Positions 1-46,290 of a stretch of 46,290 bases of DNA are shown here, one piece after another. The number at the start of each line of letters is the position of its first letter. Position 1 is the first letter of the stretch. The notes under the pieces were generated by a model. It was not told the origin of the DNA and made no database searches. It saw only the letters and a list, made by a program, of their open reading frames with translations. The position numbers and the translations under genes were made by a program. The stretch comes from Verrucomicrobiota bacterium. GTDB taxonomy: Bacteria > Verrucomicrobiota > Verrucomicrobiia > Opitutales > UBA2995. The DNA lies in assembly GCA_027622555.1 (NCBI GenBank), contig JAQBYJ010000035.1, positions 1 through 46,290 on the forward strand. The letters run 5' to 3'.

Positions 1-14
1 AACTCCTCGGACTT

Positions 15-71
15 GTTCAACAAAGGACATAGATCATGCTACGATGATCTACGATCCTTTAACTGTTAGCC
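15..71 (-). other. attC recombination site of integron cassette 1
   Basis: This 57-bp imperfect palindrome closes the cassette that carries the lipoprotein gene. Read on the minus strand it starts with the box GGCTAAC (71-65) and ends with GTTGAAC (21-15), which fits the R' consensus GTTRRRY. Between them a stem pairs 22-27 with 55-60 and 30-37 with 44-51 around a 6-nt loop (38-43), with an unequal internal bulge (2 against 3 nt) like the extrahelical bases of attC sites. The R'' box GGCTAAC is the exact reverse complement of GTTAGCC at the 5' end of the same cassette (441-435), as expected for a cassette that once circularised. The lipoprotein stop codon lies inside the site. Confidence 0.82.
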
Positions 72-430
72 TGTTCGTATGGTAGTACGGTGATCGGAGG
101 AAGATTTAACTTCCTACGCGCTTCAGGAAAATCTCTCCATACCCTTTCATAATATTCTTTTGATTGATTTTCTCTTATCCATTCCATCCTACCTATCCAG
201 TATTCTCGGTAAGTTCCCCAAGCAGGGGGACATGGAACTCCTTCTACTTCATCTTTTAAAATATCCGAAAACATTGAAATACTGATTTCCGCCGATGGGC
301 CTCCTGGATGGGCGCTGGCGACATCAGTTCCGCTCACAGTATCTTGTGGGAGTATCCGCAACCATTCGCAACCTGCAAAAAATGTACAGATTGGAATCAA
401 TAGTAGGATGACTGGGATAGATCTGATCAT
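59..430 (-). CDS. Predicted lipoprotein, gene of integron cassette 1
   Basis: The 123-residue product begins with a hydrophobic signal and a lipobox (FAGC, Cys21), so it should be exported and lipid-anchored. The mature part is hydrophilic, with a Trp/Tyr/Arg-rich region (about residues 65-105) and a Pro-rich tail. No family was recognised. The ATG lies only 10 bp inside the cassette boundary (G441/T440) and no Shine-Dalgarno sequence precedes it. The stop codon falls inside the attC. Compact design, lack of a promoter and orientation away from the integrase fragment are all typical of integron cassette genes. Expression would depend on a promoter upstream of the array. The function is unknown. 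Confidence 0.75.
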   Translation of the reverse strand: MIRSIPVILLLIPICTFFAGCEWLRILPQDTVSGTDVASAHPGGPSAEISISMFSDILKDEVEGVPCPPAWGTYREYWIGRMEWIRENQSKEYYERVWRDFPEARRKLNLPPITVLPYEQANS

Positions 431-434
431 TTTC

Positions 435-507
435 GGCTAACGCTAAGCGTATGAAAGGAGTAAGCGAAGAATGAGCTTACGCAATTTCATACCGCGCCTT
501 GTTGTGT
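435..507 (-). other. attC recombination site of integron cassette 2
   Basis: On the minus strand the 73-bp site runs from ACACAAC (507-501) to GTTAGCC (441-435). Its arms pair 447-449 with 493-495, 450-456 with 485-491, and 460-465 with 475-480 around a 9-nt loop (466-474), 16 bp in all. There is one single-base bulge (492) and a 3 by 4 internal loop, the sort of asymmetry that attC recombination uses for strand choice. ACACAAC is the exact reverse complement of GTTGTGT at the other end of this cassette (930-924). The stop codon of the membrane-protein gene lies inside the site. Confidence 0.85.
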
Positions 508-915
508 TCCGGTTGCTTGGAGTGCATATAAAAGGAGGAATCCGAGGGATACTAGAAAAGCTAAGTAGAATACTCGGAAAACGAGTTTGTCGCTCTTCGA
601 AAGAACTGGAATTGCAATGGCTTCTATTAGATCGGGATGAACGCCAGATCCTGCATTGGCAGCCACAAGCCGGCTTAATAATCTTTCGGAAACCACAGAC
701 TCTCGAAGCAAGAGTAGAGTCCCTAGAAACACACTCAAAAATAAAGAAATTAGACACGCCCGAAATGACCAGATCGGAGCACCTATAAAGTTGGAATGAA
801 ACGTAATCAACACAGTGAATGCTCCTATCGAAAGGCCGGTTACGTACCTGATCCAAGAGAACTTCGCTCTAAACGCTTCTCTTCCGACTGTGTTTATGGC
901 ATCGATCTCTTTCAT
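487..915 (-). CDS. Small membrane protein, gene of integron cassette 2
   Basis: The 142-residue product has three likely transmembrane segments (about residues 23-40, 51-70 and 111-132). A short charged N-terminus and a soluble loop (about 71-110) separate the second and third. No family was recognised. The ATG is 8 nt inside the cassette boundary at 929/930 with no clear ribosome-binding site, and the stop lies in the attC. It is the first cassette next to the attI-like site, the position usually best expressed from an integron promoter. A 137-residue reading in another frame on the same strand overlaps it, but only this frame gives clean membrane segments and fits the cassette limits. Confidence 0.72.
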   Translation of the reverse strand: MKEIDAINTVGREAFRAKFSWIRYVTGLSIGAFTVLITFHSNFIGAPIWSFRACLISLFLSVFLGTLLLLRESVVSERLLSRLVAANAGSGVHPDLIEAIAIPVLSKSDKLVFRVFYLAFLVSLGFLLLYALQATGTQQGAV

Positions 916-923
916 TTTAATTC

Positions 924-970
924 ACACAACAGTTATATTAAGCGTAACTCAGCTACACATATTACGGTTG
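924..970 (-). other. attI-like insertion site of integron platform 1
   Basis: The first cassette begins at G930/T929 in GTTGTGT. Upstream on the minus strand there is no paired attC arm, so the junction looks like a non-palindromic attI. Three blocks, TATATTAAG (934-942), ACTCAG (947-952) and GGTTG (966-970) in plus-strand reading, recur with identical spacing at 11425-11461 beside the second integrase fragment. Position between a right-pointing integrase start and left-pointing cassettes is the standard integron layout. The exact extent of the site is a guess. Confidence 0.68.
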
Positions 971-1421
971 AGGGTAATCGAAATAAATAAGGTGTCATGA
1001 CTGGGGTTGACTTAATGTAGGTCTCAAAAAAACGGCAAGTCGAAAGTGAGTTCACTTTAATAAGCAAGGGGTTATGAATTCCATTTCCGTCGACCGGTAT
1101 GGAGAGGGCTGGAAAAAGAATCTTAAAAATGCTCTGACGCATCGCGAATATTGAACCGGAAAAAGCGTAACTCAGCGCGGGATCGAAACTGAGTTACGTA
1201 TATTCCGGAGAGAAAAGGGGCAAATATAAGGACGAGATCCTGGGGATTTAAGCTCTATGCCTACTGGTTCCAATGATAATACGAACCGATTATAAGAATA
1301 CGTTGATTGTTATGTCATTATTGATCTGCAGGTTAAGAAGAATAGTGAACATGCGTTCACTTTTTTATTGCCAATCAGACTTTTTAGGTTTGGTGTTTTT
1401 AGCGTTGTGAATATTAAAACC
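971..1421. other. Gene-free stretch between attI-like site and integrase fragment
   Basis: No credible gene was found in these 451 bases. The stretch should hold the integrase promoter and the cassette promoter, but no convincing sigma-70 pair was assigned. It contains a strong hairpin at 1156-1208. Near its right end, 1329-1380 resembles 11709-11772 upstream of the other integrase fragment (shared GTTCACT, TTTTATTGC and TCAGA blocks in the same order). Confidence 0.5.
1156..1208. repeat. Hairpin sharing a motif with the attI-like site
   Basis: CGTAACTCAG (1166-1175) pairs perfectly with CTGAGTTACG (1189-1198) across a 13-nt loop. An outer CCGGAA (1156-1161) pairs with TTCCGG (1203-1208) across a 4 by 4 internal loop. 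The segment AGCGTAACTCAGC (1164-1176) also occurs at 941-953 inside the attI-like site. No GTTRRRY/RYYYAAC boxes flank it, so it is not called an attC. It could be an accessory recombinase site, a terminator-like hairpin or a decayed duplication. Confidence 0.6.
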
Positions 1422-1566
1422 ATGAAAAGCGAAAGTCGATTGTCCTTTCCAGAATGGGCGAATGCGTTGTTGGCCAGTGATCTGGAGGAAGGAAAGAAGA
1501 AAAGTTTTGGGATAACCATCCGCTGGTACCTGGGCTGGTGCAGGCGGAACAAGACGCAGGGGACGG
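1422..1566 (+). pseudogene. Integron integrase, N-terminal fragment (IntI-like)
   Basis: About 48 codons from the ATG at 1422 read as the start of an integron-type tyrosine recombinase. They include a FPEWANALLAS segment and the ITIRWYLGWCRR motif seen in the N-terminal (SAM-like) domain of environmental integron integrases. The similarity ends at about 1566, where a tandem GGGGACGGTAATG repeat begins. The core-binding remainder and the whole catalytic domain are missing, so it cannot recombine. It points away from the attI-like site and cassettes, as intI genes do. The family call is from remembered sequence patterns. Confidence 0.62.
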
Positions 1567-1586
1567 TAATGGGGGACGGTAATGGG

Positions 1587-1612
1587 GTCAGTCCAATTAT
1601 TCATGATTTTAA
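1587..1612. repeat. REP-like direct repeat, copy 1
   Basis: GTCAGTCCAATTATTCATG followed by ATTTTAA. It recurs at 1804-1830, so two copies bracket the displaced sulfatase tail. It is preceded by GGGG, and the GGGGTCAG start matches the start of the terminal repeat of the RAYT element at 8359-8366, suggesting the same class of REP-like sequence. Confidence 0.65.
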
Positions 1613-1616
1613 GGGA

Positions 1617-1793
1617 GTCAGAACAGGGTCAATGTTCATATCTCATATTGCGGCATAGATCCCAAATTAGAATGATCTCAAGGCAGGTTTCGGCCAACCG
1701 TTTTCTTCAAGGTTCCCTTGAACCGGGCGGTGGCGCCCTGATTGTGCATCCATTGGTCGAGCTCGACGCGGAATTGGGCCAGGGTGGTGAGAA
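1617..1793 (-). pseudogene. Sulfatase 3'-end fragment (duplicate of the 3422-4918 gene tail)
   Basis: This segment closely matches 3351-3532. The coding part (1678-1793, minus strand) reads through the last ~38 residues of a sulfatase, including QFRVELDQWMH and ARFKGTLKKTV, then stops at the same place as the intact gene. The similar stretch continues about 60 bp beyond the stop. Several base differences show the copy is not recent, or came from a paralogue. The upstream ~460 codons are absent. It is flanked by the REP-like repeats at 1587 and 1804. Confidence 0.85.
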
Positions 1794-1803
1794 CGGCAAT
1801 TGA

Positions 1804-1830
1804 GTCAGTCCAATTATTCATGATTTAAAG
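1804..1830. repeat. REP-like direct repeat, copy 2
   Basis: Second copy of GTCAGTCCAATTATTCATG followed by ATTTAAAG. With the first copy it encloses the 177-bp sulfatase tail, which suggests that tail moved or was trimmed in company with REP-like sequences. Confidence 0.65.
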
Positions 1831-2184
1831 GTCTATTCTCGCCCTCATTTTTCCACCCGAATTTGCTTGGGAAACGATCAGTTATGGGACAAACAACAGC
1901 ATTCCCATCATCAACCAACCAACGATCTATTTCTAAGAAGGAGTACTACAAAAAATGGGAAGACATCGCCAGGTTCTGGTAATTGCCCTTTCACTCGGTC
2001 GCCCGATTCTTTTCTGATTATAATGAATAATTGGGTGGCGCCATCGCTTCCCCCAGGAAGGCTGCATGCCTCACAAGAGTTCCGCACGGCAAGCGGAAGG
2101 CCCGCGTTCAAAATAGAATTACGCAGGTCATGCCGATGTAATTGCCTCTTGATTTTAGCTGGGTCGCTACCAAACTTTTCCATC
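1831..2184. other. Gene-free stretch upstream of the fused antitoxin-toxin ORF
   Basis: No gene was recognised in these 354 bases. The frame of the downstream ORF stays open through it, but the translation (His/Pro/Arg-rich) does not look like protein. A 32-codon ORF at 1884 could be the tail of a lost gene. The stretch ends with the likely promoter zone of the toxin-antitoxin ORF. Confidence 0.45.
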
Positions 2185-2652
2185 ATGGGATTTGCGGAAA
2201 TCAAAGAAAACGCCAAGGGCCTTTCGGAAAAAGAGCGAAGAGAGTTGGTTGCTTTTTTGGTGCACCTTGAACAATCGACGGATCCCGATTACCTGGACAG
2301 AATTACCCGGAAAATAGACGAAACGGAAAAGTTTGTCTGGTGGGATGACGTCAAGGGTGAGTTTAACGAAGACTTATGGGGGTCCTTTGAACTGCTGGTC
2401 CATTTGGAAGCACTGGAGACTCTTCGAAAGATACGAGGGGAAAATCGAAAACAAATCCGCCGATTCCTTTCCATACTGCCCACCAATCTCTATCTCCAGC
2501 CTGATACGACATTCGAGGACCGCAAGGGAAGGATCGTAAGTAAGGTACGTATTCGTAATTACATCCTTGAGTATATCATCGATGATCCCGTGCGGGAAAT
2601 AATTTTGCAGATCAGGTTTATTTGCCTATATCACTTGGCAATCGTAAAGTGA
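2185..2652 (+). CDS. Antitoxin and RelE/ParE-like toxin read as one fused ORF
   Basis: From the ATG at 2185 the frame encodes about 155 residues. Residues 1-63 resemble small helical antitoxins (GFAEIKENAKGLSEKERREL, then RKIDETEKFVWWDDV). From about residue 66 the sequence turns into a RelE/ParE-like mRNA-interferase or gyrase-toxin fold (FELLVHLEALETLRKIRG, then RIVSKVRIRNYILEYII). These are normally two overlapping genes. At the junction an ATG followed by a G-run (2376-2382) is out of frame, and losing one G would give a separate toxin start, so a single-base slip is a plausible cause of the fusion. The C-terminus overlaps the convergent vapC end and may be altered. Catalytic residues were not assigned and activity is uncertain. 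Confidence 0.6.
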   Translation: MGFAEIKENAKGLSEKERRELVAFLVHLEQSTDPDYLDRITRKIDETEKFVWWDDVKGEFNEDLWGSFELLVHLEALETLRKIRGENRKQIRRFLSILPTNLYLQPDTTFEDRKGRIVSKVRIRNYILEYIIDDPVREIILQIRFICLYHLAIVK

Positions 2653-2997
2653 GAACTGGCGGTCATCCGTTACAATCGGAATCCCACGGGCTTTGCTTTG
2701 AGCAATCAACATACGGTCAAAGGGGTCTCGATGATGGAATGGCAAATCTTTCAAAGCCACCGCATCCTGACAACTAAAGTCCAGCATTTCGAAACCACTT
2801 CCGGTTATTTGTTCCAAGGGGTCAAAATCTATAACGAGTTTACCCAAAGAAGCCTTGATCATCATCTCCACCACGCAAACGGAACTCACGTAAACAATGT
2901 TTGCCAACGACTCAATTTCCGCCCGTTTCTCCTTTGCAATACGCTGAGGATCGGACAATCCCCACAGAAAAATATGCGTATCGAGGATCAGCTTCAT
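2626..2997 (-). CDS. vapC: VapC-like PIN-domain toxin ribonuclease
   Basis: The 123-residue protein has the PIN layout. The first acidic residue is in LDTHIFLW near the N-terminus, Glu lies in the SVCVVEMMIK helix, and Asp residues occur in HHRDPFDRMLIAQ and TDD near the C-terminus. These residues bind metal for RNA cleavage in the family. The subgroup with a THxxLW motif usually pairs with Phd-type antitoxins, as here. Its ATG overlaps the antitoxin stop by 4 bp (ATGA), implying translational coupling. Length is normal, so it may be functional. Its 3' end overlaps the convergent fused toxin ORF by 27 bp. Confidence 0.85.
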   Translation of the reverse strand: MKLILDTHIFLWGLSDPQRIAKEKRAEIESLANIVYVSSVCVVEMMIKASLGKLVIDFDPLEQITGSGFEMLDFSCQDAVALKDLPFHHRDPFDRMLIAQSKARGIPIVTDDRQFSLYDCQVI

Positions 2998-3227
2998 TTG
3001 TTTTTCCCATAAAACATTTCAAGAATATCCGGGTCTTCTTCAAAAAAATCCGCGGGCAAGGTGAACTTGCCTGCCAGCATGCCCAGCTTGCGCTTCCCCT
3101 TCGGTTTGTGAGGCACCAAATCCACAAGAGGAAGATTGTTTTTTGCAATCACCACTTCCTCTCCATGAAAGGCTTTATCGATGAGCTTCGATAGATTCGC
3201 TTTCGCTTCAGAAACATTGACTATCAT
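2994..3227 (-). CDS. Phd/YefM-family antitoxin paired with VapC
   Basis: The 77-residue protein starts VNVSEAKANLSKLIDKAF and continues EEVVIAKNNLPLVDLVP, the standard N-terminal DNA-binding fold of Phd/YefM antitoxins. The acidic C-terminal tail (DFFEEDPDILEMF) is the usual toxin-wrapping segment. It should neutralise the downstream VapC and repress the operon. A good ribosome-binding site (AAAGGAG) lies 6-7 nt before the ATG. Paired 9-bp repeats upstream are a likely operator. Confidence 0.87.
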   Translation of the reverse strand: MIVNVSEAKANLSKLIDKAFHGEEVVIAKNNLPLVDLVPHKPKGKRKLGMLAGKFTLPADFFEEDPDILEMFYGKNK

Positions 3228-3229
3228 GA

Positions 3230-3283
3230 CTTCTCCTTTTGAAATATTATAGGTCTAATTAACCTTAGTTGGTCTAGTTGGTC
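3230..3283 (-). promoter_or_regulatory. Promoter, operator and RBS of the phd-vapC operon
   Basis: On the minus strand TATAAT (3250-3245) is a perfect -10 box, with no good -35 at normal spacing. AAAGGAG is the Shine-Dalgarno sequence. Two abutting copies of TAGTTGGTC (plus strand, 3266-3274 and 3275-3283) lie just upstream and are candidate binding sites for the Phd/VapC complex. Confidence 0.55.
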
Positions 3284-3350
3284 AACTATATAAACGGTTT
3301 CGGAAAACTGTTAATTCCGGTGCCCTGGCCGTAGGGAACCCATGCTTGAG

Positions 3351-3532
3351 AAAGTCAGAACAAAAACAGGGCCAATGTTCATATCTCATATTGCTGTATT
3401 GATTACAAAACGGGCGCGATCTCAAGGTAGCTTTCCCTGAACCGTTTTCTTCAGGGTTCCTTTGAACCGGGCGGTGTCGCCCTGGTCGTGCATCCATTGA
3501 TCGAGCTCGACGCGGAATTGACCCAGGGTGGC
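3351..3532. repeat. Intact-locus copy of the duplicated sulfatase tail
   Basis: This copy overlaps the end of the complete sulfatase gene and ~60 bp beyond its stop. It is the partner of 1617-1793. The two direct copies enclose both toxin-antitoxin modules, so recombination between them would delete those modules. Confidence 0.85.
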
Positions 3533-4918
3533 GGTATGGCGGGGATCGCCCGCCAGGTTGACCTGTTCTGCGGGATCTTCGGTCAGGTGATAGAGTTCCT
3601 CGGCGGGTCGCCAGTAATAGCGTTGCACCACGCGGGCCGCGCCGGGGTCGGATTGGGCCTTCTCCAGCCAACTGTCGAAATACTGGTCAGAGGTCACCTG
3701 GTCAATATGGGTGGTGTGGGCATGGCTGGGAAACAGGTTGCGGATATACTTCCATTCCTCCGTTCGCACTGACCGGATGGGATAGACATTGGCGTCGCCG
3801 GTTTTTTGCCCGGCATCCTCGGTATGGGTGGTAAAGATGCGGTCCCGATGGGACGTTTTTTCGCCCCGCAAGACCCCGGCGAATGAGGCCCCGTCCAGGT
3901 TTTGGGGTGGCGGTTCTCCGGCGACTTCCACCAAGGTGGGCAGGATGTCGGTCCAGTTGACGAAGGCATCGGTACGGGAGCCGGCCTTGATCTTCTCTTT
4001 CCAGACCACGATCATGGGAACATGAATGCCCTCATCATAAAGATTCCATTTCGCAAAGGGCCATTGGGCGCCATGGTCGGAGGTCTGCAAGATGAAGGTG
4101 TCGTCCCCCAGAACAGCGTCCACCGTGTCGAGCACCTTCCCGAAATCGCGGTCCATCTGGTCAACGGCCCCCAGATAATTGGCCCGCCAGGCCCGGGTCT
4201 CCGGCGTATCCACATGCTCGGGAGGAATTCTTATGTCGGCCGCCTGCCACCGGTGACCCTCCTGGGGCCAGGGCGTATGCGGCCAGTTGGTTCCGACGAA
4301 CAAGGCCAGGGGCCGCTCGTCCCGCCGCCCGCGCAGCCAGTCAACCGCCGCATCGATACAGACATCGTCATGAAAGCCGGTGTGCTCAAAATGTTCGAAT
4401 CCATAGAGCTTGGTCTGCAGATAATGCCCCACTTTTCCGAAGGCCACCACCTGGTAACCCAGCTCCTGCAAATACGATGGAAGCTTTCGAATATAGGCAT
4501 GCGGAGCCTGATGGTTGGATTCCGCACCATGCCGGGCCGGCATCAACCCGGTGAGCAGGCTGGCCCGATCCGAGGCGCAGCTCGGCGAGGCCACAAAGGC
4601 CCGGTTAAAAGTCATGCCCGCCCGTGCCAGCCGGTCCATGTTCGGCGTCGGGACCTGTGAAGCGCTATAAACCGTACTGTCCCGCAGGCTGTGGTCATCG
4701 GACAGAAGCACCACGATATTGGGCCGGTCCGTCGCGCCCAGAAGCGCGCCCGTTTTCATAAAACCTGAGGCCACCATGAGAACGCCAACAAGGAAGGATA
4801 TTTTTAACGGCCTAGCTGCAGAGGTGGGGGTCTTCCTACTTTGATTAAGTGTTCTTAGAGGACAACTAGGTTTCGTATCCTGCCCGCTTTTCTGCCTGAC
4901 CTTTAGATTTTTAATCAT
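3422..4918 (-). CDS. Sulfatase (alkaline phosphatase superfamily) with an atypical formylglycine motif
   Basis: The 498-residue enzyme should hydrolyse sulfate esters, probably of a polysaccharide. Metal-binding Asp pair D74-D75 (LLSDDHS), D281-H282 (TSDHGAQ), K162 and K290 fit the arylsulfatase/sulfamidase fold. The nucleophile region is SPSCASDRASLLTG. C114 is where formylglycine forms, but the usual C-x-P-S-R is C-A-S-D-R here. A hydrophobic stretch at ~40-60 suggests export. The long N-terminus before it is AT-richer and poorly supported as coding, so the true start may lie downstream. The body of the gene is visibly richer in G+C than its neighbours, consistent with transfer. No anaerobic or aerobic maturase gene is nearby. 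Confidence 0.88.
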   Translation of the reverse strand: MIKNLKVRQKSGQDTKPSCPLRTLNQSRKTPTSAARPLKISFLVGVLMVASGFMKTGALLGATDRPNIVVLLSDDHSLRDSTVYSASQVPTPNMDRLARAGMTFNRAFVASPSCASDRASLLTGLMPARHGAESNHQAPHAYIRKLPSYLQELGYQVVAFGKVGHYLQTKLYGFEHFEHTGFHDDVCIDAAVDWLRGRRDERPLALFVGTNWPHTPWPQEGHRWQAADIRIPPEHVDTPETRAWRANYLGAVDQMDRDFGKVLDTVDAVLGDDTFILQTSDHGAQWPFAKWNLYDEGIHVPMIVVWKEKIKAGSRTDAFVNWTDILPTLVEVAGEPPPQNLDGASFAGVLRGEKTSHRDRIFTTHTEDAGQKTGDANVYPIRSVRTEEWKYIRNLFPSHAHTTHIDQVTSDQYFDSWLEKAQSDPGAARVVQRYYWRPAEELYHLTEDPAEQVNLAGDPRHTATLGQFRVELDQWMHDQGDTARFKGTLKKTVQGKLP

Positions 4919-4963
4919 GAATAATCGGATTGACCTCTGCTATGTGTGGAAGTCCGGGGAGAC

Positions 4964-5686
4964 TTATCGCTTTTTCCAAATTTGCACGTCATCCACATAA
5001 GCGTTTTTGGCGACCAGCAATCGAAGAGGTCTTTTTGTTTTATGGTCGAATCCTTCGGAGCGGAAAGTTCCTGCAAGTTTCCCATCAATGGTACAGCTGA
5101 GCTCGTCGCCTTGGATCGTGGCGTGGACCTGATGCCAGTGATTGGTAGTCAGTTTGTAGGGAAAGATCTTCCTCTTTTTGGAGATGAGCTCCTTTTGGAC
5201 TTCTGTGATTGAGTTGTCTTGCCTGGCGTTTCGGATTTCCAGGTTCATTTCACCGGTTTTTTGGTCGGTTATTTTTACGTCCTCTGTTCCTATTGTTGCT
5301 TTGAAAAGATGTCCGGCCCAGACCGTCTTTAAATCCATGTCGGCAAAGTTGAGCGTCAAAATATCGTTCTCATCCTCAAACATAAAACGGAGTCCCAGTA
5401 TGCCGTCCTTGAATGCGAATGCGTGTCGAACCGAGGTGGCATGATTGGCTTCGGCATGGGTGTAGATATACATGTGTCCATCGCGCAGATCGACTTCCTT
5501 ATAACTCTTGGCCGTCTTGTCGCTGCTGGTGGTCCATTCGTTTCCCGGTTCATCTTTGAGTTCCTGGGATTCGGTTCTTTCAAAGCTGTCTTCGAAAATC
5601 AACATTCCGAAATCGTTGCTGGATGCTTTGGCAGAGTTGAGGATTAACAAGGACAGAAATAAGAAATAGGGTTTTAGTGCTTTCAT
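4964..5686 (-). CDS. Secreted LamG/DUF1080-like carbohydrate-binding protein
   Basis: The start at 5686 gives 240 residues with a signal peptide (MKALKPYFLFLSLLILNSAKA). Upstream in-frame codons to 5785 add an unlikely extension. The mature part looks like a concanavalin-like beta-sandwich of the DUF1080 (3-keto-disaccharide hydrolase-like) or LamG type: FEDSFERTE start, HWHQVHATIQGDELSCTIDG in the second half, and a VDDVQIWKK end. PVC bacteria carry many such proteins beside sulfatases and sugar catabolic genes. It lies ~45 bp upstream of the sulfatase on the same strand, so co-transcription is possible. Enzyme activity cannot be judged from sequence alone. Confidence 0.7.
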   Translation of the reverse strand: MKALKPYFLFLSLLILNSAKASSNDFGMLIFEDSFERTESQELKDEPGNEWTTSSDKTAKSYKEVDLRDGHMYIYTHAEANHATSVRHAFAFKDGILGLRFMFEDENDILTLNFADMDLKTVWAGHLFKATIGTEDVKITDQKTGEMNLEIRNARQDNSITEVQKELISKKRKIFPYKLTTNHWHQVHATIQGDELSCTIDGKLAGTFRSEGFDHKTKRPLRLLVAKNAYVDDVQIWKKR

Positions 5687-5878
5687 GAATGGGACGATCC
5701 GGGTGCAATTAAATTGAATAGCATGGCTGGTATTTACTGAAAGTCTCGCACTAAATAGGAAAGGGCGCATTTCGGAAATATTCATTATCGATAATTTTCA
5801 ATATCATCTCCACCAACCAAATTGGAGAATATCTTTGCTGGATCGATTTTGAAATTAGTGTCTTGATACTAAGAGCAT

Positions 5879-7036
5879 ATGAAAATTCAGACGATAGAAA
5901 CATTCCTGTTAGAGAGTTCAATTGATGAACCTTTTGCCTGGTCACAGGGTATGGCTGCGAAACGAGCTGCGCTAATCTGCAAGATTACCACCGACGATGG
6001 GTTGGTCGGTTGGGGTGAAGGAGGGGGCTCTCCGTCTCAAACGATTATCCACGATTATTTCGCTCCGCAGTTGCTCGGTGAGGATCCAGGCAATATTAAC
6101 AAATTGTGGCACAAGTTATTTCACACGATTCACAACGATAATCAGGCAGGTGGATTCGGCGGCGGTGCGATTAGCTGTATTGATATCGCTCTGTGGGATC
6201 TCTTGGGTAAGTCCGTAGGTAAAAGTATCGCTGAGCTACTTGGCGGATCGGTAAGGGAGAAGGTCTCTGTTTACGCAACAGGACTCTATTATCGGGATGA
6301 TGAAGGTTATGCCAAATTAACGGCGGAAGCTGAATCGTATGTCGAAGCTGGTTACCAAGGCATGAAGACAAAAATTGGAGGACTCAGCGTGTCCGATGAT
6401 GTTAGGCGCGTAGCGGCCATTCGTGATGCGATAGGCGACGATCTCTTTTTAATGGTGGATGCGAATAAGGCCTACAATGTTTCGACCGCGATAGATATTG
6501 GAAACCGGTTGGCAGAATTGGATATCCATTGGTTTGAAGAACCTCTGATTGCGAATGATGTAGAAGGTTATTTGGATGTCAAAGCCGGGCAACCTCTGAC
6601 CGTTGCCGGAGGTGAAGTTTGGTACAACCGTTTTGAGGCCAGGGACTTTCTGGCTCGCAGGGCACTTGATATTGCTCAGCCCGACGTTCGTTATATCGGC
6701 GGTATCACCGAGTTTCGAAATGTTGCCAGCACCGCTAATGCCATGGGAATTCAGGTCAACCCTCATGTATGGGGTTCGGCGATCATGATTTCCGCGAGCA
6801 TCAGCCTGGCCTCGACTTTCGCTCCTTGTCCTTACGCCCGTATCCCCCGGCCCTATCAACAGGAGCCGGTGATGGAATTCGATCAGACCCCAAACCCCAT
6901 TCGCAATGATTTGGCTTCGATTACGTTTGAGCAATCGGGAGGATTTGTGGAGATTCCACGAGGTCCGGGATTGGGTTTGGAGATAGATGAATTGGCCGTG
7001 AAGCGATTTTGCGTTCGACAAATGATCAGTAATTAA
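5879..7036 (+). CDS. Enolase-superfamily dehydratase/cycloisomerase (mandelate racemase group)
   Basis: The 385-residue enzyme has the two-domain layout of mandelate racemase/muconate lactonising proteins. The K163-T-K165 catalytic motif, metal ligands D194, E220 and E246, and the D269/H296 dyad (QPDV, NPHVWGS) are all present. The 20s-loop region (PFAWSQGMAAKRAALICKIT) resembles D-galactarolactone cycloisomerase and related sugar-acid enzymes, so a substrate such as a hexaric lactone or hexonate is likely but not settled. It opens a right-pointing run with a zinc dehydrogenase (41 bp downstream) and an SDR, fitting a uronate or aldonate degradation operon. Confidence 0.88.
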   Translation: MKIQTIETFLLESSIDEPFAWSQGMAAKRAALICKITTDDGLVGWGEGGGSPSQTIIHDYFAPQLLGEDPGNINKLWHKLFHTIHNDNQAGGFGGGAISCIDIALWDLLGKSVGKSIAELLGGSVREKVSVYATGLYYRDDEGYAKLTAEAESYVEAGYQGMKTKIGGLSVSDDVRRVAAIRDAIGDDLFLMVDANKAYNVSTAIDIGNRLAELDIHWFEEPLIANDVEGYLDVKAGQPLTVAGGEVWYNRFEARDFLARRALDIAQPDVRYIGGITEFRNVASTANAMGIQVNPHVWGSAIMISASISLASTFAPCPYARIPRPYQQEPVMEFDQTPNPIRNDLASITFEQSGGFVEIPRGPGLGLEIDELAVKRFCVRQMISN

Positions 7037-7077
7037 CGGGAAATTTTATATCCCATTCAGACTTTAAGACATCAATC

Positions 7078-8094
7078 ATGAAAGCAGCAGTTTATAAAGG
7101 TAATCGAACGGTAGGAGTAGGGGAGAGTGTTGTCATTCCTCCAGCAAAAGGTGAAGTGCGACTCGACGTCGCCTATTGTGGAATTTGTGGAACCGACATT
7201 CATATTTTCCATGGTCATATGGATCAACGGGTAAAAACCCCGCTACCAATCGGTCACGAAGTCTCTGCCGTTGTTGCAGAAGTGGGAGAAGGTGTTAGCA
7301 ATGTGTCGGTGGGCGACCGGGTTGCTGTTCGACCGTTGTTATTTGGCGAAGCGTCGGACTTTGATAAGGGGCATGCTCATGTTGGAAAAAACCTGAAGTT
7401 TATCGGTATCGATTTGCCTGGCGGTATGCAGGCTTCCTGGACCGTACCTGCATACACCTTGCACAGTCTGCCTGACGATCTGAGCCTTGAGCATGGAGCC
7501 ATGATCGAACCAGCCGCCGTGGCTTGTCATGATGTCCGCTTGGGAGAAGTGGTTGTCGGCGAAAACTGTGTGGTAATCGGCGGAGGACCCATCGGATTGC
7601 TTATCGCTTTGGTCGCGAAGGAAAAAGGTGCCCATGTCATTCTTTCGGAAGTAAATGAATCGCGTCTCAAGCTGGCCGCTTCGTTGGGGCTTGGTGCGGT
7701 TAACCCCCTTAAAACGAATTTGGTCGAGGCAGTTCGAGAAGCTACGAATGGTTCTATGGCTGACTGTGTATTTGAAGTTTCGGGATCCGGTCCCGGTGTT
7801 GAAGTGATGACTGAATTGCCCAATGTGCGGGGACGTATTGTGATGGTTGCCATCCACCCTCAACCCAAGCCGGTCAACCTGTTTAAGTTTTTCTGGTCGG
7901 AGTTGAAGTTGATTGGTGCCCGCCTCTATGAAGAGCGGGATTTTGACGAAGCCATAGCGCTTGCCGCTAGCGGAAAATTGCACCTCGAGAAGCTGATCAC
8001 GCGGATTAGTCCAATTGATGTAGTTCAGGAAACGTTTGAAATCATTGAAGCGAATCCGGATGGCATCAAATACCTCATAGATTGCAGAAGTTAA
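7078..8094 (+). CDS. Zinc-dependent MDR dehydrogenase (sorbitol/L-idonate 5-dehydrogenase-like)
   Basis: The 338-residue protein is a medium-chain dehydrogenase/reductase. Catalytic-zinc ligands C37 and H60-E61 (CGICGTD, IGHE), the IEPAAVACHD segment and a Rossmann GGGPIG turn are present. The four-cysteine structural-zinc lobe is missing. In its place is a shorter loop around residues 90-115, typical of some sugar-acid dehydrogenases. It likely oxidises a polyol or aldonate (for example idonate or galactonate) with NAD(P). It sits between the enolase-superfamily gene and an SDR fragment, so the three probably acted in one pathway. Confidence 0.87.
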   Translation: MKAAVYKGNRTVGVGESVVIPPAKGEVRLDVAYCGICGTDIHIFHGHMDQRVKTPLPIGHEVSAVVAEVGEGVSNVSVGDRVAVRPLLFGEASDFDKGHAHVGKNLKFIGIDLPGGMQASWTVPAYTLHSLPDDLSLEHGAMIEPAAVACHDVRLGEVVVGENCVVIGGGPIGLLIALVAKEKGAHVILSEVNESRLKLAASLGLGAVNPLKTNLVEAVREATNGSMADCVFEVSGSGPGVEVMTELPNVRGRIVMVAIHPQPKPVNLFKFFWSELKLIGARLYEERDFDEAIALAASGKLHLEKLITRISPIDVVQETFEIIEANPDGIKYLIDCRS

Positions 8095-8106
8095 TTTCTA
8101 TTAATC

Positions 8107-8352
8107 ATGAGTATTCAAAACGGCTTTGATCTTTCGGGAAAAACGGCACTGGTTACCGGTTGCAAACGGGGAATCGGAAAATCCATGGCATTGGGATTGG
8201 CGGAGGCCGGTGCCGACATCATCGGTGTTTCAGCTACCCTCGAAACCAAGGGAAGCCAGATTGAAAAGGAGGTGACCGCCTTGGGCCGATCCTTTACAGG
8301 TTACCAGTGTGATTTTGCTGATCGTGGATCCGTCTATGCGTTTATCGAGTAG
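8107..8352 (+). pseudogene. Short-chain dehydrogenase, 5' fragment cut by a transposon
   Basis: The first ~81 codons encode an SDR N-terminus: FDLSGKTALVTGCKRGIGK with the TGxxxGIG cofactor motif and a CDFADRGSV segment (the D that binds adenine). The pattern resembles KduD/gluconate 5-dehydrogenases. The frame ends at a TAG supplied at the edge of the RAYT element. The catalytic NSYK part (normally ~170 more residues) is absent from the window. The break removes a probable step of the upstream catabolic operon. A paralogue elsewhere may compensate. Confidence 0.85.
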
Positions 8353-9357
8353 GGAAAAGGGGTCAGCCCTTGATGTTTGGTGTCGAGTTAACATGACGGC
8401 TGACGTTGCTTGGATCTCCCATGTTTAAGCGGCGGGCAATCCAGGGATTGCTTGCGCTGGTTTTACTTCTTAGTTCTTTTGCGAGTTCAATTTTCCAAGT
8501 GGCTGACTTCTTGTCTTGCGACACCTGCTGTTCTGTCTTTCGGTGCTTCCGAATCCATTTGGAAACCAGTGTTTCGTGGGTCAGTTCGTTCAACTCCCGG
8601 AGCTCCCTTCCTCCCCAGTCCTTGGCGGCTTCCATTTTTTTGAAATCTTTATGCAGTTCTTTCTTATAGTCCTCAGTCGCAATCGCCCAACCACGCAGGT
8701 ATTTCTTTTGCATTTCAGTTTTTTTGCGCGGATCTCCTTCTTCCTGCAGATGTAGTAACTTTTCGTATTGGCGAATGCCTGAAAGGTTATCAGGCAAATT
8801 ACATTCAGACAAAAACCCGCCGCGAACCAGTGGAGGCATGACGGAACGCTTGAATAATTTGGGATAGCTGGAGAGAGAAAATTGCTTCAACTGGTCGACG
8901 CCCAGAAGTTTGGCTCTTACCGGATTCAGGTGAATGTAGTTGACCAGTCCCAGCAAAGAACGTCCGGGCTCGACAAGAAGTGCTTTGTAGCGTCCCTGGA
9001 AAACATGGCCTTGCTCCCCTGTGAATTTATTAAATCGATTGCCGAAGGTGCCCTGAAGCCAACGCATACCTTCAACCAGGTTTCCAAGGGGAGTCTCCAG
9101 GGCCAAATGGTAGTGGTTGCTCATGATGACATAAGCGTGTAATTTCCACCCCCAACGCGCGCAGACTTCAAAGATCGCTTTTTCAAACTGCTCCCCAGTC
9201 TTCCCAATGGTAAACAGGTCCTTTCGATAGTTCCCTCTTGAGATCACATGATACAACGCTCCGCGGTATTGAATGCGAGGTTTACGAGCCATAACGCCAA
9301 TCCAATCGAACTAGAGAAAGGCGTTAATACCAAACATCAAGGGCTGATCCTTTCCCC
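8353..9357 (-). mobile_element. RAYT element with terminal inverted repeats
   Basis: The shared core TCAGCCCTTGATGTTTGGT occurs at 8363-8381 and, inverted, in 9329-9347. Both repeats extend outward through purine-rich runs (GGAAAAGGGG on the left, GGGGAAAGGA inverted on the right). They enclose one transposase gene. The left end truncates an SDR gene and the right end truncates an IS481-like element. The intact gene suggests this is the youngest of the nested insertions. Confidence 0.75.
8363..9292 (-). CDS. REP-associated tyrosine transposase (RAYT, Y1/HUH family)
   Basis: The 309-residue protein starts MARKPRIQYRGALYHVISRG, the common RAYT N-terminus. It has the HUH metal motif in SNHYHLALETP, the candidate catalytic tyrosine in FQGRYKALLVEP, and the YIHLNPVRA motif. 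RAYTs cut single-stranded REP hairpins and are usually single-copy domesticated relatives of IS200/IS605 transposases. The C-terminal ~120 residues are a basic extension ending in residues encoded by the terminal repeat itself. Here the gene is bracketed by inverted repeats and sits on the breakpoint of two other genes, so it behaves like a mobile element. Confidence 0.9.
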   Translation of the reverse strand: MARKPRIQYRGALYHVISRGNYRKDLFTIGKTGEQFEKAIFEVCARWGWKLHAYVIMSNHYHLALETPLGNLVEGMRWLQGTFGNRFNKFTGEQGHVFQGRYKALLVEPGRSLLGLVNYIHLNPVRAKLLGVDQLKQFSLSSYPKLFKRSVMPPLVRGGFLSECNLPDNLSGIRQYEKLLHLQEEGDPRKKTEMQKKYLRGWAIATEDYKKELHKDFKKMEAAKDWGGRELRELNELTHETLVSKWIRKHRKTEQQVSQDKKSATWKIELAKELRSKTSASNPWIARRLNMGDPSNVSRHVNSTPNIKG

Positions 9358-10195
9358 CTCGGCACTGCGCCGATAGATTGCGCGAGGGCGGCTGGGTGGC
9401 TTCTGCTTTCAGATCGCGATGCATGCGCTCATGGGAGCCGTTTTCATGCGGAGAGGCGGGTGTCATAAACTCCACTTGTATGCCCTGTTCTATCCACCAT
9501 ACGCTCAGCTGCGACAAGCCTCCCAAGGCGATGGAGGCAAATGGCGTGCCATTGTCCACGCGAATGATATCGGGCTGGCCATGGTGACGCATCAGCTTTT
9601 TACATAGGCGAAACGTGCCCTTGAATTGCTGGTTGGCGCAGGCATGACATCCAACCACATAACGACTGTAGCGGTCGCACACTGTAAACGGATCGCAGCG
9701 CTGGCCATCTTGCAGGATGAACCAGCCCTTGAAATCGAAAGTCCATACTTCGTTCGGCCGCGTCGGCTCGGTCAGATGCTCTGGGTGGACCCGATACACA
9801 CCCGCCTTACGCTTGCGCTTCTGGCTCAGACCGTGGCGACTGAGGACCAAGGCAATGGTGCTTTCGTGGGGCGGGCGATCGATGCCATGAATCTTTATCA
9901 ATAGATCGCGGAGCTTCTTCGGCCCCCAGGTCGGATGCTTCCGACGCTCCTTGAGTATCAGCTTCTCAACTCCATCAGCCGTCGTACTCGGACAATGCTT
10001 CGGACGGCGGCTGCGCTCCTTCAAGCCCTCCCGGCCTTCCGCTTCATAGCGCAATAGATACTTGTGACCGGTCTTTCGACTGATCCCAAAGTCCGTACAT
10101 AAACTACTGATCGTAAAACGGCCCGTCTGGGCCAAGGTAACAAATCGCTCTTTTTCGGTCATCGGTTCGGTTTCTTTCCAAGGCATAAGTGCCAA
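9311..10195 (-). pseudogene. IS481-like DDE transposase, 3' truncated
   Basis: The reading frame encodes 294 residues. An N-terminal helix-turn-helix part (RFTISSLCTDFGISRKTGHKY) is followed by an rve integrase core with D in WTFDFKG, D in VDNGTPF and E in NGSHERMHRD, so the DDE triad is present. About the last 20 residues come from the terminal repeat of the adjacent RAYT element, and the normal C-terminal ~50 or more residues are lost. Its transposase activity is doubtful, and the element lacks one end, so it should be immobile. Confidence 0.85.
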
Positions 10196-10240
10196 TAAAA
10201 AGTGTTACCGATGTCCTTAGAAGATCTGTTACCGATGTCC
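9358..10240 (-). mobile_element. IS481-family element remnant
   Basis: Only the end upstream of the transposase gene survives. It carries two copies of TGTTACCGATGTCC (10203-10216 and 10227-10240), as in IS481-type termini. The opposite end is replaced by the RAYT element. To the right it abuts the truncated group II intron. Confidence 0.75.
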
Positions 10241-10290
10241 TCGGATCATACCCTCCATGACCCCATTGGCTCTCCCCCCATTGGCTCTCC

Positions 10291-10821
10291 ATTGAGGCCA
10301 AGCTCAAATTGAAGGTGAACCAGGAAAAGAGCCAAGTGGTTAAAGCCCCCCAGCTCGAATTCCTAGGGTTTGCATTCAAAGGCAAACGAATCGTGTGGAG
10401 TGCCAAGTCACTGCACTCGTTCAAATACCGTATCCTTAAGCTAACGAGTCGAAGCTTGGGTGTATCCATGAAATGGCGACTAATGAAGCTTACGCAATAC
10501 ATGCGTGGGTGGATGGGTTACTATGGAATAAGTCACACCTACAAAGTGGTTCTTAGTCTGGATAGTTGGATACGGCGTCGTTTGCGTTGTTGTTATTGGA
10601 AGCAGTGGAAGACAATCAGTAACCGAATCCGCAATCTGATGAAACTGGGGATAGGTCGCAGAAATGCGACTCTCCATGGAGTCTCGGGTAAGGGTTGCTG
10701 GGTAATGTCTAAAACTCCTGTCATTAATGAAGCACTCTCCTCAGACTGGTTAAGCAACCAAGGATTATTATCTCTTAAAACATTGTGGATTCATATCCAT
10801 TATCCAACTACGGTTCGATAG
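10291..10821 (+). pseudogene. Group II intron reverse transcriptase/maturase, C-terminal fragment
   Basis: The open frame from about 10291 encodes the end of an intron-encoded protein. It starts just before the thumb (AKLKLKVNQEKSQV, then EFLGFAFKG) and continues into the maturase domain (LTQYMRGWMGYYGI, then DSWIRRRLRCCYWKQWK), ending with LLSLKTLWI. The seven RT palm/finger blocks, including YADD, are gone. The fragment abuts the IS481 remnant on its left, so the 5' intron was removed when or after that element arrived. Confidence 0.88.
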
Positions 10822-10899
10822 CGTTTCGGAACCGCCTAGTGCGGATCCGCATGCTAGGTGGTGTGGGGGCTGGGGGTTAGATTCCCTCAGCTACCCGAT
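10822..10899 (+). ncRNA. Group II intron domains V and VI (3' end)
   Basis: Domain V is 10831-10862: ACCGCCTAG pairs with CTAGGTGGT below a TGCGG/CCGCA tip. Domain VI follows as a GCTGGGGG stem with a purine-rich bulge that would hold the branch-point A. The intron probably ends at CCCGAT (10894-10899). Intron orientation is opposite to the BrnT/BrnA cassette. Its 3' exon begins TTCTGA, the remaining six bases of the cassette's core box. Confidence 0.8.
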
Positions 10900-11139
10900 T
10901 TCTGATTTGATGCGGTCCGACAACCACATCTTCACGATGGATTGTCTGGTAACACCGACTCGTTTCGCTTCCTTGTCGAGTGTAGAAATCATCCAGACAG
11001 GAAGATCGACATTCATTCGTTTCTGCTCAAGTCCGGGACGCGTAGCTTTGCTCCAATCAAGGTATTTGCTTATGTCCTCTCCATCATCGAATCGTTGATC
11101 GAGTTCCTTAGCTGTTATGGTATCCTTCTTTTTCTTCAT
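10891..11139 (-). CDS. brnA: BrnA-family antitoxin, 3' end altered by the intron
   Basis: The 82-residue protein has a BrnA-like N-terminal toxin-binding part and a ribbon-helix-helix C-terminus (KRMNVDLPVWMISTLDKEAK, then VTRQSIVKMWLSDRI). It should bind BrnT and autoregulate the operon. The start overlaps brnT by 32 bp, the usual toxin-first BrnTA layout. The final Ile-Gly and stop are encoded by the group II intron end, which replaced the original terminus after KSE. That change is at the extreme tail and probably tolerated. Confidence 0.85.
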   Translation of the reverse strand: MKKKKDTITAKELDQRFDDGEDISKYLDWSKATRPGLEQKRMNVDLPVWMISTLDKEAKRVGVTRQSIVKMWLSDRIKSEIG

Positions 11140-11371
11140 CTCTTGCCTTTCGTACCGATATTATTCTCAAGTTCGTTTCTCTCAGCGTGAATATGCACGT
11201 CCACAGACTCCCACGATAGCTCCCGATGAGGGCATAGCGCTCTTCGGTTGTGGATCGGGCAGGAACGATGAGGTGTCTTTCATCATCCCAGAGTGTTTGT
11301 GCTTCGTTGAAATCTATACCGTGCTTTTCACGATTCGATTCTGACTTTTCGGGGTCATACTCGAATTCCAT
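11108..11371 (-). CDS. brnT: BrnT-family ribonuclease toxin
   Basis: The 87-residue protein matches BrnT: MEFEYDPEKSESNREKHGI, DFNEAQTLWDD, then RIISVRKARDEE. These contain the conserved His/Asn near the N-terminus and the Arg-Ile-Ile-Ser-x-Arg-x-Ala active-site strand of this RelE-fold RNase. It precedes and overlaps brnA. The gene begins 50 bp inside what looks like an integron cassette boundary (11421/11422) and, unlike the cassettes at 59-915, has room for its own promoter, as toxin-antitoxin cassettes often do. Confidence 0.88.
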   Translation of the reverse strand: MEFEYDPEKSESNREKHGIDFNEAQTLWDDERHLIVPARSTTEERYALIGSYRGSLWTCIFTLRETNLRIISVRKARDEEKEGYHNS

Positions 11372-11374
11372 TAT

Positions 11375-11407
11375 GGTATAAAAAAGGAATAATTAAGGAA
11401 TCGTCAA
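11375..11407 (-). promoter_or_regulatory. Probable brnTA promoter
   Basis: On the minus strand TTGACG (11407-11402) is a near-consensus -35. TTTATA (11382-11377, 19-bp spacer) or TATACC (11380-11375, 21-bp spacer) could be the -10, so spacing is longer than optimal. The -10 region runs into the start codon, so the transcript would be almost leaderless. Confidence 0.4.
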
Positions 11408-11414
11408 CTTCTTT

Positions 11415-11461
11415 CTCAGAACGCTATATTAAGTAGCACTCAGTGCAACGTAACTTGGTTG
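11415..11461 (-). other. attI-like site of integron platform 2
   Basis: On the plus strand the order is CTCAGAAC (11415-11422), TATATTAAG (11425-11433), ACTCAG (11438-11443), GGTTG (11457-11461). The last three blocks have the same spacing (4 and 13 nt) as in platform 1. On the minus strand a GTT (11422-11420) sits where the cassette would join. The following bases, TTCTGA, are complementary to the TCAGAA at the other end of the brnTA segment, as cassette ends should be. The box GTTCTGA departs from the GTTRRRY consensus, so this is less certain than platform 1. Confidence 0.55.
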
Positions 11462-11798
11462 AATGCCGAGATTATTTTGGAGTGTTTCATTCTTGAAACT
11501 CAATAAACATCGGGCGTGTAGGTAGAGCAAGGTGAAATATTTGCTCACTCCTTTTCCGTCGATTGTTGCAGTCACGTAGGTACTTTCCTCAAATTGCATC
11601 ATATCCAGGTGAAAACAGTTGTTGATTACGGGAGAAAATCGCAGGATTTGGCGGTAATCGCATGCATTAATGTTTCAGTGAAATTGAAAAATTGAGTGCT
11701 CTAAACAACTGGTTTAAAGAAGTAATAAATGATAATGATATTATGTTCACTATTTTATTGCAAAGCTCAGAGTTTGCTTATGTGTATCTTACACTCTC
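11462..11798. other. Gene-free stretch upstream of the second integrase fragment
   Basis: No gene was found in these 337 bases. The stretch is AT-rich. Its right part (11709-11772) resembles 1329-1380 upstream of the first integrase fragment: GGTT...GAAG...AATA, then GTTCACT, TTTTATTGC and TCAGA in order. It probably held the integrase promoter. Confidence 0.5.
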
Positions 11799-12457
11799 AT
11801 GAAGCAACACTTGGTTCGGGTAAAAGAGCTTTATAACAAGGATAGAGAAGCTGGTGTGCCTGGTGTGTATTTGCCTCCTGCCCTAGCCAGAAAATATCCG
11901 AAGGCGGGCGAGCAATGGATATGGCAGTGGGTGTTCCCAAGCCGTCAGCTTAGTAAAGATCCTCGGAGTGAGGTTGTGCGTCGGCATCATCTTACAAAAA
12001 CGCCTTATCAAAGACAAATTACTAAAGCTGCCCGACGTGCTGGGATTAACAAGCGGGTGACATCACATACTCTGCGACATAGTTATGCCACGCACTTACT
12101 GGAAAACGGTGTGGACATAAGCCTGCAGTTTTCACCGGATGTGTCCAAACAGGTAATAAATATTTAAGATAATGTAGTTTAAATGTACAATCTGAATGCT
12201 ACCTGTGGGTATATGGTTTAGACCCATCCTCGGGATGACATGCCGGTTGTTCCTCCCTCACGGCTGCGGTTACGCACAAAAGTGCGCGCCCTAACCTCTC
12301 CGTCGTCAAGCCCAACATCTCAACTCCGTGAAAACACCGGGCAGGAACGGTCCAGGAGCTACTCGGTCACAAATCCGTGGAGACTACCATGATCTACACT
12401 CACGTGATGGCCAAGCCGGGCATCGGAGTGCCCAGTCCGCTCGATGCGCTGGGATAA
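11799..12457 (+). pseudogene. Integron integrase, C-terminal half interrupted by a 224-bp element
   Basis: From the ATG at 11799 the frame encodes the distal catalytic domain of an IntI-type recombinase: [31 protein letters not shown], and [15 protein letters not shown] with the second catalytic His-x-x-Arg. After GVDI (12119) the frame is broken by an insert. It resumes at 12346 as [20 protein letters not shown], with the third His and the tyrosine nucleophile, and ends [12 protein letters not shown]. Joining 12121 to 12346 restores [13 protein letters not shown] exactly. The N-terminal ~200 residues, including the first catalytic Arg, are missing, so even the repaired gene is not functional. 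Confidence 0.88.
12122..12345. mobile_element. 224-bp MITE-like insertion in the integrase
   Basis: The insert starts CCTGCAGTTTTCACCGG (12122-12138) and ends CCGTGAAAACACCGGGCAGG (12326-12345). The ends are imperfect inverted repeats (CCTGC, a variable 2-6 nt, then TTTTCAC and GG). No protein is encoded. A small CGCAC/GTGCG hairpin lies around 12274-12287. No target-site duplication is evident. Its removal leaves a perfect coding joint, which defines both edges to the base. Confidence 0.72.
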
Positions 12458-12774
12458 CAGCCCCAAGGCAAAATATACAGAACCTGGAAGAATCGGGAGC
12501 CATTTCGACAAGCCAAGGAATACAAGCTCACTTCCTACAGTTCTGGTACCCGATTTTGAGTTTAAGTTTCCCAGCGGAAAGAAATAGCACGCAGGCGCGT
12601 ACAGCCACCCTACCCTCCGGGTTGCAGGAGTTCATAAATTAAGCAGCCTGGTCGGAGAAGAGGCCGGGTACTCACCCACTTTTAGATACACCTTTAATCG
12701 GAAAATTGAAAAAAATTTGGTGGCAATCGAGCGCGAATCGGAAACAGTCTGTGTTTTCAGAAATTAATCCACTT
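12458..12774. other. Gene-free stretch between integrase fragment and aminotransferase
   Basis: No gene or family was recognised in these 317 bases. The aminotransferase frame stays open upstream to 12706, but the ATG at 12775 starts the conserved protein. The stretch must hold its promoter. No confident -35/-10 pair was assigned. Confidence 0.4.
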
Positions 12775-13947
12775 ATGAATATACATTTCTCACAACGGGT
12801 AGAAGCACTTGCTCCATCAGTCACGCTGGCCATCGATGCCAAGGCCAAGGAAATGAAGGCAGCCGGAATTGACGTGGTCGGCTTTGGAACGGGTCAGCCC
12901 GATTTCGACACTCCGGACTTTATTAAAGATGCCGCCAAGAAAGCCCTGGATGAAGGATTTACCAAATATACGGCTGCGGCCGGAATCCCCGAATTGCGCC
13001 AGGCGATCGCGGACAAATTCAAACGCGAAAACGGCCTAGATTATAAAGCGAGCCAGGTAGTGGTTTCCTGCGGTGGTAAGCACTCCATCTACAATGTGAT
13101 GATGGTGCTCTGCGAAGAGGGCGATGAGGTAATCATTCCCGCACCCTATTGGTTGAGCTATCCCGAGATCGTAAAACTTGCCGGGGCAACTCCGGTTATT
13201 CTGGAGACGGGCGATGCAACGGATTTCAAAATAACACCCGATCAACTGCGGGAGGCTATAACTCCGAAGACCCGCTTGTTTATTCTGAACTCACCGAGTA
13301 ATCCAACGGGAGCTGTTTATACACCCGACGAAATAAAAGTCCTGGGCGATATTTGTATCGAAAAAGAAGTGCTCATTATGAGTGATGAAATTTATGAACA
13401 CCTTCTGTATGATGGAGCGGTTCATAAAAGCGTGGCCTCATTCTCCCAGGCCCACCAGGATCAAACCATTATTGTGCATGGATTCGCAAAAGCCTGGAGC
13501 ATGACGGGATGGCGACTCGGTTTCATCGCCGCGCCTGAACCTATTGCCAAAAAAATTGCAGCTATCCAAAGCCACAGCACCAGCAATCCGACCTCCTTTG
13601 CTCAAAAAGGCGGAGTCGTTGCATTGGTCGAGCCGATGAACCATCTCGCTGGTTGGTTGGAAGCGTTTGCGGAACGAAGAGCCTACGCGTGCGATAAGCT
13701 TTCCTCGATTCCCGGGATGAGTTGCTACCGCAGCCAAGGTGCATTCTATCTGTTTCCCAATATTTCAAAATTCGGGCTCAACTCATCAGAATTTTGCAGC
13801 CGTTTGCTGGAAGAGGAAAGTGTTGCAGCTGTTCCCGGACTCGCATTCGGGGCGGACGAATACATTCGCATCAGTTATGCAACCAGCATGGAGCAAATCG
13901 TGAAAGGCCTGGATCGCATTGAACAGTTTTGCAGTAGGCTTGTTTGA
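12775..13947 (+). CDS. Class I PLP-dependent aminotransferase (AspB-like, subgroup Ib)
   Basis: The start at 12775 gives 390 residues beginning MNIHFSQRVEALAPS, the normal N-terminus of the Ib aspartate aminotransferases; an upstream TTG would add 23 unlike residues. Motifs include GTGQPDFDTPDFI, SPSNPTGAVY, SDEIYEHLLYDG, the PLP-lysine in HGFAKAWSMTGWRLGF and the final RISYA Arg that binds the carboxylate. It transfers amino groups between an amino acid (Asp, Glu or an aromatic) and 2-oxoglutarate or oxaloacetate. It is followed by a galactonate-dehydratase-like gene and a sugar importer, a context that may reflect chance rather than shared function. Confidence 0.92.
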   Translation: MNIHFSQRVEALAPSVTLAIDAKAKEMKAAGIDVVGFGTGQPDFDTPDFIKDAAKKALDEGFTKYTAAAGIPELRQAIADKFKRENGLDYKASQVVVSCGGKHSIYNVMMVLCEEGDEVIIPAPYWLSYPEIVKLAGATPVILETGDATDFKITPDQLREAITPKTRLFILNSPSNPTGAVYTPDEIKVLGDICIEKEVLIMSDEIYEHLLYDGAVHKSVASFSQAHQDQTIIVHGFAKAWSMTGWRLGFIAAPEPIAKKIAAIQSHSTSNPTSFAQKGGVVALVEPMNHLAGWLEAFAERRAYACDKLSSIPGMSCYRSQGAFYLFPNISKFGLNSSEFCSRLLEEESVAAVPGLAFGADEYIRISYATSMEQIVKGLDRIEQFCSRLV

Positions 13948-13998
13948 CCTTCACGGATATTTCGTCTTAGGTCCGAGATCCTGAAACAGAATCATCCT

Positions 13999-15216
13999 AT
14001 GAATAGTGAATCCCCGAGAGACCACCTTCGCCCCAATTCTATAAAGGCGATAGAAGTGTTCACGATACCTCCCAGGTTTGCCCTGGTTCGGGTGATCACT
14101 GAGGAGGGTGAAAGCTATGGGGACATCACCCTGGAGAGCCATACCGTAACCGTCAGTGCGCTGGCTCGGGATATGGCTCCGTTCTTCGTGGGCAAAGATG
14201 CCAACCGTATTAGCGTGGTCCAGGATTTTCTCAGTCACGATTTTTACAGCAACAGTCCTGTTCAGCGAAGTGTGGCCGCAGGAATCGAAACGGCTCTGTG
14301 GGACATCCTGGGGCGTAGACTTCAAGTGCCGCTCTACCAATTGTTCGGCGGTTTGCTGCACACCAAAGGATTACCCTATTATCGATGGATCGGCGGAAAT
14401 GTGCCGGAACCGGATTCGGCAGTGGAACAAGCTTTGAAAGTTATCGCGGAATCAAAGGTCTGTGCGCTAAAGCTCAACGCCTGCCCAGTCATGGGACCGG
14501 TGGATGTGCACGGTGGTATCAGACAGGCGACGGCAGTTGCCAAAGCATTATCGGAAGCGCTGCCTTCCTCCGTGTCGGTAGCCTACGATGGACACGGGCG
14601 TTTGAAACCGCCAACCGCACGTCGCCTCATCGATGCGCTTCGCCCTTACGCTCCCCTATTCATAGAAGAGCCTGTCGAGCCGGCTTACGAACATGAGCTG
14701 CCTGCGATTCGCCAGATGGCAGCCGGTATTTCCATAGCCACGGGAGAACGGATGTACTGCTCGAGTGACTTCTTTCGTTTAACAGCAAATAAAGGTGTAG
14801 ACATCATTCAACCTGATATGGTCCACGTCGGTGGCATCACCAATTTACGCCGCATTGCTTCGATAGCAGATGCTGCCGGCATCGGGATCGCTCCCCATTG
14901 TCCTTTGTCTGCCATCGCGTTCATGGGTATTTATCAGGCGATGGTCACGAGTCGAAGTGCATTTCTTTTGGAGTGTGCCGATGGCATTCATTACAATGAT
15001 CATGCAGCGCAGGAGCTCGGAGAGAACCCGTGGTTGTTTTACATCAGAAACAAAGAGATCTTTAAACTGCAGGACGATGGGTTAATGACACCCCCTACAG
15101 GTTCAGGCCTGGGAATTGATTTTGATACCGAGGCTCTTCAAAGAGGCAGCAAGATCCCTATTGTTTGGGAACGAAAGTCTCATTTTCTAAAGACTGGTTT
15201 GTTGGCCAGGTCTTGA
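13999..15216 (+). CDS. Galactonate dehydratase-like enolase-superfamily enzyme
   Basis: The 405-residue protein has the D-galactonate/aldonate dehydratase pattern. D197-G-H199, E223 (FIEEP) and E250 (GERM) are the metal/catalytic set, and the D273/H300 pair (QPDM, APHCP) completes the active site. K158 and N160 (KLNACP) replace the KxK of racemases, as in the GalD subgroup. It would dehydrate an aldonate to a 2-keto-3-deoxy acid in the cytoplasm. The ABC importer genes start 130 bp downstream on the same strand, which supports a sugar-acid catabolic unit. The substrate is not determined by sequence. Confidence 0.87.
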   Translation: MNSESPRDHLRPNSIKAIEVFTIPPRFALVRVITEEGESYGDITLESHTVTVSALARDMAPFFVGKDANRISVVQDFLSHDFYSNSPVQRSVAAGIETALWDILGRRLQVPLYQLFGGLLHTKGLPYYRWIGGNVPEPDSAVEQALKVIAESKVCALKLNACPVMGPVDVHGGIRQATAVAKALSEALPSSVSVAYDGHGRLKPPTARRLIDALRPYAPLFIEEPVEPAYEHELPAIRQMAAGISIATGERMYCSSDFFRLTANKGVDIIQPDMVHVGGITNLRRIASIADAAGIGIAPHCPLSAIAFMGIYQAMVTSRSAFLLECADGIHYNDHAAQELGENPWLFYIRNKEIFKLQDDGLMTPPTGSGLGIDFDTEALQRGSKIPIVWERKSHFLKTGLLARS

Positions 15217-15349
15217 CTTTTACTTCAAACACCATCCCCCAAAAAGACGGTGGTGGGTCTGCCTATTATTTCTTGCTTACAAGCGCTGACACCTTTTTTC
15301 TCCACCTGTGCAAAATCTAATCAATGTGGCACATAGCTTCTTCAATAAA

Positions 15350-16360
15350 ATGAAACACCCAAAGAAACCTACCTTACTGTTCTACTTTCTAATTTTTATT
15401 TGCGCGGCTTTTGTTGCATGCACGCCGTCAAAGGACTCCGCATCGGGGTCTTCGGGCGACGATCGAACGGTTATCGCGGCAATACCCAAAGCGACAGGGG
15501 GAGATTTTTGGGAAACCGTTGAAGTAGGCGCACGCAGGGCAGCAACTGAGCTGGACGTCGATTTAAAATGGGAAGGCACCGTTACAGAAACCGAGATCGC
15601 CGAGCAGACAAAGATTATCGAAAACATGATCAACCTGGGAGTCGATGCGATTGCTCTGGCACCACTCAACAACCAGGCACAAAGAAAGCCGGTCAAGTCT
15701 GCAGTGGATAACGGCATCCCCGTCGTCGTATTCGACTCAGATATAGACGGAGATGCCCATTCCAGTTTCGTTGCTACCGACAATGAACTGGGTGGCGCTT
15801 TGGCGGCACAATATATTTCCGAACGACTTTCCTCGAACGGTCGCATCATTGTTTTCCGTTACGTCCAGGGAACTGCCAGTACTACAAAACGCGCGGAAGG
15901 TTTTATAGCGTCAGCCAAAAAGGCGGGACATACGATTTTGGCCGATCCCTACTCTGAATCTGGTACGCTCGAAGGCTCAAAAAGCGTCGTCTCCAATACT
16001 TTTGAACGTTTCATTGAAAATGGCAAACTGGCAGTCGATGCTGTATTCGCCGCAAACCTGACCGCCACCCTGGGTGTTTCATCCGCAATCGACGATCTTA
16101 GAGATGGTGGTATCCAGGTGGACCTTACCTTTGTCGGATTTGACAGCTCCAAAAAACTGGTCGAAGAAGTTCAGTCCGGAAAGATTGACGCACTGATCGT
16201 ACAGAGCCCGGAAAAGATGGGCTATCTTGCTGTCAAAACAGCCTATGCCGTTTCGAAGGGCCAACCAGTAGAACCCCATATCGATACCGGCGTAGAAGTC
16301 GTCACCGTGGAGCGATTGAAGAACGAGCCAGCCATTCGAACATTGGTTGGATTGAAATAA
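15350..16360 (+). CDS. ABC sugar-importer substrate-binding lipoprotein (RbsB-like)
   Basis: The ATG at 15350 gives 336 residues with a lipoprotein signal ending FVAC (lipidated Cys). An upstream GTG adds 14 unlikely residues. The mature part is a Peripla_BP_4 protein: TVIAAIPKATGGDFWETVEVGA, DAIALAPLN, GIPVVVFDSDI, and FVGFDSSKKLVEEV in the second lobe. It binds a sugar or sugar acid outside the membrane and hands it to the permease encoded two genes later. Order binding protein, ATPase, permease is complete. Confidence 0.92.
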   Translation: MKHPKKPTLLFYFLIFICAAFVACTPSKDSASGSSGDDRTVIAAIPKATGGDFWETVEVGARRAATELDVDLKWEGTVTETEIAEQTKIIENMINLGVDAIALAPLNNQAQRKPVKSAVDNGIPVVVFDSDIDGDAHSSFVATDNELGGALAAQYISERLSSNGRIIVFRYVQGTASTTKRAEGFIASAKKAGHTILADPYSESGTLEGSKSVVSNTFERFIENGKLAVDAVFAANLTATLGVSSAIDDLRDGGIQVDLTFVGFDSSKKLVEEVQSGKIDALIVQSPEKMGYLAVKTAYAVSKGQPVEPHIDTGVEVVTVERLKNEPAIRTLVGLK

Positions 16361-16399
16361 GCTTCGATGGGCTTTCTTTTAATCCGATTTTTTTGAAAA

Positions 16400-17908
16400 G
16401 TGATTTCTCCTCCACGACTGGAAATGCGGGGTATCGAGAAGCGCTTCGGTGCTACCCGGGCGCTTAAAGGAGTCGATCTCTCGGTATCGCCAGGAGAGAT
16501 CATGGCTCTTGTTGGAGAAAACGGTGCGGGTAAAAGCACCTTGATGAAAGTACTGTCAGGCGCGCATTCACCTGACGGTGGCTCTCTATACCTGGACGGA
16601 GAACCCTATAAGCCAACCAATCCACTTCACGCCAGAGAATCCGGTGTGGCAATGATCTACCAGGAACTCTCACTCGCTCCTCACCTGTCGACGATGGAAA
16701 ACATTCTACTGGGAGTGGAGCCGGCCCATCGGGGATTGATCAAATGGAAAGCGATGAAACAGCAAGCAAGAGAAGCGATGAAGGCAGTAGGTCTTGAATC
16801 GATAGATCCGGAAACTCCCGTGGGAAGGCTTTCAATTGCCCAGCAACAGTTGGTCGAAATCGCCCGTGCCGTTGCGCTCGAAAGTCGTGTTCTCGTCCTG
16901 GATGAACCAACAAGCTCGCTGGCTGCCAAGGACATTGAAAAACTTTTTGACCTTGTTCGTTCCCTATCCTCAAAGGGCATTTCCGTTATCTATATTTCCC
17001 ACTTCCTGGAAGAAGTTCAATTACTCAGCCAACGCTTCACCGTACTTCGAGATGGAGAAAGTGTCGGCAGCGGAATAACCGCAGAAGCGTCCAAGGATTC
17101 GATCATAGCCCTCATGGTTGGCCGGAGTGTCGAAGAACTGTACCCGAGGAATGAGCACGTTCCTGGAGAAATTGTCCTGGAAGTAAAAAACCTCTCCGGG
17201 CCAAAGAAACCGGGATCATCCACATTTCAACTCAGAGAAGGAGAAGTTTTTGGCATAGCGGGTCTTATAGGAGCCGGCCGCACCGAGCTGCTTGAATCGA
17301 TATTTGGCCTGGAGCCTGTTGCAGAAGGAACAGTAACCGTAAGGGGATACTCCGGCCCAAGCACACCTGCCCTGAGGTGGGAGCAGAATATAGGAATGGT
17401 GAGTGAAGACCGTAAAGAGCAGGGGTTGGCTCTCGGACTGAGCATAGCCGACAATATTACTTTACCAAAACTTCAAGAATTGGGGCCCGGCCGATTGGTG
17501 CTGCCTGTTCAACAAAAGGCTGCCTGCCAACCGTGGATTGAAAAGATCCCGATCAAGTGTGAATCAGCGGATCAAAGAACCAATGATCTTTCAGGTGGAA
17601 ACCAGCAAAAAGTCGCCATTGCCCGACTCCTCCATGCCGATGTTAATATTCTCCTTCTCGACGAACCGACCAGGGGAATCGATGTAGCCTCTAAAGCGCA
17701 AATCTACCGGCTTATCGACTCACTGGCCCTCGGAGACGAGACGGCAAACCGCAAACCCAAAGCCATTCTACTAGTGAGCAGCTATCTACCGGAACTCCTC
17801 GGCATCTGTGACCGAATCGCAGTGATGTGTCGGGGAGAACTTGGCGAGTCCCGCCCAGTCGATGACTGGGATGAGCACCAGTTAATGACCGCCGCCATAG
17901 GCGCATGA
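16400..17908 (+). CDS. ABC sugar-importer ATPase with two nucleotide-binding domains (RbsA/MglA-like)
   Basis: The 502-residue protein has a tandem ABC layout. Domain 1 has Walker A GENGAGKST, signature LSIAQQQ and Walker B VLVLDEPTSSL. Domain 2 has a degenerate Walker A (GLIGAGRTE), an intact signature LSGGNQQK and Walker B LLLDEPTRGID. This split of one competent and one degenerate P-loop is typical of ribose/galactose-type importers. The likely start is GTG at 16400, 39 bp after the binding-protein gene. It energises uptake with the permease that begins 13 bp downstream. Confidence 0.94.
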   Translation: MISPPRLEMRGIEKRFGATRALKGVDLSVSPGEIMALVGENGAGKSTLMKVLSGAHSPDGGSLYLDGEPYKPTNPLHARESGVAMIYQELSLAPHLSTMENILLGVEPAHRGLIKWKAMKQQAREAMKAVGLESIDPETPVGRLSIAQQQLVEIARAVALESRVLVLDEPTSSLAAKDIEKLFDLVRSLSSKGISVIYISHFLEEVQLLSQRFTVLRDGESVGSGITAEASKDSIIALMVGRSVEELYPRNEHVPGEIVLEVKNLSGPKKPGSSTFQLREGEVFGIAGLIGAGRTELLESIFGLEPVAEGTVTVRGYSGPSTPALRWEQNIGMVSEDRKEQGLALGLSIADNITLPKLQELGPGRLVLPVQQKAACQPWIEKIPIKCESADQRTNDLSGGNQQKVAIARLLHADVNILLLDEPTRGIDVASKAQIYRLIDSLALGDETANRKPKAILLVSSYLPELLGICDRIAVMCRGELGESRPVDDWDEHQLMTAAIGA

Positions 17909-17921
17909 ACGACCCCGCTAC

Positions 17922-18977
17922 ATGAATACATCAAAAACAAATTCTTTTATTAAATCCATGTTATCCAAAACGTGGGTCAATATAGCCGCACGATTTCTCG
18001 CGTTGATCGTGGTCTTCTTATTTTTCGCAATCTTTGTCGAAGACGGAAAATTCTACTCGCTAAGGAATTTGGAAAACATCGTTCGCCAAAGCTCCGTCTA
18101 CGCGACCGTTGCCCTGGGAATGACTTTTGTAATTATCACAGCGGGCATCGATCTATCGGTTGGATCCATCATCGCACTTGCTGTTGTCGTTGTCGCCTGG
18201 ACACTTAATCTTCAAATAGATGGTCCCGCCGGCGAACTCGTTTACCTCGTTCATCAATACCCAACGGCAACTCCTATTCTAGCCTGTCTACTCGCCATAG
18301 GCGCATCGACCTGCGTTGGATTGCTCAATGGAGCGCTGATAGTTCGCTTACGAATAGTTCCGTTCATCGTCACACTCGGGTCTATGGGGATCATTCGAGG
18401 TTTAGCAAAAGGAATAGCCAGCGAACGGGATATCTATCCGCCGGAGGAAACCTGGATCGGAGGCCTTATGGACCCTACCCTCACCAACCAGGCAAAGAGC
18501 TGGATGCTATTTCCACCAGGAGTATGGATCTTGATCCTTTGCATCGCCATCGCATCCTTTATTCTAAGATACACCCGCTTTGGTCGACACGTATACGCCG
18601 TGGGCTCAAACGAAGAAACAGCTCGGCTGTGTGGAGTACCGGTCGGTCGGACAAAACTTATTGTCTATGGATTGACCGGGTTCTTTTGCGCACTCGCAGG
18701 CTTCATGCAGTTTTCCTATATTGGCGGGGTCGGCCAACCAACGACTGGAGTCATGTACGAATTATTTGTGATCGCCGCTGTCATCATCGGTGGTGCCAGT
18801 TTCTCCGGTGGCGAAGGTTCCATTTTAGGAACCATCATCGGAGCTCTCATCATAACGATACTCTACATGGGTGGCCAACAAATGGGCTGGCCAAAATGGG
18901 TTCAGGAAATGGTCATCGGGGGCATCATCATTCTCGCCGTAGCTGTTGACCGAATGAGACATCGGAAATTCGCCTAG
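17922..18977 (+). CDS. ABC sugar-importer permease (RbsC-like)
   Basis: The 351-residue membrane protein belongs to the BPD_transp_2 family. It has about nine hydrophobic segments, the early ITAGIDLSVGSIIAL motif and the coupling region YAVGSNEETARLCGVPV, which docks on the ATPase. It should form a homodimeric channel for the sugar recognised by the lipoprotein upstream. It ends the operon. The convergent TRAP operon ends 27 bp further on, with no strong terminator seen between them. Confidence 0.94.
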   Translation: MNTSKTNSFIKSMLSKTWVNIAARFLALIVVFLFFAIFVEDGKFYSLRNLENIVRQSSVYATVALGMTFVIITAGIDLSVGSIIALAVVVVAWTLNLQIDGPAGELVYLVHQYPTATPILACLLAIGASTCVGLLNGALIVRLRIVPFIVTLGSMGIIRGLAKGIASERDIYPPEETWIGGLMDPTLTNQAKSWMLFPPGVWILILCIAIASFILRYTRFGRHVYAVGSNEETARLCGVPVGRTKLIVYGLTGFFCALAGFMQFSYIGGVGQPTTGVMYELFVIAAVIIGGASFSGGEGSILGTIIGALIITILYMGGQQMGWPKWVQEMVIGGIIILAVAVDRMRHRKFA

Positions 18978-19004
18978 CCTGGAAAACGTTTCATGCGCTG
19001 CCAG

Positions 19005-20285
19005 TTATCTCATCGCATTAGGCACGAACAGGACCAACTCCGGGAACAGAACCATCAATAGAAGCGTTCCAAGAAGGATCATTATAAAAGGAGTCAACTC
19101 GCGGACCAATGACCCAAACTTTACGCCTGAAATGCGCTGCATTATAAAAAGGTTTAAGCCGAAGGGTGGCGATAACAATCCGATCATAAGATTGAGAACT
19201 ACGATTACTCCGAAGTAGACGGGGTCAATTCCGACAGCTGTCATAACCGGAAGGAAAACTGGTACCGCAATCGTTAATACAGCAATCAGCTCCATGAACA
19301 TACCCATCACAAGGAGAACCACATTAATGATCAGCATGAGTTTGATCGGGTCGTCAGTGACCGATAGCAGGACTTCTTTAAGGGCTTGTGGGAATTGTTC
19401 TACAGAGATAAGCCACCCATAGAGCCCTGCAGCTGCAACAATTAGCATGATTGACGCGGTAGAGCTTCCCGCCGCAAACAGTATGGCTGGAATCTGGCGC
19501 CATTTTATTTCTCGATTTAGCACCAGACCAATAAGCAAGGAATAGACCACGGCTACGCCTGCAGCTTCGGTCGGACTGAAGACGCCTCCCCATATTCCTC
19601 CCAGAATAATAACCGGAAGTAGCAACGCCGGCAGAGACTGCCAGAAGACACGAAACAGTTCCAGAGATGACGGTCGTTGGGATCGGAAGCGGTAGTTTCT
19701 CTTGCGAGAAATAAAGGCGATTAATCCCATCATGCTTAAACCCATGATAATCCCTGGAACGATGCCACCGAGGAATAGTTCGGCGATGGATGCCCCGGAA
19801 ATAACTCCATAAATAACCATAGGAACGCTGGGCGGGATTATGGGGCCAATCGTGGAAGAGGCTGCTGTTACCGCCGCACTAAAAGCGCGGTCATATCCTT
19901 CGTCGAACATGGCCTTGATTTCGATCATTCCCAGACCCGAAGCATCAGCAACCGCCGAACCTGACATACCGGAAAACAACATACTCGCCACCACATTCGT
20001 ATGGCCAAGTCCCCCTGTGATGTGCCCTACCAAGGCATTGGCAAAGCGAAAAATCTGCTGTGTCGCCCCGGACCTGTTCATGACTTCAGCTGCGAGAATG
20101 AACAATGGAATAGCAAGCAGTGGAAAACTATCCAGGGTATTGGGTAGCCGCTGTGCGAGGATTAGCACAGGCAAGGTCCCTTTATAAAGAATCAGCGCAA
20201 AGCTTGATAGAAGAAGAGATGAGAAAACCGGTACTCCGATCAAGAGGAGAAACAACAGACCACCGATGAGAATTAGCGCTTCCAT
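19005..20285 (-). CDS. dctM: TRAP transporter large permease (DctM family)
   Basis: The 426-residue integral membrane protein has the DctM pattern: GVPVFSSLLLSSFALILYKG at the N-terminus, FPLLAIPLFILAAEVMNRSG, GLGHTNVVASMLFSGMSGSA, and IIPPSVPMVIYGV. It forms the ion-coupled channel of a tripartite ATP-independent transporter for organic or sugar acids. It follows dctQ (6 bp gap) and dctP on the minus strand, so the transporter is complete, with LarA-family enzyme first. Confidence 0.95.
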   Translation of the reverse strand: MEALILIGGLLFLLLIGVPVFSSLLLSSFALILYKGTLPVLILAQRLPNTLDSFPLLAIPLFILAAEVMNRSGATQQIFRFANALVGHITGGLGHTNVVASMLFSGMSGSAVADASGLGMIEIKAMFDEGYDRAFSAAVTAASSTIGPIIPPSVPMVIYGVISGASIAELFLGGIVPGIIMGLSMMGLIAFISRKRNYRFRSQRPSSLELFRVFWQSLPALLLPVIILGGIWGGVFSPTEAAGVAVVYSLLIGLVLNREIKWRQIPAILFAAGSSTASIMLIVAAAGLYGWLISVEQFPQALKEVLLSVTDDPIKLMLIINVVLLVMGMFMELIAVLTIAVPVFLPVMTAVGIDPVYFGVIVVLNLMIGLLSPPFGLNLFIMQRISGVKFGSLVRELTPFIMILLGTLLLMVLFPELVLFVPNAMR

Positions 20286-20291
20286 TCCTGC

Positions 20292-20825
20292 TTATTCGGG
20301 GTCCTCCTTTGAGACCGGCTCGCCTCTCTCCTCCCCTGAAACTGGGCCGGAGTTACTAAAAATAATCCGGGCGGACTTTCCAGAATGGATAAGCGTCCAA
20401 AAGGCCATGAGTACCGATCCCACAAAAACGGGTACAGTCATCAGCGCCATGGGGAGGCCGGTAGCTGGCAGCTTCATCCCAGCGATGTTTGGCAAAATCT
20501 GAAGCGAGCCAAAGGCAACCACTACCAGAACAAGGGAGGTAGCACTCAACCGAAGAAAGTGAAGGACCGCCTGGCGTTTTGGCACGGTCACCAGATGATC
20601 AATAAGATCGATGCCGATGTGATCGTTGTTTCTTGACGACACTGCACCACCAATGAATACCAGGTAAATAAACAACAATCGCGAAAGTTCCTCAGGCCAG
20701 GGCAATGGGTCGTTTAAAACAAAACGAAACGTGATTTGGAGAATCACGAGCAAGGTTATCAGTCCAAGCAAAAGTGCCACACACACGAAGACCAGCTTGT
20801 GTATCCAATTTTCAAGATGCTTCAT
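20292..20825 (-). CDS. dctQ: TRAP transporter small permease (DctQ family)
   Basis: The 177-residue protein has four hydrophobic segments and the DctQ signature region (FRFVLNDPLPWPEELSRLLFIY followed by GAVSSRNNDHIGIDL). It supports the large permease in binding-protein docking. It lies 43 bp downstream of dctP. Confidence 0.93.
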   Translation of the reverse strand: MKHLENWIHKLVFVCVALLLGLITLLVILQITFRFVLNDPLPWPEELSRLLFIYLVFIGGAVSSRNNDHIGIDLIDHLVTVPKRQAVLHFLRLSATSLVLVVVAFGSLQILPNIAGMKLPATGLPMALMTVPVFVGSVLMAFWTLIHSGKSARIIFSNSGPVSGEERGEPVSKEDPE

Positions 20826-20868
20826 CCATTAAACCATCGGAGTTTCGCGGATAGTTTCGCTAAGTGGC

Positions 20869-21936
20869 TCATTCCCATTCATCCATGATGTGATGGGAAA
20901 GTGCTTCTGAATAACCCACTTCCTTAGCGACCTTAGGAAATCGATTTCGGAATTCTTTTTTCCAAGCGGCCTTATTGACCGAGATCACGGTTACACCAGC
21001 AGCTTTGATACTCGCCTCTGCCTCTGCAATTTCCTGGCTCAATTGTTGGTTATGCCAGACGGCCACTTCTTGAGCTGCGCTCACAAGAATCGCCTGAACA
21101 TCCCCTGGCAAAGCCTGGTAGAGTTTTTCCGAAATCATGATTCCGGTCTCCTCGTAGTTGTGCTCAGAAATTACCAGATGATCAACGATGGTATGATACT
21201 TGTTAAAGTAGAGCCAGTTGGACGCTTGCTCAGTGGCATCCACAATTCCCTGCTGCAACCCGGTGAACGTTTCGGCTAAAGCAATCGGTGTCGGGTTGGC
21301 TCCGGCAATTTTAAAGTTTGCGATCCAGCTTTTCTGTTCGGGCACGCGAACTTTTAGCCCTTTCAAATCTGTGAACTCCACCAGAGCTTTTCGGGAAATG
21401 AAATTACGGGCCCCGCGATCCCAATTCATTGAAATCAGTCGAATACCATTTTTCTCACGCATTGCTTCAGCCATCTCTGTGAATATCGGACCCTCGTGAA
21501 CCTGTCGCGCATGCTCCTGATCGTTGAATACATAGAGGCAACCTGAAATCCAGAAATCTTGATCAAAGGCTCCAAGCCAGGTTGTGGCACCCACAAACAT
21601 TTCAACCGTTCCCAATTTCAAACCCTGCAGCATGTCCATTGCGAAGCCCAATTGGGAAGCCGGGTATACTTCTATTTTTACGAGCCCATTGGTTTGTTGA
21701 TTAACCAGGTCGGCATAACGCTGCGTCGCTACTACATCCAAATGACCAGGCGGATCGATCAATCCTGCCTTAATAATGATGGTATCTGACTTGGGCGAAC
21801 AACTTACCAATTCGAAAGCCAGAACAGAGAAAAGGAGAAATTGAAAAACTGAATTCACAAAGGAGATTCGAAATAGATTAAGAAATATCAGTGGCCTTTC
21901 ACATGAAGGTGTACCGCAGCCCCGCTTGTAAAACAA
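20869..21936 (-). CDS. dctP: TRAP transporter substrate-binding lipoprotein (DctP family)
   Basis: The protein has the DctP fold markers: GHLDVVATQRYADLVNQQT, VKIEVYPASQLG, the conserved Arg in LKGLKVRVPEQKSW, and GLQQGIVDATEQ. It has a lipobox LVSC near residue 46. The longest frame starts at 21936 inside the preceding larA-like gene. A shorter start near the larA stop (CTG at 21891 overlapping its TGA, or GTG at 21858) would give a more normal signal peptide, so the start is unsettled. It captures a carboxylic acid, plausibly the substrate of the racemase-like enzyme encoded upstream. Confidence 0.9.
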   Translation of the reverse strand: MFYKRGCGTPSCERPLIFLNLFRISFVNSVFQFLLFSVLAFELVSCSPKSDTIIIKAGLIDPPGHLDVVATQRYADLVNQQTNGLVKIEVYPASQLGFAMDMLQGLKLGTVEMFVGATTWLGAFDQDFWISGCLYVFNDQEHARQVHEGPIFTEMAEAMREKNGIRLISMNWDRGARNFISRKALVEFTDLKGLKVRVPEQKSWIANFKIAGANPTPIALAETFTGLQQGIVDATEQASNWLYFNKYHTIVDHLVISEHNYEETGIMISEKLYQALPGDVQAILVSAAQEVAVWHNQQLSQEIAEAEASIKAAGVTVISVNKAAWKKEFRNRFPKVAKEVGYSEALSHHIMDEWE

Positions 21937-23318
21937 TTAGGCGTACATAGAATACGGGGATCCTTTCCTGTAAATCGTTCGGCCACGCGAAGTGCTTCAT
22001 CAAAATCCTTCACAGGCGTGTAACCTAATTCACGCGCATACCGGGGTGATTTCGCTCCAACCAAAATTACCCGCGAACACCATTTTTCGGGAACACTTCC
22101 CCCGCTCAACATGGACATGGCATGAAACGGATGGTAGGCGTATTCTTCCGAGTAAAGCCGACAGTATTCTTTATCCGTAGAAAGTCTTAACATGTCTTCG
22201 GAATCCAGGAAGTCAGTAACGGTGGTATACTCCTGCATCACCTCGAATGTTTTTTCATAGGATGGAAACCACTGTTCATTGAAGTCACCGTCACAGATCG
22301 CCGAAGCAATAATTACCCCACCCTCGCGGAATGCCTTCCAGCAGCGCGATAGCTGACCGGCGATAGCCAAGCTCAAAAGAATCGGGTTACTCCCCATCCC
22401 GGGACCGTAATGAAAATTCCTTGGAAGTCCCATCACCAACACATCGGCTGGTTCGGGCATATCCAGAGTAATGTTCGTCCACTGTTCTGCCAAGGGCCAG
22501 GTGGCTTTTTCAACCGCCTCAATCTCCCCCGCATGCACGGCCAGGACCTCAGCAAACTGTCCTATAACGGCATCCACCGCGAAAAACTTTTTGCCCATGG
22601 CTTTTTCCATGGCCTGGCCGATGGATTTAAACTGATGCCGCATATGAGAACTCGTCGAAGCTCCCAACCAATCCTTGCGGTGCATCGTCTTTGGACAGTG
22701 GTGGGACGCAATGGAACGCCAACCTGCCATTCCAGTAACAATCATTTTATATCCGCCGCTGAATCCACCGTAGGGATTGCCTGCACAATGTCCGATAACT
22801 ATGGGTACATCAGCTTCTGCCATCAGGCGATTGCATTGGACTACGTTACCGTCTTGATCCTGGCCGAAATCACAGAGATCCTCGGCTTCGGCATCGTGAT
22901 TGATCAGACGATCGGGATAAAATTTATCCACGATGTCTTTTCCCAAATAATCATTCCAGTCCTCCAGATTATTTTTACGATGCAGACCAATACAACAAAG
23001 CAGTGTGATATCTTCCAGCAAGGTGCCACCCTTTTGCAGCTCTTCAATAATCATTGGGATTGCTACTCTGCGATGGGCATTGTCGTGGCTACCACCTTTT
23101 ACTCTGTCGGGAAATCCGATGACCACTTTCCTACCTTTTCCACCAAGCTCGCTTAGCGGCGGTGATCCGAGTGGATTTTCCAAAGCGATCCTTGTTGCCT
23201 CGCGCGAATCAATGGAAGGAAGCGAATGGTGCTCTTTTCCGTAACAAAACACATGGGCTGAATCAGGTAGAGAAACCTCGATCCGGGAATCTCCGTAGTC
23301 TAGTAGTACAGTTTGCAT
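21888..23318 (-). CDS. LarA-family nickel-dependent racemase/epimerase homologue
   Basis: The 476-residue cytoplasmic protein has the DUF2088/LarA layout: GLHRKN with H113, the SGGYKMI motif with K191 (attachment point of the nickel-pincer nucleotide) and SHH with H207 (nickel ligand). The position matching the second catalytic histidine of lactate racemase (the EPH motif) reads AGN here, so N181 replaces His. That points to a different substrate or mechanism within the superfamily of hydroxyacid racemases and epimerases. It heads a TRAP operon, so the substrate is probably an imported hydroxy or sugar acid. larB, larC and larE cofactor genes are not in the window. Confidence 0.85.
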   Translation of the reverse strand: MQTVLLDYGDSRIEVSLPDSAHVFCYGKEHHSLPSIDSREATRIALENPLGSPPLSELGGKGRKVVIGFPDRVKGGSHDNAHRRVAIPMIIEELQKGGTLLEDITLLCCIGLHRKNNLEDWNDYLGKDIVDKFYPDRLINHDAEAEDLCDFGQDQDGNVVQCNRLMAEADVPIVIGHCAGNPYGGFSGGYKMIVTGMAGWRSIASHHCPKTMHRKDWLGASTSSHMRHQFKSIGQAMEKAMGKKFFAVDAVIGQFAEVLAVHAGEIEAVEKATWPLAEQWTNITLDMPEPADVLVMGLPRNFHYGPGMGSNPILLSLAIAGQLSRCWKAFREGGVIIASAICDGDFNEQWFPSYEKTFEVMQEYTTVTDFLDSEDMLRLSTDKEYCRLYSEEYAYHPFHAMSMLSGGSVPEKWCSRVILVGAKSPRYARELGYTPVKDFDEALRVAERFTGKDPRILCTPNCFTSGAAVHLHVKGH

Positions 23319-23438
23319 ATCAGTTGATCCAAACCGTGAACCGATCCGGTTTTTTCTTCGAGCGAAAAATCAACCCTTCCCAAAACCTTCGAAATTCCAT
23401 AGTTAAAGATCGAATAGAATTCAGACCTATAACCAACT

Positions 23439-24329
23439 ATGCAAAATATTGGATTAATTGGTGCGGGAGTCATGGGCTTCACCGCCGCAGAAAAAATAAT
23501 TGAAGCTGGCTACCCATTGACAGTCTTTGAGCCAAACCAAGCTTCAGCTGCAAGGGTGCAAGGGTTGGGTGCCAAATTGGTTACAAGTCCTGCAGAAGCA
23601 GCGAAACAATCAGATATTGTGATACTCTTTCTTCCAGGTCCAAGTGTAATTGAGGCGGTTGTAGCGGGAACCGACGGACTCCTTTCCACTATCCGGGAAG
23701 GTTCGGTGATCGTCGACATGAGCACGACCGATCCGGAAAGCACTCGCACATTAGCGACTCTGGCCAAGTCGAAGAATGTGGGATATCTCGACGCACCTGT
23801 ATTAGGAAGGCCAGCGAGTATCGGCAAATGGGCATTACCTGTCGGAGGCGATACTGATGAGCATCTAAATAAATGCATGCCTGTCCTCAATATACTGGCA
23901 ACACAGATTATGCCCATTGGAGAGTCCGGCAGCGGAAACAAAATAAAGCTGCTCAACCAACTCATGTTCGGCGCCATCAATGCCATGACTGCGGAAATGA
24001 TGGCCATTGCGGATAAAGTTGGGATTTCTCCCGAGCTGCTCTACAACACCCTAACGGCTAGCCAGGCTGGAACGGTCAGTAATTTATTTAAGGAATTAGG
24101 CAAGAGCATCTCTGAGGATGATTATGCCACCCCCACCTTTTCAGTAGACTTGCTTTGTAAAGACGTGAATCTGGCGACGAAGTTAGCCAGGCAAAACGGA
24201 GCCAATCCCATTCTGGGAGAAAGCATTGAGGCCATTAACAAACTGGCCCAAGATCAAGGCTTTGGAAACAAAGATACATCGATCATGTGGAAGTGCTTTA
24301 GGCCTTTATGGGAAACAGGGGCTAACTAA
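23439..24329 (+). CDS. Beta-hydroxyacid dehydrogenase (3-hydroxyisobutyrate/tartronate-semialdehyde reductase family)
   Basis: The 296-residue enzyme has the NAD(P)-binding GLIGAGVMGF turn at the N-terminus, a DAPVLGRPASIGKWALPVGG substrate loop and catalytic K170 followed by N174 (GNKIKLLNQ). The usual DAPVSGG is changed to DAPVLGR, a variant found in part of the family, so the substrate may be unusual. It is divergent from the LarA-like gene with a 120-bp shared promoter region, suggesting it reduces or oxidises a product of the same hydroxyacid pathway. Confidence 0.9.
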   Translation: MQNIGLIGAGVMGFTAAEKIIEAGYPLTVFEPNQASAARVQGLGAKLVTSPAEAAKQSDIVILFLPGPSVIEAVVAGTDGLLSTIREGSVIVDMSTTDPESTRTLATLAKSKNVGYLDAPVLGRPASIGKWALPVGGDTDEHLNKCMPVLNILATQIMPIGESGSGNKIKLLNQLMFGAINAMTAEMMAIADKVGISPELLYNTLTASQAGTVSNLFKELGKSISEDDYATPTFSVDLLCKDVNLATKLARQNGANPILGESIEAINKLAQDQGFGNKDTSIMWKCFRPLWETGAN

Positions 24330-24341
24330 ATCGAAAATCAA

Positions 24342-25619
24342 CTAAATCTTCTCGCCTAAAACAGAAGTGACATGAAACGAAGCGCAAGTACCTTCATTTT
24401 CCAACGATTCTAATTCCAAACTGGAGCCGATCACTTTCAGGAGTCGACGGGCAAGCGGTAGACCAATCCCGATTCCATCATTGCTTCGGGTCAATGAGCT
24501 ATCGATTTGAGTAAACGGAATTTTGACCAGCTCAACCTGCTCAGGCGTCAACCCCGTGCCGGTATCGGAAACTTTAAAAAACAAATTGGACGGATCCTTA
24601 CCGCTCGGTTGGACTGATATTTCAACAACGCCTGCCCGGGTAAACTTGATAGAATTTTCGAGGAGCAGTAACAACACTTTCTCAACCACGTTTGCAGGCA
24701 GATGATATTGATTTCGGATTGCCGGATCAATATCGATTTCGAGAGAAAGTTTCCTTTCCGCTGCACTTTTTCGAAGGTCTTCATCCAGAACGCCCTCTAA
24801 CCATGCATTCAACTCTACCGCTATATTCACAGGATTAACCTCATCAGACCCAGCTTCATTGTAGGCGAGTACCCGGTTAACCAGTCGAAGCAATTGCTCA
24901 CTACATTCCCGTGCTTCGGAAACGTACTCGATTTTCTCGCTTTCCGGATTGGGCTCTGAAAGTAAATCAAGGTAGCCAAAAATTCCGTTCATGGGAGTGA
25001 GCATCTCGTGACTAACATGATTTAGAAAATCTGAGTTGGTTTGCAATGCAGCCGTTAGTTGCTCTGTTCGAGAGGCAACGATTTGCTCCAAGCCTTCCAT
25101 TCGAAGATCGGCAGCCTTTTTCAAATCCCATTTGTTTGTTAACGCATGGGCTAACTGAACCACCTCGATTTGATCAAATGGTTTTTTAACGACCAACCAT
25201 CGGTCCCGTTCGGTGAGACTTCTCTGAATTTCTTTCCAGCTACGATCAGAGTAGGCAGTACAAATCACAATTTGGATATTGGAATCCACCCTCCAGATTT
25301 CCTCGATAGTCTTCAACCCATCCCAACCTGGAGGCATTCGCATATCGACAAAAGCAACCGCGTACGGATTACCTGCCTCACAAGCCGCTTTCACCTTATC
25401 CAAAGCTTCCTCGCCTTGAAGGGCTGAATCCAGCTCAAACGGCACTTCATCTGAATCGTCATCCACTTCCTCATTATAGCCAAACAAGGCAGCAGCATCT
25501 GCGTCCAGGTCGCGCGCCTTTGAATTGTCCCTCCATAAGACACGCTTGAAATCTTCATGGATAGAAGGATTGTCGTCTACTAACAGGATTCTTTTATTCG
25601 GGCTCAACAAATCGCTCAT
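24342..25619 (-). CDS. Hybrid signalling protein: receiver domain followed by histidine kinase
   Basis: The 425-residue cytoplasmic protein starts with a receiver domain (ILLVDDNPSIHEDF, phospho-acceptor D92 in FVDMRMP, K146). An acidic insert at ~35-62 (DLDADAAALFGYNEEVDDD) is unlike standard receivers. A coiled-coil linker leads to a HisKA helix with H204 in HVSHEMLTP and an ATPase domain with N in LLLENSIKFTRAG, SDTGTGL and GIGIGLPLARRL. No output DNA-binding domain is present, so it probably relays phosphate from the upstream membrane kinase to another partner. Its start overlaps that kinase by 4 bp (ATGA). Confidence 0.9.
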   Translation of the reverse strand: MSDLLSPNKRILLVDDNPSIHEDFKRVLWRDNSKARDLDADAAALFGYNEEVDDDSDEVPFELDSALQGEEALDKVKAACEAGNPYAVAFVDMRMPPGWDGLKTIEEIWRVDSNIQIVICTAYSDRSWKEIQRSLTERDRWLVVKKPFDQIEVVQLAHALTNKWDLKKAADLRMEGLEQIVASRTEQLTAALQTNSDFLNHVSHEMLTPMNGIFGYLDLLSEPNPESEKIEYVSEARECSEQLLRLVNRVLAYNEAGSDEVNPVNIAVELNAWLEGVLDEDLRKSAAERKLSLEIDIDPAIRNQYHLPANVVEKVLLLLLENSIKFTRAGVVEISVQPSGKDPSNLFFKVSDTGTGLTPEQVELVKIPFTQIDSSLTRSNDGIGIGLPLARRLLKVIGSSLELESLENEGTCASFHVTSVLGEKI

Positions 25620-27244
25620 TGCCGTACGGGTTCAAGTGCTAATGGAATTGATAAAGTGAAAACGGACCCCTTGCCCGGTCCAGGACTTTGGACCTTCAAC
25701 GATCCACCCATTTCTTGAGCACTGAGTGCACTCAGATGAAGTCCAAAACCATGTCCGTTTGCTTTGGTTGTAAAACCATGGTGGAAGATACTTGAAAGGT
25801 TTTCCTTTTTAATTCCAACCCCGGTATCTGAAACTGAGATGGCGATCATCTTATCATTTTCCTGAAATATCTTAACCGTTAATTTTCGCCGGTGAGCTTC
25901 AATGTCCAACATCGCATCTTTGGCGTTCGTAAAAAGATTTACCAATATTTGGATAATCTTATGCCGATCTCCAAGAATTTCATAAGCATAGTCATAGTGC
26001 CTAATTACAAAAATGTTATAGCCGGCAGTTATTCCATCATTCAATGACAAGGCTTCTTCGACTATCTCCGCAGGGTCCAGGTGTTCCTTAACACCGAGCA
26101 CTTTTGCAAAACTTTGCTGAGTGGATACGATTTCCTTGATGTGCTCAACGTTGCCAATCAATCCAGACATTTCAGCACGAAGCTCTTCATTTTCAGTTTT
26201 CAAATGGTTGGTAACTTTAGCGAGAAAACCAGGAATAGCTTTACCGCGGGAATCATCCGTGAGGAACATCCCCAGATCCGTACCATGTGCCTGCAATAAG
26301 TCAACAATCTGGCCGAGGTGACCAAGGCGAGTAGATTCAAGTCGATCCTGAACACTTTGCACTGACAGATTTACAGTATTAAGAACATTACCTACGTTGT
26401 GCAACACGCCGGTGGCAACTTCCGCCATTCCCGCTGCGACACGGGAGGTTTTACCCAAATCATCTTGCAGTCGCTCCCTTACTTTTATCTCAGCCTGCAA
26501 TTGAGAATAAGCCTCCCGAAGAACCATATCCGAATCTTCGATTTGGCTAAGCATGTCATTGAAGTTGGAAGTGAGAACACCGATTTCATCAGTACCCTCG
26601 ACCGTAGCTCTCAAGGAATAATCGCGCTTGGTTGCCACTTCATAAGTTATGGTTACCAGATTCTTAATCGGTTCAATAATAACTCCACGAAAAGCACCTA
26701 CCGTTAGTACTGCTATGAGGACACCAATGATAAGGACAATCATTAGGGCAAAACTCATACTCAATATACTGGATGAAAACACTCGCGAAAAGTCAGCCGT
26801 GATCAATAGCCAGGCGTCCGCCTGACCAAGTACTTTAATCGGTCGTGATACCAGCAATTTCCAGCCGTCAAAAGTTTCAATATCATTTTCAGGGACTTCA
26901 GTCCATTGCAGCGCAGTTCGATCAAGCTGTGCAAAAATGGTGCCATTACTCAAGCGAATCTCAGCCGAGGTGATATCGAGATTTGATCTAAGCGTAGACA
27001 ATACTTCCTCGACACCTGCTTGATCTCCAAACGCAACAGGTGCCTCCACAAAACTCGACACCACATCGGCAACCGCGATCACATTGTCACGGAACTGTGA
27101 ACGCAAATTAAACATGTGGTAAGAAAAGAGGGCACCTCCAATTACAAACGTACTTACGCCGGAACAAACAGAAACCAGCAGAATTAGTTTCCGGTTAATG
27201 GAAAGGTCGCGAAACTTTCTGAGTTTTAAATTGAAGGATCTCAT
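25616..27244 (-). CDS. Membrane sensor histidine kinase with CHASE8-like periplasmic domain
   Basis: The 542-residue protein has TM1 (~18-41), a periplasmic domain (~45-150) with VEAPVAFGDQAGVEEVLSTL like the CHASE8 domain of YfiN, TM2 (~160-185), HAMP (~186-240), a coiled coil, then kinase domains. The phospho-acceptor is likely H282 in GVLHNVGNVLNT, the non-canonical H-N-V-G-N version of the H-box. ATPase motifs are LVNLFTNAKDAM, SDTGVGI and GFGLHLS. It should respond to the YfiR-like periplasmic protein encoded just upstream (4-bp overlap) and signal to the hybrid protein downstream. Confidence 0.9.
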   Translation of the reverse strand: MRSFNLKLRKFRDLSINRKLILLVSVCSGVSTFVIGGALFSYHMFNLRSQFRDNVIAVADVVSSFVEAPVAFGDQAGVEEVLSTLRSNLDITSAEIRLSNGTIFAQLDRTALQWTEVPENDIETFDGWKLLVSRPIKVLGQADAWLLITADFSRVFSSSILSMSFALMIVLIIGVLIAVLTVGAFRGVIIEPIKNLVTITYEVATKRDYSLRATVEGTDEIGVLTSNFNDMLSQIEDSDMVLREAYSQLQAEIKVRERLQDDLGKTSRVAAGMAEVATGVLHNVGNVLNTVNLSVQSVQDRLESTRLGHLGQIVDLLQAHGTDLGMFLTDDSRGKAIPGFLAKVTNHLKTENEELRAEMSGLIGNVEHIKEIVSTQQSFAKVLGVKEHLDPAEIVEEALSLNDGITAGYNIFVIRHYDYAYEILGDRHKIIQILVNLFTNAKDAMLDIEAHRRKLTVKIFQENDKMIAISVSDTGVGIKKENLSSIFHHGFTTKANGHGFGLHLSALSAQEMGGSLKVQSPGPGKGSVFTLSIPLALEPVRQ

Positions 27245-27807
27245 TCTCTGTCCTCCACTAATTCGGACAAACTCGCGAGCTTTCCACTGATTACAAGTCC
27301 GGCTCTTTTTGCCCTGGCAGGATTAATTTCAAGTCTGAGATTCTCCTTTTTCTTCACAAAACCGATGATCCCATGGTTGCGGGCAAAGTCTTTATTCTCA
27401 CCGATGACCAATACCGGACTTTCGGCCAGCTTAGCTGCAAATTCTGCGTATGAATTGGTAAAATTATCGGTGATAAAAATTACATGGTATCCTTCCGATT
27501 CCATTTCAGGTTGGAACCGAGTTATCTCAACAGGTCGTCCATCAACGCTTTTTCCGGTCAAGGTTTTCCTAATCAGCCGTATCACGGCAGGGTCAGCCAT
27601 GACTCCGATCTTCCAAGAACCGGAATTCGAAATAATCTCCCCAGGCCAGGAAACAAACGTCAGAAAGTTAAAAATAAATCCTGCTTTCACCTGGTATTCT
27701 ATTTGGTCGGGACTGGAAACTTGACTATACGACAGATTGCCTAAATTTCCCATCAAGAGGAAAATCCCTAACAACAATGCAAGTCTGTGAGTTCTTTGTG
27801 GCATCAA
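27241..27807 (-). CDS. YfiR-family periplasmic regulator (DUF4154)
   Basis: The 188-residue protein has a signal peptide (RLALLLGIFLLMGNLGNLSYS). The YfiR fold is marked by YQVKAGFIFNFLTFVSWPG, VEITRFQ, PVLVIGENKDFARNHGIIGFV and LRLEINPARAKRAGLVISGKLASL. In Pseudomonas YfiR binds the periplasmic domain of the diguanylate cyclase YfiN and holds it off. Here the adjacent protein with a YfiN-like sensor domain is a histidine kinase, so a similar inhibitory contact is proposed. It sits 7 bp after the TonB-dependent receptor gene and overlaps the kinase gene by 4 bp. Confidence 0.92.
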   Translation of the reverse strand: MMPQRTHRLALLLGIFLLMGNLGNLSYSQVSSPDQIEYQVKAGFIFNFLTFVSWPGEIISNSGSWKIGVMADPAVIRLIRKTLTGKSVDGRPVEITRFQPEMESEGYHVIFITDNFTNSYAEFAAKLAESPVLVIGENKDFARNHGIIGFVKKKENLRLEINPARAKRAGLVISGKLASLSELVEDRE

Positions 27808-27814
27808 AAATTGA

Positions 27815-29887
27815 TTAAAATTTCCAATTCGCTCTGAGGTAGTAGGAACGGGGAATTCGTTTTAGTTCTCCTCCCAAAAAAGTAGGCGGAAATTCGTAGT
27901 GTTCGGATTCGAGTAAATCACGTCCGACAATAGATAATTCAAAACCCTTGTTGGGTTTCCAGGCCAAGCGGGAATCCAAAGCCGTATAGGAGTCAATTCC
28001 AGGGCTGACGAGTTTACTGCTGTGATGCCCTATCACATCGAACAACCAGTTTTCCGTAATATCGTACATCACACGAAGTCCAAGCTGCGTTTCCGGGGAA
28101 GAGCCTTCATAGGCTCCTACGGATTCCGTATCCAAACTCCCTTCATTGTTTTCGAGCTTATATTTTAGTATACTCAAGGTTCCTTGCATTCGCAGCCTGG
28201 GTGTCGGTTGCAGATTGGTGGTTATTTCCACGCCGTAGGTTGATCCCTCAATTCCGTTACCAACCAAGGAAGTAAACCTATTGTGGGGAACAGACGTAAA
28301 ATCCTGGGTAACGGCTCCTGGCTCAATGGAACGCAGGTGTTCATATTGATTATAGAACAGAGCTGTATCTATAGAAAACCCATCTCCCTTTGAAAGGCGG
28401 TGACCTACTTCCAGGGCTACCAAATCCTCTGATCTGAAATCGGAATTACCCTGAACAATTGCTTTCGTCGGAATGGGTGACAAAGGATTGGGAGGAATAA
28501 TGGCTCCAGTGATAAGGGCCGTACGTTCAGCTCGAGATGGCGTTCGGGCAGCTCGCGCAATAGAAGCCCAAAGGGCTTGATTTTCATCGGGCCGGAAAAG
28601 TACCCGAAGGTTGGGTTGGAATTCGAAATTCGCGTATTTGGTGTGTTCAACTTTCGCGCTAACAGTGACATGCAATTTATCAGGTATCGCCTTAAACTCG
28701 TTTTGAAAAAATGCACTGAGTAGCCATCGCTGATCTTCTGAGGGAAGAAAAAGAAATCGTTCGGAAGCTTCCAATTTGTCATCGTAAAATCGAAAGCCTA
28801 CGCCTGTAACAAATTCATTATGCTCACTCGTCACTTGTCTGAGTTGCGCATCGAGGTCCGCAATAAATTCATCGTTTCCAAAAAACGTTAAATCTTCATT
28901 GGCAAAATCGAGATATCCTTGAACGGATAATTCACCTTCTTCACCAACGGGCTTTGACCATCGCGACAACAGGTAAGCCATAAACGAAGTTCCTGAAGAA
29001 AGCATTTCAGCTCCAAAAGGAGGCACGAGACTGAAATTCTCAGAAATTGAATTCGTCTCACCATATAAAAGGTCACCCTGAATAGTAAGCCGCCCACGTT
29101 CTCCACCTTCCCAGTCATAACGAAATCCGACCAGGCTTTGTTCAATTGAATGTTCCAAATCTCCAAGAGGAGAATCTGAAGGGGACTTAGCTTGGCGAAT
29201 ATGCTTTGCGTAGAACCGGATATAGCGATCATTCCCTAAATCTTCTCCATGTCGGCCGACCGCTTGAAACTCTAGAAAATCTCCAAGCAACACACTGGCG
29301 AAACTTCCCACGGTATCTTTGGAGCTTTTGGTCGTAATATTGACCACCCCGTTAACGGCGTTGGCTCCCCACAACGATGCTCCAGGTCCACGAATGACTT
29401 CAATTCGATCCAGATCCTCCATGATGATTTGTTGATCTATCCACTGGACACCCGAAAAAAGAGGTGAATACACGCTCCTTCCATCTGTCATTACCAACAG
29501 CTTATTTGAGGAAACATCGTTAAAACCCCGGGAAGCCACAGCGACATTTGTTTCATCAACTCGCCCCACATGGAGTCCCGGGCTCATTCTGAGGGTCTCA
29601 GCAAGGCTCGTCATTCCTGAACGTTTCACATCTTCATTCGAAATTAAGTGGACAGCAGCCGGTGCTTCAAAGAGGCTTTCAAATTTTCGCGACACGGAGT
29701 TGATTTCAACATGCATCAATTCATCGATGCTCAACTCGGTATAATCGACGGCTATGATTGGAGTGCTACCGATGAATAGGGTTAGAATCAGTAGGAACCC
29801 AGTTGGAAATGGTCGGATCGTTGACCAACTCAGAAAACAAGGCGTTAACCAAGAACGTAGCTTACCATTTAGATATGGAAGATTCAT
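27815..29887 (-). CDS. TonB-dependent outer-membrane receptor
   Basis: The start at 29887 gives 690 residues with a long signal segment; the frame is open to 29980 but the extra residues are unlikely. The plug domain includes FEAPAAVHLISNEDVKRSGM, SLAETLRMSPGLHVGRVD, DRIEVIRGPGASLWGANAV and NGVVNITTK. The remainder is a beta-barrel ending in an aromatic residue (YYLRANWKF). It belongs to the ligand-gated siderophore/vitamin-type receptors, not SusC. Co-transcription with YfiR and two kinases suggests its ligand or import state is the signal that module reads. Confidence 0.93.
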   Translation of the reverse strand: MNLPYLNGKLRSWLTPCFLSWSTIRPFPTGFLLILTLFIGSTPIIAVDYTELSIDELMHVEINSVSRKFESLFEAPAAVHLISNEDVKRSGMTSLAETLRMSPGLHVGRVDETNVAVASRGFNDVSSNKLLVMTDGRSVYSPLFSGVQWIDQQIIMEDLDRIEVIRGPGASLWGANAVNGVVNITTKSSKDTVGSFASVLLGDFLEFQAVGRHGEDLGNDRYIRFYAKHIRQAKSPSDSPLGDLEHSIEQSLVGFRYDWEGGERGRLTIQGDLLYGETNSISENFSLVPPFGAEMLSSGTSFMAYLLSRWSKPVGEEGELSVQGYLDFANEDLTFFGNDEFIADLDAQLRQVTSEHNEFVTGVGFRFYDDKLEASERFLFLPSEDQRWLLSAFFQNEFKAIPDKLHVTVSAKVEHTKYANFEFQPNLRVLFRPDENQALWASIARAARTPSRAERTALITGAIIPPNPLSPIPTKAIVQGNSDFRSEDLVALEVGHRLSKGDGFSIDTALFYNQYEHLRSIEPGAVTQDFTSVPHNRFTSLVGNGIEGSTYGVEITTNLQPTPRLRMQGTLSILKYKLENNEGSLDTESVGAYEGSSPETQLGLRVMYDITENWLFDVIGHHSSKLVSPGIDSYTALDSRLAWKPNKGFELSIVGRDLLESEHYEFPPTFLGGELKRIPRSYYLRANWKF

Positions 29888-30234
29888 AACTATTGGTGTA
29901 AATAAAGTGAGCCAACATGCTGATATGTGGAGAGATAGATTGGTTGATAGAAAACTAAGTAAAATAGCCTGGTTATTCATTTGAGCATTCTAGGAACTAG
30001 TACTGTTAAAAATAATGAAATCTGATCCAGGCTGATTTAAACGGTTTTTTACGAACAAACCCGCGAAATTCCTATGAATTACCTTAATACGAGGCTCAAT
30101 CCCCTTACCTTCACTCTAATAATCCCCACCACCTAAAAGTTAACATTCTAAAGCAACACTATGGGTGACGATTTATTCAGCCATCACTTCAACTATTTAC
30201 ATAAGTAGAATCTCAGTCATACCCTAAGACAGTT
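29888..30234. other. Divergent intergenic region, TonB receptor / DUF5009 gene
   Basis: The 347-bp AT-rich spacer carries the promoters of both flanking transcripts. No gene, strong repeat or recognised regulator site was found. An alternative 93-bp extension of the receptor gene would overlap its left part. Confidence 0.45.
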
Positions 30235-31356
30235 ATGACTGATTTCGCCTCCGAAAATAAGAAAACAAGGTTGATGTCACTCGATGCATTGCGGGGCTTT
30301 GATATGTTTTGGATCATTGGCGGATCTGGCATGGTAGTCGCGCTCGCAGAACTGTTGGGATTTCCTGACAGCTGGGTGGCGACACTGGCTCTACAAATGG
30401 AGCATGTGACATGGGACGGATTTCGCTTCTTCGATCTGATTTTTCCGCTGTTTGTATTTATTTCAGGCGTAACTGTCCCCTACTCCGTCCTGTCACAAAA
30501 GTCTAAAGGAGTACCGGTAACAAAATTACAAATCGGAATCATAAAGCGATCCTTCATCATTGTACTGATAGGACTTAGTTTTAGTTTCTTCAGATTCGAA
30601 GAAGGAACACTTCGGCTCTACACCGTCTTGTGGATGATTGGGATGAGCTATATGATTGGTGCCAGTCTGACTTTGCATGTGGAAAGCTGGAAACACCGAC
30701 TCATTATTTTCTTTAGCGTGCTGGTAATCTATCATCTCGCCATGCAGTATCTGCCCTACCCGGGAAAGGGAGACGGTATCACCCCGGAAAACAATTTGGC
30801 AGCCTGGTTGGACAGAAACCTGGTTACCACGAATCTTTATCGCGAGGTTTGGGATCCGGAGGGAACCATCCGCGTGTTGACCGGCGGTATGCTTGGATTA
30901 CTTGGTGGCCTGATTGGACAACGAATCAAAAGTTATAAAACGGCCGATCTCCGCTGCAGCGGCGAATTGCTTGCTGCCGGGCTTGCTTGCCTTTTGTTGG
31001 GTTGGATCTGGAGTTTCTTTTTCCCAATCATAAAGTCTCTCTGGTCACCCTCGTTTATTTTGTGGGCTGGTGGTTGGTCGCTACTATTGCTCTCACTTTT
31101 TTATACCGTAATCGATGTATGGGGAAAAAAGTGGATTGGCTGGGTTTTCGTCCCCATAGGAATGAACGCAATCACCATCTATGCTTCTCAGTGGTATGTT
31201 CCTCTGGACGCCAGTCGAAATTTCTTTTTCAAAGGCCTGGCAAACCTGTTCAGCAATCCCGCGGCTCAACAGTTCATTCTGTATGGTGGCCTGATTCTCA
31301 TCCAGTGGCTCTTTCTCTATTGGCTATACAGAAAGAAAATTTTCATCCGAATATAA
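30235..31356 (+). CDS. DUF5009 / HGSNAT-like membrane acyltransferase
   Basis: The 373-residue protein has about ten transmembrane segments. The N-terminus RLMSLDALRGFDMFWIIGG and the HVTWDGFRFFDLIFPLFVF segment match the DUF5009 family. The family is related to heparan-alpha-glucosaminide N-acetyltransferase, which moves an acetyl group across a membrane onto an amino sugar using the conserved His near the second helix (H in HVTWDG). The substrate in bacteria is unknown. It converges with the fucokinase gene 7 bp away. Confidence 0.88.
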   Translation: MTDFASENKKTRLMSLDALRGFDMFWIIGGSGMVVALAELLGFPDSWVATLALQMEHVTWDGFRFFDLIFPLFVFISGVTVPYSVLSQKSKGVPVTKLQIGIIKRSFIIVLIGLSFSFFRFEEGTLRLYTVLWMIGMSYMIGASLTLHVESWKHRLIIFFSVLVIYHLAMQYLPYPGKGDGITPENNLAAWLDRNLVTTNLYREVWDPEGTIRVLTGGMLGLLGGLIGQRIKSYKTADLRCSGELLAAGLACLLLGWIWSFFFPIIKSLWSPSFILWAGGWSLLLLSLFYTVIDVWGKKWIGWVFVPIGMNAITIYASQWYVPLDASRNFFFKGLANLFSNPAAQQFILYGGLILIQWLFLYWLYRKKIFIRI

Positions 31357-31363
31357 AACCTGA

Positions 31364-34246
31364 TTAACTCCTGGTGGTCCTCAATCCCGTGGAAGAGAGA
31401 TTCATATTCACGAATCTGGCAGTAGCATTGAGAGGATTCTCTTCGAAGGTCTTTCTAATTCGAAGGGCTGCTTCCGAGTCTTTGGCCAACATCAATAAAT
31501 AGCCACCGCCTCCCGCCCCAAGAAGTTTCCCGCCGTATATCAGGTCATCGATTGATTCTATCAGCTTAGCAATAACAGGAGGATTCGTGCCAGAATCGAG
31601 TTGCTGATTCAGTTTCCACGTTCTTCGAATACTACGCCCAACCGCTGGGAAATCGCCGGATTGAATGAGCCCTTGTAGTTCAGCGGTGTGATGCTGCAGG
31701 GCATTTAGTGTCGAAAGCGTTTCCTTTTTATTGAGAAACATACCGCGGACAATTTCCCCTAAAAGGTCTTTTGCCACCCGAGTGATTCCCGTGTAATAGA
31801 GAAGCAAGTTGGGTGTATATTCAGGATCAGTAAAAAGATGATCCGGCAACCAATGAACGGTAGGAATCTGGTTCAGACCAGCCCGGGTTTCCAAATGTTT
31901 GATGCCGTGCAAAATCCCTCCATACTGATCCTGCCATCCGCCACCCGTAGTGAGCATCTGCTCAATGACCAATGTCCTTTGCGCGATTTCAGTCTTGTCC
32001 CATGCCAGGCCGCATAATTCAGACAGTGCCCCAAGAACGGTCGCAGCGAGAATGCTACTCGTACCCAATCCAGAACCTTTGGGAATCGCACAGAGTAAAG
32101 TAATCTCAATACCACCACCAAAATCATCCAATTGTGATTTCAAGTCCGGAAATTTTTGCAATCCATTGAAGTCGGGGTGAAAACCGGCCAAAGCCAAGGC
32201 TGCCTTTGGAATTGAAAACCCCGAGCCCACTTTTGAGAACTCAGCAATCTGATCATAGCTGTGGATCGTCTCGCTAACCCCCAGGTCAATTGATCGAACA
32301 ACCACCTGTTTTTCTGGAGATACTCTTAGAAACACCTGGATGGGGGGCTGCCCATTCAACTCAACTGCCAGATTAATAACTCGTCCGCCGTTTAAAAAGC
32401 AGTATGGAGGCGTATCCGTCCAACCACCTGCCAGATCGAGGCGAATCGGAGACCGCGACCAAACCACCTGATCCGAAAGAACCTGGTTGCCAGGAGAAAT
32501 CAACTGGCCGCGATAAGGGACGATCACCGTTTCGCGGAGCGCGCTGAACGCTTTTTGTTCGAAGCCACGGCCATCCAGGCCCCGCAAACGCTCAACGTTG
32601 GACCGAAACATTAAGTCGCGAATGTAAGGAAATATTCGAAGTCCAGAATCAGGATGATTACCCGGAAGCGGGTGGGCCGTATCAGCAAATAGCTTCGAAG
32701 CATGATCGAGATCCACTTGAGAAAATACACTGCGGTCAGAATTTCTAGCAAGAATGGGAAGTGAGTCAGTGAGCAATTGTTGTTGCTGCTTAAATAAGCG
32801 ATTTAAATTCGCATCGGAACTGATCGCATCGGCAGACAATCGCTTGCCGCTTAGATACAACTCCCGTATCTCGTCCGAATTCTCCAGCTCGACACCGATC
32901 ATCCATAATATCAATTGCTCGGCATTCATTAGGGAATCTACAACTGGAAATAGGTCGGCAAATTGAATATCCACATTCGTATCGTCCACCAACCCTTTCA
33001 GGTCGATCTTTCGTTGCGTACACCATTCCAGAACACCCGTTCCCATCCACTGAGTATCTGGTGAATTCATCGATCCTTTGAATGCATCATCGAACCCGTA
33101 GGGTCTCAGCGTCCAGCCGCACTCTCCAACTGGAACCATGTCAATGCATATCCCACGGGGCAGACGGATACACCAATTGTTTTCCGGAATACCACTTAGG
33201 ACATGTTGTTCGTTTAATTGCCATCCATCTCCGATGTAGGAATTCTCAATCCACAATTCATGATTGTCCTTAGACAATCTGGTTTCCCATCGACAATTCT
33301 GAATAAAAATGGACGGGTGAGGTTTTACCATCGGACTTAGGATTCGCTGAGGATCCTGTACACGATTCTGCAGTGCCAGTGAAGAGCGAATGATATCCGA
33401 ATTCCGTCCAAAGTGATAGAATTCTGCCTTCGGAAGCAAAAGAACTCCAGAGCTCAACCTTGTGATAGCAGGATCCGGTTTTGTCGGCGTTTCTCCCAAT
33501 GCGAGCCCAAACTCTGAATACAGGTCGTAGTAGTCCGGAAGGTTATTTTCGAAACTCTTGTTATCAGCGTTCCACCCCGATTTCTCCAAAACGGTCAACA
33601 TTGCCCGCGTACTCAGTATCCAGATACCCACATCAATGAGAAATAAAGATTGGGCCGACCTTGCGGCTATTTCAGCCGGGCTGGGTTTTTGAAGCATGGA
33701 TTGCAGTTTGGTCGGATCCTCCCGGGATACAAAAAAAACACCATGGCCAGAAGCCGTCTCTGGAGATTCGGGAATTCCTACACATAAGACATCCACCTCA
33801 GGGATTTCAGGCAGCGATCGATTGTGCCACACGAGGACATCTCCACTAGCAATGAGCCACTTTTGATGCTCTGAAGATTTTTCGAGTAACCTCCGCAGAA
33901 GTGGCAATTGCAGATCCAGAAGCGATTGATCGATTCTTTGCCCGGACATCCACCTGAAAACAGGAACCGGGATCGTGGCTTTTCCAGAAGGAGCGTAGGC
34001 TGGCAGTCGACGACTCTGCCCGCCAGAATGAACGATCACTCTTTTCTGGGTATTCGACCATTCTTCGAATCCGAGATCCCCGGAGTCCTTCCTATACGCC
34101 TCCACAATGAGGTGAGCAGTACCACCACCCGAGCCTAGCTTTTTATCCTTGGGATCGTGGGTTACAAATACCCCATCTCCGAATTTCTCCGAAAAAGTGT
34201 GAGACTGAGCCACCAAAGCTGGCGGAACCGAAAGCAAGGTATCCAT
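31364..34246 (-). CDS. fkp: Bifunctional L-fucokinase / GDP-L-fucose pyrophosphorylase (Fkp-like)
   Basis: The 960-residue protein matches Bacteroides Fkp in length and order. The N-terminal nucleotidyltransferase half has LGSGGGTAHL and the HSGGQSRRLPAYAPSGKA loop that binds GTP. A central beta-helix-like region follows. The C-terminal GHMP kinase starts near residue 595 (RSPIRLDLAGGWTDTPPY), has its phosphate loop near residue 720 (PKGSGLGTSS) and ends with a LLGAGGGGYLL motif. It converts free L-fucose through fucose-1-phosphate to GDP-fucose for surface glycans. No fucosyltransferase is in the window. Confidence 0.93.
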   Translation of the reverse strand: MDTLLSVPPALVAQSHTFSEKFGDGVFVTHDPKDKKLGSGGGTAHLIVEAYRKDSGDLGFEEWSNTQKRVIVHSGGQSRRLPAYAPSGKATIPVPVFRWMSGQRIDQSLLDLQLPLLRRLLEKSSEHQKWLIASGDVLVWHNRSLPEIPEVDVLCVGIPESPETASGHGVFFVSREDPTKLQSMLQKPSPAEIAARSAQSLFLIDVGIWILSTRAMLTVLEKSGWNADNKSFENNLPDYYDLYSEFGLALGETPTKPDPAITRLSSGVLLLPKAEFYHFGRNSDIIRSSLALQNRVQDPQRILSPMVKPHPSIFIQNCRWETRLSKDNHELWIENSYIGDGWQLNEQHVLSGIPENNWCIRLPRGICIDMVPVGECGWTLRPYGFDDAFKGSMNSPDTQWMGTGVLEWCTQRKIDLKGLVDDTNVDIQFADLFPVVDSLMNAEQLILWMIGVELENSDEIRELYLSGKRLSADAISSDANLNRLFKQQQQLLTDSLPILARNSDRSVFSQVDLDHASKLFADTAHPLPGNHPDSGLRIFPYIRDLMFRSNVERLRGLDGRGFEQKAFSALRETVIVPYRGQLISPGNQVLSDQVVWSRSPIRLDLAGGWTDTPPYCFLNGGRVINLAVELNGQPPIQVFLRVSPEKQVVVRSIDLGVSETIHSYDQIAEFSKVGSGFSIPKAALALAGFHPDFNGLQKFPDLKSQLDDFGGGIEITLLCAIPKGSGLGTSSILAATVLGALSELCGLAWDKTEIAQRTLVIEQMLTTGGGWQDQYGGILHGIKHLETRAGLNQIPTVHWLPDHLFTDPEYTPNLLLYYTGITRVAKDLLGEIVRGMFLNKKETLSTLNALQHHTAELQGLIQSGDFPAVGRSIRRTWKLNQQLDSGTNPPVIAKLIESIDDLIYGGKLLGAGGGGYLLMLAKDSEAALRIRKTFEENPLNATARFVNMNLSSTGLRTTRS

Positions 34247-34349
34247 TGGCCCATTGATGAGAGCAAAGCGAGGTGATGCAAATGAATTTATATTTCAGGC
34301 TTTTAAAGAAAGTCAGGGCAGATTAAACCTGAATTGAATCACACCTACC

Positions 34350-35570
34350 ATGAATACAACTACCCCACTCAAATTTACTTTCCTGATAAGCAGCCTTACA
34401 TTGCTTTTGTGGTCACCACTCAAAGCAGTGCTGCTGGATATGAGCGAGGCGGCACCGGAGGAAATGCTTTGCGTAGGCAACCATTGGACACCCAATGAAG
34501 CCAACCTGATGATGAAGGAATTTGCCTCCACCTGGGATAACAAACGTTCCTGGGAAAAACGGGCTGACATGATTCGCCAAGGAATCCTGGAAGGACTCCG
34601 CTGGGATCACATGCCGAACATCAAGGGACATTTTAATCCCATTATTCACAGTCGTCGCGAGATGGATGGATACGTGGTCGAGAACATCGCCATTGAGAGT
34701 TTCCCCGGCTTCTGGATTACCGGGAATTTATACAGCCCCCTTATACCGAAAGCCAAAAACCCGGCCATCCTCAACCCCCATGGCCATTTGGCCAACAAGC
34801 GGTTTACCGACTATATGCAAATACGCTGCGCAGCCTTCGCCCGCATGGGTGCCATCGCGTTTACCTACGACATGGTCGGTTATGCCGAATCCACCCAGAC
34901 AACCCACAAAATGCCCATCGCGGCTCTGCTTCAGACTTGGAACAGCACTCGCGTCCTGGAATACCTTTTATCCCGACCGGATGTCGACCCGGACCATATC
35001 GGTATGACAGGCGGGTCCGGCGGAGGGACACAGACATTTGTTCTGACAGCCATTGATGATCGCATCACTGTGTCCGCACCGGTAGTACAAGTTTCAGCAC
35101 ACTTCTTTGGTGGCTGTGTCTGCGAAAGCGGCATGCCCATCCACAAAAGCAATCAGCACCAAACCAATAACGTAGAATTGGCCGCCATGGCTGCGCCACG
35201 CCCGCTACTCCTGGTATCCAACGGAGCTGATTGGACCCGTAACACTCCACGAATTGAATACCCGTATGTCCAAAGCGTTTATGCCCTCTACAATGCGGAG
35301 CACAACGTGGAGAATGTACACCTTCCCCTGGAAAGCCACGATTACGGTTTTTCAAAACGTGCTGCGGCCTATGGATTCTTTGCCCACCATCTGGGTCTTG
35401 GCAGAAAAGGCATTCCCTACAATGAAGGCTGGGACGAAAGCTTTGTTACGATTTTGTCGACAGATGAGCTACGCGTGTTCAACGACGCACATCCTCGCCC
35501 GACCAACATCCTAATGGGCGACGAGGCAGTGATGTCGCATCTGGGTTTTAAATACGAATCTCCAAAATAG
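34350..35570 (+). CDS. Secreted acetyl-xylan-esterase-like alpha/beta hydrolase
   Basis: The 406-residue protein has a signal peptide (TFLISSLTLLLWSPLKA) and an alpha/beta-hydrolase domain of the large-esterase type common in PVC genomes. The nucleophile is S223 in GMTGGSGGGTQT. The region FGGCVCESGMPIHK and the LESHDYGFSKR segment (likely catalytic His) follow. It probably removes acetyl or other ester groups from polysaccharides in the periplasm. It is divergent from fkp with a 103-bp gap. Confidence 0.82.
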   Translation: MNTTTPLKFTFLISSLTLLLWSPLKAVLLDMSEAAPEEMLCVGNHWTPNEANLMMKEFASTWDNKRSWEKRADMIRQGILEGLRWDHMPNIKGHFNPIIHSRREMDGYVVENIAIESFPGFWITGNLYSPLIPKAKNPAILNPHGHLANKRFTDYMQIRCAAFARMGAIAFTYDMVGYAESTQTTHKMPIAALLQTWNSTRVLEYLLSRPDVDPDHIGMTGGSGGGTQTFVLTAIDDRITVSAPVVQVSAHFFGGCVCESGMPIHKSNQHQTNNVELAAMAAPRPLLLVSNGADWTRNTPRIEYPYVQSVYALYNAEHNVENVHLPLESHDYGFSKRAAAYGFFAHHLGLGRKGIPYNEGWDESFVTILSTDELRVFNDAHPRPTNILMGDEAVMSHLGFKYESPK

Positions 35571-35633
35571 TGCTACTATCGCCAGGGGAACTGAATTGAT
35601 GCCTGCGGGCCGATTTTTGTTACACGTAACTCT

Positions 35634-36800
35634 TTATTCTAGCGAACTATACACTGCTTCCCGAAGCCGTTTCTGAAAACCTGGACTCACACCTCGGGCG
35701 CGACTCATGAAAAGCCCAAACATGTTTTTCTCAGGATCGATCCAGAAGTGAGTGTTATGATAACCGGACCAGCCGTATATGCCTTTGGAAGCACCGACAC
35801 CATCGATCGCAGGGTTCTCTAAAACGAACAAGGAAAAGCCATAATAAAAACCCAGTTTATTCGTTCCCGCGTACTCTTCGAACGGATATCCTTCTGACCG
35901 TTTTTTGGTCATGATTTCAATGCTTTTTGGGGTGATGATTTTCTTCCCCTCCAGGCTGCCACCGTTCAAAAGCATCTGACAGAATTTGGAATAATCCGTA
36001 ATGGTTGAAACCAATCCTTCACCACCATAGTAGGCGTGATTATCTTCGGCATAGCTCAATTCGTTCAGTTCGAAAGTGAAACCTTTTAAAGTACCAGTAT
36101 TTATAAACAAAGGCTGAAAACGGTTGGCTCTTTCATCTGCGGTTAAATAAAATTTTGTACTCTTCATCTCAAGTGGATCGAAGATCGTTTTCTTGAGATA
36201 CTCATAAAAGGTTTCGCCTGTTATCACTTCGACCACCCGACCCAGAATAGCCTGGTTCAGTCCATACAAATACTTTTTTCCCGGTTCAAACGCGAGGGGG
36301 ACTTTCGCAACATCTTCAACAAAGTCTTTCAGATTGTTGTATTTAATTGTGCTGGTGGTTCCGGTGTGATCTGGAACACCCCGATAAGAATAACCCGATC
36401 GATGAGTCATCAGATGAATAATTTTGAGTTCATTGACGCAGTCATAGACACCATCAGGCCCCAGGCACGGGACATCGGCAAACTGCGGAATGTACTTCGA
36501 CACCGGATCCTCGAAATCTAACAATCCTTTTTCATACAAGGTCATCATCGCAACGATGGTGATTGGCTTGGACATGGACCAAATGGGAAAAATGCTATGC
36601 TGCGTTACATCTTTATCGCCAGGTTTTGAGGAGTTTTGTGCATGAAAGTAAACGACCTGCTCATCCTTGAACACCATCGCCACATTGCTACCCGTTTCTT
36701 CCTCCTGGATGATGTTTTTCTGAAATTCGGTCAGAGCTTCGAAGTTGGCGTTTAAGACTGCTCCTGAAAGGACAAATAAAATGGTTAGAATTGTTCTCAT
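35634..36800 (-). CDS. Secreted serine hydrolase, class C beta-lactamase family
   Basis: The ATG at 36800 gives 388 residues with a signal peptide (MRTILTILFVLSGAVLNA); the frame is open to 36854. The catalytic S75-M-S-K78 tetrad (IWSMSKPI) is followed by the tyrosine region LYGLNQAILGRV. The C-terminal GASKGIYGWSGYHNTHFWID takes the place of the KTG motif. Proteins of this type are esterases or peptidases more often than true beta-lactamases. Expression may be independent, since both neighbours point the other way. Confidence 0.88.
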   Translation of the reverse strand: MRTILTILFVLSGAVLNANFEALTEFQKNIIQEEETGSNVAMVFKDEQVVYFHAQNSSKPGDKDVTQHSIFPIWSMSKPITIVAMMTLYEKGLLDFEDPVSKYIPQFADVPCLGPDGVYDCVNELKIIHLMTHRSGYSYRGVPDHTGTTSTIKYNNLKDFVEDVAKVPLAFEPGKKYLYGLNQAILGRVVEVITGETFYEYLKKTIFDPLEMKSTKFYLTADERANRFQPLFINTGTLKGFTFELNELSYAEDNHAYYGGEGLVSTITDYSKFCQMLLNGGSLEGKKIITPKSIEIMTKKRSEGYPFEEYAGTNKLGFYYGFSLFVLENPAIDGVGASKGIYGWSGYHNTHFWIDPEKNMFGLFMSRARGVSPGFQKRLREAVYSSLE

Positions 36801-36952
36801 ATTGAATTCGCCAGGTTTGTGAATGAATTGGTTATTTTGATCGGAACCGCTCATCCTGCGTAATGTGATAGTCCGATTCCAGGAGCAAAACTCGGATGAA
36901 ATACTCGGTGCTCGCCAAGGTCATGACAACTATTATTGTCAGTCACAATATG

Positions 36953-37834
36953 ATGAATCGATTTCTTGCTCTCGTAATTGCACTGACCATTTTCTCGACC
37001 AGACCAGTCGCTGCAATTGACCCCCACATCCCCTCCCACTGGACTGAAGGCTGGGTCGTAGCAAACAATATTCGCATGCACTATTGGCGCACCGGCGGAG
37101 AGAAGCCTCCCTTAATGATGCTGCATGGTTACTCGGACGATGGTCTTTGTTGGACGGCCATAGCCAAAGAACTTGAGCACAAATACGATATCATTCTTCC
37201 TGATGCACGTGGATTCGGATTAACCGATCCGCCTTCACAGTCTGAACCTGCGGACATTCAGGTTGAAGATCTTTCCAACTTGATCAAAGCGTTAAAACTT
37301 CAAAAGCCGATCCTTATGGGTCACTCGATGGGTAGCTCATCCGTAGCTTGGTTTTCAGCCCGCCACCCCGAAATCCCAAAGGCCTCAATTCTTGTAGACC
37401 CTCGACTCGTATCCAGTCCGACAACAGAACCGACAGACCGAAATGCAGGCGTCGAGAAAAGAGTAGCTGACATTCTTGCACGCAACAACACCAGCTATGA
37501 AGCATTGTTCGATGGTCAAAAAGCACGCAACCCACATTTCAGTTTTCTAGAGCTCCATTTCTGGGCATTATCGAAACAGCTTTACCATCCGAACACGGCT
37601 TACCGAAGTCCCGACGATAGACCAAGCATGAGCGAACTCTTTGCCAAAACGAACTGCCCTACCCTAATATTAAAAGCGGATGACCAAGGGGAGCTGAGAG
37701 AGAAAAATAAAGAAGTAGCCGCACTCCTCAAAGAAGGTCAGCTCGTTCATGTCAAAGATGCAGGCCACAGTGTTCACCGCGATCAACCAAAACTATTTCT
37801 CGATGCTTTAAACAGCTTCCTCGACAAAATCTAA
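36953..37834 (+). CDS. Exported alpha/beta hydrolase
   Basis: From the ATG at 36953 there are 293 residues with a signal peptide (MNRFLALVIALTIFSTRPVAA); the frame extends to 36896, where it would overlap the divergent gene region. The hydrolase core has the oxyanion region MLHGYSDDGLCW, DARGFGLTD, nucleophile GHSMGS, the acid near LILKADDQGEL and the final His in DAGHSVHRDQP. It is a typical esterase/haloperoxidase-like fold with unknown substrate. The NIPSNAP gene follows 54 bp downstream on the same strand. Confidence 0.88.
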   Translation: MNRFLALVIALTIFSTRPVAAIDPHIPSHWTEGWVVANNIRMHYWRTGGEKPPLMMLHGYSDDGLCWTAIAKELEHKYDIILPDARGFGLTDPPSQSEPADIQVEDLSNLIKALKLQKPILMGHSMGSSSVAWFSARHPEIPKASILVDPRLVSSPTTEPTDRNAGVEKRVADILARNNTSYEALFDGQKARNPHFSFLELHFWALSKQLYHPNTAYRSPDDRPSMSELFAKTNCPTLILKADDQGELREKNKEVAALLKEGQLVHVKDAGHSVHRDQPKLFLDALNSFLDKI

Positions 37835-37888
37835 CTTCCACGTTTCAATCCCAATTTCTAAAATTCCAGTTTCTCACCTTTACATAAT

Positions 37889-38668
37889 ATGATGAATCGT
37901 CGCAAATTTCTCGCCGCATCCGCTATCGCAGGAGCCGGTTCGGCTTCTCTACTCCACGGGAAAGCTCACAAGGCCAGTGAACAACGCTTCCACGAACTCA
38001 TTCGTTTCGAAGTGCTGAACAATGCCAAACGAGGCAGACTGGAAAAATTCCTGGGCGATGTTGTTATTCCTGGCCTGAATAAACTGGGTTGTAGCCCCAT
38101 TGGCGTATTCAGGCCCAAGTATGGAGCACATGGCGAGGAGGTCTATATGCTGGTGCCGCACGCTAATATTGAATCATTCTTAACGGTGTGGGATAAACTG
38201 GTGGATACCCCTGAATATCAAGCGGCGGCGGACACGGAAATGTCCGACCCTCTTTACGATCGAATGGAATCCTCTCTAATGAAAGCCTTCTCTGGAATGA
38301 CTGAAGTAGAAGTGCCTACTGCGATCGTCGGACACAAAGATCGAATATTTGAGATGCGGACTTACGAAAGCCACAACCGTATGAAAGGTATCCGTAAAAT
38401 GGAGATGTTTAACAAAGGTGGAGAAATCCAGATCTTCCGCGATACGGGTCTTCATCCAGTGTTTTTCGGTCAAACCGTAGCTGGCCCGCTTATGCCAAAC
38501 CTCGTTTATATGCTCGCGTTTACCGATATGGTACAACGAGACAAACATTGGCAGCAATTCTCCAGCAGTCCTGATTGGGCGGAGCTCAGAAAAGATACCC
38601 GCTACAAAGACACAGTATCCACCATCACCGATGTGATCTTGTCAGCGTCTTCCATTTCGCAAATCTAA
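37889..38668 (+). CDS. Tat-exported NIPSNAP-family protein
   Basis: The 259-residue protein starts MMNRRKFLAASAIAGAGSASLL, a twin-arginine signal. Two NIPSNAP-like ferredoxin-fold repeats follow: FHELIRFEVLNNAKRGRLEKF and IFEMRTYESHNRMKGIRKM. The IFEMRTYES start and FFGQTVAGPLMPNLVYMLAF segment are typical. Many such proteins occur in planctomycetes and Verrucomicrobiota, with no established role. Confidence 0.9.
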   Translation: MMNRRKFLAASAIAGAGSASLLHGKAHKASEQRFHELIRFEVLNNAKRGRLEKFLGDVVIPGLNKLGCSPIGVFRPKYGAHGEEVYMLVPHANIESFLTVWDKLVDTPEYQAAADTEMSDPLYDRMESSLMKAFSGMTEVEVPTAIVGHKDRIFEMRTYESHNRMKGIRKMEMFNKGGEIQIFRDTGLHPVFFGQTVAGPLMPNLVYMLAFTDMVQRDKHWQQFSSSPDWAELRKDTRYKDTVSTITDVILSASSISQI

Positions 38669-38714
38669 AGATTTTTTGAAGACAAGGCGACGCCCTTAAC
38701 CGATGCTTCAGAAG

Positions 38715-39287
38715 TTAGTAAACTTCAGAGCCAGCTTTCCTGTTTGCCTGCTTCATTTTAATCAAAACTCGGGCGATCCGTTCTTCGAGTTGATCCGCAA
38801 ATTCCGGCATTTTCCCAAAGGCCAGTCTCTCTGCTTTACGATAGGAATTAAGAGCCATAATAAATTCGTTCGTTTCTTCGTAAATAGTTCCCTGAGAATG
38901 GTAAGCTCCAATAGCGCTGTCGGGCAGTTGGATTAAAATGCGTTCTGTTATAGCTAGAGCCATATCAAATTTCTCCTGCTGCCTGTAAATATTGATCAGA
39001 GTTATATAGGCATGAACGCTTTCAACTTTCAGTTGTGTAGCTGCATCGAGATCTCGAATGGCGTGGTCAATTTTATTTAACCCATAAAAGCTCATTCCTC
39101 TTTGATAGAAAGCATCCGCATACCTGGGATATTCAGCAATCGCTTCAGTGAGATAAACACTCGCATCAGCAAGGAAACCCGCCTGGTTTTGCTTAACTCC
39201 CAAATCATACAATTCCTTTGCTTTTTCATACTTCCCAAAGACAGAACTGCTTAACAATAAAAGGATGCCTATAATTTGGATTTTCAT
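38715..39287 (-). CDS. Exported TPR-repeat protein
   Basis: The 190-residue protein has a short signal (IIGILLLLSSSVFG) and about four tetratricopeptide repeats (for example AIAEYPRYADAFYQRGMSFY, AYITLINIYRQQEKFDMALA, GTIYEETNEFIMALNSYRKA). It likely mediates protein contacts in the periplasm. No partner is evident from context. Confidence 0.85.
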   Translation of the reverse strand: MKIQIIGILLLLSSSVFGKYEKAKELYDLGVKQNQAGFLADASVYLTEAIAEYPRYADAFYQRGMSFYGLNKIDHAIRDLDAATQLKVESVHAYITLINIYRQQEKFDMALAITERILIQLPDSAIGAYHSQGTIYEETNEFIMALNSYRKAERLAFGKMPEFADQLEERIARVLIKMKQANRKAGSEVY

Positions 39288-39464
39288 TTCAACCTTAGTG
39301 ATGGATTCATTTTGCAGGAATCACCCAATAGGTTGGATGAGCTTGCAGCGAGGCACTATCTAGCCTGAGAGATCCCACTTACACAAGAGCAATGCCCTCA
39401 GTTATAGTAAAACAAACGTACAATAGAGGACGTTTAGACCGTGGCTCAGGAAAGAGCAGTTCAA

Positions 39465-40940
39465 CTAAGCGAACAATGCAGAAACACGCTCAGCCTTCAC
39501 CAACTCGCGTGGCTGATTGAGGTGATTGTGCACAATGGTCGCCGGATCAATTCCCATGGCATGGTAAACGGTGGCTAATATTTCGGTTGGATGAACCGGA
39601 TCTTCTGTCGGAGCCGATCCTGTTTTGTCGGATTTGCCATGAACGTATCCGCGCTTGATTCCTGCGCCGCCGATAACGCTGGTATAACAGTAAGGCCAAT
39701 GATCACGACCATCGGAACTGTTCGTGTTGCCTGACGTTGAAACTCCTTTTTCCGGACTGCGTCCAAATTCACCTATGGCGACTACCAGTGTTTCATCCAG
39801 TAACCCTCGATCATCCAGGTCCTCAAAGAGTGCGCTAAGACCTTGGTCAAGCATGGGCCCCGATTGGCTCTTCATGCGTTTACTCAGGCCAACATGATGA
39901 TCCCAACTATGGTTATCGGAATTGGCAACTTTGGGCCAAATAACCTCGACCACTTTCGTTCCAGCCTCAACCAGACGTCGTGCAAGAAGACAACTTTGAC
40001 CGAAAGTGTTGCGGCCGTAGCGATCGCGCATTTTTTCGGGTTCGGCCCCGATGTCGAATGCGTCTCGAGCGCGGCCACTGACGAGTAGATTCAAAGCCTG
40101 TGAATAAAATTCGTCGATGTTATATTCTTCAACCGCTTTATCGATGAGTGGCATCTGCGCATTGATTGCCTCGCGTAAGTTTGCACGACGACGAAGTCTC
40201 GCTGAGAATACGTCCGGACGCAGTTGAAGGTCATCAACCTTAATCCCATCCATCTTATCCAGCATCATGTCATCTCCTTCCGGGAAGAGATAATATGGAT
40301 CGTAAGCTTTTCCAAGGAACCCGGCGGTGCCTCCCTTGTTTACAACATTGGATTCCTGAAGCGGACGAGGAAGCATAACAAACGGAAGCATGGGTTCATC
40401 CGTTGGTTTAAGGCGTGTAATGTTCGACCCGAAGTTGGGGAAATCTTTAGGAGAAGGAGGCTCCAGCTGACCGGAAGGACTGACCTTATCGGTCGTATAA
40501 CCGGTCATGATCTGGTAGATAGCGGCAGTATGATTAAACAACCCATCGGGCGTGTAACTCATCGAACGAATCATAGTGAACTTGTCATTCACCTTAGCCA
40601 GATTGGGAAGGATGTCCGTAAACTGAACACCCGGAATTTTGGTGGAAATATTATTAAACTCGGACCGCACATTGTCCGGCACGGAATCACGCTGTTTCGG
40701 GTCCCATAGGTCGAGATGACTGGGACCACCCTGGAGGTAAACCATGATAACCGACTTCGCTTTGCCCCAACCGGGTCCCCCGGAGAATGCGCTGCCAGTA
40801 GATGTGGATTGCGCACGAAGAATATTGTTGAGCGTCATGCCGAGCATGCCTGCCCCACCCACTCGAAGGAAGTCGCGGCGGTTTATTCCGAGATGTGAAT
40901 CGCAGAGATCTTTTCCTTTTGGTCCTGGTATTCTGAACAT
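39465..40940 (-). CDS. DUF1501 family Tat-exported protein
   Basis: The 491-residue protein begins with a Tat signal ([19 protein letters not shown]). The DUF1501 fold, distantly like sulfatases/alkaline phosphatases, is marked by [51 protein letters not shown] and [12 protein letters not shown]. In PVC bacteria it almost always pairs with a DUF1549/DUF1553 cytochrome protein, as it does here (14-bp gap, encoded second). The pair's role is unknown; a periplasmic redox or polymer-processing role has been proposed. Confidence 0.93.
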
Positions 40941-40954
40941 GGTGTTATCCTGGT

Positions 40955-43900
40955 TTAATGATTGAAAATGAATGCCGAATTATTGATCAGTGCCCAGGCA
41001 AGGTCCTGGGCTGCGGTTAGTCGACGATTGCCATTCTGCTGAACGGAATACAGCACATCGCTACGCATTTGAACGAGAGCCGGGGCGTCGGGAACCGGAC
41101 GTTCGGCCCACCCAAGTGCCATCTTGAGCGATTCCATCTTTTCGTCGACTGGGAACGGGTTTTGCGCTTTTACCCATTCAAATCGTTTGGCCAGGTAGTC
41201 GGGATCCTGATACTTATACCATTCGTTGATTGTGGAAATTTCGTCTTCCTGTCTAAGTTCCGGCGCTTTGCCAAGGATGGCTGATATACCTGACGGTAAA
41301 CCTAAATTCAGAGGGTCGGTTGAGTCGGTTGTAAAGATGCGAAACTTTCCAATTGGAAATTCACCGTCAGAATAACGACAGTCAATGGTGACAGTTAAAA
41401 GGAGACCTTCTTCGTCTACGACCAGTGGCTGATCCAGTTTCAGACGAATCCAATGGGGACGTCGTTCCTGCCCTCCGATAGCCCAGGCCTTGTCGTTTCG
41501 TTCCCGATCGCCGTTGATGACGTTTTTTGCAACAAATCCTTCTTCAGTATAGTCGGCAGTAACATCAACAAACTTTAAAGCGGTACCTTTCGCAGCTTCC
41601 GGATCCTTTCGATAATCGACACTCATTTCAGACAGAACAAAATTTCCGCTTTCATTGAGACCAGGTCCAAAGCCCGGTAACGAATCATCTACCAAAGCTT
41701 CCAGCATGAACCCGCTGATCGTTTTATCCTTAACAGGAATGGTTAACGTATAATCGATATTTTTCCCAATTTCTCCTGAAGCCAGAAGGGAGGCATCTTT
41801 ATTGATCGTGAGCTTGATACCTTTAGGATTCGCTTCGGCCTTCTCGGGGACTAATGGATCCCATCGTGTCAAAAACCGATCGTCGGTCAGCGCGTCGAAT
41901 GCAGTGGCTTGGTTGGATGGCAATTGATTATACTCAAAGTCGGCCAAGGATTTTTCAGTGATCGCAATCTGTTTGTTCCGCTCTTTTTTCGCTGTGGCTT
42001 TTTTCGCTGTGTACTCCGGCGTATACTCATCCACATCGAATTGCGCGTGACTAATATTTTGAAAACGTTGAGCATCCAATGCGGCCTTTCGATACACCCA
42101 ATCTCTTTCCATTTCAGCGAGTTGATCAACCAGGGTAATGTGGTCATCTTCAATGAGGCTCCAATTGTTTTGAACCACCTCTATCTCCGTTTCGCTGGGA
42201 TTTCGGTTCAGCACACGCAGGTATAATTTATCGATCAGCTGTCGATCGTCAGGCTCCGTTTTTACCAATTTTGAAATCGCGTTCCTTGGATCGCCAACTG
42301 CCTCTGCAATAGAGGGACCGCTCAGAAGAGACATGACTGCCCCGAGCTGGACGTCGTTTTGGCGGTCACACTCACAGGCCGACTCGCGGGACGGACGTCC
42401 CAGGGTGGCGAGAAATCCGCTTTGAGTATCAAGCTGGGCATCGGCAAGCTGCGCGGCCCGCATACCCGGCTTGGCTCCTGGAATGTTGGGTGTGGCACCG
42501 GTTACTGAGTAGACAGCATCAAAGATAACTTCGGCAGGAAGTCGACGAGCTTTACCGTGGGAGTAATTGATCTCATCGTCCTCGTTAAATGAATTTGTGC
42601 GGAAGGAAAGCTGGTAGATGCGTGAGTTACAAATCTCGCTTATCAACGCGCGAACATTGAATCCGGAATCTATTAAAAACCCGGTCAGGTAATTTAGTAA
42701 CTCGGGATTAGTGGGTGGGTTTCCTGCGCGAATGTCGTCTATGGGTTCGATGATACCCGTGCCGGTAAGGTAACCCCAAATTCGGTTGGCATAACTCTTG
42801 GCAAAAAATTGATTGTCTTCCGCAGTTATCCACGCAGCTAACTGCTCCCGACGCGAGGGTTCCCAGGATTTTTTATCACCCAAAGCATTGGTAGAAATAG
42901 TCTTGGGGGTAGCTGGAAACGGGAAGGTGGGTTCGGCGATTTCTCCGGTGACAATGTTGGTAACACTACCTTTCAAAATATCCGAAATTACTTCATAGAG
43001 CGGTGTTGCATTATCGACGGCGCTTCCGCCGATATCCTCTTTTGCCGCATTCTTTTTATCACGGTCCAATCCGATCTGCGAAAAGAAAGCTGCGGTCTGA
43101 TAATAATTATCCACATTCCATTTCTCAAATGGGTGGTCGTGGCATTTGTTGCAATTGAAGCGCGTTGCTAGAAAAAGGTGAGTGGTATTTTCAACCAACT
43201 CTTCAGGTGTGCGAAGGATCTTGTAGTAGGAGGCCGGTGGATTTTCTTTATTCGATCCCGTCGCAGTAAGGATGGAATAAACAAAATCATCGTATGGTTT
43301 GTTTTCTTCGACCTGGCCACGAATCCAGTCGCGAAATAATTGAGCGCCTTCCTTTCCAAGAAACTTCGAATTGACCTGAAGCATGTCGGCCCACTTGTTG
43401 CTCCAGTGGTCGACAAAGTCGGGGGACCCAATTAACGAATCAATAACCGCTGCCCGTTTTTCTTGCGAAGGACGTTGATCCGCCAGAAACGTTGTAACTT
43501 CGTCGGAGCTGGGTGGCAGCCCGGTCAAATCAAGATGGATACGGCGGATAAACTCGGAATCAGTGGTTAACTCAGAAGGCAAGATCTTCAGTCGTTTCCA
43601 TTTGGAAGAAACGAGTTTATCTATTTCATTCCAGGTTTCCGGTTCTTCCCATACGAAGCCAGTCCGGTCACCCATCACCGTAACCGTGGTAGCAGCGTAG
43701 GCTCCTTCGTAACGGGCCAATATCGGTGCCTCGCCTCGGCGAATGGTTGTAATAAGTCCGAAGTCGTCCGCTTCAGCGACTTCGATGTTTCCAATTTCGA
43801 TAAAGGATTCCTGAGTAACATCCCGCTGAGATCCATTCGCGTAATGCGCAATAATGCGCATCTGCTGGCTGGACCCGATGGTTTGAATAACGGGGTTTTG

Positions 43901-46141
43901 AGGCAATAGCTCGATCCGGCTTACCTTTTCAGATTGGGTATTCAAAACGGCGCCATTGGAAATCCAATTACGAACAGTCTCGTAGTAATCAGAACCCACC
44001 TCGGTCACCATACCTCCCTCGTGCGGAACGGCGCCTGTTGATTTAAGAAGCATCAACGAATCGTCCGGGGAGGCGAAGTTTAGCCGGCGAGCTGCGTGAT
44101 CGTCGCTAAAGGCACGAACATCATACACGCTGTCGTACCCGCGCAAACTAAGCTTGAAACCTGCCTTGCCATCCTTGGCCCCGTGACACAGCCCAGCGTT
44201 ACAACCGAGTCGGGTCAGGATAGGATTTACATCAACCAGAAAGTCCGGGTGGTAGGTCGTTTCAAAACCGGTTGAGTTCACCTTGGCCATGGCCTTCTTT
44301 CCTTTAATTGAAGCGGTAAGAGTCGCGCTGCCAGCAGAGTCCGGACGAATAATACCCCGCTTATCAACAGTCGCCACGGAACGGCTGATCGACCATTCAA
44401 CTTCGCGGGTAAGGTCTATTGAATCTCCAGATGCCAGTTTTCCCGTAACGAGGATCTGGTTATAGGTCATCGGACCGGTTAATTCGATAGTCGCTGGAGA
44501 AATGGAAATGGAGCTCAGTCGTTGAGCATCTGCTAAGACGTTTGAACCGACACTCGCCTTCCCTTTTTTTAAATTGATGGGATTGTTGGGACGTTTAAGC
44601 TCAGATTTTGCCAGGGTAGCGGAATCGGTGACCTGCACTGGAATCCATGTTTTTAGTAACTCTCCTTTCAGCGCATCTATTAAGCGGATACGCCCATCGG
44701 ATGTTCCTGCAGCGATCGTTTTACCATCGGGTGAAAAAGCAACCGAGAAGACTGGTGAATCCACATTCATTGAGTGGAGTAATTCTGCTCCCTTGGTGTG
44801 GAATGCTTCGATCTCAGGTTCAATATTTTTTGTCCCGTCGGGATTTCTTCGTGCGGTTTCAAAAAGCTCCTTCAGTTCTGGAGTAATGCTAGCATCGTAA
44901 TCGGACTTATAGATATTGATCTGCCCTTTGCCGTTTAAACTGGAAACGGCGGCGAAGCTCTTGCCATCGGGTGCAAAGGCAGCGCTCCAAATGCGACCAA
45001 TCATGGCCGGATACTTCCTAATAAGGTTGGCGTTGTCTCCGATCTTTCGATGCGTTTCACGATGCATGCGGTAGATTTGTGGAATGCCATCAGAACCACC
45101 TACCAGGATATGGTCCCACACGGGATGCGAATCGATGGCGTTCATTCCTCCTTTTAGAGCACCAGGTGTAATTGAAGTAATATTGTCGATGAACCGCTCC
45201 GTTTCCACATGCGTAAGCTTGGCACTCATATCTCGGCCAACCGACACAAGATGATCTCCGTTCACGGACCAAGCCGTATCCAGGATCCAATCGTTGTGAC
45301 TGCCCATAAAGAGAATCTCTTCACCATCGGAAACATCGAATGCATGAACCGTGTTGTCCGGTAAACCGTAAGCCAGATAGTTTCCATCTGGAGACCAGCT
45401 GGCTCCATAGGCGGTATCGTAACCCACCGGTTTGGACCGTATAAGTTTACTCTCGGCAACATCCCAAATCTGGATCTCGCCCATACGGCCTGGAAGTCCA
45501 CCGGCCACGGCCAGCATTTGTCCGTCAGGAGAAAAACGAGCACTTTCAATCCGCTCAGACAATCCAACAAGCCGCGTTATCAATCCTGTACCATCCGCCT
45601 TATGGATGAGCACTTCATGAAAACCTGCGACAGCCAGCATTTCGCCATCTGGAGAAAAATCGAGAGAAGTAAGGACCGGAGGCACTGCGTATTGTGGAGG
45701 ATGATCTCTGTCATATCGTTGCTTCGCGTTCTCAGGAGTATCGTCTATGGCGCCTTCCTCAATCCACTTGGTAACCAGTGAAAGTTCGTAAGGAGTAAGT
45801 GGTTCATCCTTCTCAGGCATTTCCGGACGTTCATCACCTTTCTGAAGCGTAACCAGGTCAATCAGGTAACTGAGTTCCGGTTGGTGTGGCACGATAACAG
45901 GCTCACCGCCTTCACCCCCAGCGATCATACTGGCAACGTCGGTAAGAATATAATCTGCTTTAGACCGTGCAGGCTGGTGGCAACCCTGGCACTTCGCTTG
46001 GAAAACGGGGCGGATATGCTCGTAGTAGCTTATGCTATCCGGAAACCCGACTTCAGGCGTCTTTGCCCAATGAGTAAGAGGAGTAAGAAAAACAATTAGA
46101 AATAAGAATCTAAAGTTTTTAGATTTATCGGAGAAAATCAT
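40955..46141 (-). CDS. Giant planctomycete-type cytochrome / WD40 / DUF1549-DUF1553 protein
   Basis: The ATG at 46141 gives 1728 residues with a signal; the frame is open to 46207. In order: PSCyt1 heme motif CQGCH (C51-H55), about seven WD40 repeats (~110-490, units like [12 protein letters not shown] and [15 protein letters not shown]), a Big_2-like domain ([11 protein letters not shown] to ATLTASIKG), a second haem-like CNAGLCH motif, another Ig-like part, DUF1549 with CNKCH ([20 protein letters not shown]), and DUF1553 ([24 protein letters not shown]). The C-terminal ~450 residues include a discoidin/carbohydrate-binding-like beta domain. It is probably a periplasmic multi-haem protein acting with the DUF1501 partner. 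Confidence 0.93.
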
Positions 46142-46290
46142 AGTGGGTAGTACTGCAATAGGGTAACAGACAGACCTATTCAATTGTGCGATTCTCCGAA
46201 TGGACACAAGGCATTTCTAGTTAGACCCTGTTCGAAAAGCCGCTGGTTGTCCGTAAAATGCGCATGATAAAGTTTTGGAAAACCAGTATT

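Follow-up and report, generated by a model that had tools for sequence, protein, structure and literature searches.

The DNA analyzed here (the window, 46,290 nucleotides) is contig 35 (C35), read from that contig's first base, of a Verrucomicrobiota genome assembled in 238 contigs and 6.0 Mb. The left edge of the window is a contig end, and the cassette array at this edge could extend only leftwards. The window opens, over its first kilobase, with the front part of a decayed chromosomal integron. Reading leftwards, we found a broken integrase gene, the side on which attI would lie, cassette 2 (first in the array) and cassette 1 (second); to the right, the array stops at the attI side and the dead integrase. 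This layout matches that of an integron.

Above the TIGR02249 cut-off, the genome has one intact integron integrase each on C59 and C60; there are also several fragments, of which two lie in the window. An N-terminal fragment of a broken integron integrase (IntI; 1419–1560, plus strand) was detected by tblastn with the C59 IntI (E = 1e-6), and C-terminal fragments (11799–12448, plus strand, comprising 11799–12119 and 12347–12448) were detected with TIGR02249 below the cut-off and by tblastn. The N-terminal fragment lies beside the array and diverges from it, as a non-working gene. From its place between the first cassette and the integrase, the region at 931–1340 (minus strand) is expected to hold attI; the covariance models described below found no attC there. 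A near-consensus promoter-like site facing the cassettes (ATGACA-18-TATAAT, 1289–1318, minus strand) is a candidate cassette promoter, and a candidate only, because such sites were no commoner in the region than in shuffles. A LexA-like palindrome, AGTGAACATGCGTTCACT (1344–1361), lies upstream of the integrase remnant, and related half-sites are present upstream of the intact intI genes on C59 and C60.

Other features were noted along the window and in related contigs. A PIN-domain toxin and Phd/YefM antitoxin pair lies at 2626–3227 on the minus strand, and the 3' end of a sulfatase gene appears by eye to be partly duplicated (1620–1800 and 3350–3560). Between the integrase fragments, a REP-associated Y1 transposase adjoins an IS481-like transposase (8363–10195); a group II intron maturase fragment (GIIM, 10309–10821) lies near the integrase remnant and is followed by what resembles, by eye, a group IIC-like intron end. 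Integrase C-terminal remnants at 12304–12447 and at the end of C106 (L040, 9857–10000) show 92% identity and have the same foreign junction just before the motif TVQELLGH; this would fit either duplication of one remnant or an element that targets this motif. On C59 (L038, 4188–5700), the intact integrase adjoins real cassettes, which by reading include RelE-like and BrnT/BrnA-like toxin-antitoxin genes.

Cassette 2 and its attC site

Cassette 2 occupies 441–929 on the minus strand, with the crossover between G930 and T929, and its open reading frame (487–915, minus strand) encodes a putative membrane protein of 142 aa. By direct reading, the minus-strand core GTTGTGT (930–924) has its exact reverse complement, ACACAAC, in the R'' box at 507–501. 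Likewise, GTTAGCC (441–435, minus strand) of cassette 1 has its exact reverse complement, GGCTAAC, at 71–65. The initial annotation had reported that each R'' box is complementary to the start of its own cassette, and this was confirmed for both. It had also taken such ends as the mark of cassettes that have moved, which claims too much. Among the GTTNNNN words of the window, 70 of 735 on the plus strand and 70 of 827 on the minus strand have an exact complement 200–1500 nt downstream; a single self-complementary match is thus an event of about 9% and is weak evidence for a cassette by itself.

The hairpin at 435–507 (minus strand; z = -2.0) was examined as an attC site in its own right. A regular expression for attC of this lineage was too strict and missed 435–507 itself, so that covariance models were used instead; a hand-made chain finder was too permissive to be of use. 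The cassette arrays of C59 and C117 have clear attC sites, and the first model (R1) was built on four of these. Over the whole window, R1 gave one match, at 435–507 on the minus strand (21.4 bits, E = 5.7e-4). R1 was then used to gather 22 attC sites from this genome and two congeners, from which a second model (R2) was built; none of the training sites of either model came from the window. Over the 46 kb, R2 matched 435–507 at its exact coordinates (28.4 bits, E = 7.9e-8) and gave no other significant match in the window. That is, the attC proposed at 435–507 was borne out by two models blind to the site. Cassette 2 combines an attC matched by a model of independent sites with an R'' box complementary to its own start, the latter weak alone, and on these sequence features it is a genuine integron cassette, as had been proposed. 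More cassette arrays with the same attC type are present in congeners G005 and G007, e.g., three sites each on G005:C225 and G007:C247.

The proteins of cassettes 1 and 2 matched no Pfam, NCBIfam or PHROGs family above the cut-off, and no relatives were found in plasmids or viral contigs; for the cassette 2 membrane protein, no PDB relative was found. Within these searches, the description of the cargo genes, reading frames of 142 and 123 aa, as unrecognized holds. No Rfam family reached the gathering threshold in the window, and the Rfam matches in 1–1400 were at chance level.

The transposon end at the left edge of the window

A second attC had been placed at 15–71. Hairpins exist at both sites as described, that at 15–71 with z = -4.1, but only one of them is an attC. 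With filters off, neither R1 nor R2 matched the minus strand of 15–71, and the plus strand scored 5.4 bits (E = 1.2) with one model and 6.1 bits (E = 0.37) with the other. A covariance search of the first kilobase, the check that the initial annotation had proposed, thus recovers 435–507 and leaves 15–71 unmatched, and the attC at 15–71 is abandoned.

Bases 1–67 of the window recur at the ends of C54 and C40, and 65 of them on C67; C68 has shorter copies, and C117 has a truncated internal copy. The C54 copy interrupts a TonB-receptor gene and the C40 copy a membrane-protein gene with intact relatives in congeners G004 and G007. Using the N-terminal half of the G004 protein as a query, we found C111, the end of which is the other end of the element. 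When the flanks from C111 and C40 were rejoined, they gave one 509-aa frame, exact and in frame, with no duplicated bases; the insertion thus lacks target duplication at the one site with both flanks. The alignment of the rejoined protein with its G004 relative (486 columns, 45% identity) runs across the junction. Because genes are broken on C54 and C40 and the C111 and C40 flanks rejoin exactly, the repeat is an inserted element. We had considered a species-wide attC repeat and dropped it, as the C54 and C40 copies interrupt ordinary genes.

The left-end sequence was then searched exactly in the genome collection, where it matched a single Verrucomicrobia contig and L083, a contig of an uncultured bacterium recorded as Gammaproteobacteria. 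Only the left-end pattern gave matches; a search of genome_contigs and viral_contigs with the hairpin pattern returned nothing. In L083 the element is complete: its 2,357 bp encode a tyrosine recombinase and an IS91 transposase and are bounded by the same left and right ends. The transposase matched NF033538 (E = 7e-107), as well as PF04986 and PF14319. Through the ends that it has in common with the L083 element, window 1–64 (plus strand) is identified by sequence as the right terminus of an IS91-family insertion sequence, the body of which is beyond the left contig end and the hairpin of which (22–60) had been read as part of an attC. That is, 15–71 is the transposon end plus the R'' box of cassette 1, not an attC. 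The initial annotation had overlooked both this transposon and the integrase remnant to the right of the array. An assembly artefact was dropped as an explanation, since both ends match the element of an independent genome. In the assembly of this genome, the transposase gene had no match and the content of the element is deduced from L083; the gene was probably lost from the assembly with a collapsed repeat contig of 2–3 kb.

Partial copies of the element were also observed. On C117 (L031, 430–810), a truncated right end lies in a cassette array, flanked by the 13-bp direct repeat AACAAGACGCTCC with the repeats about 340 bp apart. The ends of C67 and C68 (L029, 11818–11944; L030, 11871–11946) carry tandem partial right-end copies with periods of 62 and 43 bp, and on C67 the flank is also duplicated alongside them. 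On G005:C454 (L081, 1501–1536), the transposon left end is represented by its first 36 bases alone, beside a small gene.

Cassette 1 and the reading of the locus

Cassette 1 follows directly on the validated attC at 435–507. Its open reading frame (59–430, minus strand) starts 4 nt past the core and encodes a lipoprotein-like product of 123 aa with the lipobox FAGC. The stop codon is TAA at 61–59, inside the transposon, and the last codon and stop are now transposon-derived; the native end of the gene is hidden in this way, and the 123-aa product need not show it. At the 3' end of the cassette, the contig contains the R'' box GGCTAAC (65–71, minus strand) adjoining the transposon, and no attC; the GTT at 65–67 is also the target motif of the transposon. 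The far side of this transposon copy, with the rest of the cassette 1 attC, is outside the contig.

Cassette 1 might not be a cassette, with GGCTAAC at 65–71 matching GTTAGCC by chance, as about 9% of GTT words in the window do. However, the junction is fixed by the transposon and leaves four free bases, so that a match to the start of cassette 1 at this exact position would arise by chance about once in 256; the adjacent validated attC and the start of the reading frame just after the core also argue against coincidence, and we consider it unlikely. The agreement between its R'' box and its start, at a place set by the transposon junction, makes it very probable that cassette 1 is, or has been, a true cassette, the attC of which has been split by the transposon. 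Of the earlier claim for a genuine cassette at 21–440 with its own attC, the match to its own start stands and the attC at 15–71 does not.

The repeat itself might instead be an integron cassette scattered by the integrase into secondary GTT sites. It starts with TTGAAC, the exact complement GTTCAAC precedes its hairpin, and insertion between G and TT without duplication is compatible with the empty site. All eight right ends in the alignment run directly into GTT. The left end is preceded by G in C111 and C142, but by A in L083, rather than by the G expected from integrase cleavage; this agrees less well with a cassette inserted between G and TT than with a transposon whose target at the right end is GTT. 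Moreover, the attC models do not recognize the hairpin of the repeat, and an IS91 transposase gene is present in the complete relative. A dispersed cassette was dropped once this transposase was seen in L083, and we now regard it as highly improbable. Least credible of all are two intact cassettes with functional attC sites at 15–71 and 435–507, which would account for the AAC...GTT boxes, the hairpin and the R'' box complementing its own cassette start at both sites, but not for the missing minus-strand model match at 15–71 or for the recurrence of bases 1–67 in unrelated broken genes and at the end of an IS91 element.

We therefore favor, with a probability of about 90%, a decayed integron with a real attC at 435–507 and an IS91-family transposon that splits the attC of cassette 1. 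The window begins inside a chromosomal integron with a broken integrase gene. The first cassette (929–441), with a small putative membrane-protein gene, ends in the genuine attC at 507–435, and the second, from 440, with a lipoprotein-like gene, ends at the R'' box at 71–65. An integron integrase presumably inserted the cassettes, with decay of the local copy coming later, and the intact integrases on C59 and C60 could still work in trans. A transposon of about 2.4 kb would then have entered at the R'' box without target duplication, presumably by rolling-circle transposition, placing its right-end hairpin against GTT; with AAC on one side and GTT on the other, the transposon end imitates an attC. 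With its attC split, cassette 1 could no longer be excised cleanly.

Transposon copies in cassettes and comparison with known systems

Seven copies of the transposon were counted (C35, C54, C40/C111, C67, C68, C117 and C142), and three of them, unexpectedly many, lie in cassettes: those in the window, on C117 and on C67, where an attC lies about 45 bases before the copy. If cassettes make up 0.2–1% of the genome, as we assumed, the probability of three in seven by chance is 3e-7 to 3e-5; the count would be lower if any of the copies belonged to the same site as C142. It may simply be that insertions of the transposon into cassettes are tolerated. A working mimic is a very doubtful alternative: the attC-like terminus would be used by the integron integrase or by the tyrosine recombinase of the transposon, giving site-specific entry into arrays besides the transposase, and this would fit both the three copies in cassettes and the GTTGAAC/GTTCAAC complementarity of the two ends. 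Overall, the locus is an ordinary decayed integron with a transposon, in which the clustering of the transposon in cassettes is a small question of interest. It also shows that the hairpin of an IS91-type end, when it lies between AAC and GTT, can mimic an attC and suggest a false cassette end.

IS91 elements are well known, and members bearing a recombinase are also known. The relative in L083 has a transposase with the zinc-binding and Y2_Tnp domains of the IS91 family (NF033538), and the element resembles IS91 and ISCR elements in having two different ends with hairpin potential and, at the site tested, in lacking a target duplication. It differs in that a tyrosine recombinase gene precedes the transposase and in that the target motif here is GTT at the right end.

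Integrons have already been reported from Verrucomicrobiota (PMC8618304). Like chromosomal integrons, including those of Verrucomicrobiota, and CALINs (PMC8618304), the locus has an integrase gene and cassettes with attC in one orientation, the first on the integrase side, whereas the local integrase is fragmented and the attC of the second cassette is interrupted by a transposon. Group IIC-attC introns (PMC7923331) are likewise mobile elements placed in attC; here the element is of another class, it sits at the GTT of the R'' box, and attC sites account for a minority of its copies. Finally, attC sites have been reported at the ends of IS91-related ISCR28 elements (PMC12772301). These may be look-alikes of the kind seen in the window, and attC calls already published at IS91/ISCR ends may merit the same check.
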